Assembly: GCF_002216685.1 (NCBI RefSeq)
Contig: NZ_CP022353.1
Location: 2,108,001-2,172,000 of the forward strand
Direction: 5' to 3'
DNA from: Vibrio tarriae
Lineage (GTDB): Bacteria; Pseudomonadota; Gammaproteobacteria; Enterobacterales; Vibrionaceae
Length of the DNA stretch: 64,000 bases
Below the pieces are notes generated by a model. That model ran no database searches, had not been told where the DNA came from, and saw only the letters and a program-made list of their open reading frames with translations. Positions 1 through 64,000 of the stretch are shown piece by piece. The translations under genes were made by a program, and so were the position numbers. Position 1 is the stretch's first letter, and every line of letters starts with the position of its first letter.

Positions 1-179
1 AAGCTAAAGAGCTCGGCGATGTGATGGATGAAGTATTTGGAACTGAGAATATTAAACAAAAAGGCGGAGCCATTGGCCTTTTAACCCGCCACCATCTCAC
101 CCGCAGCACAGTTTATCATCAGGCCTTAATTCTCGCTCTGATCCCCTTTATTAATCCAGAACATTATCCGTCAGCTTAG
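1..179 (+). CDS. yjjX: YjjX-type inosine/xanthosine triphosphatase, C-terminal fragment
   Basis: Partial gene cut by the left edge; the frame starting at base 3 is open for 58 codons and ends with TAG at 177-179. The translated tail ([13 protein letters not shown] near its start, [20 protein letters not shown] near its end) resembles the C-terminus of YjjX, a house-cleaning phosphatase that hydrolyses non-canonical purine nucleoside triphosphates such as ITP and XTP. Neighbour order supports the call: in Escherichia coli the order slt-trpR-yjjX is conserved, and here yjjX converges on trpR with slt beyond it. The active-site half lies outside the window, so function rests on tail similarity and context. 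Confidence 0.8.
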
Positions 180-184
180 TGAGT

Positions 185-216
185 ATGAGTTGAAGCTCTC
201 ATTCACTTCAACTCAT
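185..216. repeat. Perfect 11-bp inverted repeat between yjjX and trpR
   Basis: The arms ATGAGTTGAAG and CTTCAACTCAT are perfectly complementary around a 10-nt loop. It lies between two convergent genes, six bases after the yjjX stop. Neither side carries a clear T-run, so it may be a weak bidirectional terminator or an mRNA 3'-end stabiliser rather than a classical intrinsic terminator. Confidence 0.55.
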
Positions 217-256
217 CGAGTTCCTCAATAAACACTCGGCTTAGCCAGTGATGTCA

Positions 257-568
257 TTAGGCTTCTGAGGATGGAGGCGGCATAAGCAGTTGAGCTAATG
301 CCGCTTTCTCATCCTCACTCCGTGACTTGAGCTCATTCGAACCACGCGTGATGGTTGCAATCCCAACCCCAAGCATTTGGCTTATTTGGCGCTGAGAGAG
401 CTCACCTTGCAGCAGCTCATGCACAATATTCACTCGAGCCACTAATGCTTCACGCTCATCCGGCGTCATCAACATGGTCAGTAGCATTTCGTGCTGCTCT
501 TGCTGCACGGCTTGCTTAACCAGATCCAACACTTGCTGCCACTCACTAAAAGAAGGTTGCTGTACCAT
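257..568 (-). CDS. trpR: Trp operon repressor TrpR
   Basis: Tryptophan-activated DNA-binding repressor of trp and related genes, predicted as a 103-residue cytoplasmic dimer. The family core is clear: MLMTPDEREALVARVNIVHE followed by the helix-turn-helix stretch SQRQISQMLGVGIATITRGS, aligning with E. coli TrpR. The open frame extends upstream to a TTG at 613, but I chose the ATG at 568. The encoded MVQQPSFSEWQ matches the family N-terminus, and the extension would start upstream of the predicted transcription start. The gene lies just downstream of slt in the same orientation, as in E. coli. An operator-like palindrome overlaps the leader, suggesting autorepression. The Shine-Dalgarno sequence is weak and embedded in the operator. 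Confidence 0.93.
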   Translation of the reverse strand: MVQQPSFSEWQQVLDLVKQAVQQEQHEMLLTMLMTPDEREALVARVNIVHELLQGELSQRQISQMLGVGIATITRGSNELKSRSEDEKAALAQLLMPPPSSEA

Positions 569-572
569 AGTT

Positions 573-590
573 GTACTCGTTAAGTGATAC
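573..590 (-). promoter_or_regulatory. Putative trp operator (TrpR autoregulation)
   Basis: Read on the minus strand, GTATCACTTAACGAGTAC matches the trp operator palindrome GTACTAGTTAACTAGTAC at 14 of 18 positions, including the central TTAAC and the outer GTA/TAC. It ends four bases before the trpR start codon and sits roughly at +3 to +20 of the predicted trpR promoter, the expected place for autorepression. The operator consensus is established for enteric bacteria; binding here is inferred. Confidence 0.65.
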
Positions 591-598
591 ACCGGCTT

Positions 599-626
599 AT
601 TGTAGTGCAGCAAGTTGAGGAATCAA
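599..626 (-). promoter_or_regulatory. Predicted trpR promoter
   Basis: On the minus strand a -35 element TTGATT (621-626) and a -10 element TACAAT (599-604) are separated by 16 bp. The -35 overlaps the slt stop codon. The predicted start near 592 puts the operator just downstream of +1, giving trpR its own promoter separate from slt. Confidence 0.55.
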
Positions 627-2569
627 TACTTTGTATTTAACTCATGCTCATTCAAGAAGCGGCCTTGCACGCCCATCAAATCCCGATAGTAGGTTTCAAA
701 CATCAAAATGTTCTGCACATAACCGCGGGTTTCAGCAAAGGGGATTGCCTCAATAAAGCCATACGCATCCAGCTTACCTTGGCTACGTTTCAACCAGCTA
801 TCGACCCGACTTGGTCCTGCATTGTAGGCAGCAAAAGCCAAGATTCGGTTCTGGTCATAACGCTCAAGCAAACTGCTGAGATAACGGCTACCGATCTCAA
901 TATTCTTACCCACTTGATAGAGTTCGTCAGGATTGGAGTAGATCAATTGGTATTTCCTTGCCGTGTAGCGCGCAGTATCCGGCATAATCTGCATTAAGCC
1001 CCGTGCGCCAACGGGTGATTGCGCATCTGGGTTAAGCGCACTTTCTTGTCTGGCTAAAGACATTAATGTGATCGGATCTACACCATTTTTTCGACCATGC
1101 AAGGTAAACAAGTTTTGATGTACGACAGGGAAACGCAGTTGATTATTATCCCAAAGGCTGGCGGAAATGGTCGCCGCAATGGTCATCTGATACCAACCTG
1201 AATCTGCGGCATACGCTGCCAACATCTCTTTTTCTTTCTGAGAAACTCGATCAAGCAACCAACGCCATTCACTTTTTGCCGCCGGCACTTTATCCAAGGC
1301 AATCAGTTCATCAATTCTGGCCAGCGCTTTTTTATGAGCTTTAATCTGCTTCATATCCAGCGTTACTGTACTGGTAGGATAATTGACCGATTGCTGCAAA
1401 ATTTTGGCTGCCGCTACGCTGTAAAAACTGCGTTGTCCAAGCAAAGCTTTTAAGCGCTCGGTACCTTCTTTTTTCTTACCCAGCGCGATTTCACTGCGAC
1501 CTTGCCAATATTGCCAACGCAGAGTTTTACGCTCTTGCTCTGGTAACACCGCAATCCATTGACTCAAACCACGCCAATCATTCTCACGCAGTGCTAGTCG
1601 AATACGCGCTTCAATCAAACGCACATCTTGGCTAGTGCGAGTCACCTCATCACGCCATTTAGCAATCGCAGCCTCTTCAGTATCCATCAAACGGATTGCA
1701 ATAAAACGAGCTACTCGCCCTTTCTGCTCTTGATTCCAGCCTTGGGCTTTCGCGACATCATTGAAGACAGCTTGCGCTTCTTGAGGCTCTGATCTTGCCC
1801 ACTTTTGTAACGCCAACTCTGCTAACTTTTGATTAATCGGATCTTGCGATGCTTTACGGCTGTAAGCTAACACTCGCTCAGGTTTATCAAATAGCTCAAG
1901 CATGCCTTGCGCTTTCGCTTGTGATTTTTTGCCATCCAGCTTCTTCTGTAGATAGACGATGAGGTTACGGTTACGACCTTCAAAAGCGAGTAAAGCCCGT
2001 TTTAAAACCCAATCGTCACTCAAGCCCCCAACGCGATCCCACTCGGCAAATAACGGATCACAAGCATCGGCGATACTGGCACCGTTAAGCCACATCTTTT
2101 TCGCACCTTCAAACGCCTCATTACGCTTTCCGGTTTGCAGTTTGGCGTTGTAGTAATGGCATTGGTAAGTTTCGCCATTGGGCAGTTGAGTTTGAAATTG
2201 CAGCAATGCCGACCATTTTTTGCTGCGCGCTAAAGCGTCTAAATAGGGTGCGGCGATCCGAGCTGAAAAAGGGTACTCTTTATGACTATCGATAAAATGG
2301 CGTACTGCGATCGGCGGCTTACTGCCGAGATCGATAAGAAAAGCGCGATAATCAAGATAAGGGGTCAAGGGGTAGCTATCGATCTGCTTACGAATACGTT
2401 GATATTGTTGAATATTCTTTTCATCCAGCCAACGCTGTGCTTTATCGTATTGAGCTCTCTGCGCCTCTAAATCCAAAGCACTCGCGCTAGCAGAGCCCAC
2501 TGCCCATACCGTGGTGAACATCAAGATCGAAACAAGGCTACGCGGCTTAAATACCCTCAGGCGCGTCAT
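623..2569 (-). CDS. slt: Soluble lytic murein transglycosylase Slt
   Basis: Periplasmic enzyme that cleaves the MurNAc-GlcNAc bond of peptidoglycan, releasing 1,6-anhydro muropeptides. The 648-residue length matches the Slt70 family (E. coli about 645). A signal peptide occupies roughly residues 1-31 and ends near ASA. A long alpha-helical superhelix follows (about 30-450), then the C-terminal lysozyme-like domain with the catalytic motif ARQESALNP (Glu about 509), GARGLMQIMP and AFAAYNAGP. The ATG at 2569 is preceded by AAGGATGAG. Its products, anhydro muropeptides, are what the nagZ and anmK enzymes encoded 8-12 kb away recycle. trpR follows immediately downstream. Confidence 0.95.
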   Translation of the reverse strand: MTRLRVFKPRSLVSILMFTTVWAVGSASASALDLEAQRAQYDKAQRWLDEKNIQQYQRIRKQIDSYPLTPYLDYRAFLIDLGSKPPIAVRHFIDSHKEYPFSARIAAPYLDALARSKKWSALLQFQTQLPNGETYQCHYYNAKLQTGKRNEAFEGAKKMWLNGASIADACDPLFAEWDRVGGLSDDWVLKRALLAFEGRNRNLIVYLQKKLDGKKSQAKAQGMLELFDKPERVLAYSRKASQDPINQKLAELALQKWARSEPQEAQAVFNDVAKAQGWNQEQKGRVARFIAIRLMDTEEAAIAKWRDEVTRTSQDVRLIEARIRLALRENDWRGLSQWIAVLPEQERKTLRWQYWQGRSEIALGKKKEGTERLKALLGQRSFYSVAAAKILQQSVNYPTSTVTLDMKQIKAHKKALARIDELIALDKVPAAKSEWRWLLDRVSQKEKEMLAAYAADSGWYQMTIAATISASLWDNNQLRFPVVHQNLFTLHGRKNGVDPITLMSLARQESALNPDAQSPVGARGLMQIMPDTARYTARKYQLIYSNPDELYQVGKNIEIGSRYLSSLLERYDQNRILAFAAYNAGPSRVDSWLKRSQGKLDAYGFIEAIPFAETRGYVQNILMFETYYRDLMGVQGRFLNEHELNTKY

Positions 2570-2930
2570 GAGATCTCATCCTTAAAATCAGTGTGATAAC
2601 AAATTATTACGCGTAATCTCGCCATAAATGTAAAGGCAAGTGAAGTAAACTTAACGCAAATAATGCAACATTTTATTGAATTTCCCACTATCGCGAACGA
2701 TGAAATAAAATCTTTGAATATTAATCGACTTATTCATCATTAACACCTTGGTGAATCAAGGGTAATTGTATTGGTTGAGTGCAAAGAGTTCGCGCTCCAC
2801 TCTCATTAGATAAGAAAGCGATTAAGAATTTTTTACACAGGCTGAAATGCGGGTGCTCTAGTAACAAAAAGTCTTGCTTTGGTATAGAATGGCGACTTTA
2901 TTCCGTTTGAAAGATTAGGAACGATCGGCA
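2570..2930. other. Divergent intergenic region slt / ettA
   Basis: A+T-rich 361-bp gap between divergently transcribed slt and ettA with no convincing open frame. Towards ettA there is an extended -10 element, TGG followed by TATAGA at 2883-2888, without a good -35. A purine-rich AAGATTAGGA lies upstream of the ettA ATG. I could not assign a single clear slt promoter. Confidence 0.4.
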
Positions 2931-4598
2931 ATGGCTGAATACGTATATACCATGTCTCGGGTGAGCAAGATTGTGCCACCCAAGCGTCAAATTCTGAAAG
3001 ATATCTCCTTGAGTTTCTTCCCGGGTGCCAAAATTGGTGTTCTGGGCCTTAACGGTGCGGGTAAATCGACCCTGCTGCGTATCATGGCAGGCATTGACAA
3101 AGACATCGACGGTGAAGCTCGTCCACAACCCGGTTTGAAAGTGGGTTATCTGCCCCAAGAGCCTAAGTTGGATGAGAGTAAAACCGTACGTGAAGTTGTC
3201 GAAGAAGCCGTTGCGGATGTGGCTTACGCGCTTAAGCGTCTTGATGAAGTTTATGCCGCGTACGCTGAGCCTGATGCAGACTTTGATGCTCTGGCTAAAG
3301 AACAGGGTGAACTGGAAGCGCTGATCCAAGCGAAAAATGGCCACAACCTAGATAATGCTCTAGAGCGTGCCGCCGATGCACTGCGCCTACCGGAGTGGGA
3401 TGCGCAGGTGAAATACCTCTCTGGTGGTGAGCGTCGTCGTGTGGCGATCTGTCGTCTGCTGCTGGAAAATCCAGACATGCTGCTGCTCGACGAACCCACC
3501 AACCACTTGGATGCCGAATCAGTCGCTTGGCTGGAGCGTTTCTTAGTCGATTACGCAGGGACTGTGGTCGCGATTACCCATGACCGTTACTTCCTCGATA
3601 ACGCGGCAGGCTGGATTCTGGAACTTGACCGTGGTGAAGGTATTCCATGGCAAGGTAACTACACTTCATGGCTAGAGCAAAAAGATGCTCGTCTGAAGCA
3701 AGAAGCGTCTCAAGAGAAAGCGCGCCAAAAAACCATTGAGAAAGAGCTGGAATGGGTTCGTCAGAATCCAAAAGGTCGTCAGGCTAAATCGAAAGCGCGT
3801 ATGGCACGTTTTGAAGAGCTGCAAAATACTGAGCACCAAAAACGTAACGAAACCAACGAGCTGTTCATCCCGCCTGGTGAGCGCCTAGGTGACAAAGTGA
3901 TTGAAGTGAAAAACCTCACCAAATCATTCGATGGTCGTGTTCTGATTGATGATCTTTCTTTCAGCATGCCAAAAGGTGCTATTGTCGGCATCATCGGCCC
4001 GAACGGTGCGGGTAAATCAACCCTATTCAAAATGCTGAGCGGTGTTGAACAGCCAGATTCAGGCACGATCGAACTGGGTGATACCGTGAAACTGGCATCG
4101 GTGGATCAGTTCCGTGACAGCATGAACGACAAGCACACCGTATTCCAAGAGATTTCTGAAGGTGCGGATATCATTCGCATCAACAACTTTGAAATCCCAG
4201 CTCGTGCTTACTGTTCACGCTTTAACTTCAAAGGCGTCGATCAGCAAAAAGTGATTGGCGAGCTGTCTGGTGGTGAGCGTAACCGTGTCCACTTGGCCAA
4301 ACTGCTTAAAGCGGGCGGCAACGTGCTGTTACTCGACGAACCTACCAACGATCTGGACGTCGAAACGCTGCGTGCTCTGGAAGAAGCGCTGCTAGAATTC
4401 CCCGGCTGTGCCATGGTGATCTCGCATGACCGTTGGTTCCTAGACCGTATTGCCACCCACATCCTAGATTATCGTGATGAAGGTAAAGTGAACTTCTACG
4501 AAGGTAACTACACCGAGTACATGGAGTGGCTGAAACAGACTCTGGGCGCGCAAGCAGCAGAGCCTCACCGTATTAAGTACAAGCGCATTACCAAATAA
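2931..4598 (+). CDS. ettA: Energy-dependent translational throttle protein EttA (ABC-F ATPase)
   Basis: Cytoplasmic ABC-F protein that binds the ribosomal E site and gates the first elongation steps according to the ATP/ADP ratio. The 555-residue protein has two ATP-binding cassettes and no membrane domain: Walker A GLNGAGKST near residue 42 and GPNGAGKST near 356, signature motifs LSGGERRRVAICR and LSGGERNRVHLAK, and Walker B LLLDEPTNHLD / LLLDEPTNDLD. A charged linker (about 240-300, rich in Lys/Glu/Arg) fits the P-site interaction motif. Length and sequence match E. coli EttA (555 residues). It appears monocistronic, with a terminator 22 bases downstream. Confidence 0.95.
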   Translation: MAEYVYTMSRVSKIVPPKRQILKDISLSFFPGAKIGVLGLNGAGKSTLLRIMAGIDKDIDGEARPQPGLKVGYLPQEPKLDESKTVREVVEEAVADVAYALKRLDEVYAAYAEPDADFDALAKEQGELEALIQAKNGHNLDNALERAADALRLPEWDAQVKYLSGGERRRVAICRLLLENPDMLLLDEPTNHLDAESVAWLERFLVDYAGTVVAITHDRYFLDNAAGWILELDRGEGIPWQGNYTSWLEQKDARLKQEASQEKARQKTIEKELEWVRQNPKGRQAKSKARMARFEELQNTEHQKRNETNELFIPPGERLGDKVIEVKNLTKSFDGRVLIDDLSFSMPKGAIVGIIGPNGAGKSTLFKMLSGVEQPDSGTIELGDTVKLASVDQFRDSMNDKHTVFQEISEGADIIRINNFEIPARAYCSRFNFKGVDQQKVIGELSGGERNRVHLAKLLKAGGNVLLLDEPTNDLDVETLRALEEALLEFPGCAMVISHDRWFLDRIATHILDYRDEGKVNFYEGNYTEYMEWLKQTLGAQAAEPHRIKYKRITK

Positions 4599-4620
4599 AA
4601 TACCGTCAGGTATCACATTC

Positions 4621-4650
4621 AGAAAAGGTCGCCATGCGGCCTTTTCTTTT
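4621..4650 (+). terminator. Intrinsic terminator of ettA
   Basis: AGAAAAGG and CCTTTTCT pair around an inner CGCCATGCG stem-loop, followed by a T-rich tail (CTTTT). It lies 22 bases after the ettA stop codon. Confidence 0.8.
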
Positions 4651-4768
4651 GCTCGACATAAACCGAGTTTGTGATTGAGTAAGCTTATTTCAGCATACAT
4701 CCGGTGATTTAATGTACCCTTTGCTATGCTTGTCCTATCTATACGTCGTCTTTGTCAGAGAGAACGCC

Positions 4769-5140
4769 ATGATCGAAAAACGTCGCTTTTCACGCATCCT
4801 GTATCAAGCGCCAGCCACCCTAAGCCAAGGCGATAAACAACTGTCGACTTGCATTCAGGATCTATCGCTGCACGGTTTGCTGCTCTGGTCAGAAGATGAG
4901 CCGGATTTAGATACTCACGCTTTAGTGGATGTGGTTTTTAGCCTACCAGAAAGCGATGTAACCATATCACTCAGCGCAAAAGTCATCAGCATCCAAGAGC
5001 GGATCATTCGAATGGCGATCAGCCATATTGATATTGAAAGCATTGCGCATCTACGCCGCTTAGTGGAGTTGAATGTGGGCGATGACAGCTTACTGCATCG
5101 AGACTTAGAGCATCTTTCTGATTTAGGACTGCATGAGTAA
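4769..5140 (+). CDS. plzA: PilZ-domain cyclic di-GMP binding protein
   Basis: Single-domain PilZ protein of 123 residues, a probable cytoplasmic c-di-GMP receptor. Both ligand motifs are present: RRFSR (RxxxR) at residues 4-8 and DLSLHG (D/NxSxxG) about 30 residues later. The open frame continues upstream to an ATG at 4712, but I chose 4769. The RxxxR motif then sits at the N-terminus as usual, AGAGAGAA precedes it, and the extension encodes hydrophobic filler. The symbol plzA follows my memory of the V. cholerae PilZ set and is moderately certain. The effector output is unknown. RocS, VpsR and another GGDEF-EAL gene lie in the same window. Confidence 0.85.
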   Translation: MIEKRRFSRILYQAPATLSQGDKQLSTCIQDLSLHGLLLWSEDEPDLDTHALVDVVFSLPESDVTISLSAKVISIQERIIRMAISHIDIESIAHLRRLVELNVGDDSLLHRDLEHLSDLGLHE

Positions 5141-5165
5141 TCCCAAGCCCAAATGGACTTGGGAT
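5140..5165. terminator. Stem-loop between convergent plzA and tyrA
   Basis: ATCCCAAG and CTTGGGAT form a perfect 8-bp stem around a 10-nt loop, starting inside the plzA stop codon. There is no real T-run on either side, so termination efficiency is uncertain. Confidence 0.5.
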
Positions 5166-5206
5166 GTTATTGACAGTGAGAGTGACGGTGAGAGGCGAAT
5201 GATGCG

Positions 5207-6334
5207 TTAACCTCTGTGGATCGCATCATTCGCTTGTTTGAGTAAGTTTTGGCTCTCATGCATAAACTGCTGTGAATAATCACCAAACCACTGGCTAACT
5301 CGTTCAAATTGAGCCACAAAACTCGCCTTATCGCTCGCACTCACCAACTCAACTGCCTCGCTTAAGCAGCGATGAAAACGCTGTATCATCTCAATATTTT
5401 CTGGTGATGAGAGAATAATATCGCCGTACAGATGGGGATCTTGCCCAAATAGCCGTCCGACCATGGCAAGCTCTAAACGGTAAATCGGTGAACTGAGTTT
5501 CAGCAGTTGTGCCAAGTTCGGGTTCTCTTTGGTCAGATGCAAGCCATAAGCAAAGGAAGTGAAGTGGCGCAGTGCTTGGATCAGTGTCATACCACGATCA
5601 TGTTCAGCCGCATCAATCTGGCATAAACTTGCGCCCCAAATAGCAAACTGTTGCAAGAGCCATTGGTAGTGTTCATTGCCTCGACCATCACAGTAAACAA
5701 TCACCTGCTTCGCCAAGCTGGGAACGTCTGGGCCAAACATAGGGTGCAGCCCAACCACTGGACCTTCGTGCACTTGTAGCATGGCGGCAAGCGGCTTGGC
5801 TTTGATTGAGGTGAGATCGCACAAAATGCAATCGTCCGGCAACTGGCGCAGCTTTTCAATGACACCAAGCGTCAAATGGATAGGTACCGTGACCACCACT
5901 AAGCCAGCATCACTGAGCAGTTCATCTGCTTTGTCCCAATCTTGGCTACCCAGCACTTTGACTTGATAGCCAGAGAGTTTAAACATACGGCCAAATAGTC
6001 GCCCAAGCTGACCGTTACCACCGATGATCACCACGGAACGTAACTCAGGATTAAGGCATTTAAAGCCGGAGTCCTTTTCACTGGCGTAGGATTCACGCAT
6101 AGTTCGGCGCAAAATATCTTCAATCAGTTGGGGCGGAACACCTTTGCTTTCCGCTTCCGCTCGACGTGAAGCGAGCATTGCCGCTTCACGATCGGGGGCA
6201 TAAATCGGTAACCCATATCGACTTTTCACTTGCCCGACCTGCTCCACCAATGCCAGACGGCGAGCCAATAACTCCACCATCTGCTTATCGACTTCATCGA
6301 TTTGGTCGCGTAACTGATTCAACTCTACGGCCAT
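5207..6334 (-). CDS. tyrA: Bifunctional chorismate mutase / prephenate dehydrogenase TyrA
   Basis: Converts chorismate to prephenate and then to 4-hydroxyphenylpyruvate, the committed branch to tyrosine. The 375-residue protein has an N-terminal AroQ-type chorismate mutase (about 1-90; LRDQIDEVDKQMVELLARR), then an NAD-binding Rossmann motif VIIGGNGQLGRLFGRMF near residue 105, and the dehydrogenase motif GLHPMFGPD. The length is the same as E. coli TyrA within two residues. The ATG at 6334 is preceded by AAGGATAGAAC. It lies 12 bases downstream of aroF and is almost certainly cotranscribed with it under TyrR control. Confidence 0.96.
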   Translation of the reverse strand: MAVELNQLRDQIDEVDKQMVELLARRLALVEQVGQVKSRYGLPIYAPDREAAMLASRRAEAESKGVPPQLIEDILRRTMRESYASEKDSGFKCLNPELRSVVIIGGNGQLGRLFGRMFKLSGYQVKVLGSQDWDKADELLSDAGLVVVTVPIHLTLGVIEKLRQLPDDCILCDLTSIKAKPLAAMLQVHEGPVVGLHPMFGPDVPSLAKQVIVYCDGRGNEHYQWLLQQFAIWGASLCQIDAAEHDRGMTLIQALRHFTSFAYGLHLTKENPNLAQLLKLSSPIYRLELAMVGRLFGQDPHLYGDIILSSPENIEMIQRFHRCLSEAVELVSASDKASFVAQFERVSQWFGDYSQQFMHESQNLLKQANDAIHRG

Positions 6335-6346
6335 GTTCTATCCTTG

Positions 6347-7420
6347 TTATCCTTGCAAACGATTGTGCAAAAAGGGAATAAGTTCCTGATGCGCACGACG
6401 TAATAATGCCTCAGTCGTTGACCAATTTATACAGCCGTCAGTGATCGAGACTCCGTATTGCATCTTTTCACGAGGCAGATCCGAAGACTGATTTCCTTCA
6501 TTGAGATGGCTTTCAATCATCAGGCCAATGATCGAGCGATTGCCTTCACGGATTTGATGAATCACATCTTCTGCCACCAATGGCTGACGGCGGTAGTCTT
6601 TACGTGAGTTCGCATGGCTGCAATCCACCATCAAAGAGGGTTCCAAACGCGCTTTTTGCATCTCTTCTTCACATTCCGCGACAGAAACCGAATCGTAGTT
6701 GGTCTGTTTGCCACCACGCAAAATCACATGCCCATTCGGGTTGCCTTGTGTCGTGAGCAGTGCCACTTGTCCTTCGCGGTTAATTCCCATAAAGCGGTGG
6801 CTGGAGGAGGCGGCCTGCATCGCATTAATTGCCGTTGCCAAGTTACCATCCGTGCCATTTTTAAAGCCAATTGGCATGGAAAGGCCACTTGCCATCTCGC
6901 GGTGAGTTTGTGATTCCGTGGTGCGCGCACCAATCGCCGCCCAACTAAAAGTATCTGCCAAGTATTGTGGGCTAATCGGGTCCAACGCTTCGGTTGCCAG
7001 TGGGATTTCCATTTCGGCCAAATCGACCAAGAGTTGACGCCCAACATGCAGACCGTGTTCGATATCAAAACTGCCATCAAGATGCGGATCGTTAATCAGC
7101 CCTTTCCAACCGACCGTAGTACGCGGTTTTTCAAAGTACACGCGCATTACGATGTAGAGCTGGTCGCTCAGCTGCGCCGAGAGTGCTTTGAGTTTTTTGG
7201 CGTACTCTTTCGCCGCATCCACATCATGAATTGAGCAAGGACCACAGACGATCAGCAAACGAGGATCGCGTTTGTGGATAATGTCCGCCACCGTCTGACG
7301 CGACTCACGAATAAATTTACGCGCCTTGTCACTGAGCGGAATCTTGGCTTTTAAGGCATCAGGGGTGATCAATATCTGTTCGTCACTGATATTTACATCG
7401 CTCAATTCACTTTTTTTCAT
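6347..7420 (-). CDS. aroF: DAHP synthase, probably tyrosine-sensitive (AroF)
   Basis: Condenses phosphoenolpyruvate with erythrose 4-phosphate to 3-deoxy-D-arabino-heptulosonate 7-phosphate, the first step of the shikimate pathway. The 357-residue protein matches class I DAHP synthases: LLIVCGPCSIHD near residue 60, KPRTTVGWKGLINDP near 100, GARTTESQTHREMASGLSMP, and VDCSHANSRKD near 270 carrying the metal ligand His. I call it AroF rather than AroG/AroH because it is directly followed by tyrA and preceded by TyrR boxes, the arrangement of the tyrosine-repressed aroF-tyrA operon. Feedback specificity itself cannot be read from sequence here. Confidence 0.93.
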   Translation of the reverse strand: MKKSELSDVNISDEQILITPDALKAKIPLSDKARKFIRESRQTVADIIHKRDPRLLIVCGPCSIHDVDAAKEYAKKLKALSAQLSDQLYIVMRVYFEKPRTTVGWKGLINDPHLDGSFDIEHGLHVGRQLLVDLAEMEIPLATEALDPISPQYLADTFSWAAIGARTTESQTHREMASGLSMPIGFKNGTDGNLATAINAMQAASSSHRFMGINREGQVALLTTQGNPNGHVILRGGKQTNYDSVSVAECEEEMQKARLEPSLMVDCSHANSRKDYRRQPLVAEDVIHQIREGNRSIIGLMIESHLNEGNQSSDLPREKMQYGVSITDGCINWSTTEALLRRAHQELIPFLHNRLQG

Positions 7421-7429
7421 CTCATCACC

Positions 7430-7447
7430 TGTAATTTATTATTTACA
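7430..7447 (-). promoter_or_regulatory. TyrR box proximal to aroF
   Basis: TGTAATTTATTATTTACA fits the TyrR consensus TGTAAA-N6-TTTACA with one mismatch. It lies nine bases upstream of the aroF start codon, where a bound repressor could block transcription. Confidence 0.7.
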
Positions 7448-7513
7448 CACCTAACAAGGTGAGCTGGAAACTTAAACAGAAAACACGTTAGCAGGCTTTA
7501 AAAACAATGCAAG

Positions 7514-7554
7514 TGTAAATTTAAACCAACATTTAATGTAAATTAAAAATTACA
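7514..7554 (-). promoter_or_regulatory. Adjacent weak and strong TyrR boxes upstream of aroF
   Basis: The strong box is TGTAAATTAAAAATTACA at 7537-7554. The weak box, TGTAAATTTAAACCAACA, is at 7514-7531 with a good left half and poor right half. The two are spaced exactly 23 bp start to start, the usual arrangement of paired TyrR boxes that bind a tyrosine-induced hexamer. Together with the proximal box this gives three sites, the same number reported for E. coli aroF. Confidence 0.68.
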
Positions 7555-7661
7555 CATCTCATTTAATGACACTTGGCACACAAACTGGGGAATAAAGCGT
7601 GTTTTGTTCGCTTTGAGTATCTTAAAATAAGCCGTTTTTCCGCTCAGACGATGGACTGGTT

Positions 7662-9338
7662 ATGGATCTCATCCTCTCATTACTGCAACAGATGTGTGTT
7701 TACCTTGTTCTCGCCTATATGTTGAGTAAAACGCCGATCTTCATTCCTTTACTTAACATTTCTGGTCGGTTTGACCACAAAATCAGTGTTTATGTTCTAT
7801 TTTCGCTGTTTTGCATTATGGGCACCTACTTTGGCCTACAGATCAATGATGCGATTGCCAATACACGTGCCATCGGCGCTGTAATGGGGGGTCTGTTTGG
7901 TGGACCTGTGATTGGTTTTGCGGTTGGCCTCACCGGAGGCTTACACCGCTATACCTTAGGAGGATTTACCGATCTCGCCTGCGCAATTTCCACCACCGCT
8001 GAAGGTTTAATTGGCGGCTTGCTACACACCTATTTGCTGCGCAAAGGCAAAGGGAAATTACTGTTTAGCCCAAGTATTGTCTTTGCGGTGACCTTATTTG
8101 CCGAAATTGTGCAGATGCTGATCATCTTGGTCGTGGCTAAACCGTTTGAGCAGTCTTACGCGCTGGTTTCCACCATCGCCGCGCCAATGATCATTGCTAA
8201 CTCAGTCGGTGCCGCACTGTTTATGAGCATCTTGCTCGATCGCAAAACCATTTTTGAAGAGTATTCCGCGACGTTTTCACGCCGCGCTCTGAATATTGCC
8301 GAGCGTTCTGTTGGTATCCTTGCTGCCGGTTTTAACCCAGAAAATGCCAACAAAATTGCCCGAATCGTGTATGAACAGACCAATGTCGGCGCGGTCTCGA
8401 TCACCGATCGCGAAAAGATTCTCGCCTTTGTCGGGATTGGCGATGATCACCATAAACCGAATACACCGATCAGCTCGCAAAGCACGCTCGATGCGATTAA
8501 TCGCAACGCCATCATCTATCTCGATGGCAAAGAGCATCCTTATCAATGTTCTTTGTCTCCGACCTGCAAACTGGGGTCTGCGTTAATCATTCCGTTGCGA
8601 GCTGGCGATCGAGTGATCGGCACCATCAAGCTCTACGAGCCAAAACGTAAGCTCTTTTCCACCATCAATATGTCAATGGCACAGGGCATCGCCCAACTGC
8701 TATCCAGCCAAATTTTGTATGGCGAATATCAGCAAAAACAAATCCTGCTCTCGCGAGCGGAAATCAAACTCCTGCAAGCGCAGGTTAATCCGCATTTTCT
8801 GTTTAACGCACTCAACACCATCAGTGCGGTGATCCGCCGTGAGCCAGATAAAGCCCGCGAGCTGATTTTGCATCTGTCGCAATTTTTCCGCAGTAACCTC
8901 AAACAGAACGTCGAAACCGTCACTTTGCGTGAAGAGCTTGCCCACGTGAACGCTTACCTCACTATTGAAAAAGCGCGCTTTAGTGACAGGCTCGATGTGG
9001 AAATTGAGATTGATGATGCCCTGCTAGAACGTAATGTCCCCAGCTTCACTTTGCAGCCTTTGGTGGAAAATGCCATCAAACACGGCACCTCTAACCTACT
9101 CGAAGCTGGCAAAGTGCGCATTTACAGTGAAATGGTTGAAGGGGGAATGCGCGTCGTGGTGGAAGACAACGCCGGGCTCTATCAACCACCGAGTGAAGAT
9201 TACGATGGTTTAGGGATGCAAATTGTTCAGAAACGTCTCACCAATAAATTTGGTACACAATCAGGGCTACAGATTGAAGTAGCGCCGCAAGAGTACACGC
9301 GAATGAGCTTTGTCATTCCACAGCAAGGCACTTACTAA
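7662..9338 (+). CDS. btsS: LytS-family sensor histidine kinase, BtsS (YehU)-like
   Basis: Inner-membrane sensor kinase of 558 residues. The N-terminal 5TM-LYT transmembrane domain (about 1-195) carries the family block GAVMGGLFGGPVIGFAVG. A GAF domain (about 220-345) follows, then a His_kinase dimerisation segment with QVNPHFLFNALNT (phospho-acceptor His near 375), and a HATPase domain with NAIKHG and GLGMQIV. Length and partner match E. coli BtsS (561 residues), a high-affinity pyruvate sensor. The response regulator follows after nine bases. Pyruvate as the ligand is inferred from the family. The likely target, a CstA-family transporter, lies 6 kb downstream. Confidence 0.85.
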   Translation: MDLILSLLQQMCVYLVLAYMLSKTPIFIPLLNISGRFDHKISVYVLFSLFCIMGTYFGLQINDAIANTRAIGAVMGGLFGGPVIGFAVGLTGGLHRYTLGGFTDLACAISTTAEGLIGGLLHTYLLRKGKGKLLFSPSIVFAVTLFAEIVQMLIILVVAKPFEQSYALVSTIAAPMIIANSVGAALFMSILLDRKTIFEEYSATFSRRALNIAERSVGILAAGFNPENANKIARIVYEQTNVGAVSITDREKILAFVGIGDDHHKPNTPISSQSTLDAINRNAIIYLDGKEHPYQCSLSPTCKLGSALIIPLRAGDRVIGTIKLYEPKRKLFSTINMSMAQGIAQLLSSQILYGEYQQKQILLSRAEIKLLQAQVNPHFLFNALNTISAVIRREPDKARELILHLSQFFRSNLKQNVETVTLREELAHVNAYLTIEKARFSDRLDVEIEIDDALLERNVPSFTLQPLVENAIKHGTSNLLEAGKVRIYSEMVEGGMRVVVEDNAGLYQPPSEDYDGLGMQIVQKRLTNKFGTQSGLQIEVAPQEYTRMSFVIPQQGTY

Positions 9339-9347
9339 GGGATTAAC

Positions 9348-10061
9348 ATGTTAACTGCATTAGTCATTGACGATGAACGCTTTGCCCGCGAAGAACTCGC
9401 GGAACTCTTGACGGAAAGCGGCCAGATTGAAGTCATAGGCCAAGCCAGCAATGCAATTGAAGGGTTGAAAAAAGTCAATCAACTCAAGCCGGATGTGGTG
9501 TTTTTGGATATTCAGATGCCGCAAATTTCGGGCATTGAGCTGCTGAGTATGCTTGACCCAGAGACCATGCCTGAGGTGGTGTTTGTTACCGCCTACGATC
9601 AATATGCGCTGCAAGCGTTTGAAGATAACGCGTTTGATTACCTACTCAAACCCGTGGATACCGAACGTTTAGCCAAAACCGTGCAGCGTTTGCTGCGCCA
9701 ACATAAGAAAAGTGACTACTCACCACTGACGCAACCGAGCCTAGATCAGCTCCCTTGCACGGGTTTAAACCGAATTGTGCTACTGCCGATTCATGAAGTG
9801 GAATTTGCCTACAGTGACATCAGTGGCGTCAATGTGCAGACTGCGCAGCAAAAAGCGACCAGTCAATTGACCTTGAAGGTGTTGGAAGAGAAAACCGCGT
9901 TAGTGCGCTGTCATCGCCAGTACTTGGTGAATTTGAAAGCGATCCGCGAAATTAAACTGTTAGAAAACGGGCTAGCGGAAATGATTACCCATACGGGTCA
10001 CAAGGTTCCAGTCAGCCGCCGTTATCTTAAAGAGCTGAAAGAGATGCTGGGATTTTATTGA
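9348..10061 (+). CDS. btsR: LytTR-family response regulator, BtsR (YehT)-like
   Basis: Response regulator of 237 residues. The receiver domain (about 1-120) has acidic residues DDE near 8-10, the phospho-acceptor in FLDIQMPQISG (Asp about 54), and conserved Thr and Lys (VTAYD, LLKPVD). The LytTR DNA-binding domain (about 135-237) ends in CHRQYLVNLKAI and VPVSRRYLKELKE. It matches E. coli BtsR (239 residues) closely through both domains. TAAGGG precedes the ATG. E. coli BtsR binds direct repeats resembling ACC(G/A)CT(C/T)A. Six such half-sites occur upstream of the CstA-family gene in this window, so I propose that gene as its target. Confidence 0.87.
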   Translation: MLTALVIDDERFAREELAELLTESGQIEVIGQASNAIEGLKKVNQLKPDVVFLDIQMPQISGIELLSMLDPETMPEVVFVTAYDQYALQAFEDNAFDYLLKPVDTERLAKTVQRLLRQHKKSDYSPLTQPSLDQLPCTGLNRIVLLPIHEVEFAYSDISGVNVQTAQQKATSQLTLKVLEEKTALVRCHRQYLVNLKAIREIKLLENGLAEMITHTGHKVPVSRRYLKELKEMLGFY

Positions 10062-10068
10062 TCCCAGC
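10046..10068. terminator. Stem-loop at the btsR 3' end
   Basis: GCTGGGAT and ATCCCAGC form a perfect 8-bp stem overlapping the btsR stop codon, between convergent btsR and nagZ. No T-run follows on either strand, so it may be a weak or factor-assisted terminator. Confidence 0.45.
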
Positions 10069-10087
10069 CCCACTTCTATGAGCAAAA

Positions 10088-11080
10088 CTATTCGGAGAAC
10101 TGCTCGATTAAGCGCTGCATATTGGCTGACGCTTGCTGCCAACGCTCTGAGCGCTTCAGCTCACTGTAGCTAAGTTGCTGTTTTTTCAGCAGTGCTTCAG
10201 CTTGCGGCACTTCCATGATCGGAAGGTTATCCAGCACTTCGACTGCCGCTTCACGCTTGTTACACATCAAAATCATGTCACAACCCGCGACCAAGGCTTG
10301 ATGAGATCGCTCAACTGGCCCGCCCATCACGGCAGCGCCTTCCATACTCAAATCATCAGAGAACACGATGCCTTTAAAGCCGAGTTCTTCACGTAACACA
10401 TGCTTTAACCAGTAGCTCGAACCGCTCGCAGGTTGGGCATCATAATGCGGATACACCACATGGGCTGGCATCATAGCATCCAGCACTCCCGCCTCAATTT
10501 GCGCACGGAAAATCGCCATGTCTTGCGCAATCGTCTCCCGTTCATCGTAAGGGGTTTCTAAATGCGAGTCGGCAATCACCGCGCCATGACCAGGGAAATG
10601 TTTACCGGTGGTCGCCATGCCGACGGCTTTCATGCCGCGCAGAAAAGCACTGCTGTGCTTAAGTACAGTTTGAACATCTTCACCAAAAGCGCGGTTGCCA
10701 ATCGCTTTACAGGCAAAGCCCATATCAAGCACGGGCGCAAAACTTAAATCGACATCGTGTGCAATCAGCTCTGCCGCCATCAACCAACCGCCTTGTTCAG
10801 CGAGATCAACGCTATTCTGAGCACGCGCGTAATACTGCGCAGGGGGAATGCGAGAAAAGCCTTCACGGAAACGCTGCACACGGCCACCTTCTTGATCGAC
10901 ACCAATCAAAATCGGTCTTTTCGCCGCTTGGCGGATCGCTTTATTAAGCGCCAGCAATTGCTGGTTATCGTGATAGTTGCGACCAAACAGAATCACACCA
11001 CCCACTGTCGGGTGCTGCAGAATTTCACGATCTTCGGCACTCAGTTCGTAACCGGCCACATCCAACCAAAGCGGTCCCAT
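10088..11080 (-). CDS. nagZ: Beta-N-acetylglucosaminidase NagZ (GH3)
   Basis: Cytoplasmic glycoside hydrolase that removes GlcNAc from 1,6-anhydro muropeptides during peptidoglycan recycling. The 330-residue single-domain GH3 protein has [13 protein letters not shown] near residue 60, the loop [18 protein letters not shown] (160-177) carrying the proposed catalytic Asp/His pair, and the nucleophile in [10 protein letters not shown] (Asp242). GGAGC precedes the ATG at 11080. It is divergent from anmK-murQ, which act on the anhydroMurNAc branch of the same pathway, so both strands of this locus serve recycling. By analogy with other bacteria its product can influence beta-lactamase induction. 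Confidence 0.95.
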
Positions 11081-11185
11081 GCTTGCTCCTTGAAAAAATT
11101 GGCAAAATTGTCACAAGCCACGAGGTTATTCAGTTTATTTTTCAATTACAATGCCTTTGTTTGAATATGACAGAGGGATAACCAA

Positions 11186-13239
<2,054 letters not shown>

Positions 13240-13254
13240 TTAGCCAGAGCAAAA

Positions 13255-13275
13255 CGAGAGCCCTAGAGGCTCTCG
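13255..13275 (-). terminator. Terminator of the antiporter gene (overlaps its stop codon)
   Basis: CGAGAGCC and GGCTCTCG form a perfect 8-bp stem with loop CTAGA. On the minus strand the stem is followed by TTTT. It overlaps the end of the antiporter gene and may also act on murQ read-through from the other side. Confidence 0.6.
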
Positions 13276-15062
13276 TGACTTTTGATCAGAGACACGACAA
13301 TTTCGCCCTCTTTCGGCGCAAAACTCGCCACATCCTGACACATCTGCACCCGCCCACGGCTGTCGACTAAAAACAGCGGCAAAACAAAACTCTCTTTGTG
13401 GGTTTGCTGATAATCCTGATAAGTGAAGTTTTCGCTCAATTTGGTGTGCTTCACTTCCGCACCTTGGCCGACTAAACTCGCCAGTTTTTTGTAACTCACT
13501 TCACCACCTAAAAATGGCAAGCCATGGTATTCCTGAGCCACTAGATGCTTTTCACTGACGTTATTGGACGCGTTGTCATTAAGGCAAAATACACGCTTAT
13601 CACCAAAATCCGATAAAAACTGCATACAGGCCATGATGTTGAAGTGTTTATCAGGGCTGAGTGCCAACACATGCCCAATCCCAATCAAATTGAGGTAATC
13701 CTCGGCATGGCTAGATATTGGGTTACCGTAATAGTGCTCCAGACCTGCCATTCGAGCTTGGCGAATGTAGTCCCAGTTGGAATCCGTCACCACGACTCGA
13801 CAATCATACTTAGCGATCGCTAAGCCAACCTGACGCGCCACATCATTCGCACCAATGATCAAAAAGCCTTTCGGCGCAGGTTCAGACACCTTCAATGCCA
13901 ACGCCATTGGTCGAGCAGTCGCACTTTGCAGCACGACGGTGCCAATGATCACCATAAAGGTCAGCGGCACTAATAGCTTGGCATCGGCAATACCAAACTC
14001 CATCAATTTGATGGCAAACAGAGAAGAGATCGAAGCGGCCACAATCCCGCGCGGAGCCACCCAAGCTAAAAAGGCTTTTTCACGAACATTGAGCGTGCTG
14101 CGCAAAGTTGAAATGAAGATAGACGCAGGGCGAGCCAGAAGTTGCATCACCACAAACAGTCCTAAGGCACTCCAACCTAAGGCTTGGAAATCCGCCACCT
14201 CAATCCGCGCCGCAAGCAGAATAAACAGCCCCGTGATCAGCAAAATCGTCAGATGCTCTTTAAAGTGCAAAATGTGTTGGATATTGACCCCTTTAGCATT
14301 CGCCAGCCACATCCCCATGACAGTCACTGTCAGTAAGCCAGATTCGGACTCCAAGGCATTGGACGCAGCAAACACACCGAGTACGACACTTAGCACCGCA
14401 AATGGTTGTAAATATTCCGGCAACAAGCTTCGACGCAACACCGCCGCTACCGCTGCTCCGGAGGCAATGCCAATCGCAAAACCGACGAGTAAAATCAGGC
14501 CAAACACTTCTAAGCTATGGGCACGACTGCTGGATACGATGAACTCATACACCATCACCACAAACAGTGCGCCAAGTGGATCGATTAAAATCCCCTCCCA
14601 ACGCAGAATATTCGCTAAGCGTGCGGTTGGGCGTACTGTGCGCAGCAAAGGCACAATCACGGTTGGACCGGTCACTACAGTTAAGCTGCCAAACATCAGC
14701 GCTAACGGCCATTCAAAGCCAAGTAGCCAATGTGCGGCCGTACTTGTGATCCCCCATGAGACGAGTGCGCCAACCGTGACAATGCTCCACACTGTATTAC
14801 TGACGCCGCGGATCTCTTTGAAGTTTAGAGTCAGACTGCCTTCAAACAAAATCACCGCCACGGCAAGTGAAACAAGAGGGAACAGCAAATCTCCCAATAA
14901 CCGTTCGGGATTTAACACCCCAAACACAGGGCCAGCCAAAATCCCCGCCAACAGCAAAAATAAGATAGCAGGCAGGCGCAGTCGCCACGCTAACCACTGA
15001 CATCCTAAACCGACTACGCCAACCGCAGCGATAGTCAGAGCAATAGACTCTTCGTGCATCAT
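13263..15062 (-). CDS. CPA1-type monovalent cation/proton antiporter with C-terminal RCK-like domain
   Basis: Inner-membrane Na+/H+ or K+/H+ antiporter of 599 residues. About twelve hydrophobic segments span residues 8-395, with family blocks VILFEGSLTLNFKEI, TVVTGPTVIVPLLR, WEGILIDPLGALFVVMVYEF and WVAPRGIVAASISSLFA. A cytoplasmic TrkA_N/RCK-like segment follows (about 405-520), starting GFLIIGANDVARQVGLAIAKYDCRVVVTDS, a dinucleotide-binding fold that usually gates transport. Two adjacent ATGs (15062, 15059) follow AGAGGTG; the second has better spacing. Substrate ion cannot be decided from sequence. It lies 18 bases downstream of a small lipoprotein gene and is probably cotranscribed with it. 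Confidence 0.85.
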   Translation of the reverse strand: MMHEESIALTIAAVGVVGLGCQWLAWRLRLPAILFLLLAGILAGPVFGVLNPERLLGDLLFPLVSLAVAVILFEGSLTLNFKEIRGVSNTVWSIVTVGALVSWGITSTAAHWLLGFEWPLALMFGSLTVVTGPTVIVPLLRTVRPTARLANILRWEGILIDPLGALFVVMVYEFIVSSSRAHSLEVFGLILLVGFAIGIASGAAVAAVLRRSLLPEYLQPFAVLSVVLGVFAASNALESESGLLTVTVMGMWLANAKGVNIQHILHFKEHLTILLITGLFILLAARIEVADFQALGWSALGLFVVMQLLARPASIFISTLRSTLNVREKAFLAWVAPRGIVAASISSLFAIKLMEFGIADAKLLVPLTFMVIIGTVVLQSATARPMALALKVSEPAPKGFLIIGANDVARQVGLAIAKYDCRVVVTDSNWDYIRQARMAGLEHYYGNPISSHAEDYLNLIGIGHVLALSPDKHFNIMACMQFLSDFGDKRVFCLNDNASNNVSEKHLVAQEYHGLPFLGGEVSYKKLASLVGQGAEVKHTKLSENFTYQDYQQTHKESFVLPLFLVDSRGRVQMCQDVASFAPKEGEIVVSLIKSHESL

Positions 15063-15080
15063 TGCACCTCTTCTTATCAG

Positions 15081-15422
15081 TTATTGATTGTATTCATTCC
15101 AACCGCGTTGCCACTCCATACGAAATCGCTGCGCCTGCTCCGTACCTTCACAAATTCCTTCATAATATTGGCCGCTCAAGCCAATTTGATAAGCAACATC
15201 GGGGTTACAATATTGATCTAATCCCTTTTGGTAGCCTTGTTCATAATCGCCAAGTTTGACTGAGCCGAGCGCCATTAAGCTTTTATAGCTCCGCTGAGTA
15301 TGCCCAGTCACGGCATCTTGATAACCGATTTGATACCAATTACCCTCTTGTACTAACTGTGACTCACTCGCAGCACAACCTACAAGCAGCGCTATAAAGC
15401 TCATTACTATCCATTTTTTCAT
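15081..15422 (-). CDS. Small lipoprotein, DUF2799-like
   Basis: Predicted 113-residue envelope lipoprotein. The N-terminal signal MKKWIVMSFIALLVGCA ends in a lipobox (LLVGC) with the lipidated Cys at residue 16. The residue after it is Ala, which does not signal inner-membrane retention. The mature part has repeated aromatic/glycine motifs (YQIGYQDAVTGH, YEQGYQKGLDQYC, YQIGLSGQYYEGIC, WQRGWNEYN) typical of DUF2799 proteins. Function is unknown. It is the first gene of a two-gene unit with the antiporter and diverges from the CstA-family transporter, so its promoter shares the region that holds the six-site array. Confidence 0.8.
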   Translation of the reverse strand: MKKWIVMSFIALLVGCAASESQLVQEGNWYQIGYQDAVTGHTQRSYKSLMALGSVKLGDYEQGYQKGLDQYCNPDVAYQIGLSGQYYEGICEGTEQAQRFRMEWQRGWNEYNQ

Positions 15423-15469
15423 GTTTTACCTTGAGTTAGCCGAACGCATCTTGTTGGTGAAACGAGCAT

Positions 15470-15580
15470 GCCATTGAATCGGGTGTGCTGCCACTCAAAT
15501 TTATACTCAACCGTTTACTCTCACTCTAAACCACTCAATCAAACTAAACGCCGCTTAACTCACCACACGACCACTGACTC
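15470..15580 (+). promoter_or_regulatory. Six direct half-sites at exact 20-bp spacing upstream of the CstA-family gene
   Basis: Octamers starting at 15470, 15490, 15510, 15530, 15550 and 15570 read GCCATTGA, GCCACTCA, ACCGTTTA, ACCACTCA, GCCGCTTA and ACCACTGA. Positions CC (2-3), T (6) and A (8) are invariant, giving RCCRYTNA, and the next bases tend to (A/C)TC. This resembles the BtsR (YehT) half-site ACC(G/A)CT(C/T)A as I recall it. No copy is present one period before or after. The array ends about 10 bp before the expected -35 region of the transporter promoter. I infer LytTR-regulator binding, most simply by the BtsR-like protein encoded in this window. Confidence 0.7.
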
Positions 15581-15589
15581 GGAAAGCCA

Positions 15590-15618
15590 GTGAAGCTCGC
15601 TTATTGATAAATTACTAT
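15590..15618 (+). promoter_or_regulatory. Possible activator-dependent promoter of the CstA-family gene
   Basis: A -10-like TACTAT lies at 15613-15618. The position 17 bp upstream (GTGAAG, 15590-15595) is a poor -35, as expected for a promoter that needs an activator bound at the adjacent repeats. Confidence 0.4.
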
Positions 15619-15657
15619 CCACAGTGAGCTTAATTCATTAACAAAAGGACAAACGCT

Positions 15658-17142
15658 ATGTTGTGGTTTCTTACCTGTGTCGCAGCCCTCGTTGGCGGTT
15701 ACTTTATTTACGGAGCTTTCGTAGAGAAAGTATTTGGCATCAACGAAAAGCGTCAAACCCCTGCCCATACAAAAACGGACGGCGTCGACTATGTACCGAT
15801 GTCCACCCCAAAAGTTTATCTCGTACAACTGCTGAACATCGCCGGTGTTGGTCCTATCTTTGGTCCAATCATGGGTGCGCTGTACGGCCCTGCAGCTATG
15901 TTGTGGATCGTGGTGGGCTGCATCTTCGCGGGTGCAGTACACGACTACTTCTCAGGTATGCTTTCTATCCGTAACGGTGGTGCTTCAGTTCCATCCATCA
16001 CGGGTCGTTACTTAGGCAATGGCGCAAAACACTTTATGAACATTTTTGCCATTGTGTTGCTGCTTCTGGTTGGTGTGGTGTTCGTTTCAGCCCCTGCTGG
16101 CATGATCACTAACCTGATTAACCAACAAACTGACTTAACCGTCAGCATGACCACCATGGTCGTGATCATCTTCGCTTACTACATTCTGGCGACTATCGTT
16201 CCTGTTGATAAAATCATCGGCCGTTTCTACCCACTGTTTGGTGCGCTACTGATTTTCATGTCGGTTGGTTTGATGACGGCGATTGCGTTCTCTTCTGAGC
16301 ACCAAGTGCTGGGCGGATTTGAAATCAGCGATATGGTGAAAAACCTCAACCCGAATGACATGCCTCTGTGGCCAGCTCTGTTCATCACCATCGCTTGTGG
16401 TGCTATCTCTGGCTTCCACGCGACTCAGTCTCCGCTGATGGCACGCTGTATGGAAAATGAGAAGAACGGTCGCTTCGTGTTTTACGGCGCGATGATTGGT
16501 GAAGGCATCATTGCTCTTATCTGGTGTACCATTGCTCTCTCTTTCTTCGGCTCGCTGGAAGCGCTGTCTGAAGCGGTGAAAAACGGTGGCCCAGGTAACG
16601 TGGTTTACGGTGCTTCTTTCGGCCTGCTGGGTGTGTTTGGTGGTGTGATTGCTTTCCTTGGCGTGGTGATCCTGCCTATCACTTCGGGTGATACCGCGTT
16701 CCGTTCAAGCCGTCTGATCTTGGCTGAATACTTCAACATGGAGCAAAAAACACTGCGTAACCGCCTACTGATGGCTGTACCTCTGTTCGTTATCGGTGCA
16801 GTGCTGACTCAAGTCGATTTCGGTATCATCTGGCGTTACTTCGGTTTTGCAAACCAAGCGACCGCAGTCATGATGCTGTGGACAGCCACCGCTTACCTGA
16901 TGCGCCACAACAAACTGCACTGGATCTGTACTGTACCTGCGCTGTTTATGACTACCGTGTGTATCAGCTTCATCCTTAACAGCAGCACGTTAGGTTTTGG
17001 CTTACCAATGCAGATTTCAACCATTGCAGGTGTACTGGCTGCTCTGGGCGCTCTGGCTTATGTCGCGAAAGTGTCAAAAGGCAAAGGCGAAACCGATCTT
17101 GCCGATGAAGAGAAACCGCAAGGCGTAACGAAAACCGCTTAA
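15658..17142 (+). CDS. cstA: Short CstA-family transporter (carbon starvation / pyruvate or peptide uptake)
   Basis: Inner-membrane protein of 494 residues with about 13-14 hydrophobic segments. CstA family blocks are clear: YFIYGAFVEKVFGI near residue 15, QLLNIAGVGPIFGPIMGALYGP near 58, GAVHDYFSGMLSIRNGG near 95, GFHATQSPLMARCMENE, TSGDTAFRSSRLILAEYF and a C-terminal 5TM part with YFGFANQATAVMMLW. It is much shorter than E. coli CstA or BtsT (about 700), so it belongs to a compact subfamily. AAAAGGAC precedes the ATG. A monocistronic unit, closed by a terminator. Pyruvate transport is inferred from the upstream BtsR-like sites; peptide transport is the alternative. Confidence 0.85.
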   Translation: MLWFLTCVAALVGGYFIYGAFVEKVFGINEKRQTPAHTKTDGVDYVPMSTPKVYLVQLLNIAGVGPIFGPIMGALYGPAAMLWIVVGCIFAGAVHDYFSGMLSIRNGGASVPSITGRYLGNGAKHFMNIFAIVLLLLVGVVFVSAPAGMITNLINQQTDLTVSMTTMVVIIFAYYILATIVPVDKIIGRFYPLFGALLIFMSVGLMTAIAFSSEHQVLGGFEISDMVKNLNPNDMPLWPALFITIACGAISGFHATQSPLMARCMENEKNGRFVFYGAMIGEGIIALIWCTIALSFFGSLEALSEAVKNGGPGNVVYGASFGLLGVFGGVIAFLGVVILPITSGDTAFRSSRLILAEYFNMEQKTLRNRLLMAVPLFVIGAVLTQVDFGIIWRYFGFANQATAVMMLWTATAYLMRHNKLHWICTVPALFMTTVCISFILNSSTLGFGLPMQISTIAGVLAALGALAYVAKVSKGKGETDLADEEKPQGVTKTA

Positions 17143-17175
17143 TCTCGACGCTTCAATCACCTGATTGAAAACGAA

Positions 17176-17205
17176 AATGGCTCCCAATCTGGGAGCCATT
17201 TTTTG
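17176..17205 (+). terminator. Intrinsic terminator of the CstA-family gene
   Basis: AAATGGCTCCC and GGGAGCCATTT form a strong stem around AATCT, followed by TTTT. It lies 34 bases after the stop codon. Confidence 0.88.
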
Positions 17206-17277
17206 TGCGATATTCCTTTGCAAAGAAATGGCAAAGAAGCCATCCATCTTAGATTCACAAGATGGATGGCGAAATGA

Positions 17278-18228
17278 TTAGTCAACTTGCTTAATTTGCA
17301 GCTCTTTAGGCACTTCAAAGAACATGTTCTCTTCGCGGCCAAGCACCTCTTCTACCGACGTTGCGCCTAGCTCTTTGATGCGATCCAAGATTTGGTTTAC
17401 CAACTCTTCAGGTGCAGAAGCGCCCGCAGTCACCCCAATTAACTGCGCATCAACGAACCACTCAGGGTCGATATCCTGTGGGCAGTCAATCAAGTAACCG
17501 GGAGTGCCCAACTTCTCAGCCAACTCCTTTAATCGAGTCGAATTCGATGAGTTTTTCGAGCCCACCACCACCATCACATCGACTTGCTCAGCCAAGATAC
17601 GCACCGCATCTTGCCGGTTTTGGGTGGCATAACAGATGTCATCTTTACGCGGGCCTTGGATCTTCGGAAATACACGGCGCAGTTCATCAATCACATCCGC
17701 CGTTTCATCGACTGACAACGTTGTTTGGCTCACGTAGTGTAGGTTACTTGGATCTTTCACCTTAGCTTGCAGTGATACGACATCTTCCGGTTTTTCGACC
17801 AGATACATGCCGCCTGTATCACTGGCATACTGACCCATCGTGCCTTCCACTTCAGGATGGCCGGCATGACCAATCAACACCACTTCCATATGTTTACGAC
17901 TGGCACGCGCGACTTCCATATGTACTTTAGTCACCAGTGGACAAGTCGCATCAAATACCGTCAGTGAACGCTCTTTCGCTTCTTGGCGAACCGCTTGCGA
18001 CACACCATGAGCCGAAAAAATCACAATGTTATCGTCGGGAACTTCATTTAATTCCTCAACAAAGCGGGCTCCACGCTGCTTTAACCCCTCGACCACAAAG
18101 CGGTTGTGCACCACTTCATGACGCACATAAATCGGCGGCTGATAAAGCTCCAGCGCACGCTCAACAATGCTGATCGCGCGATCCACACCCGCGCAGAAAC
18201 CGCGAGGGTTGGCTAACAGTATTTTCAT
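17278..18228 (-). CDS. ispH: 4-hydroxy-3-methylbut-2-enyl diphosphate reductase IspH (LytB)
   Basis: [4Fe-4S] enzyme of the last MEP-pathway step, making IPP and DMAPP. The three cluster-binding cysteines lie in [11 protein letters not shown] (Cys12), [12 protein letters not shown] (Cys96) and [11 protein letters not shown]. The conserved catalytic loop [17 protein letters not shown] is also present. I chose the ATG at 18228, giving 316 residues and the same cysteine numbering as E. coli. An upstream in-frame ATG at 18240 would add four residues and has no better ribosome site. It follows fkpB with a 46-base gap and ends the block murJ-ribF-ileS-lspA-fkpB-ispH. Confidence 0.95.
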
Positions 18229-18274
18229 TGGTTTGCTCATTGCTAGTCGTTATGGTTGGCTATTGTAAGGAAAC

Positions 18275-18709
18275 TCACTCAACAGACAAGATCTCAACAT
18301 CAAAGGTGATGTCTTGCCCTGCCAATGGGTGATTGAAATCGACAGTAACTGAGTCACCGGCGATCTCCGTGATGATTCCGGGAATTTCCATTCCGTCAGG
18401 GCCACTGAAAGCCATAATAGTTCCGACCTCTAACTGCAGATCGCCACCAAGAAACTTACTGCGATCCATGTAATGGACATGATCTGGATTGGGCGCCCCA
18501 AACGCATCTTGCGCCGCTAAAGCGACCGATTTTTTCTCGCCCGGCAACATTCCAAGTAAACACTGCTCGAAATTGGGGCTCAGGCTACCGTCGCCCATCA
18601 CTAGCTTGGCAGGTTTTCCTTGATTATGGGTACTGTCAGCAACAGAGCCATCCTTGAGCTTGATCGTAAAATGCAGGGTAACTGCAGAGTTAGAGGCAAT
18701 AGGGTTCAC
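18275..18709 (-). CDS. fkpB: FKBP-type peptidyl-prolyl isomerase FkpB (SlpA)
   Basis: SlyD-like cytoplasmic prolyl isomerase of 144 residues (E. coli FkpB 149). The FKBP part has VTLHFTIKLKDGSVADSTH at the start, then the inserted IF-type segment with QDAFGAPNPDHVHYMDRS, and returns with VDFNHPLAGQDITFDVEIL near the end. Translation starts at GTG (18709) after AAGGTAGTG. It is separated from lspA by a terminator, so fkpB-ispH is probably its own transcription unit here, unlike a simple continuous operon. Confidence 0.92.
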   Translation of the reverse strand: MNPIASNSAVTLHFTIKLKDGSVADSTHNQGKPAKLVMGDGSLSPNFEQCLLGMLPGEKKSVALAAQDAFGAPNPDHVHYMDRSKFLGGDLQLEVGTIMAFSGPDGMEIPGIITEIAGDSVTVDFNHPLAGQDITFDVEILSVE

Positions 18710-18790
18710 GTTATCACTACCTTGTTATTGTTTAACGAACGCCGCTTCACTTTAGCGGAGACGGACGGGCGCTGATGCCAGCCTTTATAG

Positions 18791-18824
18791 TAAAAAGCGC
18801 CCTCCGAATCAACGGACGGCGCTT
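18791..18824 (-). terminator. Intrinsic terminator after lspA
   Basis: On the minus strand AAGCGCCGTCCG and CGGAGGGCGCTT form a long stem with one mismatch, followed by TTTTT. It separates lspA from fkpB. Confidence 0.8.
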
Positions 18825-18871
18825 GTGGTTATTTGCCGCAGTGTCTTTGCTTTACGGCGCAATGCAGAGCA

Positions 18872-19387
18872 CTAAGACTGACTTGGTGCACTTTTCTTAG
18901 CGCGAAAACCATCGAGAATAATCATCACTGCACCGATACAGATCGTACTGTCGGCCAAATTGAACGCTGGCCAGTGGTAGGTTCCCCAGTAAAAATCGAG
19001 ATAATCGACCACAAAACCATGCACGATGCGATCAAACACATTGCCCACTGCACCGCCAATGATCAGCGCATAAGCAATATTGTTCCACTTATCACTCGCC
19101 GGAAGACGACGCATCCAGTAAGCAAGCATGCCAGTGACCACAAAGGCAATCCCCGTAAATAGCCAGCGCTGCCACCCTTCCTGATCGCTCAGAAAGCTAA
19201 AAGCCGCGCCATAGTTATGCACATACAGCAGGTTAAAGAAAGGCAGCACCTCAATACGGTTTGCCCAACCATAGCCCATGTTATCCATCACAATTAACTT
19301 GATCGTGATGTCAGCAATGAACACCAGAAGCGCCAGCCACAGCCAGCGCAATCCAGATTGTTTAAGAGTCAGAGACGAATTCGACAT
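18872..19387 (-). CDS. lspA: Lipoprotein signal peptidase LspA (SPase II)
   Basis: Inner-membrane aspartyl protease that removes signal peptides from prolipoproteins after Lgt action. The 171-residue protein has four hydrophobic segments and the two catalytic-Asp motifs, [22 protein letters not shown] and [11 protein letters not shown]. An ATG at 19387 follows closely on ileS (15-base gap). Substrates encoded in this window include NlpI and the DUF2799 lipoprotein. Lgt, the preceding enzyme of the pathway, is encoded 10 kb away. Confidence 0.95.
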
Positions 19388-19402
19388 GATGGTTAGCCTG
19401 AA

Positions 19403-22252
19403 TTACGCAAATTTGCGTACTTCGCCTTCACCTTCAACGTTAGACACGCAGCGACCACAAATGGTGGTGTGACCTGCAATCGTGCCTACATCAGGGGTGT
19501 GGTGCCAACAGCGATCGCACTTCTCAGCTTCAGTTTTGTTCACTTGAACAAACAAGCCATCGATATCGGTCGCCTGTGCAGCCTCGCTCTTCTCAGCCAG
19601 TGGTTTCACCACGGCTTTTGAAGTCAGCAGCACGAAACGCAGCTCATCGCCCAGTTTCGCTAGCTTACTCGCCAGTGCATCATCAGCAAACAGCACCAAT
19701 TCTGCTTGCAGTGAACCGCCGATCAGTTTTTCGTTACGAGCGTTTTCCAGCAGTTTGTTGACTGAGCCACGCACTTTCTGAATATCATTCCAGAATGCGT
19801 TATTTAGCTCTTCGCCTTCTGCCAAACCAAACAGGCCATCAAACCATTCCGTGGTAAACACGAACTTGTCACGTGCGCTGCCGTCAGCTTGCTGCGCTGG
19901 CATTGCGTTCCAAATTTCATCAGCGGTGAATGACATGATAGGCGCCATCCAACGAACCAGAGCTTCCACAATGAAGAACAGAGCGGTTTGACAGCTACGC
20001 TGTGCATGACCACCACGTTTGGCTGTGTATTGACGGTCTTTAATCACATCCAGATAGAAAGAGCCCATCTCGATTGAACAGAAGTTCATCAAACGCTGTA
20101 CCACCGCGTGCAGGTTGTAATCCTGATACGCTTGGATGATTTCTTGCTGAGCAGCCAGTGCGCGACCAACAGCCCAACGATCCAACGCCACCATGTCTTC
20201 AACAGGAATAATATCTGTGGTTGGGTTGAAGCCGTTCAGGTTCGCCAAGAAGAAACGTGCGGTGTTACGAATACGACGGTACGCATCCGCAGAACGCTTA
20301 AGGATCTCATCCGATACGGCGACTTCGCCTGTGTAATCGGTTGACGCCACCCATAGACGCAGAATATCCGCACCCAGCTTGTTGGTCACATCTTGTGGAG
20401 CAACCACGTTACCGATCGACTTCGACATCTTTCGGCCTTGGCCATCAACCACGAAACCGTGCGTCAATACTTCTTTGTAAGGCGCTTTGCCTTTCATCGC
20501 CACAGAAGAGATGAGGGATGATTGGAACCAGCCGCGGTGTTGGTCAGAACCCTCTAAGTACATGTCCGCTTCTGCGCCGTTGAATTCTTGACGTGCATCC
20601 ACAACCGCAGAGTGAGTCACCCCTGAGTCAAACCATACATCTAGCGTATCCAGCACTTTTTCATAGTTGGCCGCATCTTCAGCGCCAAGCAGTTCCGCAG
20701 TATCGAGATCCCACCATGCTTGAATGCCTTTTTGCTCAACCAGTTGCGCCACTTTCTCAATCAGATCAGCGCTGTTTGGATGCAGTTCAGCGGTTTCTTT
20801 GTGCACGAACAGTGCAATTGGCACGCCCCAAGTACGTTGACGAGAGATACACCACTCAGGGCGACCTGCCACCATACCTTCAATACGGCTTTGACCCCAA
20901 TCCGGCATCCAATGTACGCCTTTGATTGCCGTCAGAGCTTGTTCACGTAGACCCGCTTGTTCCATGGATACAAACCATTGCGGCGTCGCACGGAAGATGA
21001 TCGGCGTTTTATGACGCCAGCAGTGTGGGTAGCTGTGCTCATACGCGTGATGATGCAACAACGCACCTTTTTCTTTCAGCACTTCCAACACAGAATCGTT
21101 GGCTTTAAATACGTGTTGACCCGCAAACAGCTCAGTGTCTGGCAGATATACGCCGTTTGAACCTACAGGGTTTGCCACTTCCAAACCGTACTGTTGACCA
21201 ACGGCAAAGTCTTCTTGACCATGACCCGGCGCAGTATGTACCACACCGGTACCAGAATCGGTCGTTACGTGATCGCCTAAAATGGCTGGCACAGTGAAGG
21301 AGTAGAATGGATGTTGGAACTGAGTCAGCTCCAGATCGGCACCACTTGCGAAACCAAGGTTATGGAAGTGCTCAATGCCCGCGCGATCCATCACCGATTT
21401 CGCCAGCTCAGAGGCGACGATAATGCGCTCTGGTTGCTCACCTTCAACTTGGATCAGTACGTATTCTAAATCTGCACGCAGACATACCGCGCGGTTAGCC
21501 GGCAGTGTCCAAGGTGTGGTTGTCCAAATCACAATCGACACATCGCCTTTGCCTTCATGGCCAGCAGCCAGACCAAACTTAGCCAGCACAGCGGCTTCAT
21601 CAGCGGCTTTAAAACGAACATCAATCGAAGGAGAAACTTTGTTTTTGTACTCGACTTCCGCTTCAGCCAGTGCTGAACCACAGTCGGTACACCAGTGAAC
21701 CGGTTTAAAACCTTTCAGCAAGTGCCCATTGTCGGCAATTTTGCCAAGCGCACGGATAATGTTCGCTTCAGTGACAAAATCCATAGTGCGATAAGGCTTA
21801 TCCCACTCGCCCAGAATGCCAAGACGCTTAAAGCTCTCTTTTTGGCCTTCCACTTGGCCTGCCGCGTATTCGCGACACTTTTCACGAAATTCGGCCGCGG
21901 TGACTTTTTGCCCCGGCTTGCCCACTTTCTTCTCTACCATCAATTCGATCGGCAGACCGTGGCAATCCCAACCCGGAATATAAGGCGCATCAAAACCTGA
22001 CAGGGTTTTCGATTTAATAATGACGTCTTTAAGAATCTTGTTCAGAGCGTGGCCAATATGAATATCACCGTTGGCGTAAGGAGGGCCATCGTGTAATACG
22101 AAAGATTTTTTGCCTTTTTTAGCCTGACGGATCGCACCGTACAGGTCTTCTTGATACCAACGTTGCAGCATTTCTGGCTCGCGTTTGGCCAGATCGCCGC
22201 GCATTGGAAACCCTGTTTCAGGAAGGTTCAGGGTATCTTTATACTCACTCAT
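19403..22252 (-). CDS. ileS: Isoleucyl-tRNA synthetase IleS
   Basis: Class I aminoacyl-tRNA synthetase of 949 residues (E. coli 938). The HIGH motif lies in [11 protein letters not shown] near residue 65, an editing (CP1) domain with [13 protein letters not shown] follows at about 240-250, and KMSKS is in [12 protein letters not shown] near 605. The C-terminal zinc finger CDRC...CGRC near 905-930 is intact, as in the bacterial type sensitive to mupirocin. It starts 30 bases downstream of ribF and is followed by lspA, the conserved gammaproteobacterial order. Confidence 0.97.
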
Positions 22253-22282
22253 CGATTCTTAATTCCGTTATATTGGGCGAAG

Positions 22283-23251
22283 TTAGACATGTTGTTGCTG
22301 GGTGGAATCAACCGAGCAACCCTTAAGCTGACGCAGCCACACCCTTGCTGCTTCAGCATCCAATTCAATTTGTTGCTTTAGTGCCTCAAAAGAGGCGAAT
22401 TTGCGCTCATCACGTAATTTATGTAACAGCGCGACTTCCAACTGCTTTCCGTACAGGTTGCCTTGAAAGTCAAAAAAGTGCACTTCTAGCTGCTGGCGAA
22501 TACCATCGACCGTCGGACGATTACCGATATTGGCAACCCCACCGACTGGCGTTGGGCCCAAACCATAGGCTTCAACCACATACACTCCCGAAACTGGAGA
22601 AACACAACGTTTCAGTGGAATGTTGGCGGTGGGAAAGCCGATCGTTCGCCCGAGTTTTTGACCATGCGAGACACGACCGCTGATACTGTAATGGCGCCCC
22701 AACATAGCCGAGGCACTGCTCAATTGGTCAGCCGCTAACGCTTCACGAATCGCGGTACTACTCACGCGCAGTTGTTGCAAACAGAAGCTTTGGGTGCTCA
22801 CCACCTCAAAACCTAGGGCTTGCCCTGCCTGTTGTAGCAGCGCAAAGTTACCTTGGCGCTCTTTACCGAAGCAGAAATCATCACCAACCACCAGAAACTT
22901 AACACCCAAACGGGTCACCAACAAGTCACGAATAAACGTGTGGGCATCCAATTGGGCAAAATGATGGTTGAAATTAACGCACAACAGGCGATCAACCCCG
23001 AGTTTGCTCAGTTGCACAAACTTATCGCGCAGACGTGTTAAACGCGCGGGCGCTTGTTGTTTGGCAAACAGCTCTAAGGGCTGAGGTTCAAACGTCATCA
23101 CTACCGAAGGCAAACCCATCTGCTGGGCACGCTGCACCACCTGACTGAGCACTTGTTGATGACCAAGATGAACACCGTCAAAGTTGCCAATCGTCAATAC
23201 ACAGCCGTGATGGCGAGATTGAATGTTATGAATACCGCGTATTAATTCCAT
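22283..23251 (-). CDS. ribF: Bifunctional riboflavin kinase / FAD synthetase RibF
   Basis: Makes FMN and FAD from riboflavin. The N-terminal FAD synthetase part has TIGNFDGVHLGHQ near residue 20 and VSSTAIREAL near 160; the C-terminal flavokinase part has GRTIGFPTANIPL and GVANIGNRPTV. The open frame extends upstream to 23650, but the extra 133 residues are the wrong frame of the murJ 3' end. I chose the ATG at 23251 (MELIRGIHN), which yields 322 residues, close to E. coli's 313, and lies 68 bases after murJ. The ribosome site is weak. Confidence 0.95.
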   Translation of the reverse strand: MELIRGIHNIQSRHHGCVLTIGNFDGVHLGHQQVLSQVVQRAQQMGLPSVVMTFEPQPLELFAKQQAPARLTRLRDKFVQLSKLGVDRLLCVNFNHHFAQLDAHTFIRDLLVTRLGVKFLVVGDDFCFGKERQGNFALLQQAGQALGFEVVSTQSFCLQQLRVSSTAIREALAADQLSSASAMLGRHYSISGRVSHGQKLGRTIGFPTANIPLKRCVSPVSGVYVVEAYGLGPTPVGGVANIGNRPTVDGIRQQLEVHFFDFQGNLYGKQLEVALLHKLRDERKFASFEALKQQIELDAEAARVWLRQLKGCSVDSTQQQHV

Positions 23252-23319
23252 CGGAAGATGCTTAAAACCTATATTTTGATTCTCATGGTGCGAAACTGGC
23301 GGATTATACCTAAAGCTCG

Positions 23320-24882
23320 CTACTCTGTCGCCGCTTTTAGATCTTTGAGACGAACACCCAGTAACAGCAAAATAGCCAGATAAGATGCCACGCCAAGGCC
23401 AATCAAGCCTGTCAGCGTCAATGCGCGCTGACTGATTCCCCAGCTCAGCCATGTAGCCATAGTGTCTAACTGCCACAAAAGCGCACCAGTCATTACCGCT
23501 CCCGCCATCACAAGTCGCGCAACAAACCAGACGGTTTTGCGAGTGAGATGATAAACACCTTGTAAGTGCAAACCACGATAAAGCAGTGCCATATTGAGGA
23601 AAGCGGACATGGAAGTCGCGACCGCCAAGCCAACATAGCCGTAAAACCACGCAAAGATCGCGTTAAGCACAATATTGCTGACCATAGCGATAATTCCGTA
23701 ACGTACGGGGGTTTTCGTGTCTTGACGTGAGTAATATCCCGGCGCTAACACTTTGATCAACATAAAGCTGAGTAGGCCAGATGAGTAAGCGAGTAACGAA
23801 TAGGACGCTTGCTCTACATCGCTTGGAGTAAATTCCCCGCGCATAAACAGCACCATCAGCATAGGTTTTGCCAGTACAATCAAACCCAGCATGGCAGGAA
23901 TGCCGAGAAACGTGACCATGCGAATGCCCCAATCCATGGTGTGGGCAAAGCCATCACTGTGCGCATCTACATGTTTACGCGATAAGGCAGGCAAAATCAC
24001 CGTCGCGATGGCAATTCCAAATAAGCCGAGGGGAAACTCCAGCAGGCGATCCGAATAATAGAGCCAACTGATCGAACCAGTTTGCAGAAAACTGGCCACG
24101 AAGGAGTCAAATAACAAGTTGATTTGACTGACCGATACTCCAAACAGCGCAGGAATCATCAGTGTGCGAATTTTCACCACCCCAGGATCTTTCCAGCCCC
24201 ATTTAGGCCTAACCAGCACTCCAGCCTTGATCAAAAATGGCAGTTGAAATAAAAACTGGACTAAACCACCTAAAAATACGCCTATTGCTAAGCCCACTTC
24301 CGGCTGTTCTAGATTTGGCGAGAGGTACCAAGCACACAAAATCATCATCACGTTCAAGAAAACTGGCGTGAAAGAGGAGACGGCAAACTTACCTAAGGTG
24401 TTTAAAATTGCCCCAGACAAGGCAACAAAGGTGATAAACCACAAATAGGGAAAAGTAATCTTAAGCAGCAGGCTCGCTAACTCAAACTTTCCTGCAGCAG
24501 GGCCCCCATTCAACCAGTCTAGGAACCAACCTGCGCCAAATAATGCGGTGACTGCGCCAGAGCCGAGCACGCCAATTAGCGTCACTATGGTCACTAAAAC
24601 ACCGAGAGTTCCCGACGCTCGCGCAATTAAATCTCGAGTTTTATTGATATCACCCGAGGCGTGATATTCAGTTAATACTGGGACAAATGCTTGAGAGAAG
24701 GCCCCTTCTGCAAATAATCGGCGTAAAAAGTTGGGAATTCGGTTGGCAAAAAAGAATACGTCAGCACTTGCGCCTGCGCCCATCAAATTGGCCACAACCA
24801 CATCGCGCACTAAACCTAAAACACGAGAAATCAAAGTCATAGCACTTACAATAATGCCAGACTTGAGTAAGCGTTTACTCAC
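23320..24882 (-). CDS. murJ: Lipid II flippase MurJ (MviN)
   Basis: Inner-membrane flippase that exports lipid II for peptidoglycan synthesis. The 520-residue protein has 14 hydrophobic segments and the family signature FFFANRIPNFLRRLFAEGAF near residues 50-70, followed by FSQAFVPVLTEY. The open frame extends five codons upstream to a TTG. I chose GTG at 24882 because CGAGGT lies at good spacing and MSKRLLKSG matches family N-termini. It heads the minus-strand block murJ-ribF-ileS-lspA and diverges from rpsT. Confidence 0.95.
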   Translation of the reverse strand: MSKRLLKSGIIVSAMTLISRVLGLVRDVVVANLMGAGASADVFFFANRIPNFLRRLFAEGAFSQAFVPVLTEYHASGDINKTRDLIARASGTLGVLVTIVTLIGVLGSGAVTALFGAGWFLDWLNGGPAAGKFELASLLLKITFPYLWFITFVALSGAILNTLGKFAVSSFTPVFLNVMMILCAWYLSPNLEQPEVGLAIGVFLGGLVQFLFQLPFLIKAGVLVRPKWGWKDPGVVKIRTLMIPALFGVSVSQINLLFDSFVASFLQTGSISWLYYSDRLLEFPLGLFGIAIATVILPALSRKHVDAHSDGFAHTMDWGIRMVTFLGIPAMLGLIVLAKPMLMVLFMRGEFTPSDVEQASYSLLAYSSGLLSFMLIKVLAPGYYSRQDTKTPVRYGIIAMVSNIVLNAIFAWFYGYVGLAVATSMSAFLNMALLYRGLHLQGVYHLTRKTVWFVARLVMAGAVMTGALLWQLDTMATWLSWGISQRALTLTGLIGLGVASYLAILLLLGVRLKDLKAATE

Positions 24883-25063
24883 GGTAACCTCGAACAAAGA
24901 GTCAAAACCACATTATCTGATTCGAAAGGATAAGAATGTCATAGTGAGATCAGATAAGTATTAGCATTGGTAAAAAAATGCTGATAGAATCCCCGCCATC
25001 TTAACCGTGAAGGCTCTTCGATACCAAGTTTGTTTGGTCCAGTTGGGTTTTTGCACAAATCAT

Positions 25064-25092
25064 TTGACATTAAAGAGCAAATCGGGGATATT
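25064..25092 (+). promoter_or_regulatory. Predicted rpsT promoter
   Basis: A perfect -35 TTGACA (25064-25069), a 17-bp spacer and the -10 GATATT (25087-25092) lie about 50 bases upstream of the rpsT start. A second candidate -10, TAGAAT, occurs near 24984, in line with E. coli rpsT having two promoters. Confidence 0.6.
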
Positions 25093-25139
25093 TCCCGCCC
25101 TTAAAATGTCACCGAACTAAGTTTTTGGGAGTTAGACCC

Positions 25140-25400
25140 TTGGCAAATAACAAATCTGCTAAGAAGCGCGCTATCCAAGCTGAGAAACGTCGCCAGCACA
25201 ACGCTAGCCGTCGTTCTATGATGCGCACTTACATGAAGAAAACTGTTGCTGCAATCGCTGCTGGCGACAAAGAAGCTGCAACTGCTGCATTCGCTGTAGT
25301 TACACCAATCCTAGACCGCATGGCGACTAAAGGCCTTATTCACAAGAATAAAGCAGCTCGTCACAAGTCTCGCTTCTTTGCTGCGATCAACGCTCTGTAA
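25140..25400 (+). CDS. rpsT: Ribosomal protein S20
   Basis: Small-subunit primary binding protein, 86 residues, very basic, starting [20 protein letters not shown]. The start is the rare TTG at 25140: the sequence after it matches mature S20, GGGAG lies eight bases upstream, and E. coli rpsT also uses UUG. A longer in-frame start at 25125 would add residues foreign to the family. The UUG start is part of translational autoregulation in E. coli. The gene is monocistronic, with its own promoter and terminator, and divergent from murJ. Confidence 0.97.
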
Positions 25401-25421
25401 TAGAGTTTGATCTTCAGCAAC

Positions 25422-25448
25422 AAAAAACCGGCCTACGCCGGTTTTTTT
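25422..25448 (+). terminator. Intrinsic terminator of rpsT
   Basis: AAAAAACCGGC and GCCGGTTTTTT pair around CTAC, with a seven-T tail. It also faces the end of hlyU and may serve both genes. Confidence 0.9.
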
Positions 25449-25467
25449 ATACCTTTTTTCGACCACC

Positions 25468-25794
25468 CTACTGATTCGCCTGACAATAAAGACGGTGCAA
25501 CAGTTCAATCATCGCCTTCACTTCGGCACTGCTCAGCGTATAAAACACGGTTTGTGCTTCTTTACGTGTATTCACTAAACCATCACGACGTAGCCACGCT
25601 AGATGTTGAGACAGAGCAGATTGGCTAAGTTCCAAACGGCTGCTCAATTCGCCTACCGACAGTTCATTGTCCAGTAACATACATAAAATTTGCAGTCGCC
25701 GCTCATTGGCCATCGCTTTGAGCAAAACTACCGCTTTGGCAGAATTTTTTTCCATCTCTTGGAGATTCATTGGTGCCCCCTTTAAATACGGCAT
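25468..25794 (-). CDS. hlyU: Transcriptional activator HlyU (ArsR/SmtB family)
   Basis: Winged-helix regulator known in V. cholerae to activate the haemolysin gene hlyA and other virulence genes, acting as an anti-repressor of H-NS in vibrios. The HTH is LSVGELSSRLELSQSALSQHLAWLR. The metal-binding cysteines of ArsR sensors are absent, as in other HlyU proteins. I used the ATG at 25794, giving 108 residues, because the redox-active Cys38 and Cys104 described for HlyU then fall at those positions. AAAGGGGGC before an internal ATG at 25770 suggests that a 100-residue form may be the main translation product. Confidence 0.93.
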   Translation of the reverse strand: MPYLKGAPMNLQEMEKNSAKAVVLLKAMANERRLQILCMLLDNELSVGELSSRLELSQSALSQHLAWLRRDGLVNTRKEAQTVFYTLSSAEVKAMIELLHRLYCQANQ

Positions 25795-25992
25795 TTTAAT
25801 TCCAACCCATTCATTCACTTTTCTCTGTCGTTCTAATCACCGATGTCGTAATTCGGTTGAGTGATCATGATGGGTCGAAATGGTGAAAGCGGAGAAAACT
25901 CGCTGATAATGATAAAAAACTAATCAAGAACGCTAGTTTATTGTTTTCACTTATCATTGGGTAGTGATCAAAGACTTAACAGTGATAATTAT

Positions 25993-26883
25993 TCACAAAA
26001 ATAAGTTAGTAAAATCAGCATCACAGACATTTTTTACTGCTGGGTGCTGGATCATGCGTTCAGCGAAGATGACATAATACTCCTCTTTAATCTCATCCAC
26101 ATGTCCGATGAGTTTCAATGATGATTCCGCATCCACTTCTGAGACATAAAAAGAGGGAGCCATAAACACGGCATCACTGTGATAGATGGCAAACGCTTTC
26201 ATTAAAGCAGAGTCGTCAAATTCACCGAGAATATGCGGTTGTAACCCTTGACGATCAAACCACTGCCGCACTTTACGTCCCATTGCGGTTCGACTTCCTG
26301 GCACTAACAGTTTTTTACTCTGCAACACAGCGGGGAATGGAGCAAAATCCACCTCACCAAAGCTGAAAAAACTCATGCGGCTTTCACCGAGTTTTTTACT
26401 AAATAAGCCGGGACTTTGGCTCGAGTCCACTGGACAATCGGACAAGATCATATCCAACTTATGCTGCGCTAACTGTTCTAATAACATCTCATGGGTTGAT
26501 TCAAAGCAGCGCAGATGGATCCGATTATCGCCAGGCACTGACGTCAGTAATATTTTGCTCACCAATCTTTTGGATAAGGCGTCTGCCACCCCCACATCAA
26601 ACAGCAAGTTTGAACGCTGGCTATAGTTAACGATATCCAACATTTCATAGCTCAAGCCAAACATACGATCAGCGTATTTAAAGACCAACTGCCCCAATTC
26701 AGTCGGCTCAATACTGCGGCCATTACGTTTCGTCAACTTACCATCAAGTCGATCTTCCAAAGCTTTGATCTGCCCCGTCACGGTTTGGGGCGTTAAAAAC
26801 AAAGCATCGGCCGCTTTGGTTACCGAGCCTTGTTTACACACCATCCAAAAATAGTAGAGGTGGTTATAGTTAAGATGAGACAT
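25993..26883 (-). CDS. nhaR: LysR-type sodium-responsive regulator NhaR
   Basis: LysR family activator of 296 residues. The N-terminal HTH reads [20 protein letters not shown] and [17 protein letters not shown]; the effector domain covers about residues 90-295. N-terminal sequence and length match NhaR, which in E. coli and V. cholerae activates the Na+/H+ antiporter gene nhaA in response to Na+. Here nhaA is not adjacent; the divergent neighbour is the Na+/phosphate cotransporter nptA, so a shared sodium-linked control is possible but unproven. Confidence 0.9.
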
Positions 26884-27277
26884 GAAATCGACTACCCGCT
26901 AGAAATCCCGCTTTCCTTATAACAGATGCGATCTTTTACAACAATAAGTTCGGATAAACCGAAACAATAAACCGTTTAGTTAGAATTTTTCATAAACAAA
27001 AACACGAACTGTCATAAACCGATAGAGCTTCAAACACATCGATAAGCTCATTACACACTTTGTTACAACCCAATCGTCAAGTGACATCGGCTAGACACTC
27101 TTTACAAAACAGTAAGATAGCAAAACTCTTATTACCCATTTTTTAAGTCCGCTGCAATATTGATGAATAACTCATCAGTTACACCGAAATGTCATATTAG
27201 TGAAATATTTCCTCTCTACCATCAGCCTCGAATTCAACAATCGACCGAACCCTTAACAACGGTCCACGGAGAAAATA
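26884..27277. other. Divergent intergenic region nhaR / nptA with ATAAACCG repeats
   Basis: A+T-rich 394-bp region without a convincing gene. The octamer ATAAACCG occurs three times in direct orientation (26954, 26967, 27014), the first inside the inverted repeat TTCGG-ATAAA-CCGAA (26949-26963). These are candidate regulator sites for nptA and/or nhaR. CACGGAG precedes the nptA ATG. No promoter stands out. Confidence 0.4.
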
Positions 27278-28426
27278 ATGATAAACCAAGCAACTTCCCC
27301 TGCAGCGCCGATTTCGCTGACCACGAAAGGCCTACGTTGGGCAAACTTGGCTTTCATGCTGTATTTACTACTTCTTGCAGTCGCAATGGTCGGCAGCGGT
27401 TTTAAATGGGCGACCGGCGATCAAGCCAAAGTTCTATTCGAATTTGCTTCACACCCTATTGCAGGATTAATGATTGGTTTAGTGGCAACGGCACTGATTC
27501 AATCCTCAAGCACGGTGACCTCTATTATTGTTGGTCTCGTTGCCGGTGGTTTACCGGTTGAAACCGCGATCCCTATGGTCATGGGTGCCAATATTGGTAC
27601 TACAGTAACCAATACTCTCGTCAGCCTTGGCCATATGCGCTGTAAAGAAGAGTTCCGCCGCGCTTTCGCCAGCGCCACCATCCACGATTTTTTCAACCTT
27701 CTCGCAGTGTTGATCTTCCTACCTCTAGAGATGATGTTTGGTATTTTAGAGAAAGTCTCACACTGGCTAGTTTCGCCTCTGCTTGCGACTGGCGATATGA
27801 GCATGAAAGGTTTTGACTTCATCAAACCGATCACCAAACCTGTCATCACAGGTCTTGAAAACCAGCTCTCGGTATTGGGTAATACTTTCGGTGGTGTAGC
27901 GCTTATCGTATTAGGTATTGCGACCATTTTCGTCGCCATTACGGTGATGGGCAAACTGATGAAAAGCCTGATGGTTGGTCGCGCGCGTGAAACGCTACAA
28001 AACGCGATTGGCCGTGGCCCGCTACACGGTATTGCTTCGGGTACTATTGTGACTGTATTGGTTCAGTCATCTTCGACCACAACCAGTCTAATGGTTCCAC
28101 TCGTGGGTTCTGGCGTGCTGAAAGTGCGTGAAATCTACCCATTTACCTTAGGTGCGAACATTGGTACTTGTATTACCGCTCTGCTGGCCGCAACGGCAGT
28201 CTCCGGTGAGTTTGCCGTGTTTGCTCTGCAAATTGCGCTGGTGCACTTAAGCTTTAACTTGATGGCCACTGTCTTGATTTACGGTATTCCTTTCTTACGC
28301 GAACTGCCGATTAAAGGTGCAGAGCTCATCTCAACTTGGGCTTGTAAGAGCAAAATGGTTGTCGTGAGTTACTTGCTGGGTGTATTTGTCGTGATCCCCG
28401 GCAGCATTCTTGCCCTGACAGCTTAA
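27278..28426 (+). CDS. nptA: Na+-dependent phosphate cotransporter NptA (Na/Pi, PNaS family)
   Basis: Inner-membrane symporter of 382 residues, related to animal type II Na/Pi cotransporters (SLC34) and characterised in V. cholerae. It has about eight to nine hydrophobic segments and the diagnostic internal duplication: IQSSSTVTSIIVGLVAGG in the first half and VQSSSTTTSLMVPLVGSG in the second, each followed by a GANIGT motif. A terminator follows 24 bases after the stop. It takes up phosphate using the sodium gradient and is separate from the Pst system. Confidence 0.92.
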   Translation: MINQATSPAAPISLTTKGLRWANLAFMLYLLLLAVAMVGSGFKWATGDQAKVLFEFASHPIAGLMIGLVATALIQSSSTVTSIIVGLVAGGLPVETAIPMVMGANIGTTVTNTLVSLGHMRCKEEFRRAFASATIHDFFNLLAVLIFLPLEMMFGILEKVSHWLVSPLLATGDMSMKGFDFIKPITKPVITGLENQLSVLGNTFGGVALIVLGIATIFVAITVMGKLMKSLMVGRARETLQNAIGRGPLHGIASGTIVTVLVQSSSTTTSLMVPLVGSGVLKVREIYPFTLGANIGTCITALLAATAVSGEFAVFALQIALVHLSFNLMATVLIYGIPFLRELPIKGAELISTWACKSKMVVVSYLLGVFVVIPGSILALTA

Positions 28427-28449
28427 GCGTTAATGCAACATCCGCACAT

Positions 28450-28481
28450 AAAAAAGCTCCCGACATTCGGGAGCTTTTTTT
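28450..28481. terminator. Bidirectional terminator between nptA and thyA
   Basis: AAAAAAGCTCCCGA and TCGGGAGCTTTTTT form a long perfect stem around a CAT loop, with A- and T-runs on the two sides so it can end both convergent transcripts. Confidence 0.88.
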
Positions 28482-28516
28482 ATATAACCAATCAAACGTA
28501 CCGCCAGAAAGCCGAG

Positions 28517-29368
28517 TTAGACTGAAAATGGATATTGAATAGGATCGTGGAACTGATATCCGGTGACGTCAAAATCATCCAAAGTGACCCAAGTTTCCAA
28601 ATCATGCAGTGTTTTAATCTTTGGATTGATATGGAACTGAGGCGCAGGGAATGGCTCACGTTTTAGCTGCACATCGCGCATCAATTCGAGTTGATCTTCG
28701 TAAATGTGCGCATTGACGATCTTGTGATACGCCAAGCCCGGCTTTTTCCCTGTGATCTGTGCCATCAGCGCAAGGAACACATAAACCTGCACCATGTTGA
28801 AATTCAAACCCAAGGGCACATCACATGAACGCTGAGTACTGTTGAGATACAAGGTATCCCCCAGCAATGAAAAATGATGACTGTACATGCAAGGGCGCAA
28901 ACACCCCATATGAAATTCACCCGGATTGTAGAAGTTAAGGATTTCACCTCGGTCATCAACGCCACGACTCAAATCATCGACAATCTTTTTCAACTGGTCA
29001 ATATGACCACCATCAGGCTTAGCCCAAGCTCTACCCTGAACGCCATACACGCGTCCCATGTCATCCTCACCTTTACGGTAAGGATTGTTGAGCCATGCTT
29101 GGTTTAAATTGGCATTAGCATCCCAGGTTTTGGTACCTAATTGGCGAAAATCCGCCGCATTATCGTAACCACGAATATAGCCGAGCAACTCGGCCACGGC
29201 AGCTTTCCAAAAACTCTTGCGTGTAGTCACTAGAGGAAACTGATTGTTGCCCACATCGTAGGTCAAATCGGCATTAATCACGGTCAAACAACGCTTGCCC
29301 GTTCGTTCATTTTCAACCCAAACACCTTGATCGACGATGCGCTGACAAAGATCTAAATACTGTTTCAC
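28517..29368 (-). CDS. thyA: Thymidylate synthase ThyA
   Basis: Makes dTMP from dUMP using methylene-tetrahydrofolate. The 283-residue protein has the active-site Cys in [14 protein letters not shown], the substrate-binding Arg in [17 protein letters not shown], and the C-terminal YPFSV. It starts with GTG at 29368, nine bases after the lgt stop, as in the E. coli lgt-thyA unit. It is about 20 residues longer than E. coli ThyA, mainly through an insertion before the catalytic region ([19 protein letters not shown]). Confidence 0.96.
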
Positions 29369-29377
29369 CTAACTACC

Positions 29378-30193
29378 CTATTTTGCTGCTACACGGTCTT
29401 GATACAAACCGCGCTTGTAAGACCAAACCATCATCAAAATACCGATGATCACCATAGGTAACGAGAGGATTTGCCCCATTGAAATGAAGCCACCAAACAG
29501 ACCCAACTGAGCATCTGGCTCACGGACGTATTCCACAAGGAAGCGGAATGTACCGTATCCAGCTAAAAACAGTCCGGATACGCTGCCTAGCGGACGAGGT
29601 TTACCAATAAACCAATTGAGAATAAAGAATAGAACCACGCCTTCTAAGGCGAATTCATAAAGCTGTGAAGGATGACGCGGCAGTGGGCCACCATTAGGGA
29701 ATACAAAAGCCCAAGGCACATCCGTTACTCGTCCCCAAAGTTCACTATTCATAAAGTTACCGATACGTCCCATCCCCAAACCGAATGGCACCAAGGGGGC
29801 AACAAAATCGGCCACACCAAAGAAGGTGCGTTGGTTTTTACGCGCATACCAGAACATGGCGGTGATCACACCCAATAAGCCGCCATGGAAGGACATACCG
29901 CCAGTCCAAACTTTGAATAAATAAAGAGGGTCAGCGAGGAACAGTTCAAAATTGTAGAAGATCACATAACCAACTCGGCCACCGATCACTACACCTAAAA
30001 AGCCGGCGAATAACAAGTCAGAGACTTGCTCACGCGTCCAACCACTGCCCGCGCGATCCGCTCGGCGATTGGCCAACCACATAGCAAAAAGGAAACCCAC
30101 CAAATACATCAAGCCATACCAGCGCACCGCTAGAGGGCCGATCGAAAACAATACGGGGTCAATATTGGGAAACTGCAGATAACCCTGAGGCAT
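29378..30193 (-). CDS. lgt: Prolipoprotein diacylglyceryl transferase Lgt
   Basis: Inner-membrane enzyme that transfers diacylglycerol from phosphatidylglycerol to the lipobox Cys of prolipoproteins, the first lipoprotein maturation step. The 271-residue protein has seven hydrophobic segments, the signature [18 protein letters not shown] near 140, FHGGLLG near 102 with the essential His, and HPSQLYE. It is cotranscribed with thyA. Its partner LspA is in the same window. Confidence 0.96.
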
Positions 30194-30221
30194 AACAAAC
30201 CTTCTCTATAAACAATGAGTA

Positions 30222-31016
30222 TTACTGGAACAACATGGTCACAGCGACGCACATTAAAAAAATGGCAAAGAATCGCTTAAGCCTTGCTGTTGGCATTTGG
30301 GTGGCAAGTTTAGCGCCAATTCGCGTGGTAAGCATCGATGTTGTAGCAATCGCTAACAATGCAGGTAAATAAACATAACCAAGGCTGTATTGTGGCAAGT
30401 TCTCCACTTGATAACCGTGCAAAATAAAACCAATCATGCCCGATATCGCAATCGCAAAACCACAGACCGATGAAGAACCTATCGCCTTTTTCATTTCAAT
30501 GCCATGTCGATTCAAAAAAGGCACCGATAAAGAACCGCCGCCAATACCGGCCAAACTTGAGATCACCCCAATTCCGGTACCGCACAAGGTGGTAATCCAT
30601 GCACTTGGCATTGGATGATTTTGTAATGCACGTATCGAACGGTACATCTGCACACTCAAACAGAGCACAATGACCCCGAACACTTTGGGTAAATATTGGC
30701 TTGGGATCCATTCTGCAACCACTGAGCCTAAAAACCCACCGACCACCACACCCGGCATTAACCATTTCACGACAAAAACATCGACATTACCCAGCTTTAG
30801 ATGGTTTAGTGCCGATGAGCCTGATGTGAGTATGATCGTCGCTAACGATGTGGCCAGCGCAAGCTGCATCACAATCTCGGTCGAGATGCCAGCATAAGGC
30901 AGTAAAAACAGTAGAGCGGGGACCACTAGTAAGCCGCCACCAATGCCCAATAAGCCAGCAAGCACACCCACCACTGCCCCTAACAGCAGCAGTATAGCTA
31001 AGAGTTCAATATTCAC
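30222..31016 (-). CDS. TSUP (TauE/SafE) family inner-membrane permease
   Basis: Predicted anion permease of 264 residues with about eight hydrophobic segments and the two glycine-rich family repeats, VGVLAGLLGIGGGLLVVPAL near residue 16 and GVISSLAGIGGGSLSVPFLN near 150. Members export or import sulfur compounds or organic anions; the substrate here is not visible. It starts with GTG at 31016 after AGGAACC, nine bases downstream of ptsP. E. coli lacks a gene in this position between ptsP and lgt, so it is a lineage-specific insertion into the operon. Confidence 0.85.
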   Translation of the reverse strand: MNIELLAILLLLGAVVGVLAGLLGIGGGLLVVPALLFLLPYAGISTEIVMQLALATSLATIILTSGSSALNHLKLGNVDVFVVKWLMPGVVVGGFLGSVVAEWIPSQYLPKVFGVIVLCLSVQMYRSIRALQNHPMPSAWITTLCGTGIGVISSLAGIGGGSLSVPFLNRHGIEMKKAIGSSSVCGFAIAISGMIGFILHGYQVENLPQYSLGYVYLPALLAIATTSMLTTRIGAKLATQMPTARLKRFFAIFLMCVAVTMLFQ

Positions 31017-31025
31017 ATTTGGTTC

Positions 31026-33272
31026 CTATTTTTTGCCTGCACGGACAAAACCTGCAAAACCGTGTTTTTCGATATAGGCGAGCATCATATTGTAGATTTC
31101 TCGTCCATAAGGTTGGGTTAATGCCTGCTCAGCGAGCTGGGTTAATTCCGCCAGTTCAGAGTGTCGCACCAGATATTTCACTTTAGCGACGTTAGACGTG
31201 TTCATACTTAAGGTGGTGTAGCCTAACCCTATCAACAGCAAAGCACCAATCGGATCTCCGGCTAACTCACCACAGACACACACGGGTATTTGATGGGTCG
31301 CACAAGTCTGTTGGATCTGCTTCAGTGCCATCACCACCGCAGGATGCATAGATTCATACACATCCGCCACACGCGCATTGTTACGATCCACGGCAAGCAG
31401 ATATTGGGTCAAATCGTTTGTACCGACAGAGACGAAATCAATTTTATCGGCAATCAGTGGCAGCAGATACAGCATCGAAGGTACTTCGAGCATGATCCCG
31501 ATTTGCGGCATCACCACGCGTGGATCTTGTTGCGAAACTTCTTGATAGGCTTGATAGATAAATTTCAGCGCATCATCCAGCTCTTTGGCACCGGAAATCA
31601 TCGGCAGCAAGATGGATAAATTCCCCGACTCCGCACTTGCTCTGAGCATGGCGCGCAGTTGGATAATAAAAATGTCAGGATGATCTAAGGTAAAACGGAT
31701 GCCACGCCAACCGAGAAATGGGTTGTCTTCTTCAATCGGCAAGTAAGGTAAAGGCTTATCACCACCGATATCGAGCGTACGCATAACAACACGTTGATGA
31801 GGGTAAGTGTTCAGCACATGCCGATATTGCTGAGTCTGCTCCTCTTCTGAGGGAAATCGGTGCTGCAGTAAGAAAGAGATTTCTGTGCGATACAACCCAA
31901 CGCCATCCACCCCTTGATTGACGGCAATACTGGTATCGGCACTCAAACCGGCATTCAGTAACAATTCGATTCGTGCGCCATCAAGAGTACATGCGGGCTC
32001 ACGAATCGCCTCATTGACCATGCGCGACAGCTCACGCTCTTCATTCGCTAAGGCACGATACTCATTCAGAATGGTTTTCGAAGGCGAAATGAATAACTTA
32101 CCGCTGTAGCCATCGACAATGCCTTTTTTGCCATTCAGATCGCGCAGGTTAATCGATACCCCCATCACCGCAGGAATGCCTAACGCGCGCGACAAAATAG
32201 CCGCATGGGAGTTGGCCGCGCCTTCAAGAGAGACGACAGCCAGCAGCTTATCTTTGGGCAGTGCGGCTAACACGCTCGCGGTCAGCTCTCGCACTACCAA
32301 GATAACCGGCTTATCGATTTTTGGCTGATTGGTTTCGGTATTGAGCAAGAAAAACAGTAAACGTTGTCCTAACTCACGAATGTCTTGCGCTCGCTCTCGC
32401 AGATAAACATCCGACATGCGCGCAAAACGGTTCGAATAACTTTCGACCACTTGGCGCAGCGCCCAATCGGCACGATCCCCTTTTTGGATCTGCGCTTTGA
32501 GATCTTTCCGCAACATAGGATCGTTCAATAAGTGAGTGAACAGATCAAAAATGGCTAACGCTTCTTTGTTGATATCCCCATCGAGCTTTTTACGCATCCG
32601 ACGAAAATCGGCCAGCGCACTCTCTACCGCCAAGGCAATGCGCTCTTGCTCAAAATCAGGATCCAGAGCTGAGGCGGGTAGCACTTCGGACAGATCTGGC
32701 TGGGTATCATCCCACCAAAACTCACCAATCGCGACCCCAGAAGAGGCGGCAACACCCGTAATGGCCTGCTGCTTTTTGGATAAACGCCAGTGACCTTGCG
32801 TTTGAGCATGCGCCACCAGCACCGCGAGCTGCGCTGCAAGGGTAACTAAAAAGGAGACTTCCATCTCGCTAAATAAACGGGGAGATTTTTGCTGCACCAC
32901 CAGCACACCAAGCACCTGTTTGCGATAGATGATCGGTGTACCGAGGAAGGAGTGATAAACCTCTTCACCCAACTGCTTAAAATATTTAAAGCTCGGATGT
33001 TTTGAGGCTTCGGCTAAGTTAATCGGTTCGGCAGAACGTTTAACCAACCCGACCAAGCCTTCATCAAAATCAATATGGATCTTATCGCCCTTGAACTTCA
33101 GACCTTGTGTGGCCATCAATTCCAGACGGTGCATCTCTTCATTCGCTAAATAGACAGTACAACACTCTGTGCTCATCGCCTCACAGGTCTGCTTTACAAA
33201 AATATCCAACGCCTGATAGACGTCTTCGACTTTTGAAACTTGTTCTACTATATCCCTTAGCTGAGAAAGCAT
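31026..33272 (-). CDS. ptsP: Phosphoenolpyruvate-protein phosphotransferase PtsP (enzyme I-Ntr)
   Basis: First enzyme of the nitrogen phosphotransferase system, which phosphorylates NPr and then EIIA-Ntr. The 748-residue protein has an N-terminal GAF domain (about 1-150), then the PEP-utiliser domains with the phospho-His motif EGAANSHAAILSRALG near residue 355, and the PEP-binding barrel with GVGLYRTEISFLL and FVSVGTNDLTQYLLAVDR. The His and the PEP-binding cysteine region (VCVCGELAGDP) are intact. AGAGG precedes the ATG. It begins two bases after rppH, indicating translational coupling as in E. coli. Confidence 0.96.
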   Translation of the reverse strand: MLSQLRDIVEQVSKVEDVYQALDIFVKQTCEAMSTECCTVYLANEEMHRLELMATQGLKFKGDKIHIDFDEGLVGLVKRSAEPINLAEASKHPSFKYFKQLGEEVYHSFLGTPIIYRKQVLGVLVVQQKSPRLFSEMEVSFLVTLAAQLAVLVAHAQTQGHWRLSKKQQAITGVAASSGVAIGEFWWDDTQPDLSEVLPASALDPDFEQERIALAVESALADFRRMRKKLDGDINKEALAIFDLFTHLLNDPMLRKDLKAQIQKGDRADWALRQVVESYSNRFARMSDVYLRERAQDIRELGQRLLFFLLNTETNQPKIDKPVILVVRELTASVLAALPKDKLLAVVSLEGAANSHAAILSRALGIPAVMGVSINLRDLNGKKGIVDGYSGKLFISPSKTILNEYRALANEERELSRMVNEAIREPACTLDGARIELLLNAGLSADTSIAVNQGVDGVGLYRTEISFLLQHRFPSEEEQTQQYRHVLNTYPHQRVVMRTLDIGGDKPLPYLPIEEDNPFLGWRGIRFTLDHPDIFIIQLRAMLRASAESGNLSILLPMISGAKELDDALKFIYQAYQEVSQQDPRVVMPQIGIMLEVPSMLYLLPLIADKIDFVSVGTNDLTQYLLAVDRNNARVADVYESMHPAVVMALKQIQQTCATHQIPVCVCGELAGDPIGALLLIGLGYTTLSMNTSNVAKVKYLVRHSELAELTQLAEQALTQPYGREIYNMMLAYIEKHGFAGFVRAGKK

Positions 33273-33274
33273 GC

Positions 33275-33793
33275 TTAACCTCTGTGAGTGTTGCGTTTGC
33301 CCTTCACTTTCCGTTCTTTAAATGGCATCGCTAATGAGGCGAACTCTTTCATTGCGCGGCGATAAACATCACGCTTAAACGACACCACTTGCCTAACCGG
33401 ATACCAGTAGCTTACCCAGCGCCAACCATCAAACTCAGGAGAACTGCCGCGTTGCATGTTGATTTTCGACTCATCACATTCCAAACGCAGCAAGAACCAT
33501 TTCTGTTTTTGTCCGATACAGACAGGTTGAGAATCCCAACGTACCAAACGCTTTGGTAACTTATAACGCAGCCAATGACGACTGGTTGCAATCACTTTGA
33601 CGTCTTTTTTGGTTAACCCAACCTCTTCGTATAGCTCACGGAACATGGCTTGCTCTGGAGATTCTCCATCATCGATTCCCCCCTGAGGGAACTGCCATGA
33701 ATGTTGCCCGTATCGTTTCGCCCAGAAAACCTGACCATGGTTGTTACAAATCACAATCCCGACATTTAGCCGGTAACCATCGCCATCGATCAC
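33275..33793 (-). CDS. rppH: RNA pyrophosphohydrolase RppH
   Basis: Nudix enzyme that converts 5'-triphosphate or capped mRNA ends to monophosphate and so triggers RNase E decay. The Nudix box [20 protein letters not shown] is complete at residues about 37-56, and the family blocks [29 protein letters not shown] and [15 protein letters not shown] are present. I chose GTG at 33793 ([11 protein letters not shown] follows) with AGAGG seven bases upstream, giving 172 residues. The longer open frame to 33856 adds non-family residues. It is the first gene of rppH-ptsP-TSUP-lgt-thyA. Confidence 0.95.
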
Positions 33794-34423
33794 TGGCAAA
33801 CCTCTAGTAAATTCTTTAATTGCGTTGATTTTTCCACATATCCCCAAGCGGAGCAAACTTACTATTGTGATTAGCCCGATATTTATTAGTAAATGGGATA
33901 AAAAAGGATAAGTTCTGTGCCAGATCTAAGTTATCAACAATTTTATGAGACATACCGCGCATTTATTCACGTTTTCTGTGAATAACCGTGTGAAGAAACT
34001 TGGGGGCTGTGTAAAAAAAGGCATTTATCAACAATGACCAATCTAACAACCAGAAAGAAAAACAACAAAAAATAACTGAAAAACAAAAGGTTAAATCAAA
34101 TCATTCCATAATCAAAAACTTAACCTATCAGACCACATGAAGATCCTCACCAGAAGGTTAAAGATCCATCAATTCGTCATCCTTACACCTTTGCGGGTGC
34201 TCAATCGTCGAGAGAAGCATCAATCCAATCTCAGTAGGCCCTCTCTGGGTACTGTTTATTGATCCATACCTTAGCCGACTCTCAAGCCAACAAAATAAAG
34301 CTGTGGATAACCCCATCAATAGACCTCTTAATCTCATTTCAAGCATCAAAAATCGTTCATCCATGGCAAGCGCAAGCAAAATCAGTACAATCACCACTGT
34401 GATTATCCAAACCGAAAGCCTTT
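33794..34423. other. DnaA-box cluster with IHF site between rppH and mutH (DARS2-like)
   Basis: A 630-bp gap without a plausible gene. DnaA boxes with no mismatch to TTATNCACA lie at 33977-33985 (minus, TTATTCACA) and 34302-34310 (minus, TTATCCACA). One-mismatch boxes lie at 33830-33838, 33931-33939, 33963-33971 and 34025-34033 (plus), 34008-34016 (minus) and 34403-34411 (plus, TTATCCAAA). A perfect IHF consensus, AATCAAAAACTTA, is at 34110-34122. In E. coli the DnaA-reactivating sequence DARS2, which needs DnaA boxes plus IHF and Fis, maps next to mutH. I infer an equivalent element. An rppH promoter must also lie here. Confidence 0.62.
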
Positions 34424-35089
34424 ATGAAACCAGCACCGACGACTCAACAAGAATTACTCACGCGAGCCCAACAAATTGCAGGGCTGAGTTTTGCTGAACT
34501 CGCCGATGAAGCAGGCATGACCGTACCGCCAGATCTGCGTAAAGACAAAGGCTGGGTAGGCCAGTTACTGGAATGGCACTTAGGGGCGACAGCAGGCAGT
34601 CGTCCACAACAAGATTTTGAACATCTCGGGATTGAATTAAAGAGCATTCCCATCAGTTACACCGGCAAACCGTTGGAGACCACTTTCGTTTGCGTCGCCC
34701 CACTCACTGGGGTTCATGGCTTAACTTGGGAGCAAAGCCATGTGCGCAATAAGCTCTCTAAGGTGCTCTGGATCCCGGTACAAGGTGAGCGCGAGATCCC
34801 GCTCGCAGAGCGCTGTGTGGGCTCTCCTTTGCTGTGGAGCCCTTCTCCCGAAGAAGAAGCGCAGCTCAAAGCGGACTGGGAAGAGCTAATGGAATGGATT
34901 GTGCTGGGTAAGGTGGCACAAATTACTGCTAAACACGGTGAAGTGCTGCAACTGCGCCCTAAAGCCGCCAACGGTCGAGCGCTCACTGAAGCCTATGGGG
35001 CCAACGGACGCCCAATCAAAACTCTGCCACGTGGCTTTTATCTGCGTACCCAATTTACTGCGCAAATTCTGCAGCGCTATTACGCCTAG
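34424..35089 (+). CDS. mutH: Methyl-directed mismatch repair endonuclease MutH
   Basis: Nicks the unmethylated strand at hemimethylated GATC sites after MutS-MutL recognition of a mismatch. The 221-residue protein shows the catalytic D-ExK arrangement in [15 protein letters not shown], preceded by [14 protein letters not shown], and the C-terminal [14 protein letters not shown] typical of MutH. The presence of MutH implies Dam methylation in this organism. The ATG at 34424 has only a weak ribosome site. It is divergent from rppH. Confidence 0.96.
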
Positions 35090-35301
35090 TTGTTGTCGCG
35101 ACGATCTTTTTGTTTTCGCAGTGTCGTGACTCGCTTATAGTGAAAAAACAGTCTCTCTCATGACTCGGTTCCTTTTGTGGAGACAGTGTAAACCTCTGTG
35201 ATTTTTCTTATCCCGAATGTAACGAAGTCACCGCCACTAGGCTTCAACTTCCAAGAAAAGGGAATATCATTCGTTCTTTGGCTCTAAGACAAGGAAGTGT
35301 T

Positions 35302-36336
35302 ATGCAATATACCAAGCTGCCTCATTCCAGCCTCGAAATCAGCAAGATCTGTTTAGGTACCATGACTTTTGGTGAACAGAATTCGCAAGCTGATGCCTTT
35401 CAACAGCTCGATTATGCTCTCGAGCGTGGAGTGAATTTTATCGATACGGCGGAGATGTATCCGGTTCCGCCAACGGCACAAACACAAGGTAAAACCGAAG
35501 AGTTTATTGGCAATTGGCTGACTAAATCCGGTAAGCGAGAAAAAATCGTGCTCGCCACCAAAGTCGCAGGTCCACGCAATCTGCCTTACATTCGCGACAA
35601 AATGGCGCTCGATCATCGCAATATCCATCAAGCGGTCGATGATAGCCTACGTCGTCTGCAAACGGATTATATCGACCTGTATCAACTTCACTGGCCGCAG
35701 CGCCAAACCAATACTTTCGGTCAGCTCAACTACCCTTATCCAGACAAACAAGAAGAAGTAACGCTGATTGAAACACTGGAAGCGCTCAATGATTTGGTGC
35801 GCTTGGGTAAAGTGCGTTATATCGGTGTCTCCAACGAAACGCCGTGGGGAGTGATGAGCTACCTGCGTCTTGCAGAAAAACATGAACTGCCAAGAATTGT
35901 CTCGATCCAGAACCCTTATAATCTGCTCAACCGCAGTTTTGAGGTAGGACTTGCCGAAATAAGTCATCTGGAGGGCGTTAAGCTACTCGCTTACTCGCCA
36001 CTCGCCTTTGGTGCTTTAAGTGGTAAATATCTCAATGGCGCTCGTCCTGCGGGTGCGCGTTGCACGCTGCATCAACGCTTCTCACGCTACTTTACAGAAC
36101 AAGGCATCCTTGCAACAGAAGCTTATATCGCATTAGCCCAGCAATTTGGGCTCGATCCTGCGCAAATGGCACTGGCGTTTGTTAATCAGCGCCCATTTGT
36201 GGCCTCGAATATTATCGGAGCCACAACGATGGAGCAGTTAAAATCGAATTTGGATAGTTTGGATATTTCATTAAATGCAGAACTTCTGCAAAAAATTCAG
36301 GAGATTGGAACTACTTATTCCAATCCCTGTCCTTAG
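35302..36336 (+). CDS. tas: Aldo/keto reductase Tas
   Basis: NADPH-dependent oxidoreductase of 344 residues with the AKR TIM-barrel motifs: GTMTFGEQNSQADAFQQLDY, FIDTAEMYPVPP (catalytic Asp/Tyr), TKVAGP (Lys) and LYQLHWPQR (His), plus the C-terminal cofactor part IIGATTMEQLKSNLD. It matches E. coli Tas (346 residues), also found next to mutH, whose physiological substrate is unknown. I chose the ATG at 35302 after AAGGAAGTG; an upstream in-frame TTG at 35278 would add eight residues not found in the family. Confidence 0.9.
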   Translation: MQYTKLPHSSLEISKICLGTMTFGEQNSQADAFQQLDYALERGVNFIDTAEMYPVPPTAQTQGKTEEFIGNWLTKSGKREKIVLATKVAGPRNLPYIRDKMALDHRNIHQAVDDSLRRLQTDYIDLYQLHWPQRQTNTFGQLNYPYPDKQEEVTLIETLEALNDLVRLGKVRYIGVSNETPWGVMSYLRLAEKHELPRIVSIQNPYNLLNRSFEVGLAEISHLEGVKLLAYSPLAFGALSGKYLNGARPAGARCTLHQRFSRYFTEQGILATEAYIALAQQFGLDPAQMALAFVNQRPFVASNIIGATTMEQLKSNLDSLDISLNAELLQKIQEIGTTYSNPCP

Positions 36337-36343
36337 TGATGTG

Positions 36344-36367
36344 GGGGCTGGTGCACAGACCAGCCCC
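36344..36367. terminator. Stem-loop between convergent tas and the DUF1127-like gene
   Basis: GGGGCTGGT and ACCAGCCCC form a perfect 9-bp stem around GCACAG, seven bases after the tas stop codon and seven before the end of the facing gene. T-runs are short, so it is a probable but not textbook bidirectional terminator. Confidence 0.6.
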
Positions 36368-36373
36368 TTAGCA

Positions 36374-36625
36374 TTACGTCGGTATTCGCGCAGCTAACAC
36401 TCGGCGAATATGTCTCACACGGCGTTCCGCGACAACAGCATCCGGCAAACTCAAGCCGATTGGACGACCATCCGTTTCCAAGCCAATATCACACAACAAA
36501 TGCGGATTATTCCAAGGTAGATGATAACTACTTCTGCGCACTTTACGCTTCCACACTCGCTCCTCACGGCGCAACTCAGCACGAACCAGTAACACAGCTA
36601 ATTGTAAGTAAATAGATTGACGCAT
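36374..36625 (-). CDS. Small basic protein, DUF1127 (YjiS)-like
   Basis: Predicted 83-residue, strongly basic protein (runs such as RREERVWKRKVRR). Its C-terminal half contains NPHLLCDIGLETDGRPI, resembling the L-x-DIGL motif of DUF1127/YjiS-like proteins. In other bacteria short DUF1127 proteins have been linked to RNA metabolism and phosphate stress, but I cannot assign a role here. I chose the ATG at 36625 with GGAG upstream; the open frame to 36688 has a poor start. A 38-residue open frame with a strong ribosome site lies about 110 bases upstream on the same strand. Confidence 0.65.
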   Translation of the reverse strand: MRQSIYLQLAVLLVRAELRREERVWKRKVRRSSYHLPWNNPHLLCDIGLETDGRPIGLSLPDAVVAERRVRHIRRVLAARIPT

Positions 36626-36738
36626 GATATTTTCTCCAGTGGTTTTGCTGGGGAAAATGACGATCGAAAGGGAAAAGTCAGAAGACACTCCTACTCAGCT
36701 GCCATTTTCCGCAGCCTAATAAGAGGTTACGGATTAAT

Positions 36739-36855
36739 TCAGTGATCTTTGCTCAAATCATTGCCCATTGCGCGCACGGGAAAATCTCGGTGTGCGGTTT
36801 GGGTTGAATCAAGATCAGAAGCGCAAAGCAATGATGCAGATACGAAATGTGCCAT
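36739..36855 (-). CDS. Putative 38-residue small protein
   Basis: Open frame starting at ATG 36855 and ending TGA 36739, preceded by TTGGAGG six bases before the ATG, one of the best ribosome sites in the window. The product starts MAHFVSASLLCASDLDSTQ and ends GNDLSKDH. It has a mildly hydrophobic N-terminus but no convincing signal peptide, and I do not recognise a family. It lies upstream of the DUF1127-like gene in the same orientation, so it may be a small protein or a translated leader. Confidence 0.45.
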   Translation of the reverse strand: MAHFVSASLLCASDLDSTQTAHRDFPVRAMGNDLSKDH

Positions 36856-37201
36856 GATGCGCCTCCAAGCAAAGTCAATTAATCCAAAAGAAAGGTGATA
36901 TGAGTAAGTGAAACTTACGGTTAAATTCTAAACAACTCAGGTAACAATATTCAACATTTTATTACACATGCTCGAAAAAACAGCGTTTTTCGCTAAGTCA
37001 GAGTTTTTATCGCGTTTATGAATAACATATTCAGCCAAGGAATAAACACAAGGCGCTATATGCATCCAAACATTGATCCTCGAAATAAGCCATAGTACTG
37101 AAATCAGCCGCAGAAAGACGATCAAAAATCAGTCTTTACTACAAAAAATTCAGCCACTTAACCAAGTGGCTGAACATGAGTACAAGGTAAATCAGCAAAA
37201 C
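36856..37201. other. Intergenic region downstream of vpsR
   Basis: A+T-rich 346-bp stretch between the end of vpsR and the 38-residue frame. It contains a perfect 15-bp palindrome, GTAAGT-GAA-ACTTAC (36904-36918), about 50 bases upstream of the small frame, which may be an operator or hairpin. A short imperfect stem-loop (CAGCCACTTAACCAAGTGGCTG, arms CAGCCACTT and AAGTGGCTG, near 37151-37172) lies after vpsR and is a probable terminator although T-poor. Confidence 0.4.
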
Positions 37202-38536
37202 TTAGAAGTTTTCATCGGTGATCAAGTTGTGTTTATTCAGTAAGCGATACATGGTTGCACGCGATACTCCCAGCTCTTTGGCTGCCGTTGAAACTTGCCC
37301 AGAGTGCGACTCCAACACCAGCAGCAGTGCATCACGCTCGGAGCGTTCCCGAATGCTTTTCAGGCTGCGGCGGCCATCGCTGCGCTTGGGAAGATCGAGC
37401 TGAGATTCATCCAGCACCACAGTATCTGACATTAATACCACACGCTTGATCTGGTTCATCAGCTCACGCACATTACCCGGCCAATGGTAGCGAGTTAACC
37501 CACGTACGGCATCTTCGGAGAAGCTGCGCGCCTGGGCGTTGTACTCTTTGGAGTATTCTTGCAGAAAGTGTTTAGCCAGTAGCACGATATCCGATGCGCG
37601 CTCTTTCAGGCTAGGTACATTAATCCGCAATACGTTGATGTAGTGGTACAACTCTTCGTTAAAATCACCATCGATCAGTGCTTTTTCTATGTCTGACGAG
37701 TTGGCGGCCAAAATACGCACATCCACCGTACGAACCCCTTGGCGTGTCTCAACAGTCCCTTCTTGTAAGAAACGCAGTAGGTTCAGTTGTTGGCTTTTGG
37801 GCAAGGTCAAAATATCGTTTAGCAGTAGTGTGCCGCCATCCGCTTGCAGCAAAAAGGGTTGTTGGTCTTCCTCGGTTTCACCAAGGCCAAACAGTTCGCT
37901 TTCAAGGCGTTTTTCTGACATAGCCCGACAATTGACCGAGATGAACGGCTTTTGCGCGCGCGATGATGTTTTGTGAATCGCCTTCGCTACCGTTTCTTTC
38001 CCGGTTCCGCTTTCGCCATAGATCAAAATACTGACATCGGTAGGACCAATGCGTTTGATCTGGTCGCGCAAGCGCTTCATAGGCATGGATTCCCCTATCA
38101 AGCCCATGTTGCCGGCCGAACCAAAATGTGGCCAAACTTTCTTTTCCAACTTCAGCATACCAAGTTGGTGACCAATGGTGCTCAACAACTGAGCATCAGG
38201 GATCGGCGCGGTAAAAAAATCGATACAGAAGTTTACGATAAATTGGCAAATGGTATCTGAACTGAGCTGCGCTTCGCGAATGAATGCCAGCCAACGGACT
38301 TGCTTATGGCTACTCACCAAATTCGCAATCCCGTTAAGGCTAAATTCATCATGGCTTAAATCCACAATACCAATACATGGCCCAGTCTCGACAAATAACG
38401 CGTCCGCTTTGCGCAAATCTGCTACTTGAGTACAGCGCCAACCCACTTTTTCCAACACAGCCAGCCAGGGTTCATAGGTACCTCCCACCACAACAAGAGA
38501 GCCAGGTACTGAATCCATACGGAATTGAGTGCTCAT
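37202..38536 (-). CDS. vpsR: Biofilm master regulator VpsR (NtrC-like)
   Basis: Activator of Vibrio polysaccharide (vps) genes that responds to c-di-GMP. The 444-residue protein has an atypical receiver domain (about 1-130) with Asp59 in GIVDLS, an AAA+ domain (about 145-375) with Walker A YGESGTGKETVAK, and a Fis-type HTH at the C-terminus (VSTAAKELGVSRATMYRLL). The GAFTGA sigma-54 contact loop is absent (ELFGLGETEEDQQPFLLQ instead), and the Walker B is LLLNDI rather than the usual LFLDEI. Both agree with VpsR working with sigma-70 polymerase. It is monocistronic. PilZ and GGDEF-EAL genes for the same signal are nearby. Confidence 0.96.
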   Translation of the reverse strand: MSTQFRMDSVPGSLVVVGGTYEPWLAVLEKVGWRCTQVADLRKADALFVETGPCIGIVDLSHDEFSLNGIANLVSSHKQVRWLAFIREAQLSSDTICQFIVNFCIDFFTAPIPDAQLLSTIGHQLGMLKLEKKVWPHFGSAGNMGLIGESMPMKRLRDQIKRIGPTDVSILIYGESGTGKETVAKAIHKTSSRAQKPFISVNCRAMSEKRLESELFGLGETEEDQQPFLLQADGGTLLLNDILTLPKSQQLNLLRFLQEGTVETRQGVRTVDVRILAANSSDIEKALIDGDFNEELYHYINVLRINVPSLKERASDIVLLAKHFLQEYSKEYNAQARSFSEDAVRGLTRYHWPGNVRELMNQIKRVVLMSDTVVLDESQLDLPKRSDGRRSLKSIRERSERDALLLVLESHSGQVSTAAKELGVSRATMYRLLNKHNLITDENF

Positions 38537-38763
38537 GAACCTATATTCCTTATTTTTATTGTTACGATGCGGATTATTCTATTCGCACCTACTACATGGT
38601 TACGGACGTTACATTAGCGAGACTTTGCACGAGAATCTGTCTCATAGATAAGACTAGACAACAAATGCCAAATTTTCTAATCAACTTATGGGAGAAGGTC
38701 ATAATTCAGAAAAAATAATGGCTTACATTCCGCTGGTTTGGCATATTTATTTCTTGATGAAAT

Positions 38764-38793
38764 AAAAAAGCCGCTCTATTGAGCGGCTTTTTT
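38764..38793 (-). terminator. Intrinsic terminator of lysS
   Basis: AAAAAAGCCGCTC and GAGCGGCTTTTTT pair around TATT; on the minus strand the stem ends in a T-run. It lies 16 bases beyond the lysS stop codon. Confidence 0.9.
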
Positions 38794-38808
38794 ATCAATC
38801 TACAGTGA

Positions 38809-40341
38809 TTATTGCTGAGGGCGCATCGCTGGGAACAAAATCACATCACGGATAGTGTGTGTATTGGTCAGGAGCATAACCAGACGATCAATACCAATAC
38901 CTTGACCCGCTGTTGGCGGTAAGCCGTGCTCTAAAGCGGTAATGTAGTCGGCATCATAGAACATGGCTTCATCATCACCAGACTCTTTCGCTTCCACTTG
39001 GGCTTTGAAACGCGCATCTTGGTCTTCAGCATCGTTCAGCTCTGAGAAGCCGTTTGCCACTTCACGGCCACCGATGAAGAACTCAAAGCGGTCAGTGAAG
39101 AACGGGTTGTCATCGCTACGACGTGCCAGTGGAGAGATATCTGCTGGGTATCCCGTGATGAAAGTTGGCTGCATCAGTTTCGGCTCAGCCGTTTCACCAA
39201 AGATCTCTTCGAGAAGCTGACCACAGGTCCAGAAAGGCTCCACATCAACGTGAACGGATTTCGCGATAGAAACCATGAGGTCACGGTTTTGAATGTCTTC
39301 TTCGGTCAGAGCTTGGATCTGCGCGTGATTTGGGTTGTAGTGCTTGATCGCATCAAACATGCTCATACGCGCGTATTTACCACCAAATTCAACGGTATGC
39401 TCACCGTAAGGCATGGAGGTTGAACCGAGAACTTCTAACGCCACAGAGCTGAGCAGCTCTTCCGTCAGATCCATCAGATCTTTGTAGTCCGCGTACGCCA
39501 TATAGAATTCCATCATGGTGAATTCTGGGTTGTGACGTGGAGAAAGACCTTCGTTACGGAAGTTACGGTTGATTTCGAATACACGATCAAAACCACCGAC
39601 AACCAGACGCTTCAGGTACAGCTCAGGCGCGATACGCAGGTACATCGGCATGTCGAGCGCGTTGTGGTGCGTGATGAATGGGCGCGCACTCGCACCACCA
39701 GGGATCACGTGCATCATCGGCGTTTCAACTTCCATGAACTTTTTTGAGATCATGAAGTTACGAATTGCTGACATCACTTTAGAACGTACAATGAAAGCAT
39801 TGCGAGAATTTTCGTTGACGATCAGGTCAACGTAACGCTGGCGGTAACGCATTTCTTGGTCAGTCAGACCGTGGAATTTCTCTGGCAGCGGGCGCAGTGC
39901 CTTGGTCAGCAGTTGGAATTGATCCATGTTGACGTACAAATCGCCTTTACCGGATTTATGCAGGGCACCTTGTACACCGATGATGTCACCGATATCCAAA
40001 CCTTGGTATTTGTCTTTCAGCTCTTGTTGTACTTCTTTCGATGCATAAGCCTGAATGCGGCCAGAGGTTTCTTGAATCACCAAGAATGGACCACGTTTTG
40101 CCATCACACGACCAGCGATAGACACCACATGATTGAGCGCTTCCAGTTCTTCCTTACTCTTTTCACCGAACTTCTTCTGCAGATCACCCGCTAGGCTATC
40201 GCGACGGAACGAGTTTGGGTGTCCGTTTGCTTTACAGTTCTTGCGGATGTGATCCAACTTGCTGCGACGCTCTGCAATCAGTTTGTTTTCTTCTTGCGCG
40301 ATTTGCTCTTGATTAATCTCGTTTTGAACAGCATCAGTCAT
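38809..40341 (-). CDS. lysS: Lysyl-tRNA synthetase LysS (class II)
   Basis: Charges tRNA-Lys. The 510-residue protein has the N-terminal OB-fold anticodon domain (about 55-150; [19 protein letters not shown]) and the class II catalytic core with motif 2 [20 protein letters not shown] and motif 3 [13 protein letters not shown]. Two in-frame ATGs lie near the start. I chose 40341, nine bases after AAGG; 40347 would leave too little spacing. It is the second gene after prfB, 30 bases away, an arrangement shared with E. coli (prfB-lysS). Confidence 0.95.
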
Positions 40342-40371
40342 TTGCATGTACCTTGTTTGTCGGTAAAAAGC

Positions 40372-41470
40372 TTACAGGCCTGATTTCAGGCTAGCTTCGA
40401 TAAATTTGTCTAAGTCACCATCGAGTACCGCTTGCGTGTTGCGGTTTTCAATACCTGTACGTAAATCCTTGATTCGTGAGTCATCCAACACGTAAGAACG
40501 AATTTGGCTACCCCAACCAATGTCGGATTTAGCATCTTCGTTAGCCTGTTTCTCGGCGTTCTGCTTTTGCAGTTCCAATTCAAACAGTTTGGCGCGAAGT
40601 TGCTTCATCGCTTGATCTTTGTTTTTGTGCTGTGAGCGATCGTTTTGACACTGCACGACCGTATTGGTCGGTACGTGGGTGATACGCACCGCCGATTCGG
40701 TGGTGTTAACGTGCTGACCACCGGCACCAGAAGCACGATACACGTCTATACGCAGATCGGCAGGGTTAATTTCGACATCTATGTTTTCATCTACTTCAGG
40801 GTAGATGAATGCCGAAGCAAACGATGTATGACGGCGGCCGCCTGAATCGAATGGTGATTTACGCACTAAACGGTGTACACCGGTTTCGGTACGTAGCCAA
40901 CCATAAGCGTAATCACCAATGATGCGCACCGTCGCAGATTTCAATCCTGCTACGTCGCCTTCAGACACTTCAATCACTTCGGTTTTAAAGCCTTTGGCGT
41001 CTGCCCAGCGCAAGTACATGCGCAACAGCATCGAAGTCCAATCTTGCGCTTCTGTACCGCCAGAACCAGCTTGTAGGTCTAGGTAGCAATCGGAAGAATC
41101 GTGATCACCAGAGAACATGCGGCGGAATTCGAGCTGTTCAAGTTTAACTTCTAATTCATCCAATTCAGGACCAATTTCATCAAACGTTTCTTGATCTTCC
41201 GCTTCGATGGCCAGTTCAAGCAAACCTTCGACATCGTCGACACCACGATCCAGTTGATCGATAGTATTCACAACCGCTTCTAATGCAGAACGCTCTTTAC
41301 CCAGGGCTTGAGCACGCTCAGGCTGAGTCCAGACATCAGGTTGCTCTAATTCAGCATTGACTTCTTCAAGACGCTCTTTCTTGGCGTCATAGTCAAAGAT
41401 ACCCCCTCAGGATATTTGTGCGTTCAGACACATCCTGCAGGCGGTTTTTAATAGGATTGATTTCAAACAT
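40372..41470 (-). CDS. prfB: Peptide chain release factor 2 with programmed +1 frameshift
   Basis: Terminates translation at UGA and UAA. The first 25 codons (ATG 41470, MFEINPIKN...ILRGYL) end at an in-frame TGA (41393-41395). AGGGGG precedes CTTTGAC by three bases, the classical RF2 autoregulatory slip. Ribosomes shift +1, skip one T and continue with GAC to the stop at 40372. The fused protein is 365 residues, equal to E. coli RF2. The SPF recognition motif ([11 protein letters not shown]) and GGQ motif (GAGGQHVN) are intact. Annotated as join of 41396-41470 and 40372-41394. Cotranscribed with lysS. Confidence 0.97.
41390..41411 (-). promoter_or_regulatory. RF2 programmed frameshift element
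   Basis: On the minus strand AGGGGG, then TAT, then CTT-TGA-C. The internal Shine-Dalgarno-like AGGGGG and the slow UGA codon promote +1 slippage at CTT when RF2 is scarce. This is an established autoregulatory mechanism in most bacteria. Confidence 0.95.
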
Positions 41471-41591
41471 GTTGGCTTACGGGTTATGAATAGAAATTAA
41501 CCGCGGAATTCTACTTAAAAATGTGATGAAGATACAGGAAAAAATACTTTATCCGCAGCTGGGAGCGGAATAAATTGTAAAAGATCCGTAT

Positions 41592-41619
41592 AAAAAAGCG
41601 GAAGCCAAGGCTCCCGCTT
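41592..41619 (-). terminator. Intrinsic terminator of brnQ
   Basis: On the minus strand AAGCGGGAGCC and GGCTTCCGCTT form a stem (one G-T pair) followed by TTTTTT, 20 bases beyond the brnQ stop. Confidence 0.75.
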
Positions 41620-41638
41620 AATCCGATATAGAAGAGGC

Positions 41639-42952
41639 TTATGCTAACTCTTCTCCTAGAACTTGTGATGATGCTGAAGAGATGAAGAACATGCAGATCA
41701 GCGTAGCAAAGGTTGGCAATAACCAGCCCATGCCGTATTCAAAGAAGGGCAGGAAATCGAATGCAGAGACATCAAAGCCCGCTACTTTCGCAGCATCCAG
41801 TAAAGCCACCAGCAGTGAAACAGACAGTACTACACGGTATGCAACACGTGGGTTTGGAAGCTTGTGGCGCACGAAAGTCAATGCTACCAGTGCAATTGCC
41901 ACTGGGTAGAGAGCAAACAATACTGGAATAGAAAGTGTGATGAGCTGCGCCAAACCAACGTTCGCCACAACGCCACAAGCCACACCATTAACCACTACCC
42001 ACTGTTTGTAAGATAGAGAGGTGTGCTTGCTGAAGAAATCAGAACACGCTGAAATCAAGCCAACCGCAGTGGTCAAACAAGCCAACATAACGATAACTGA
42101 AAGAACCAACTGACCATAGCTACCAAAAAGAGCTTGTACGTACTGGCTTAAAATCGCGCCACCATTGTTAGCACCGGCCGCCACACTTGAACTGGTTGCA
42201 CCAAGATAGAATAGCGAGCCGTAAACCAGCGCCAAACCAACTGCCGCAATCACAGCAGAAGTGATCAGATAACGGGTAGTCGCCGCACGATCGGTAATCC
42301 CTTTGCTACGCAGTGCATCCACAATCAAGATACCAAACATCAGTGACGCAAAAGTATCCATAGTGTTATAGCCTTCCAAGAAACCTTTAGTCAGAGGTTG
42401 GCTTAGGTATTCACCTTGCGCAGCAATCATCTCACCTTGTGGGTTCATAAATACGCCCAGCGCAAGGATAATCAGACCAATAAAGAGCGCTGGTGTCAGC
42501 AACTTACCAATCAAATCAACCAGTTTGCCTTGCGACCATGAGAAGAACATCGCAACAGCAAAAAACAGAACAGAGAAAAGCGTGAGATAAGATTGAGCAC
42601 TCTCTACAAAAAATGGTTTTACTGCCATTTCGTAAGCCACCAGACCGGTACGAGGAGCCGCAAACGCAGGACCAATGACGATCAGGATCAGTGCAGCCAT
42701 CAGCACAGAAGCTTTTACAGGCAGATCTTTGGTGAGGTGTTCCCAACTACCACCAGCAACAGCAATCGCGATGATAGTGATAAGAGGTAGACCCACAGCG
42801 GTCAGCAAAAAGCCGAACATGGCAGGAGTAATGTTCTCACCCGCCAATTGGCCAGCGAGAGGTGGAAAAATGATATTGCCTGCGCCTAAAAAGAAGGCGA
42901 ACAGCATAAAGCCCAAAGCTAAAATATCTGCTAGTTTTAACGTCTGCTTCAC
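41639..42952 (-). CDS. brnQ: Branched-chain amino acid transporter BrnQ (LIVCS family)
   Basis: Na+- or proton-coupled symporter for leucine, isoleucine and valine. The 437-residue inner-membrane protein has about 12 hydrophobic segments and the family N-terminus ILALGFMLFAFFLGAGNIIFPP followed by GFLLTAVGLPLITIIAIA. Other family blocks include GYNTMDTFASLMFG near residue 198. It starts with GTG at 42952, with AAGGG seven bases upstream. Vibrio genomes usually carry several BrnQ paralogues, so it may not be the only system. It is divergent from trmN. Confidence 0.9.
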   Translation of the reverse strand: MKQTLKLADILALGFMLFAFFLGAGNIIFPPLAGQLAGENITPAMFGFLLTAVGLPLITIIAIAVAGGSWEHLTKDLPVKASVLMAALILIVIGPAFAAPRTGLVAYEMAVKPFFVESAQSYLTLFSVLFFAVAMFFSWSQGKLVDLIGKLLTPALFIGLIILALGVFMNPQGEMIAAQGEYLSQPLTKGFLEGYNTMDTFASLMFGILIVDALRSKGITDRAATTRYLITSAVIAAVGLALVYGSLFYLGATSSSVAAGANNGGAILSQYVQALFGSYGQLVLSVIVMLACLTTAVGLISACSDFFSKHTSLSYKQWVVVNGVACGVVANVGLAQLITLSIPVLFALYPVAIALVALTFVRHKLPNPRVAYRVVLSVSLLVALLDAAKVAGFDVSAFDFLPFFEYGMGWLLPTFATLICMFFISSASSQVLGEELA

Positions 42953-43259
42953 AGATAACCCTTATTTATAAATGTAATGAATGTTGTGTATGCATCTCAC
43001 TGCTTAAATCGATATCAAGCTAAGCGGTGGAAGCCGAATAATGACGAATACGCTTGTATTTCGCAACTGCAAAGCAAAAAACGCCACAATAATTTATATT
43101 AACAACAATAACGCAGTGTCATATGCTAGATGAATGTAAAAAACTAGAATTACAGACTGCATAAGCAGCACATTTTTTCACCAATCAACAGAATAAAATA
43201 TTAGCAATCATCTGCAGGCTAGAGCTTTTCGCTTAACTCTCATTTGGCACAGAATTACG
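42953..43259. other. Divergent intergenic region brnQ / trmN
   Basis: A+T-rich 307-bp gap with no plausible gene. It must contain the promoters of brnQ and trmN, but I see no element strong enough to assign. Only a short CTGC-ATAA-GCAG inverted repeat near 43159 stands out. Confidence 0.35.
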
Positions 43260-43982
43260 ATGAAAACCAATAAATTAATCAATAAAAGCTTTCACTTTAA
43301 ACAATTCTCTATAGAAGAAGGCACATGCGGCATGCCAATCAGTACCGATGGTGTTTTACTCGGTAGCTGGGCATTTACCCTCTCTCCAACGACGATTTTA
43401 GATATTGGCTGTGGCACAGGGCTTTTGAGTTTAATGTGCGCGCAGCGCTTCCCTCATGCCCACATCACCGCTTTGGATATTGAGCAAAGTGCGTATCAAG
43501 CGGCAGAGCATAATCGGCAGCAGAGCCCTTGGGCTGAACGCATCGAATGCCAACATTCCGATATTCTGCACTGGCAGCCCTGCAGACGCTTTGCCGCGAT
43601 CATTTGTAATCCACCTTATTTCAATAGCGGAGAAACCGCTCAACACCAAGTCAGAGCGACGGCACGCCACACCATCAGCTTGCAGCACCAAGCCTTGATT
43701 GAGCGCTTACCTAAGCTCCTTGAACCCGATGGCGTAGCGAGTTTTATTCTGCCTAAAGCGGAAGGTGAAGATTTCATCGCCCTAGCCAAACAAGCTGGGC
43801 TCTTTGTGGGGCGCTATTGTCAGGTTCAACCAACCACGGACAAACCTGTGCATCGTCTATTATTTGAGCTGCACCTATCCCCTTGTTTACCAGTAGAGAC
43901 AAGACTGGTGATCCGTGAGCAGCAGGGTTACAGTGAGGCGTTTTGTCAGTTAACTCGCGATTTTTATCTGAAGATGTCGTAA
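43260..43982 (+). CDS. trmN: tRNA1(Val) adenine-37 N6-methyltransferase TrmN (YfiC)
   Basis: SAM-dependent enzyme that methylates A37 of tRNA1-Val. The 240-residue protein has the SAM motif ILDIGCGTGLLSLM near residue 42, the N6-adenine methyltransferase motif IICNPPYFNSGE near 117, and the N-terminal family block FSIEEGTCGMPISTDGVLLG. It is adjacent to srmB as in E. coli (yfiC-srmB), but in E. coli the two are divergent while here both are on the plus strand. The ATG at 43260 has no strong ribosome site. Confidence 0.9.
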   Translation: MKTNKLINKSFHFKQFSIEEGTCGMPISTDGVLLGSWAFTLSPTTILDIGCGTGLLSLMCAQRFPHAHITALDIEQSAYQAAEHNRQQSPWAERIECQHSDILHWQPCRRFAAIICNPPYFNSGETAQHQVRATARHTISLQHQALIERLPKLLEPDGVASFILPKAEGEDFIALAKQAGLFVGRYCQVQPTTDKPVHRLLFELHLSPCLPVETRLVIREQQGYSEAFCQLTRDFYLKMS

Positions 43983-44012
43983 TTAAAGATGTGATCTAAA
44001 GCGTGATCCATC

Positions 44013-44018
44013 TATAAT
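44013..44018 (+). promoter_or_regulatory. Likely -10 element of srmB promoter
   Basis: A perfect TATAAT lies 51 bases before the srmB start codon in the 87-bp trmN-srmB gap. The -35 region (TGTGAT, 17 bp upstream) is weak. Confidence 0.5.
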
Positions 44019-44069
44019 GTGCGCCCTGTTTTAAGACAGAGCCTTTCAACGCTTGTGGAGTAATTATTT

Positions 44070-45335
44070 GTGATTAAAACCTTTGCCGACCTCGAACTCG
44101 ATCCAATTTTGCTTGAAGCGATCGAAGAAATGGGCTTTAGCCGCCCAACCCAAGTTCAGGCTGAAGCAATCCCGCAAGCACTGGATGGTCGCGATGTCTT
44201 AGCCTCAGCCCCAACAGGCACGGGTAAAACGGCAGCTTTCGTGATCCCAGCGCTGCAATATTTGCTCGATTTCCCACGCCGTAAAGCGGGGCCTGCGCGG
44301 ATTTTGATCCTCACTCCGACTCGTGAACTGGCGATGCAAGTGGCTGAACAAGCACAGGCACTGGCCAAAAATACTCGTCTGAACATTTTTACCATTACTG
44401 GTGGTGTTCAGTACCAAGAGCACGCCGATATTCTGGCCACCACCCAAGATATCGTGGTCGCCACACCAGGACGTCTGCTGGAATACATTGACGCCGAGCG
44501 CTTTGATTGTCGTGCGATTGAGTGGCTGATCCTCGATGAAGCGGACCGCATGTTGGACATGGGTTTTGGCCCAACCGTTGACCGCCTTTCGACCGAGTGT
44601 CGTTGGCGTAAACAGACACTGCTCTTCTCTGCGACTTTAGAAGGCCGCGGTGTGGAAGGCTTTACTGCCGATCTGTTAAAAGATCCCGCCCATGTTGATG
44701 CCGAGCCCCCCCGTCGTGAACGTAAGAAAATTTCGCAGTGGTACCACCGCGCTGATGACATGCCGCATAAAGTGGAGCTGCTGAAAAAGATCCTGACCGA
44801 GCAAGCCGAACGTTCAATCGTGTTCTTAAAAACTCGTGAGCGTCTCGCAGACCTGCGTGCTGAACTGGAAAAAGCCCAGATCCCGTGTGCTTGGATTCAA
44901 GGTGAAATGCCGCAAGATCGCCGTAACAATGCGATCACCCGTTTTCGTGAAGGTGATGTGAATATCCTGCTCGCCACCGACGTGGCTGCACGAGGTATCG
45001 ATGTGCCAGACATCAGCCATGTGATCAACTTTGACTTGCCACGCAGTGCTGACGTTTACCTACACCGTATCGGCCGTACTGGACGAGCAGGAAAAAAAGG
45101 CATCGCCATTTCACTGGTTGAAGCGCACGACCAACCGATGATGGCGCGTGTTGAGCGTTACATCAAAGAAGAAGTCAAAGAGCGTTTTATTGATGGCCTA
45201 CGCCCTAAACACAAAAAGCCTGTGTTTAAGAAAAAGAAAAAAGACAGCAAGAAAACGACAGAGAAAGGCGCGGTGAAAAAGAAAGCCACCAACAAGCCAA
45301 AAGCGACTAAGAAGAAAGCTGCAACCAAAGCCTAA
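44070..45335 (+). CDS. srmB: DEAD-box RNA helicase SrmB
   Basis: ATP-dependent helicase helping early assembly of the 50S subunit. The 421-residue protein has all DEAD-box motifs: Q motif FSRPTQVQAEAIPQ, Walker A APTGTGKTAA, PTRELAMQ, DEAD in LDEADRMLDMGFG, SAT (LFSATLEG), and HRIGRTGRAGKKG. The C-terminal 45 residues are an almost pure Lys/Ala/Thr tail (KKKKKDSKKT, KKKATNKPKA), likely RNA-binding. It starts with GTG at 44070 with GGAG upstream. DLELDPILLEAIEEMGF supports SrmB over RhlE or DbpA. A terminator closes the gene. Confidence 0.92.
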   Translation: MIKTFADLELDPILLEAIEEMGFSRPTQVQAEAIPQALDGRDVLASAPTGTGKTAAFVIPALQYLLDFPRRKAGPARILILTPTRELAMQVAEQAQALAKNTRLNIFTITGGVQYQEHADILATTQDIVVATPGRLLEYIDAERFDCRAIEWLILDEADRMLDMGFGPTVDRLSTECRWRKQTLLFSATLEGRGVEGFTADLLKDPAHVDAEPPRRERKKISQWYHRADDMPHKVELLKKILTEQAERSIVFLKTRERLADLRAELEKAQIPCAWIQGEMPQDRRNNAITRFREGDVNILLATDVAARGIDVPDISHVINFDLPRSADVYLHRIGRTGRAGKKGIAISLVEAHDQPMMARVERYIKEEVKERFIDGLRPKHKKPVFKKKKKDSKKTTEKGAVKKKATNKPKATKKKAATKA

Positions 45336-45354
45336 AATAGGCAATCCTGTTACG

Positions 45355-45385
45355 AAAAAGCCGATGATTGCTCATCGGCTTTTTT
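45355..45385. terminator. Terminator between convergent srmB and prfC
   Basis: AAAAAGCCGATGA and TCATCGGCTTTTT form a long perfect stem around TTGC, with A- and T-runs on both sides, suitable for both transcripts. Confidence 0.88.
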
Positions 45386-45436
45386 ATAGGTCTCGATAAA
45401 GCGCGCGCCAAATCGAGCGCGCGTTGATCTTAATCC

Positions 45437-47026
45437 TTAGTGCTCACGAGTCGCGCGGAATATCACCTCAGGTGAACGCTCCTGCGCCAAGTTCAAATTC
45501 ACCATGGTGGGTGCGATATACGCAAGATTATCGCCCCCGTCCAGCGCAAGATTACTCTGGTTTTTGCGCTTAAACTCTTCAAACTTCTTCACATCGTCAC
45601 ACTCAACCCAACGCGCAGTCGCAACGTTAACGCCTTCATAGATGGCTTCAACGTTGTATTCAGATTTCAGACGCGATACCACCACATCAAACTGCAGTAC
45701 CCCCACCGCACCAACGATGAGGTCGTTGTTTTGGAGTGGACGGAAAACCTGTACTGCACCCTCTTCCGAAAGCTGCACTAAGCCTTTTAGCAGTTGCTTT
45801 TGCTTGAGTGGGTCACGCAGACGAATACGGCGGAACAGTTCAGGTGCGAAGTTCGGAATACCGGTAAATTTCAGCGTTTCGCCTTGGGTAAAGGTATCGC
45901 CAATCTGGATCGTGCCATGGTTATGTAGGCCGATAATATCACCCGCAAAGGCTTCTTCTGCACGCGCACGGTCGCCCGCCATGAAGGTTACCGCATCCGA
46001 AATGTTGATTTGCTTACCAAGACGCACGTGATTCATCTTCATGCCTTGCTTGTAAGTACCAGAAACAATACGTACGAAAGCAATCCGGTCACGGTGCTTT
46101 GGATCCATGTTGGCTTGAATTTTAAACACGAAGCCAGTGAACTTCTCTTCGCTCGCGTCCACTACCCGCTCTGCCGCTTGGCGAGGCATAGGTGATGGAG
46201 CCCATTGGGTCAGGCCATCAAGCATATGGTCAACCCCAAAGTTACCCAGTGCCGTACCAAAGAAAACCGGTGTCAGTTCGCCTTGCAGGAAGAGTTCACG
46301 ATCAAATTCATGTGACGCGCCGAGTACCAATTCTAACTCTTCACGCAGCTGCGCCGCTAAATCAGCACCGACCGCTTGATCCAGTTCAGGGTTATCCAAG
46401 CCTTTGATAATGCGCTCGTCTTGAATAGTGTGGCCTTGACCCGTTGAGTACAGAATCGTTTCATCACGATGGATGTGGTACACGCCTTTAAACTCTTTAC
46501 CACAACCGATAGGCCATGTGATCGGCGAACAAGCAATTTTCAGCTCATTCTCCACTTCATCCAGCAATTCCATAGGATCACGGATTTCGCGATCCAGCTT
46601 GTTCATGAAGGTAACGATCGGCGTATCACGCAGACGGGTGACTTCCATCAATTTACGGGTACGATCCTCAACCCCTTTCGCGGCATCAATCACCATCAAG
46701 CAAGAGTCAACCGCGGTCAGAGTGCGGTAAGTATCTTCCGAGAAATCTTCGTGTCCCGGAGTATCCAAAAGGTTAACCAGACAATCGCCGTACGGGAACT
46801 GCATGACAGAGGTGGTCACCGAAATACCACGCTCTTTTTCCATTTCCATCCAGTCGGATTTCGCGTGCTGGTTTGAGCCACGGCCTTTTACCGTACCGGC
46901 CACTTGGATCGCACGTCCGAACAGCAGGACTTTTTCAGTAATCGTGGTTTTACCCGCGTCAGGGTGCGAGATGATCGCGAAAGTGCGGCGTTTTGATACT
47001 TCGCCGAAATAGGGTGTAGTTGACAT
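45437..47026 (-). CDS. prfC: Peptide chain release factor 3 PrfC
   Basis: GTPase that recycles RF1/RF2 from the ribosome after peptide release. The 529-residue length is identical to E. coli RF3. G motifs are [10 protein letters not shown] (G1), GISVTTSVM (G2), [16 protein letters not shown] (G3) and [12 protein letters not shown] (G4). The open frame reaches a TTG at 47032, but I chose the ATG at 47026 ([18 protein letters not shown]), matching the family start. With prfB, the window encodes two release-factor genes 4 kb apart. Confidence 0.96.
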
Positions 47027-47234
47027 CAACAAGTTCTCTTTGTGCTCAATCAGCCCAACATAAGCTAGCGAGCGTTTCGGTTCAAATTTGCGCGGTATTC
47101 TCCCCTATCTTGGCGCAGGGAGCAACTTCACTGTCTTTAATGATGGCATTCATATTTTCTTGTGGCAGTTTTAATTAATTTATCAATAGAATTGAACTAT
47201 AACTGTAGAGAGTAGAAAAAATGAAGTCGGGCCT

Positions 47235-49292
47235 ATGACCAAATTTCGCAAGATTCATTCTTTGGCCTTTAAGCAAGCCAAAAGCGTGTTTTTAGTCTCT
47301 GTACTGTTGGGGCTCTGTTTTAGTTTTTACCACACCTTGTCCGATCTGCACCAAGAGCAGAGCAAGGTGCAGGAGCACTATAATTTTAAATTGGTGCAGA
47401 GTTATGAAAATGCCAGTCAGGCCGCTTATCATCTCAATAATCTACTCGCTGAGCAGGTCGCCACCACTTTGATGCTCGACCCCGGCATCTTCAAAGTAGA
47501 GATTGTAGATGACTTTGGCGATGTGATGACCCGTAAAGAAAAAGCGGTCAGTGAGCAGAGTCAGTTAGTAAGTGCATTGGCGAGTTACTTGACCCCAGAG
47601 GTTTCCGTTTTTAATGCCGAACTGCATCAGCCTAACTCTAATGTGGTGGTCGGCAAACTGAGTTTTTATATCGACGGCTCATCGATAGCCAAAGTATTTA
47701 TTGCCAAAACCACTCGCATTCTGCTCTTCGACCTATTGCGTAATACGCTATTGACCACGATTTTACTGCTGTTTTTCTACCAGAAACTCTCTCGCCCGAT
47801 CACTATGTTGATTGCGTGGGTCAATTCACTCAATGATACAAAGCGCTCGCCGCTGCCTCTTCGCCTTACTCAAGATGACGAGCTCAGCGAACTCGCGTCG
47901 ACGTTTCAATCTATGTGGAAAGGCAAAGAGTTGGCGGAATCCAAACTCAATCAATTGGCTTATTACGACAGCCTAACTGGGCTCGCCAATCGCAGCCTGT
48001 TGCTGCAAAAATTGAGTGATGCGATTGCAACTGCGCAAAACTCGCATAGCACAGGCGTGTTGTTCTATCTCGACTTGGATCGCTTTAAAACCATTAATGA
48101 CTCACTCGGCCATACCATCGGTGACCAGTTGATCAAAGCCGTGGCGCTGCGCATGGAGGCATGGACTAAAAACGACTACCTTTCAGCACGCGTAGGGGGC
48201 GACGAATTCGCAGTGCTGATCCCTTATCTCTCGCCCGCAAGAGCCGAGGAGGTCGCCAAACAATTACTCACACTGATTTCCAATCCTTATACCGTAGATG
48301 ATCACCAGTTTTACTGCACCGTGAGTATTGGGATTTCGGTTTTCCCTTCGGTGGGGAGCAGCAATATCGATGTGTTACGCCAAGCGGATACCGCACTGTA
48401 TCGAGCCAAAGCCAGTGGGCGTAACAAGTTCATGTTCTATGAGCCGGAAATGCAGGCTCAAGTGGAATCTTTCCTTGAAATCGAGAAAGGCTTGCATGAA
48501 GCGCTCAACCAACACCAACTTGAGCTTTACTACCAACCTCAAGTCGACGAGCAGCACAACATTATTGGTGTCGAAGCGCTGATCCGCTGGAACCATCCGA
48601 AACGCGGGCTGCTGCCTCCTGGTGTTTTCATGCCGATAGCAGAAGAGACTGGGCAGATTCTACCGATCGGTAATTGGATCATTGAGCAAGCTTGTTATCA
48701 GTATGCCCAATGGAAGAAACAAGGCATTTTACCGCCCCATTTTCGCCGTTTGGCGATCAATATCAGCCCATTACAGTTTGCTCAAGAATCCTTTATTGAG
48801 CAGGTGAACCACGCTTTACGCCAAGCAGGGATCACTGGTGAACCGATAGAATTAGAGATAACCGAGAGCTTATTGCTGGAAAACGTTGAGAGCGCCATAG
48901 AAAAAATGGCCAAGCTGAAGGAGAGCCAAATTAGTATTTCGATTGATGATTTTGGAACCGGCTACTCTTCGCTGCGTTACCTCAAGCATCTCGCGGTCGA
49001 TGTGCTGAAAATTGACCGCTCTTTTGTCAATCAACTGCACCTAGATGATAACGATCAAGCGATCGTCGACACCATCTTGGCGATTGCCAGAAAACTGAAC
49101 TTAGAAGTGATTGCCGAAGGAGTGGAAGACACCTCAGAGCTGGCCGCACTCAAAAAACTGGGGTGTAACCAATTCCAAGGCTACCTGTTTGATAAACCGC
49201 TGCGAGCTGAAGAGATTGCGCAGCGCTTTGTCAGCAGCAGTTATCGCAAAGTTCAAACCTTACCCGTTGCAACAAACAGTTTACAAAAATAG
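47235..49292 (+). CDS. Membrane GGDEF-EAL protein (c-di-GMP turnover)
   Basis: Dual-domain signalling protein of 685 residues. A transmembrane segment near 18-32, a periplasmic region (about 33-165), a second membrane segment and a HAMP-like linker (LSRPITMLIAWVNSLND) come first. Then the GGDEF domain (about 245-410) has an intact RVGGDEFAVL. The EAL domain (about 425-675) has EALIRWNHP, LEITESLLL, DDFGTGYSSLRYL and IAEGVED, all consistent with an active phosphodiesterase. Net activity cannot be decided. The periplasmic domain suggests sensing of an external cue. The stop codon lies 12 bases inside the convergent rimI gene. Confidence 0.9.
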   Translation: MTKFRKIHSLAFKQAKSVFLVSVLLGLCFSFYHTLSDLHQEQSKVQEHYNFKLVQSYENASQAAYHLNNLLAEQVATTLMLDPGIFKVEIVDDFGDVMTRKEKAVSEQSQLVSALASYLTPEVSVFNAELHQPNSNVVVGKLSFYIDGSSIAKVFIAKTTRILLFDLLRNTLLTTILLLFFYQKLSRPITMLIAWVNSLNDTKRSPLPLRLTQDDELSELASTFQSMWKGKELAESKLNQLAYYDSLTGLANRSLLLQKLSDAIATAQNSHSTGVLFYLDLDRFKTINDSLGHTIGDQLIKAVALRMEAWTKNDYLSARVGGDEFAVLIPYLSPARAEEVAKQLLTLISNPYTVDDHQFYCTVSIGISVFPSVGSSNIDVLRQADTALYRAKASGRNKFMFYEPEMQAQVESFLEIEKGLHEALNQHQLELYYQPQVDEQHNIIGVEALIRWNHPKRGLLPPGVFMPIAEETGQILPIGNWIIEQACYQYAQWKKQGILPPHFRRLAINISPLQFAQESFIEQVNHALRQAGITGEPIELEITESLLLENVESAIEKMAKLKESQISISIDDFGTGYSSLRYLKHLAVDVLKIDRSFVNQLHLDDNDQAIVDTILAIARKLNLEVIAEGVEDTSELAALKKLGCNQFQGYLFDKPLRAEEIAQRFVSSSYRKVQTLPVATNSLQK

Positions 49293-49730
49293 GTAGCTCA
49301 TGATGATCGCATCTTCACTCTTACCCTTTGCGGCAGGGTAATAGTTGATACGGCGATCGATTTCATTAAAGCCCGCTTGCTGATACAGATGAAAAGCTCG
49401 CTGATTACTTTCACGCACTTCTAGCCATGCGCTTTCTGCTTTTTGCTGTTCACACTGCGAAATAAAGTGCTGTAAAAGCTGCTTGCCATAGCCTTTGCCT
49501 TGCTGCGCCGGATCAATCGCAATATTCAATAAGGTCACTTCGCCAACAATATTCTGGGCATAGAAATACCCCACAACCTGTTGATCCACCAACATGACTT
49601 GATGACATGCTCCACGGCTATTTAAATCACGCACTAAGGACTCCGCCCAAGGATGGGAATGCGCCGCACATTCAATGCGCCAGACAGCATCCAGATGGGT
49701 CGGTTGCATTGCAGTAAAAACAGTCGTCAT
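49281..49730 (-). CDS. rimI: Ribosomal protein S18-alanine N-acetyltransferase RimI
   Basis: GNAT acetyltransferase of 149 residues (E. coli 148) that acetylates the N-terminus of S18. It has the acetyl-CoA loop IDPAQQGKGYGKQLLQHF, ESAWLEVRESNQRAFHLYQQ and the C-terminal RINYYPA..SEDAIIMSY block. I chose the ATG at 49730, which overlaps the holD stop in ATGA, implying translational coupling; a longer frame reaches back to 49766. The holD-rimI order is conserved with E. coli. The gene end overlaps the convergent GGDEF-EAL gene by 12 bases. Confidence 0.93.
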   Translation of the reverse strand: MTTVFTAMQPTHLDAVWRIECAAHSHPWAESLVRDLNSRGACHQVMLVDQQVVGYFYAQNIVGEVTLLNIAIDPAQQGKGYGKQLLQHFISQCEQQKAESAWLEVRESNQRAFHLYQQAGFNEIDRRINYYPAAKGKSEDAIIMSYLFL

Positions 49731-50134
49731 GATGCGGTTCCTTGATGAGCGCAAATTTGCTGCCACAACGCGCGGCGGTATTGAGTATTGCCATCAATGT
49801 CACTCAACCGCGGCGAATGCAGCTGTTTTTGAGCCTGATGAGATAAAGGATCGCAGCCCGCAAACCAGATCCACTCGAGCCCGGTATAGGCAAGTTGACT
49901 GAGCTGAATGGGTGCGATGTAGCGAACCATCGACAGTTCAAGCTTAAAGCTTTTGAGAATTCTCTCCAGCAACAGGATTTCCGCGCCTTGTGGCGGTTGA
50001 TTGACCACCAACAAGAGTCGGCAATCGTGATCCAGCGTTTGTGTGCGCGGCTGAAATCCGACCAAACGCTCTGGATGGATCAATTCCCATTGTTGAATGT
50101 CCATCGCGGACAAATAGTGTGAAGAAGAAAGCAT
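49727..50134 (-). CDS. holD: DNA polymerase III psi subunit HolD
   Basis: Clamp-loader accessory subunit that bridges tau/gamma and chi-SSB. The 135-residue protein resembles E. coli HolD (137) over LSAMDIQQWELIHPERL at the N-terminus, the gamma-binding segment, and WFAGC plus LWQQICAHQ later. The family is poorly conserved, so the call leans on the position directly before rimI with a 4-base overlap. The ATG at 50134 follows AAACGC-poor sequence without a strong ribosome site; GAGTAACACC lies upstream. Confidence 0.88.
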   Translation of the reverse strand: MLSSSHYLSAMDIQQWELIHPERLVGFQPRTQTLDHDCRLLLVVNQPPQGAEILLLERILKSFKLELSMVRYIAPIQLSQLAYTGLEWIWFAGCDPLSHQAQKQLHSPRLSDIDGNTQYRRALWQQICAHQGTAS

Positions 50135-50244
50135 GGTGTTACTCGCAGCCTATCTGAGCGGCAATGCTAACAAACAGGTGATTGACGACTCAAGGGCTAG
50201 AGAGAAAAAGGAGCAGAAAGGCTCCTTTTCATCATGAGCAGGAT

Positions 50245-50748
50245 TTATAAAGCCGCAAACTCAGGGCTGTACTCAATCAGTCCGCGCCGACCATCTAACT
50301 CTCGCTCCCACATTGCCACAACTTGAAATGCTCCCTGCGGAACATCCCAAGCACAACGCAGCGAATAACGCGCGGCATCTTCAAAACCAAAGCGTGAGTA
50401 GTAAGCCGGATCGCCAAGCACCACACAAGCGGGATAGCCAAGCTCCCCAAGCGAGCTTAACCCTTCTTTGACTAACTCTGCACCAATACCTCGGCGGCGG
50501 TATTCTTCTTTTACTGCGAGTGGTGCAAGGCCTTGCCAGTTGAGATCCTCGCCTTCTAACGTGACAGGACTGAACATCACATGCCCAATAATCTCACCTT
50601 CATCATCACAAGCCACCAGTGACAAAGTGCGCTGCCCATTTTCGCGCAACGCCATCACTAAATCCGCCTCAGCCTCAGTAGCAAAGACGTTTTTCAACAG
50701 TTGATCGACCACCAAAATATCAGCAGGCGCTTCAGTTCGAATAAGCAT
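50245..50748 (-). CDS. yhbS: GNAT acetyltransferase YhbS
   Basis: Predicted N-acetyltransferase of 167 residues. It has the GNAT signature LAPLAVKEEYRRRGIGAELV and the family block ACVVLGDPAYYSRFGFEDAA, matching E. coli YhbS. I chose the ATG at 50748 with GAGGT upstream; it overlaps the ubiT 3' end by 17 bases, so both are likely translated from one message. In E. coli yhbS also sits next to yhbT (ubiT) and yhbUV (ubiUV). Its substrate is unknown; the genomic link suggests a role tied to anaerobic growth, which is only inference. Confidence 0.88.
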   Translation of the reverse strand: MLIRTEAPADILVVDQLLKNVFATEAEADLVMALRENGQRTLSLVACDDEGEIIGHVMFSPVTLEGEDLNWQGLAPLAVKEEYRRRGIGAELVKEGLSSLGELGYPACVVLGDPAYYSRFGFEDAARYSLRCAWDVPQGAFQVVAMWERELDGRRGLIEYSPEFAAL

Positions 50749-51260
50749 TAATAACCTCGTGGGATGAATTCGGTGTTTGCATCCCTTTATGCACAAAATC
50801 GGCCAGTTGGTGAAGTAAAATCTGTAATGCTTTCGGCAATTGTTGTAGATCCACGCTATCCATCAGGTTTTTCACCTCCAAACCGAGTTCGGTATCCCCT
50901 TCAATGGAGAGTCGACGCTGGAAGAACAGTGTATCAGGATCTTCTTTACGTCCGGCAATTAAGACCAAATCATTCAGATTTCCGCTAAAGCTGACATCTT
51001 CGCCGACGGGTTTATCTGCAACGACTAATTTGTCGTTTTGGTAACTGATAAACCAGCGCAATTCCATATCTTTTACTTCGACTTTCAGCCATTTATCTTC
51101 GAGGAATTCAAAGTCCCCGTCCTGTAAGGCTTCGCGGAATACTAAACCCATTGCATCAAGCAAGGCTTTTTTTTTGAACGTTTTGGGGCAATAAGTGGAT
51201 TGGAGATCGCAAAATTGAAGCAGCGTTCTGAACCAGTTGAGTGCGAATCTTGTTTAACAC
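50732..51260 (-). CDS. ubiT: UbiT (YhbT) SCP2 lipid carrier, frameshifted at an A9 run
   Basis: UbiT is needed for oxygen-independent ubiquinone synthesis, with UbiU and UbiV. The C-terminal 143 residues are open from 51163 to 50732 and match UbiT (KEDPDTLFFQRRLSIEGDT, ELGLEVKNLMD). The family N-terminus is in another frame: GTG at 51260 encodes MLNKIRTQLVQNAAS...NVQKK and meets TGA at 51156-51158. The frames join at nine consecutive A (51167-51175 on the minus strand). Removing one A gives a single 175-residue protein that aligns end to end with E. coli UbiT (174). It could be a null mutation, a sequencing error, or expression by polymerase slippage. Confidence 0.85.
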
Positions 51261-51368
51261 GAGCGTTATCCGTTACCTTGTTAGTCAATCTGCGCCCATC
51301 ATACTGGATGTCAGCACCTGGATTCCTGTTATGTATCAAAAAATAACTTCAGGCCAAGATCCTTTTCT

Positions 51369-51415
51369 ACTGTGGAAATCACAGTTATAGTTAATCATGT
51401 TACCGAATTGGTAAC
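51369..51415. promoter_or_regulatory. Two 17-bp palindromes between ubiT and rocS
   Basis: ACTGTG-GAAAT-CACAGT (51369-51385) and GTTACC-GAATT-GGTAAC (51399-51415) are both perfect 6-5-6 inverted repeats, 30 bp apart centre to centre, and differ in sequence. They lie between divergent ubiT and rocS, 78-124 bases before the rocS start. They look like operator sites for one or two dimeric regulators; I cannot name the proteins. Confidence 0.5.
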
Positions 51416-51492
51416 GCTATACCCCAACAGCATACGCTGTTAAAGGGGATAATATAAACGTCGTCGCGCACGGACAGTTGGTAGTATTTTAA

Positions 51493-53547
51493 ATGCCTGC
51501 TCAAACCTCATCTCAGCTCAAGCATTGGTTTGCAAAAATTACGTCACACAGTCCGTTCTTTTTTGCAATCCTCAATGATCAACACCAATACGTGATGGTC
51601 AACGAGCGCTATTGTGATATCGCCGGTCTCTCTAGCGAAGAGATGGTCGGGATGAGCGATAGTCAGGTTCTAGGCGAACATTTTTATCGCCATCTCAAAC
51701 CGTTTTACGAACGTGCGTTTAACAACGAGCATATTGAGTCCGAGCTGACCCTTAGCGAAATCGACCTCGAAACCAGCTTACACTTTTCTCTCTCCCCCAT
51801 CATGATTAACGATCGGGTGCAATACCTTGTATTCCACGCGATTGATACCTCAGAAAAGCAGATTTTAGTGCGCTCTCTGGAAGAATCGGAAAGCAAATAC
51901 GCACTCCTCACGACACTGCTACCTGATGGTTTAATGATGGTAGAAAATGACTGCATTATTTCTGCCAACCCTTCCGCTGCACGTTTACTTGGTTTTGACG
52001 ACGCACAAAAACTGCTCGGAGAAAACCTCTCCAGACTGTTTATTGATGAAAAAACCAAAACCGTTTTTTCATCACAGTTGGCTTCGCTGCTGACAGAAAA
52101 ACCCTTGGTTTGCTTGACTGGGCCAAGGTGTGGGTTTGAACGGAAAATCCAGCTACACGCAGGTTGCACCTCTTTACTCGGTAATCAGTCGCAGTTGATC
52201 TTATTGCAAGATGCCGATGAAGCGCCAAAACAGTTCTCTGCGACCACTCAAGCCGATGCGCATATCGATAACCTCACTGGGCTGTATAACCGACACGGGT
52301 TTACCAAGCGCTTAGAGCAGTGCATCCAAAATGAGACGCCTTTGGTTATGCTCTATCTGGACATTGATAACTTCAAAAACATCAATGACTCTCTCGGCCA
52401 TCACATCGGTGACAAAGTGATTAAAGAGGTGGCTGCGCGTTTAAAACGCTTACTGCCACAGCAAGCCGTACTTGGCCATTTGGGCGGTGATGAGTTTGGT
52501 TTGATCTTGCCGGAACCAGAACACAACCGCTCTGCAGAAATGTTGGCAGATCGCATTATCTCTTTGATTAATCAACCTTTTGACCTGCACCATTTCAGTA
52601 AGCGTTTAGCTTGTTCGATTGGCAGCGTGCGTTATCCCGGAGACGGCAATGATGCTCGCGTATTGCTGCAAAATGCCGATACCGCGATGTATGAGGCTAA
52701 AGAGCGCGGCCGTAATCGCCTGATCAAATTCAATGATCAGATGAACAAAGAAGCGCGGATGCGCCTTTGGTTGGAAATTGAACTGCAAAAAGCGCTACAA
52801 CAAAACGGTCTAGAAGTGTGGTACCAACCGAAAGTCAATGCGCGTGATTTTAGCATCAATGGCGCAGAAGCCTTGGTACGCTGGAAACATCCCGTTGAAG
52901 GCTATATCAGCCCAGGTGCTTTCATTCCCGTTGCGGAAAAAGCTGGCTTAATCGAACATTTGGGTCGCGTGGTTATGCGTGAAGTCTTCGCGACCGTCAA
53001 ACGCTGGAAGCTGCAAGGCATTTTGCCCGGGCGTGTGGCGATCAACATCTCCCCCGAGCAGTTTGGTAATCCTCAACTGATTGATTATTTAGAAAAACTA
53101 CTGCGAACAACTGGGCTAGATCCCAACAACATCACATTTGAACTGACCGAAAGTGCGGTGATGAGCGATAGTGAACATACCCAGCAAATGCTCAATGCCA
53201 TCAAAAAACTCGGCTTCACCTTGTCGATTGATGACTTCGGTACAGGTTACTCGTCGCTGGCTTACTTAGCTCGCTTCCCGATCGATGAGCTCAAAATCGA
53301 CCGCGCGTTTATCAGTAATATCGACACTCTACCCAAACAGCTCACGGTGATTGAAAACATCATTAATCTGGGGCGCTCACTGAACCTGACCGTGGTTGCA
53401 GAAGGGGTAGAAACTCAGCAACAAGCCACTTTACTCTCCAACCTAAATTGCCACTCCATCCAAGGCTTCCATTTTTATCGCCCACAACCTAAGCACGAAG
53501 TGGAAGAGTTGTTTGCGCAAAATCGCCGCCATCGCAAATCCCTCTAA
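51493..53547 (+). CDS. rocS: RocS, PAS-GGDEF-EAL c-di-GMP protein
   Basis: Cytoplasmic regulator of rugosity, biofilm and motility in V. cholerae. The 684-residue protein has no membrane segment. Two PAS domains lie at about 10-120 (FFFAILNDQHQYVMVNERYCD) and 130-245 (LPDGLMMVENDCIISANP). A GGDEF domain (about 255-415) has HLGGDEFGLIL, and an EAL domain (about 430-675) has EALVRWKHP, FELTESAVM, DDFGTGYSSLAYL and VAEGVET. Both catalytic motifs look intact. The PAS domains suggest sensing of redox, oxygen or a small ligand. It is inserted between ubiT and ubiUV, which adjoin in E. coli. Confidence 0.92.
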   Translation: MPAQTSSQLKHWFAKITSHSPFFFAILNDQHQYVMVNERYCDIAGLSSEEMVGMSDSQVLGEHFYRHLKPFYERAFNNEHIESELTLSEIDLETSLHFSLSPIMINDRVQYLVFHAIDTSEKQILVRSLEESESKYALLTTLLPDGLMMVENDCIISANPSAARLLGFDDAQKLLGENLSRLFIDEKTKTVFSSQLASLLTEKPLVCLTGPRCGFERKIQLHAGCTSLLGNQSQLILLQDADEAPKQFSATTQADAHIDNLTGLYNRHGFTKRLEQCIQNETPLVMLYLDIDNFKNINDSLGHHIGDKVIKEVAARLKRLLPQQAVLGHLGGDEFGLILPEPEHNRSAEMLADRIISLINQPFDLHHFSKRLACSIGSVRYPGDGNDARVLLQNADTAMYEAKERGRNRLIKFNDQMNKEARMRLWLEIELQKALQQNGLEVWYQPKVNARDFSINGAEALVRWKHPVEGYISPGAFIPVAEKAGLIEHLGRVVMREVFATVKRWKLQGILPGRVAINISPEQFGNPQLIDYLEKLLRTTGLDPNNITFELTESAVMSDSEHTQQMLNAIKKLGFTLSIDDFGTGYSSLAYLARFPIDELKIDRAFISNIDTLPKQLTVIENIINLGRSLNLTVVAEGVETQQQATLLSNLNCHSIQGFHFYRPQPKHEVEELFAQNRRHRKSL

Positions 53548-53654
53548 GGGGTTAATTTAACTCTGATTGGTGGAAACCTGCCTTACATCAAATCGGGGAG
53601 ACTCAATCCTTCCTAAAATGCGTTCACTATTCCCTGAATTCAGAGCCTTACGCT

Positions 53655-54668
53655 ATGGAACTTCTCTGTCCGGCCGGAAATTTGCCGGCCCTGAAAACAG
53701 CGATTGATTGTGGTGCCGATGCGGTTTATATCGGTTTCAAAGATGATACCAACGCTCGCCACTTTGCCGGCCTTAATTTTAGCGGCAAAAAGCTCGAAAA
53801 AGCGGTGGATTACGTACACGACCACCATAAAAAAATTCATATTGCACTCAATACCTTCGCCCACCCTAATGGCTTCGAGCGCTGGACTAATGCGGTAGAT
53901 CAAGCGGCCGATCTCGGGGTTGATGCCTTGATTATTGCCGATATTGCCGTGCTGGAGTATGCAGCGCGTCATTATCCACACATTGAATTGCATTTGTCGG
54001 TACAAGCCTCTGCGACTAACGTGAAAGCCGTTGAATTTTATCATCAGAACTTCAACATCAAACGTGTCGTTCTGCCGCGCGTGCTTTCCATTCATCAGGT
54101 GAAGCAGCTTTCGCGTAATATTCCACAAGGTGTCGAGCTGGAAGTGTTCGCCTTTGGCAGCTTATGCATCATGTCGGAAGGCCGCTGTTATCTCTCCTCT
54201 TACATGACGGGTGAGTCGCCTAATACGGTTGGAGCTTGCTCTCCCGCTAAATATGTACGCTGGCAAGAGACAGAATCAGGGCTTGAATCTCGCTTGAACG
54301 AAATTTTGATTGATAAGTATGCGGCGGGGGAAAATGCAGGTTATCCAACCCTGTGTAAAGGGCGCTTCATCACGGATATTGAAGGTGAACGAAAGTGCTA
54401 TCACGCCCTTGAAGAGCCAACCAGTTTAAATACCTTGTCACTGCTGCCAGAGCTGTTTGCCGCCAATGTGGCTTCGGTAAAAATTGAGGGGCGTCAACGA
54501 AGCCCTGCGTATGTCGAACAAGTCACCTGCACTTGGCGTGCCGCGATTGATCGCTACTTAGCCAATCCTGCGCAATACCATGTCGAACCCAAATGGAATG
54601 CGGCACTGGCCAATGTCTCAGAAGGTACCCAAACCACACTCGGTGCCTATCACCGTCAATGGCAATAA
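53655..54668 (+). CDS. ubiU: UbiU (YhbU), O2-independent ubiquinone hydroxylation protein
   Basis: U32-family Fe-S protein of 337 residues that with UbiV carries out oxygen-independent hydroxylation in ubiquinone synthesis. It starts MELLCPAGNLPALKTAIDCG. The four cluster cysteines are visible in FGSLCIMSEGRCYLSSYMTG, NTVGACSPAKYVRW and YPTLCKGRF. KIEGRQRSPAYVEQVT is the U32 signature. The ATG at 53655 lies 107 bases after rocS. ubiV follows after 11 bases, forming a ubiUV operon closed by a terminator. Older annotation calls it a peptidase or collagenase. Confidence 0.93.
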   Translation: MELLCPAGNLPALKTAIDCGADAVYIGFKDDTNARHFAGLNFSGKKLEKAVDYVHDHHKKIHIALNTFAHPNGFERWTNAVDQAADLGVDALIIADIAVLEYAARHYPHIELHLSVQASATNVKAVEFYHQNFNIKRVVLPRVLSIHQVKQLSRNIPQGVELEVFAFGSLCIMSEGRCYLSSYMTGESPNTVGACSPAKYVRWQETESGLESRLNEILIDKYAAGENAGYPTLCKGRFITDIEGERKCYHALEEPTSLNTLSLLPELFAANVASVKIEGRQRSPAYVEQVTCTWRAAIDRYLANPAQYHVEPKWNAALANVSEGTQTTLGAYHRQWQ

Positions 54669-54679
54669 GGGCAACGATC

Positions 54680-55558
54680 ATGAAATATGCTTTAGGTCCA
54701 CTACTCTATTTCTGGCCAAAACAGGACGTTGAAAGTTTCTATACTCAAGCCGCCGCCAGCATGGCGGATGTGATTTATCTTGGTGAAACTGTCTGCTCGA
54801 AGCGCCGTGAAATGAAACCACAACACTGGTTTGAGATTGCCAAATCCCTCTCAGCTGCTGGCAAACAAGTGGTGCTTTCCACCATGGCACTGCTTGAAGC
54901 GCCAAGTGAAATCAATGTAATGAAGAAGTACATCGATAACGGTGACTTCGCGATTGAAGCCAATGATGTTTCCGCTATTCAGATGGCGCACGAAAAAGGC
55001 CTTCCTTTTATCGTCGGGCCGGCCGTCAATACCTATAACGCACACACTCTCAAGCTGTTTTTAAAACAAGGCATGATCCGTTGGTGTATGCCAGTTGAGC
55101 TCTCACGAGACTGGCTAATCAACACCTTGCAACAGTGTGATGAGCTCAATATTCGCGGACAATTTGAAGTAGAAGTGTTTAGCCACGGCTATTTACCACT
55201 GGCTTATTCGGCGCGCTGCTTTACCGCTCGCGCCGAAAACCGCGCTAAAGACGAATGTGAGACCTGCTGTATTCGCTACCCGACGGGCATTCAAGTCGCG
55301 AGCCAAGAGGGGCAATCGGTATTTAACCTCAATGGTATTCAAACCCAATCGGGCTACTGCTACAACTTGGTCAATGATTTACCGAGTATGGCCGGATTGG
55401 TCGATGTGGTGCGTTTAAGCCCACTCGGCGTTGAGACGTTCCAACATCTTGAGCAATTCAAAGCCAATGAACAAGGGCTGAAGCCGCAGCCGATTACCAG
55501 CCATCAGTGCAACGGTTACTGGCATCAATTAGCCGGTTTGGCCGTTAAAAATAGCTAA
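54680..55558 (+). CDS. ubiV: UbiV (YhbV), O2-independent ubiquinone hydroxylation protein
   Basis: Partner of UbiU; 292 residues, the same as E. coli UbiV. Cluster cysteines are Cys39 in LGETVCSKRREMK and the group SARCFTARAENRAKDECETC near 180-197. I chose the ATG at 54680 with AAGGG upstream; an open frame reaches back to 54593 inside ubiU but encodes unrelated residues. A strong terminator follows. Together with ubiT this gives the complete anaerobic ubiquinone set, except that ubiT carries a frameshift. Confidence 0.94.
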   Translation: MKYALGPLLYFWPKQDVESFYTQAAASMADVIYLGETVCSKRREMKPQHWFEIAKSLSAAGKQVVLSTMALLEAPSEINVMKKYIDNGDFAIEANDVSAIQMAHEKGLPFIVGPAVNTYNAHTLKLFLKQGMIRWCMPVELSRDWLINTLQQCDELNIRGQFEVEVFSHGYLPLAYSARCFTARAENRAKDECETCCIRYPTGIQVASQEGQSVFNLNGIQTQSGYCYNLVNDLPSMAGLVDVVRLSPLGVETFQHLEQFKANEQGLKPQPITSHQCNGYWHQLAGLAVKNS

Positions 55559-55566
55559 GGTTTACC

Positions 55567-55594
55567 AAAGGGTTGCTCATCGGCAACCCTTTTT
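55567..55594 (+). terminator. Intrinsic terminator of ubiUV
   Basis: AAAGGGTTGC and GCAACCCTTT form a perfect stem around TCATCG, followed by TTT, eight bases after the ubiV stop codon. Confidence 0.88.
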
Positions 55595-55616
55595 ATTTGC
55601 CTTTTCCTTTGCCTTT

Positions 55617-56954
55617 TCATGCATAGGAAACTTGGGTAGGTTTCCCCATTTTGTTCACATCGCGCCAGAGCATAATGCCGACCACTGTACTCAGCACAAT
55701 ATTGGAGATGGGTAAAGCGATCCATACCCCTGTCAGCCCAAAAAACTGCGGCAAAATAAACAGGAAGGGCAACATGATCGACATATTCCCCACGGTAATA
55801 AACATGGCTTTGCCACCGCGATTTGTGGATTGGTAATACGCCGCGCTCACCACTAAGAAACCATCAAGATACATCGCAAACAGATGCAGCTTAATGCCCA
55901 TTTGCGCTCCGGCGATCAATTCGCTGTCGCTGGAGTTAAATATCGCAATCGCCTGCTCAGGGAAGAGGTTGAGCACCAGTACAAACGCCATCCCTCCCAG
56001 TACGGCAATCCCCATCGCCAAGCGCAATAACTTACGGATGTGATCGTAATTACGCGCCCCAAAATGGTAGCTGGCCAGCGGCTGCATACCATTCGCAATA
56101 CCTTCAACAGTCAGGTAGTAGATCGTCACTATGTAACCCATCACCGCATAAGCGCCGACCATGACGGCATTGCCGTACTCGATCATCAAGGTGTTGTGCA
56201 GCGCAACCATGGTGGAACCGTAGGCATACATAAAAAAGCTTGAGACGCCAATCGCGAAGATCTTGGGTAACGAGTGCCACTCCAACCTTAAGCAACGACG
56301 GGTTAAACGCATATTGGCTCGGGCAGAAAAGAAATACGCCAAGCCTAATAACATGACCACCACCTGCGCAAGAGTGGTGGCGATCGCCGCACCGGTAAGC
56401 TCCCATTGCAGCCAAGCGATAAAAAGGTAATCAAGTGCGATATTGGCCAGTGCACCAATCACCATTAATAATGTAGCCAAATTGGGGCTGTGATCGTTAC
56501 GTAGCAAAAACGGCATCGCAATCGAGCCTAAGGTGAACAAACAGCCAACCAGTAACACTTGCAAATACTGGAGGCCTAATTCAAACACCCTTCCTTCAGC
56601 GCCTTGCCAACGCAAGAAGTCATCCGCCATAAACCACAAAATCACTGCCACGATAGGGGCAAGTAGCAACAAACTCATCAATCCAGTGGCCAGAATACGC
56701 TTAGCACTGTCAGGATGGCCTTCCCCTTGTTTGATTGAAGCTAGAGCTCCAGTTCCCACCCCAACCAGCATACCAATCCCAAGGATGGTGCCGATCACAG
56801 GCCAAGCCACGTTAATGCCAGCTAATCCCTCAGCGCCCACATAATGGCCAATGAAGATGCCATCCACAACTTGATACAGACCATTAACCAGCATCGCAGC
56901 CACCGTAGGAATGGTGTAGCGAACAAACTGTCGGTAAATCGATCGATTCATCAT
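55617..56954 (-). CDS. MATE-family multidrug/toxin efflux transporter
   Basis: Inner-membrane Na+- or H+-coupled exporter of 445 residues with 12 hydrophobic segments in two homologous halves. The first half starts RYTIPTVAAMLVNGLYQVVDGIFIGHYVGA with the family pattern of a conserved helix followed by GVGTGALAS; the second half contains MVGAYAVMGYIVTIYYL and GIANGMQPLASYHFGA. Two consecutive ATGs (56954, 56951) lie at the start, neither with a clear ribosome site. It lies 42 bases after a MarR regulator gene, in the same direction, and is likely repressed by it. The exported compound is unknown. Confidence 0.87.
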   Translation of the reverse strand: MMNRSIYRQFVRYTIPTVAAMLVNGLYQVVDGIFIGHYVGAEGLAGINVAWPVIGTILGIGMLVGVGTGALASIKQGEGHPDSAKRILATGLMSLLLLAPIVAVILWFMADDFLRWQGAEGRVFELGLQYLQVLLVGCLFTLGSIAMPFLLRNDHSPNLATLLMVIGALANIALDYLFIAWLQWELTGAAIATTLAQVVVMLLGLAYFFSARANMRLTRRCLRLEWHSLPKIFAIGVSSFFMYAYGSTMVALHNTLMIEYGNAVMVGAYAVMGYIVTIYYLTVEGIANGMQPLASYHFGARNYDHIRKLLRLAMGIAVLGGMAFVLVLNLFPEQAIAIFNSSDSELIAGAQMGIKLHLFAMYLDGFLVVSAAYYQSTNRGGKAMFITVGNMSIMLPFLFILPQFFGLTGVWIALPISNIVLSTVVGIMLWRDVNKMGKPTQVSYA

Positions 56955-56967
56955 ACAAACATATCTA

Positions 56968-56989
56968 TTTAGTTAGCCTATCTACTAAA
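56968..56989 (-). promoter_or_regulatory. Possible second MarR site before the MATE gene
   Basis: TTTAGT and ACTAAA flank a 10-bp spacer, and the octamer TAGTTAGC (56970-56977) repeats one arm of the palindrome in front of the MarR gene. It sits in the 42-bp gap between the MarR stop and the MATE start, so it may give direct control of the pump gene. Confidence 0.4.
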
Positions 56990-56996
56990 ACTCCGA

Positions 56997-57404
56997 CTAG
57001 CGCAGGGCTTTACCCAATAACAAGTCCAGTATCATCGCTTCTTCAGAAGATAAATTCTGCGCCACTTGTTCTGCCAAAATCTGATAAACCTTAGCTTCAC
57101 TCGCCAGATGCAACTCCGCTTGTTCCGTCAGCTCAAACAATTGAGAACGCGCATCCGATTGGCACTGAACGCGTTTCACTAAACCTCGCCGTTCAAGCTT
57201 CTTCAGCATGTTAGAGGCAGAAGGCTTACTCACTTCTAACGCCTGTGCTAAATCGGTTAAACGGATCGCTTGAGGGGCGCTTTGAATCACTTTCAGGTAG
57301 TCATATTCGTTAAAACTGAGCTGAGCAAGAGGATCTTCTTTGCCATATTTACGCCAAACTTTGGCGGCAAAGCGTTCCATTTTTTCTAAATTAACATCGA
57401 GCAT
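56997..57404 (-). CDS. MarR-family transcriptional regulator
   Basis: Winged-helix repressor of 135 residues. The DNA-binding part is RLTDLAQALEVSKPSASNMLKKLERRGLVKRVQCQSDARSQ in the middle (HTH and wing, about 55-95), flanked by dimerisation helices. I chose the ATG at 57404 (MLDVNLEKMERF); GTG at 57416 is an alternative, and neither has a strong ribosome site. The perfect 9-3-9 palindrome right upstream of the start suggests autorepression. Cotranscription with the MATE pump fits the common MarR plan of a small-molecule-released repressor controlling an exporter. Confidence 0.83.
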   Translation of the reverse strand: MLDVNLEKMERFAAKVWRKYGKEDPLAQLSFNEYDYLKVIQSAPQAIRLTDLAQALEVSKPSASNMLKKLERRGLVKRVQCQSDARSQLFELTEQAELHLASEAKVYQILAEQVAQNLSSEEAMILDLLLGKALR

Positions 57405-57416
57405 ATTCGATAACAC

Positions 57417-57437
57417 ATAGTTAGCAAGGCTAACTAT
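57417..57437 (-). promoter_or_regulatory. MarR operator (perfect 9-3-9 palindrome)
   Basis: The arms ATAGTTAGC and GCTAACTAT are perfect inverted copies around AAG, touching the candidate GTG start of the MarR gene and 13 bases from the chosen ATG. Size and symmetry fit a MarR dimer site. Confidence 0.65.
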
Positions 57438-57457
57438 TCTGCCAGAGTCCTAGCGAC

Positions 57458-57486
57458 AAAAAAAAGCCGCAAGATGCGACTTTTTT
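57458..57486 (-). terminator. Intrinsic terminator of nlpI
   Basis: On the minus strand AAAAAAGTCGCA and TGCGGCTTTTTT pair (one G-T pair) around TCT with a T-run. It separates nlpI from the marR-MATE unit. Confidence 0.85.
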
Positions 57487-57503
57487 ATCAGAGAGAGGTG
57501 AAA

Positions 57504-58415
57504 CTATTGTGTCATTGCTTCGGCTTTCGCGCGCGCTAACTGCTCTTCACGGGCTTGTTGATAGATACGCCCTAGCTCAAGAAAAGCATAGCGATGCTCC
57601 ACATATTCATACACATTGAAGGAAATCGCGAGCTTATACAAAGAGAGAGCATGCGCCAGTTCTCCTTGCATTTGATAACGCTTACCAAGGTAGAAATAAG
57701 CCTCAGTGAGACGCTGTGCTAACAGCTCATTTTCTCGAGAGCCTGCAATAATGGCTTTGAATGCGACCTCTTCTGAGAGTTGATCCAGCATCAGTCCTAC
57801 CAGCACCCAGCCCCACTGTTCATCGTGCTGCTGATAGCGTTCAAGCAATTCTGTACGCGCTTTTGTCGGATCAATATCGCTTTCTATGATGTACAGCCAC
57901 AGCGCCCGGAATGGATCTTGTGGGTCTTGCTGATAGTGCTTACTGATCTCTTCGAGTGCCAGTTGTGGACGCTCGCCATAGTAAAGCGCGATGGCGCGAT
58001 TGCGCACGGCATACTCGTTACTAGGATCCAATTCTAACGTCGAATCGAAGGATTCATACGCGGCATCAAACTCGCCCGCTTCGGTGTAATACACCCCTAG
58101 CAAGTTAAATACATCGGGCTGCGCAGGGTTAATCGAGAGCGATTGAGTAAAATCGAGCCGAGCCAAATCACGTAAACCGACACTGTCGTAATAATTGCCA
58201 CGTTCGAACAGCATTTTAGCGCGTATCTCAGGCTCAAGATCCGTACGCTGTAATAATTGGCTCAAGCGGGCGATTTGCACTTCTTGTTGAATCGACGCTT
58301 GCAGCGGTACCGCCATTGGCGGGTAAAGCCATTGGGTTGCAGATTCATTCTGCGTGGCACACCCTGACAGCAGAACCAATCCTATCACCGCTATCGGGAA
58401 TCGAAACCATTTCAC
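57504..58415 (-). CDS. nlpI: Lipoprotein NlpI (TPR adaptor)
   Basis: Outer-membrane lipoprotein of 303 residues (E. coli 294). The signal peptide ends in a lipobox LLSGC with the lipidated Cys near residue 19; the next residue is Ala. Several TPR units follow: ERGNYYDSVGLRDLARLDF, NLLGVYYTEAGEFDAAYESF and YFYLGKRYQMQGELAHALSLY. In E. coli NlpI is an adaptor for murein endopeptidases and the protease Prc. It starts with GTG at 58415 after AGGAG. It follows pnp as in E. coli, but a terminator lies between them. Confidence 0.93.
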   Translation of the reverse strand: MKWFRFPIAVIGLVLLSGCATQNESATQWLYPPMAVPLQASIQQEVQIARLSQLLQRTDLEPEIRAKMLFERGNYYDSVGLRDLARLDFTQSLSINPAQPDVFNLLGVYYTEAGEFDAAYESFDSTLELDPSNEYAVRNRAIALYYGERPQLALEEISKHYQQDPQDPFRALWLYIIESDIDPTKARTELLERYQQHDEQWGWVLVGLMLDQLSEEVAFKAIIAGSRENELLAQRLTEAYFYLGKRYQMQGELAHALSLYKLAISFNVYEYVEHRYAFLELGRIYQQAREEQLARAKAEAMTQ

Positions 58416-58442
58416 TCATCATACTCCTGTGGGATTTCGCAT

Positions 58443-58470
58443 AAAAAAGGGAGCGAATAACGCTCCCTTT
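58443..58470 (-). terminator. Intrinsic terminator after pnp
   Basis: On the minus strand AAAGGGAGCG and CGCTCCCTTT pair around TTATT, followed by TTT. It lies between pnp and nlpI; some read-through would be needed if nlpI lacks its own promoter. Confidence 0.85.
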
Positions 58471-58530
58471 ATAGCACGCTTTTATTATGAAAAGTAAAAG
58501 CCGTGTTGTTTTTGCTCCAGCAACGGAAAA

Positions 58531-60657
58531 TTATTCCGCTTGTGGTGCCACTTCTGCTGCTGCATCAGAAGTTTCAACCGCTTCTTTCATGCTTAGACGT
58601 ACACGGCCTTGGCGGTCGATTTCCAGCACTTTAACTTGAACTTCTTGGCCTTCAGTCAGGTAGTCTGACACTTTCTCTACGCGCTTGTCAGCGATTTGAG
58701 AGATGTGTACTAGACCATCTTTACCAGGAAGAATCGTGACAAACGCACCAAAGTCTGCCAAACGAGCTACTTTACCAGTGTAGATCACGCCCACTTCAAC
58801 TTCAGCGGTGATCTCTTGAATACGGCGGATCGCTTCTTTCGCTTGATCGCCGTCAGTCGCAGCAATCTTGATCGTGCCATCATCTTCGATCTCGATGGTG
58901 GTACCCGTTTCTTCCGTCAACTGACGAATCACCGCACCACCTTTACCGATCACATCTTTGATCTTCTCAACGCTGATCTTCATCGTGTGGATACGTGGCG
59001 CAAATTCAGAGATATCGCTACGCGCTGCAGAGATCGCTTGATCCATCACAGACAGAATGTGTAGACGAGCGCCTTTCGCTTGGTTCAGAGCGATTTGCAT
59101 GATCTCTTTGGTGATGCCTTCGATCTTGATGTCCATCTGCAGTGCAGTGACACCTGTCGCGGTACCCGCAACTTTAAAGTCCATATCGCCAAGGTGGTCT
59201 TCATCACCTAAGATGTCAGATAGAACCACGAAATCATTTTCTTCTTTCACCAGACCCATTGCGATACCCGCAACAGAAGCCTTGATTGGAACACCGGCAT
59301 CCATCAGAGCAAGAGATGAACCACACACAGAAGCCATTGAAGATGAACCGTTAGATTCAGTGATTTCAGAAACGACACGTACTGTGTATGGGAACTCTTC
59401 TGCAGATGGCATAACCGCGGCAATACCACGCTTCGCTAAACGGCCGTGACCGATTTCGCGACGCTTAGGAGAACCCACAAAACCCGTTTCACCCACACAG
59501 TATGGAGGGAAGTTGTAGTGCAGTAGGAAGTGATCTTTCTTCTCGCCAGTCAGCTCATCGATGATTTGTGCATCACGTTGAGTACCCAGCGTTGCCGTAA
59601 CCAGAGCCTGAGTTTCGCCACGCGTGAACAGAGCAGAGCCGTGAGTACGTGGCAGAACGCCAGTACGAACGTCCAAAGCACGAACCATGTCTTTTTCACG
59701 GCCATCAATACGCGGGTTACCCGCGATGATGCTGCGACGAACAACGGTTTTTTCCAGATCGTGGAAAATGGTGTGAATTTCTTTGGTATCTAAAGCTTCG
59801 TTTTCAGCCAGCAGAGCCGCCGTCACTTCTGCACTGATTTCATGGATACGATCATAGCGCGCCATTTTCTCAGTGATTTGGTACGCTTCCACCAAACGTG
59901 TTTCTGCCAGAGCAGCGACTTTCGCTTTCAGCTCAGTGTTCTCGGCTGGTGCAACCCATTCCCATGCAGGTGTTGCCACTTCCGCTGCGAATTCATTGAT
60001 TGCTTTGATCACGGCTTGTTGTTGATCGTGACCAAACACAACGGCAGCCAGCATCTCTTCTTCAGTCAGAATTTGTGCTTCTGATTCCACCATCAGTACT
60101 GCGTTGTCAGTACCCGCAACCACCAGATCCAAACGAGACTGTTTCAGCTCTTTTTCACTTGGGTTCAGAACCAACTGACCATCAATGTGACCTACGCGAG
60201 CCGCACCGATTGGACCATTGAATGGGAGTCCAGAAATCGCCAGTGCTGCAGAAGTACCGATCATAGAGATGATGTCAGGTTGCACGTCTGGGTTTACTGA
60301 AACCACAGTCGCGATCACTTGCACTTCGTTAGTGAAACCATCAGGGAACAGCGGACGAATTGGGCGGTCAATCAGACGAGCAGTCAGCGTTTCGCCTTCA
60401 GAAGGACGACCTTCGCGCTTAAAGAAACCACCAGGGATTTTACCTGCCGCGTAAGTACGCTCTTGGTAGTTTACGGTCAATGGGAAGAAATCTTGGCCCA
60501 CTACCGCTTCTTTCTTACCGACTACAGAGACAAACACCGCAGTGTCATCCATGGTAGCCATTACTGCTGCCGTTGCTTGGCGAGCCATTACGCCCGTTTC
60601 GAGAGTAACGGTGTGGTTACCGTACTGAAACGTTTTTACTACTGGTTTTTCGAACAT
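58531..60657 (-). CDS. pnp: Polynucleotide phosphorylase Pnp
   Basis: 3'-5' phosphorolytic exoribonuclease and degradosome part. The 708-residue protein has two RNase PH domains (about 1-230 and 310-545; [19 protein letters not shown] and [13 protein letters not shown]), a KH domain with [16 protein letters not shown] near 560, and an S1 domain with [18 protein letters not shown] near 620-690. The ATG at 60657 is preceded by AAGGAATATTC. A long leader with hairpins and three tandem repeats separates it from rpsO. E. coli pnp represses itself through RNase III cleavage of the leader, and a similar control is plausible. Confidence 0.97.
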
Positions 60658-60766
60658 GAATATTCCTTATTCTCAGGACAAGCCTGAAATCAAATCATCA
60701 ATACTCAGAGCACTACTAATCGCGACTAGTAAAAATAGACTGACAACTTGGGAATACGTTCGAGAA

Positions 60767-60833
60767 ACAATCGGTTTTAATGGCGATCTGTTTTTAAGAG
60801 CGATCTATTTGTAAGAGCAATCTGTTTTTAATA
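60767..60833 (-). repeat. Tandem 17-bp repeats in the pnp leader
   Basis: Three head-to-tail copies on the plus strand: GCGATCTGTTTTTAAGA (60783-60799), GCGATCTATTTGTAAGA (60800-60816) and GCAATCTGTTTTTAATA (60817-60833). A degenerate 16-bp fourth copy, ACAATCGGTTTTAATG, sits at 60767-60782. They lie 110-176 bases upstream of the pnp start in its untranslated leader. Confidence 0.8.
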
Positions 60834-60837
60834 GCCG

Positions 60838-60906
60838 CGACCTTTTGGTCGACTACGGTGACTGTAATGCCATGAGCACAAACTTGTTCAGCCACGTAGA
60901 CTGAAC
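60838..60906 (-). other. pnp leader stem-loops
   Basis: Two hairpins in the pnp leader: CGACC-AAAA-GGTCG (about 60838-60852) and GTTCAG...CTGAAC (60886-60906, 9-nt loop). The E. coli pnp leader hairpin is cut by RNase III for autoregulation. Whether these are the equivalent needs structure mapping. A -10-like TATACT lies just upstream near 60917. Confidence 0.4.
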
Positions 60907-60967
60907 GGCGGATAGTATAAACTACTTAGAGGAAGGATAGCTAATTTAGAGTGCAAATTTAGCCTGC

Positions 60968-60993
60968 AAAAAAGGGGCTTACGCCCCTTTTTG
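60968..60993 (-). terminator. Intrinsic terminator after rpsO
   Basis: On the minus strand AAAAAGGGGC and GCCCCTTTTTT pair around GTAA with a T-run. It matches the terminator between rpsO and pnp known in E. coli. Confidence 0.88.
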
Positions 60994-61019
60994 TACAAAC
61001 TGTGCTTTGCAGCGACGAA

Positions 61020-61289
61020 TTAACGACGCAGGCCTAGACGTTTGATCAGATCTTGGTAACGAGACAGATCTTTACCTTTCAGGTAGTCCAGCAGTTTACG
61101 ACGGCTTGAAACCATACGTAGCAGACCACGACGGCTATGGTGATCGCCTTTATGTGCTTGGAAGTGACCTTGCAGGTGGTTGATAGAAGCAGTCAGCAGT
61201 GCTACTTGTACTTCTGGTGAACCAGTGTCATTTTCACAACGTGCGTATTCAGCAACGATTGCTGCTTTAGTTTCTGCATTCAGAGACAT
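61020..61289 (-). CDS. rpsO: Ribosomal protein S15
   Basis: Primary 16S rRNA-binding protein of the small subunit, 89 residues, the same as E. coli. It starts [20 protein letters not shown] and carries the central [23 protein letters not shown] that contacts rRNA. AGGAGAG precedes the ATG. It lies between truB and pnp, with a 141-base gap after it from truB in which its promoter should lie. S15 represses its own translation in E. coli. Confidence 0.97.
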
Positions 61290-61430
61290 AATTCTCTCCT
61301 AAAGAGTTTGAGGTTTAAGTTTGTGTCAGCCAATCTCTGATTCAGCCGACACGAGAAGCGCGAATTATAGGGAATAATCCTGACTCGCACAAGCGGAATG
61401 TCTCGCCATCAAACGAGCCATCCAGCGGGT

Positions 61431-62369
61431 TTATTCGCAGTAAACGACTAAGCGTTTCGGCGCGACCTTACCGTTATCGTCAATCTCGCCAACGCCAAGG
61501 AATAGCTTCTGCTCACCGCCAGTAATGCGCACCATACCGTCGGATGGTGCACCCGAAACCTGTACTGCTTGCCCATGCTGAATAAGTGTCATCAGTTCTG
61601 GGATCACATTGACTTCGGGTAAAGCTTCCACGGCAGTATCCATCGGCAGTAATAGCGGATCGAGAACGTCCGCCACCGCTTTTTCGTCACGATGGGCTTG
61701 TTCAACCAGAGCGTTGAGTTGCTCTAGCGTCACCATTCGCTCATACGGATAGTTAGCGACACCGACACGGCGCAGCATGGTCACATGTGCTCCACAACCC
61801 AGCATTTCACCCAGATCATCAACTATGGTTCGAATATAAGTGCCTTTCGAGCAGTGTACTTCCATCTCCACTTCATCACCTTCAAAGCGATGCAGCTCAA
61901 TTTCATACACAGTGATTTTGCGCGCTTCACGCGGCACTTCAATGCCCTGACGGGCGTATTCGTAGAGTGGACGACCTTGGTATTTCAACGCTGAAAACAT
62001 GGATGGAACTTGATCAGTTTCACCGCGAAACTTGGCGATACAGGCCTGCAGCGTATCGAGATCCACGTGAACAGGACGCGTTTGTACCACTTGACCATCA
62101 GAATCTGAGGTGTCGGTACGTTCACCCAATTTGGCGATAACTCGATAACGTTTATCAGAATCGAGCAAAAATTGGGAAAACTTAGTGGCTTCACCAAGGC
62201 AGATTGGCAACATGCCCGTCGCCAGAGGATCAAGCGCGCCAGTATGTCCCGCTTTTTCAGCGCCATAGAGGCGTTTAACCTTTTGCAAAGCGTCGTTGGA
62301 AGAGATACCTGTCGGCTTATCCAACAGAATCACACCGTGGATAACCCGACCTTTACGTCGACGAGCCAT
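61431..62369 (-). CDS. truB: tRNA pseudouridine-55 synthase TruB
   Basis: Makes pseudouridine 55 in the T-loop of tRNAs. The 312-residue protein has the catalytic Asp motif [19 protein letters not shown] (Asp near 48), [14 protein letters not shown] at the N-terminus, [19 protein letters not shown] and a C-terminal PUA-like part. The ATG at 62369 shares one base with the rbfA stop (TAATG), so the two are translationally coupled. Part of the infB-rbfA-truB-rpsO-pnp block. Confidence 0.96.
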
Positions 62370-62767
62370 TACGCTTCGTCCTCATCACGACCCGCTTCAT
62401 GCTTGCGGCGCTTATCGCTATTGACCACTTCGGTAACAAGGTTTGACATGCGCATACCTTCAACCAAGGTGTTGTCGTAGTAGAAGCGAACTTCTGGCGT
62501 CAAACGTAAACGAATTTGTTTGCCTAGCATCATGCGGATCTGCACTTCGTGCTCACGCAATGCTTCTAAGCAAGACTCTGGGGTTTGCTCACCGATGCAC
62601 AAGAAGGTCACGAAGACTTTGGCGTAAGCCAAATCACGTGATACTTCTACATCAGAGATAGTCACCATACCTAAGCGAGAATCACGCACTTCACGTTGCA
62701 GGATCATCGCCAGTTCTTTTTGTAATTGCTGTGCCACACGTTGTGTACGGCTAAATTCTTTCGGCAT
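62369..62767 (-). CDS. rbfA: 30S ribosome-binding factor RbfA
   Basis: Cold-shock factor needed for 16S rRNA 5' end maturation. The 132-residue protein starts [20 protein letters not shown], close to the E. coli N-terminus, and has the KH-like fold with [20 protein letters not shown]. The open frame extends to GTG 62779, but I chose the ATG at 62767 because it aligns with the family start. A G/C-rich hairpin lies 24 bases upstream. Confidence 0.95.
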
Positions 62768-62790
62768 ATCGTTTCTCACTGATAGAAAGA

Positions 62791-62820
62791 ATGGGGGGAT
62801 GGTCTTGGCCAGCCCCCCAT
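62791..62820 (-). other. G/C-rich stem-loop between infB and rbfA
   Basis: ATGGGGGG and CCCCCCAT form a perfect 8-bp stem around a 14-nt loop, with a further GG/CC pairing inside. On the minus strand no full T-run follows (CATTCTTTC), so it is not a standard terminator. It could be a processing or attenuation structure before the rbfA ribosome site. Confidence 0.5.
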
Positions 62821-62868
62821 GGTGTATTCAACAACCTATATTGCCTTGATTAATGCAACAGTAGTTGA

Positions 62869-64000
62869 TTAGTCGATGGTACGTTGGATTTCGATCGTTT
62901 CGAATACTTCGATCTGGTCACCGACGCGAACATCATTATAGTTCTTAACGCCGATACCACACTCGTAACCATTCTTCACTTCTGCAACGTCATCTTTGAA
63001 GCGACGTAGCGATTCCAGTTCGCCTTCATAGATAACTACGTTATCACGCAGAACGCGGATTGGAGCATTACGTTTGATCACACCTTCAGTGACCATACAG
63101 CCTGCAATCGCACCCAGTTTCGGTGACTTAAATACGTCACGAACTTCCGCCAGACCGATGATCTCTTGTTTGAACTCAGGAGACAGCATACCGCTCATCG
63201 CCTGTTTCACTTCATCGATCAATTGGTAAATGATGGAGTAGTAACGCAGATCGATGTTTTCAGCTTCAATCATACGGCGAGCTGACGCATCAGCACGTAC
63301 GTTAAAGCCAACCACGATAGCGTTAGAAGCAGCCGCCAGAACCGCATCCGTTTCAGTAATACCACCGACACCAGAGCCGACGATATTGACTTTCACTTCT
63401 TCTGTCGAAAGTCTGGTCAACGAGTCCGCAATCGCTTCAACTGAACCTTGTACGTCTGCTTTCAGTACAATGTTCAGCTCAGCCACATCACCTGCAGTCA
63501 TGTTAGAGAACATGTTCTCCAGCTTAGACTTCTGCTGACGCGCCAGTTTCACTTCGCGGAACTTACCTGCACGGTAGTTAGCCACTTCACGCGCTTTACG
63601 CTCATCACGAACCACTGTCGCTTCATCACCCGCCGCAGGAACACCTGACAGGCCGAGGATTTCAACAGGGATTGATGGGCCCGCTTCTTCAACTTCGTTA
63701 CCAACTTCATCACGCATCGCACGAACGCGGCCATATTCTTGACCACACAGAACAATATCGCCCTTACGCAGAGTACCAGATTGAACAAGTACAGTAGCTA
63801 CAGGACCACGACCTTTATCCAGACGTGATTCAATCACCACACCAGACGCCATACCTTCTTTTACTGCTTTCAGTTCGAGAACTTCGGCTTGAAGCAGAAT
63901 GGCTTCCAATAGACCGTCGATGTTAGTACCTTGTTTCGCAGAGATGTGAACGAACATGTTGTCACCGCCCCACTCTTCAGGCATAACATTGTACTGCGAT
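62869..64000 (-). CDS. infB: Translation initiation factor IF-2, C-terminal part
   Basis: Partial gene: the 5' part, including most of the GTP-binding domain, lies beyond the right edge. The visible 377 codons start in [14 protein letters not shown] and run through [20 protein letters not shown] (end of the G domain, SAK motif), domain II, domain III and the fMet-tRNA-binding C2 domain, ending [20 protein letters not shown]. An internal ATG at 63984 is not the start. infB heads the conserved infB-rbfA-truB-rpsO-pnp block. Confidence 0.96.

What the first reader, a model, noticed from the sequence alone, without database searches (positions are those of the whole stretch)
15470..15580. Six direct half-sites at exact 20-bp period before a CstA-family transporter
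Seen directly: RCCRYTNA octamers at 15470, 15490, 15510, 15530, 15550 and 15570, with C2, C3, T6 and A8 invariant in all six and no copy one period further on either side. Twenty bp is close to two helical turns, so all sites face one side of the helix. Known: LytTR regulators bind direct repeats, and E. coli BtsR uses two repeats near ACC(G/A)CT(C/T)A. Inferred: the BtsS/BtsR-like system encoded 6 kb away drives this transporter through a six-site polymeric array. Six sites rather than two would imply steep, cooperative switching and has not, to my knowledge, been described.
Basis: partly seen in the sequence, partly recalled or inferred. Interest (0 to 1): 0.8.

Follow-up and report, generated by a model that had tools for sequence, protein, structure and literature searches.

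The report
Ladder of landing sites for BtsR
In front of a likely pyruvate-uptake gene of a Vibrio, an eight-letter DNA word is repeated six times exactly 20 letters apart; relatives carry the same ladder with two to ten rungs, and the rungs are predicted to be landing sites for the pyruvate-response protein BtsR, which would make this a switch that evolution tunes by adding or removing rungs.

Summary
Six RCCRYTNA octamers lie at 15470-15577 at exactly 20-bp steps, the strongest six-copy periodicity in the window, with no copy one step further out. Among 81 Vibrionaceae btsT promoters (own genome included), 80 were scored automatically as in-phase arrays of 2 to 10 sites, 78 with three or more. 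The array has a rigid core and a loose tail: the two steps nearest the promoter are 20 bp in 155 of 155 direct steps, while outer steps are 21 bp in 33 of 175. The -10 hexamer starts 43 bp from the proximal site in 79 of 80, which puts the -35 in the next 20-bp register. In a sample of 295 genomes of the order, all 45 with a strong array encode BtsR. E. coli K-12 btsT has three in-phase sites, not only the usually quoted two. But three-site LytTR operators are known (RcoM, CoxC), 20 bp is not exactly two turns, and steep switching is untested. New variant of a known kind: an expandable LytTR operator of up to ten sites.

The parts
15470..15477 (+). site 6 (most distal), GCCATTGA
   Evidence: weakest site, 6.6 bits in the site matrix
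15490..15497 (+). site 5, GCCACTCA
   Evidence: 12.0 bits
15510..15517 (+). site 4, ACCGTTTA
   Evidence: 8.6 bits
15530..15537 (+). site 3, ACCACTCA (consensus)
   Evidence: 13.7 bits; third site of the rigid core
15550..15557 (+). site 2, GCCGCTTA
   Evidence: 10.2 bits
15570..15577 (+). site 1 (promoter-proximal), ACCACTGA
   Evidence: 11.5 bits; 43 bp from the -10, a distance kept in 79 of 80 Vibrionaceae loci
15590..15595 (+). inferred -35 position (GTGAAG; weak, family consensus ATGNNN), exactly one 20-bp step after site 1
   Evidence: placed by a 17-bp spacer from the conserved -10; columns 20-22 conserved. The generic promoter scan reported nothing here
15613..15618 (+). inferred -10 hexamer TACTAT
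   Evidence: TANNNT at +43 from site 1 in 79 of 80 loci
15658..17142 (+). CstA-family transporter, likely pyruvate transporter (btsT/btsU type), 494 aa
   Evidence: Pfam CstA PF02554, 200 bits; 86-99% identical relatives
7662..9338 (+). LytS-type sensor kinase, BtsS-like
   Evidence: Pfam 5TM-5TMR_LYT, GAF and His_kinase
9348..10061 (+). LytTR response regulator BtsR
   Evidence: NF008677 over its cut-off; 53% identical to E. coli BtsR
15081..15422 (-). divergent DUF2799 lipoprotein gene whose upstream region also holds the array

Best explanation
The six octamers are spaced exactly 20 bp apart with the last one 43 bp from a likely -10 hexamer, and they are likely binding sites for the response regulator BtsR, which would switch on the predicted pyruvate transporter gene when BtsS senses pyruvate. 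Inferred mechanism: activated BtsR loads one LytTR domain per octamer, all in the same orientation. The three sites nearest the promoter form a rigid core that places the last BtsR beside the -35, where it would recruit RNA polymerase to a promoter with a poor -35. The outer sites are a loose extension whose number varies between species; they would raise occupancy, most likely cooperatively, and so set the pyruvate threshold or steepness. Shown here: the array, its conservation, the rigid core, the spacing to the -10-like hexamer and the co-occurrence with BtsR. Inferred: BtsR binding in this species, cooperativity, and the role of the outer sites.
For: 80 of 81 Vibrionaceae loci scored automatically as in-phase arrays of 2-10 sites, 78 with at least three. 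Strict sites show 237 pairs at 20 bp upstream of btsT against 0 in each of three controls: reverse strand, upstream 320-640, first 320 nt of the gene. Direct core steps are 20 bp in 155 of 155, outer steps 21 bp in 33 of 175, Fisher p 3e-10, rows not independent. Against V. metoecus, the invariant positions changed in 1 of 24, other octamer letters in 8 of 24 and the spacers in 27 of 60. Array with BtsR: 72 of 79 genomes at E<=0.01 and 45 of 45 at E<=1e-4 (29 of the 45 outside Vibrionaceae, counted by eye), in a sample where 136 of 295 have BtsR over the cut-off. All 29 fetched array loci of the order besides the own genome (the best hits; 16 from other families) lead into a BtsT gene. BtsR is within 10 kb in 79 of 81 loci. 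The E. coli btsT promoter carries the same motif and is BtsR-regulated (PMC10653868, passages). The E. coli btsT (yjiY) reporter behaved in V. harveyi as in E. coli (PMC5552118, section 11 read). The Pfam LytTR model finds two proteins in the genome. In the own genome the only model matches at E below 7e-4 are in this array.
Against: No binding or expression data for this species. 64 of 136 BtsR-positive genomes gave no model hit: some have two sites at 21 bp or mixed 20/21 steps that the model scores poorly, others were not looked at. 7 of 79 model hits lack a BtsR over the cut-off, all weak. In a sample of 274 genomes of the class, five others had matches at E<=0.001 and none of the ten stretches fetched from them encodes BtsT or BtsR, so the pattern alone is not proof of BtsR. 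Two core steps skip a register and were left out of the 155; one of them (L074, 41 bp over two steps) implies a 21-bp step. The model was built from Vibrionaceae arrays and the fetched loci are its best hits.
Confidence: 0.83

Rival explanations
1. Only the two or three proximal sites work, as a standard LytTR operator; the outer copies are redundant or decaying relics of unit duplication.
For: The rigid spacing ends after the third site; registers 1-3 hold a site in 80, 79 and 77 of 80 loci, register 4 in 62, register 6 in 26 and register 10 in 6; site 6 of the window is the weakest; E. coli-type relatives mostly have two or three sites.
Against: Outer octamers keep their invariant letters while spacers diverge; V. 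harveyi, V. jasicida and V. owensii keep ten registers at exactly 20 bp with one or two key-letter misses each.
Confidence: 0.3
2. Another regulator (HapR, CRP or the second LytTR protein of the genome) owns the array.
For: A V. cholerae HapR ChIP-seq peak lies between VC0687 and VC0688, with no HapR site listed for it.
Against: The array follows BtsR across families; the octamer equals the E. coli btsT sites; HapR sites listed in that paper look different; no full CRP site in 15400-15660, best 8 of 10 letters and overlapping site 5.
Confidence: 0.05
3. A neutral tandem repeat produced by slippage, without function.
For: Site number can change by whole 20-bp units (V. harveyi 10, Vibrio sp. 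PID17_43 9) and changed at least 29 times on an 80-tip gene tree.
Against: Spacers vary freely among 65 three-site stretches chosen to be under 72% identical, the four key letters are kept, and register and distance to the -10 are conserved.
Confidence: 0.02
4. Cooperative dimers bind pairs of octamers (three dimers on six sites) instead of one monomer per rung.
For: Two-site operators are the classical LytTR form, also seen in 14 of 25 E. coli-type loci.
Against: No preference for even numbers: 33 even, 47 odd arrays of 80; the LytTR regulator YpdB binds as monomers, in sequence (PMC4847170, passages).
Confidence: 0.25

Closest known systems
E. coli BtsR operator at btsT (yjiY)
   Same: Same octamer, same orientation, same gene family, same regulator family.
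   Different: Usually quoted as two repeats (recalled; original paper not held). The sequence shows three in phase at 20 and 21 bp plus a weak fourth; the SPR oligo 'yjiY YehT bs' in PMC4847170 spans all three. Vibrio arrays run to ten.
V. campbellii BtsS/BtsR-BtsU
   Same: Pyruvate sensing system and its only pyruvate transporter (PMC10653868 introduction, passage). Relatives here: V. harveyi, V. jasicida and V. owensii have 10 sites, V. rotiferianus 9, but V. sagamiensis only 3.
   Different: V. campbellii itself was not among the loci. The primary paper is not held; whether it describes the array could not be checked. PMC5552118 shows deduced motifs, V. harveyi among its species, in a figure that is not held.
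RcoM and CoxC operators
   Same: LytTR regulators on three 8-bp direct repeats with about 20-bp steps; all three repeats needed for efficient CoxC binding (PMC11347149, passages).
   Different: Single-component CO sensors, three sites; CoxC is a repressor.
YpdB at yhjX
   Same: LytTR regulator, sequential and cooperative binding to direct repeats (PMC4847170, passages).
   Different: Two sites.
BldC filaments
   Same: Direct repeats of varying number bound head-to-tail and cooperatively (PMC5859096, passages). Its discussion also says that a response regulator printed as 'AcrA' (possibly the LytTR protein AgrA) can bind multiple tandem repeats; the cited work was not seen.
   Different: MerR-like winged helix, one helical turn per repeat; not a LytTR protein.

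Membership tests
BtsS/BtsR-btsT pyruvate system | BtsR-type LytTR response regulator | tested here: met
   NF008677 379.6 bits, cut-off 246; 53% identity to E. coli BtsR
BtsS/BtsR-btsT pyruvate system | LytS-type membrane kinase next to it | tested here: met
   5TM-5TMR_LYT 201.9 bits
BtsS/BtsR-btsT pyruvate system | CstA-family transporter with the BtsR motif upstream | tested here: met
BtsS/BtsR-btsT pyruvate system | pyruvate responsiveness | not testable with these tools
   reported for V. campbellii by others (PMC10653868, passage)
LytTR direct-repeat operator | 9-11 nt repeats with 11-13 nt spacers (definition in PMC4847170) | tested here: met
   8-nt core plus 12-nt spacer, so core slightly shorter; weak A preference in the flanks
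LytTR direct-repeat operator | two repeats | tested here: not met
   six here, 3 to 10 in 78 of 80 loci
RcoM/CoxC triplet operator | three direct repeats at about 20 bp | tested here: not met
   six sites in the window; the proximal three alone resemble a triplet
BldC-type filament operator | head-to-tail polymer on repeats of variable number | tested here: inconclusive
   variable number and one orientation are met; protein contacts untested

The most novel reading that the evidence does not exclude
BtsR polymerises along DNA as a head-to-tail LytTR filament. A rigid three-site core docks it onto RNA polymerase, and a tail that brings the ladder to as many as ten rungs, gained and lost 20 bp at a time, lets each species tune its pyruvate threshold. 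Because 20 bp falls short of two full turns, the filament would wind round the DNA or overtwist it to 10 bp per turn.
Probability: 0.3. Interest if true: 0.78.

Novelty: new variant of a known kind. Interest (0 to 1): 0.62.

Why it matters
LytTR operators are usually described as two repeats. A promoter family with 2 to 10 in-phase sites, a rigid core and an evolvable tail offers a natural series for asking how site number sets sensitivity and steepness. It also suggests that the model E. coli btsT operator has been read short by at least one site, which is easy to test.

Tried and rejected
Chance: rejected. Further targets in the genome: the next model matches, at C2:823609 and C2:1100849, are two-site pairs antisense inside ORFs that read as membrane permeases, so not taken as targets; the three still weaker matches were not followed, apart from an octamer count for one of them. 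Autoregulation of btsSR: no RCCRYTNA in 7421-7661 on either strand. CRP: no full site (consensus recalled). Generic promoter and terminator scan: nothing in 15400-15700. CstA-like paralogues of E. coli type (L147-L151, 5 of 5) have no in-phase pair, a useful negative. The first anchoring of the proximal site was misled in nine loci by half-sites further downstream; redone, the last being the figures used, with register counts. The pairwise divergence table (48 pairs) defines registers by observed sites, so it leans towards conservation; only the V. metoecus comparison, registered on the window alone, is relied on. The site matrix was built from strict in-phase sites of the same loci, a mild circularity.

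Full report
WHAT IS THERE. The window is part of a 4.12-Mb, two-contig genome; its transporter is 99% identical to that of Vibrio metoecus. The gene order agrees with V. cholerae VC0687-VC0696 as I recall it. The six-copy block is the best periodic block in the window at any period from 9 to 60: 11.66, against 10.23 for the best block elsewhere and 9.42 for the best of 20 Markov simulations. The flanking registers are empty (the downstream one read).

NEIGHBOURS. Upstream at 7662-10061 lie a LytS-type kinase and a LytTR regulator that passes NCBI's BtsR model; the regulator is 53% identical to E. coli BtsR over its length. The array lies between a divergent DUF2799 lipoprotein gene and a 494-aa CstA-family transporter. 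NCBI's CstA equivalog model is far from met (90 bits against 1188), so the transporter is CstA-family but not CstA; pyruvate as its substrate is inferred from V. campbellii BtsU. The Pfam LytTR model finds two proteins in the genome.

CONSERVATION. One scan of the species-level genome collection gave 262 relatives of the transporter, of which the tool kept the best 80. With the own genome this makes 81 loci: mostly Vibrio, with Grimontia, Enterovibrio and one Photobacterium. Strict octamers upstream of btsT form 237 pairs at 20 bp, 23 at 21 bp and 171 at 40 bp. The reverse strand, the stretch 320-640 upstream and the first 320 nt of the gene give no pair at 20 or 21 bp. With a site matrix (threshold 3.5 bits, about 0.26% of random positions), 80 of 81 loci are scored as arrays. 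Site counts are: 2 sites in 2 loci, 3 in 11, 4 in 12, 5 in 28, 6 in 7, 7 in 4, 8 in 9, 9 in 4 and 10 in 3. The one miss, V. fujianensis L057, shows one consensus and two weak sites in phase further upstream, with a TANNNT at the usual distance (read by eye). V. jasicida, V. harveyi and V. owensii have ten consecutive 20-bp registers. Long arrays are not general in that group: V. sagamiensis has three sites and Vibrio sp. AND4 four (group membership recalled).

A RIGID CORE AND A LOOSE TAIL. Counting from the promoter, the first two steps are 20 bp in 79 of 79 and 76 of 76 direct steps, while later direct steps are 21 bp in 33 of 175. Steps over an empty register (23 in all) were left out; two fall in the core, L065 at 40 bp and L074 at 41 bp, and the latter implies one 21-bp step between registers 2 and 4. 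A site is present at registers 1 to 10 in 80, 79, 77, 62, 52, 26, 21, 15, 15 and 6 of 80 loci. The proximal site is followed 43 bp later by TANNNT, a -10-like hexamer, in 79 of 80 loci; the exception, L044, aligns at 42. With a 17-bp spacer, the -35 then begins exactly 20 bp after the proximal site: the ladder is in step with the promoter. The -35 is poor (consensus ATGNNN), as expected for an activator-dependent promoter. The loci are related, so these counts are not independent trials. The spacers, however, vary freely among 65 three-site stretches that were picked to be under 72% identical. Against V. metoecus, the window's key letters changed in 1 of 24, other octamer letters in 8 of 24 and the spacers in 27 of 60 (key against spacer p 2e-4). 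Site number changed at least 29 times on an 80-tip tree of the gene (quick tree, 24 of 77 inner branches poorly supported).

WHO BINDS. A sequence-only model of three sites was run on 295 genomes drawn from the order, and the BtsR family model on a sample with the same handles. Of 79 array genomes, 72 have BtsR over the curated cut-off. The seven others (G062, G071, G079, G090, G105, G136, G181) all have weak hits, E 7.7e-4 or worse. At E<=1e-4 it is 45 of 45, 29 of them outside Vibrionaceae (counted by eye), against 136 of 295 overall. Sixty-four BtsR genomes have no model hit. The 29 array loci fetched besides the own genome, the best hits of 78 other array genomes (13 Vibrionaceae and 16 of other families), all run into a BtsT gene. 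In a sample of 274 genomes of the class, only the own genome and five others had a match at E<=0.001; no BtsT or BtsR was found in the ten stretches from those five. In the own genome the only matches better than 7e-4 are in this array. BtsR lies within 10 kb and on the same strand in 79 of 81 loci; L001 is a short stretch without it and L054 ends at a contig edge.

E. COLI REVISITED. The K-12 btsT promoter has GCCGCTCA, ACCGCTTA and ACCACTCA at -184, -164 and -143, and a weak GTCACTTA at -204. The E. coli BtsT query matched 48 of 295 genomes; 30 loci were fetched. Of the 25 that are 83-97% identical, 10 have three in-phase sites (some with one weak site, threshold 3 bits), 14 have two and one has none; the five remaining CstA-like paralogues have no in-phase pair (counted by eye from its table). 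The two-repeat description of the E. coli operator is recalled; the original paper is not held. The SPR oligo for the E. coli site in PMC4847170 spans all three octamers.

MECHANISM. In E. coli, BtsS senses pyruvate and BtsR activates btsT (PMC10653868, abstract start and passages). The E. coli promoter reporter behaves in V. harveyi as in E. coli (PMC5552118, section 11); the same paper found no BtsR motif in two other species. YpdB, another LytTR regulator, binds two repeats as monomers, in sequence and cooperatively (PMC4847170, passages). CoxC needs all three of its repeats for efficient binding, and the RcoM motif is a triplet (PMC11347149, passages). BldC shows that a regulator can polymerise head-to-tail on repeats of varying number (PMC5859096, passages). 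I infer that BtsR fills the ladder one rung at a time, that the three-rung core docks RNA polymerase, and that the tail sets threshold or steepness. Odd and even arrays are both common (47 and 33), which argues against strict dimer units. At 10.5 bp per turn a 20-bp step leaves 34 degrees per rung, so 'one face' holds only if the DNA is overtwisted or the protein chain winds. A suggestive but unproven link: the strain listed as V. harveyi in PMC5552118 released far more pyruvate (2837 uM) than E. coli (709 uM), and V. harveyi has ten rungs here.

NOVELTY. Ten searches of the open library listed no paper that I recognised as describing a LytTR operator of more than three sites; most listed papers were seen only as titles and abstract openings. 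Against this, PMC5859096 says in its discussion that a response regulator 'AcrA', possibly AgrA, binds multiple tandem repeats (the cited work not seen). The V. campbellii BtsU paper and the original E. coli paper are not held, and the motif figure of PMC5552118 is not held, so an earlier mention of extra sites cannot be excluded. Filed as a new variant of a known kind.

Noticed in passing
window 15423-15657: The V. cholerae intergenic region VC0687<>VC0688, by recalled gene order the same region, has a HapR ChIP-seq peak with no HapR site listed (PMC10328515 Table 1, section 5 read): quorum sensing may also act on this promoter.
   Followed up: partly
L084 (E. coli K-12 NC_000913.3), btsT upstream -204 to -136: The model E. 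coli btsT operator has three in-phase BtsR-type sites plus a weak fourth, not only two.
   Followed up: yes
L152, L157, L159-L161 (G496) and L153, L158 (G490): Outside the order, two genomes carry several clustered copies of similar 20-bp-step repeats (five matches in about 10 kb; two in 2 kb) with no BtsT or BtsR in the fetched stretches; perhaps ends of a mobile element or another regulator's sites.
   Followed up: partly
L132-L146: In a family of small-genome relatives (f27, 2.2-2.9 Mb), 12 of 15 fetched loci have just the classical two sites, at 21 bp; the 20-bp step goes with longer arrays.
   Followed up: partly
window 15081-15422, minus strand: The divergent DUF2799 lipoprotein gene starts 47 bp from the distal site, so the array could also touch its promoter.
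   Followed up: no
L083 (own genome, C1:254634-254924): The only other LytTR regulator found in the genome sits beside a 286-aa ORF that reads like a LytS-type kinase (by eye, no family search).
   Followed up: no
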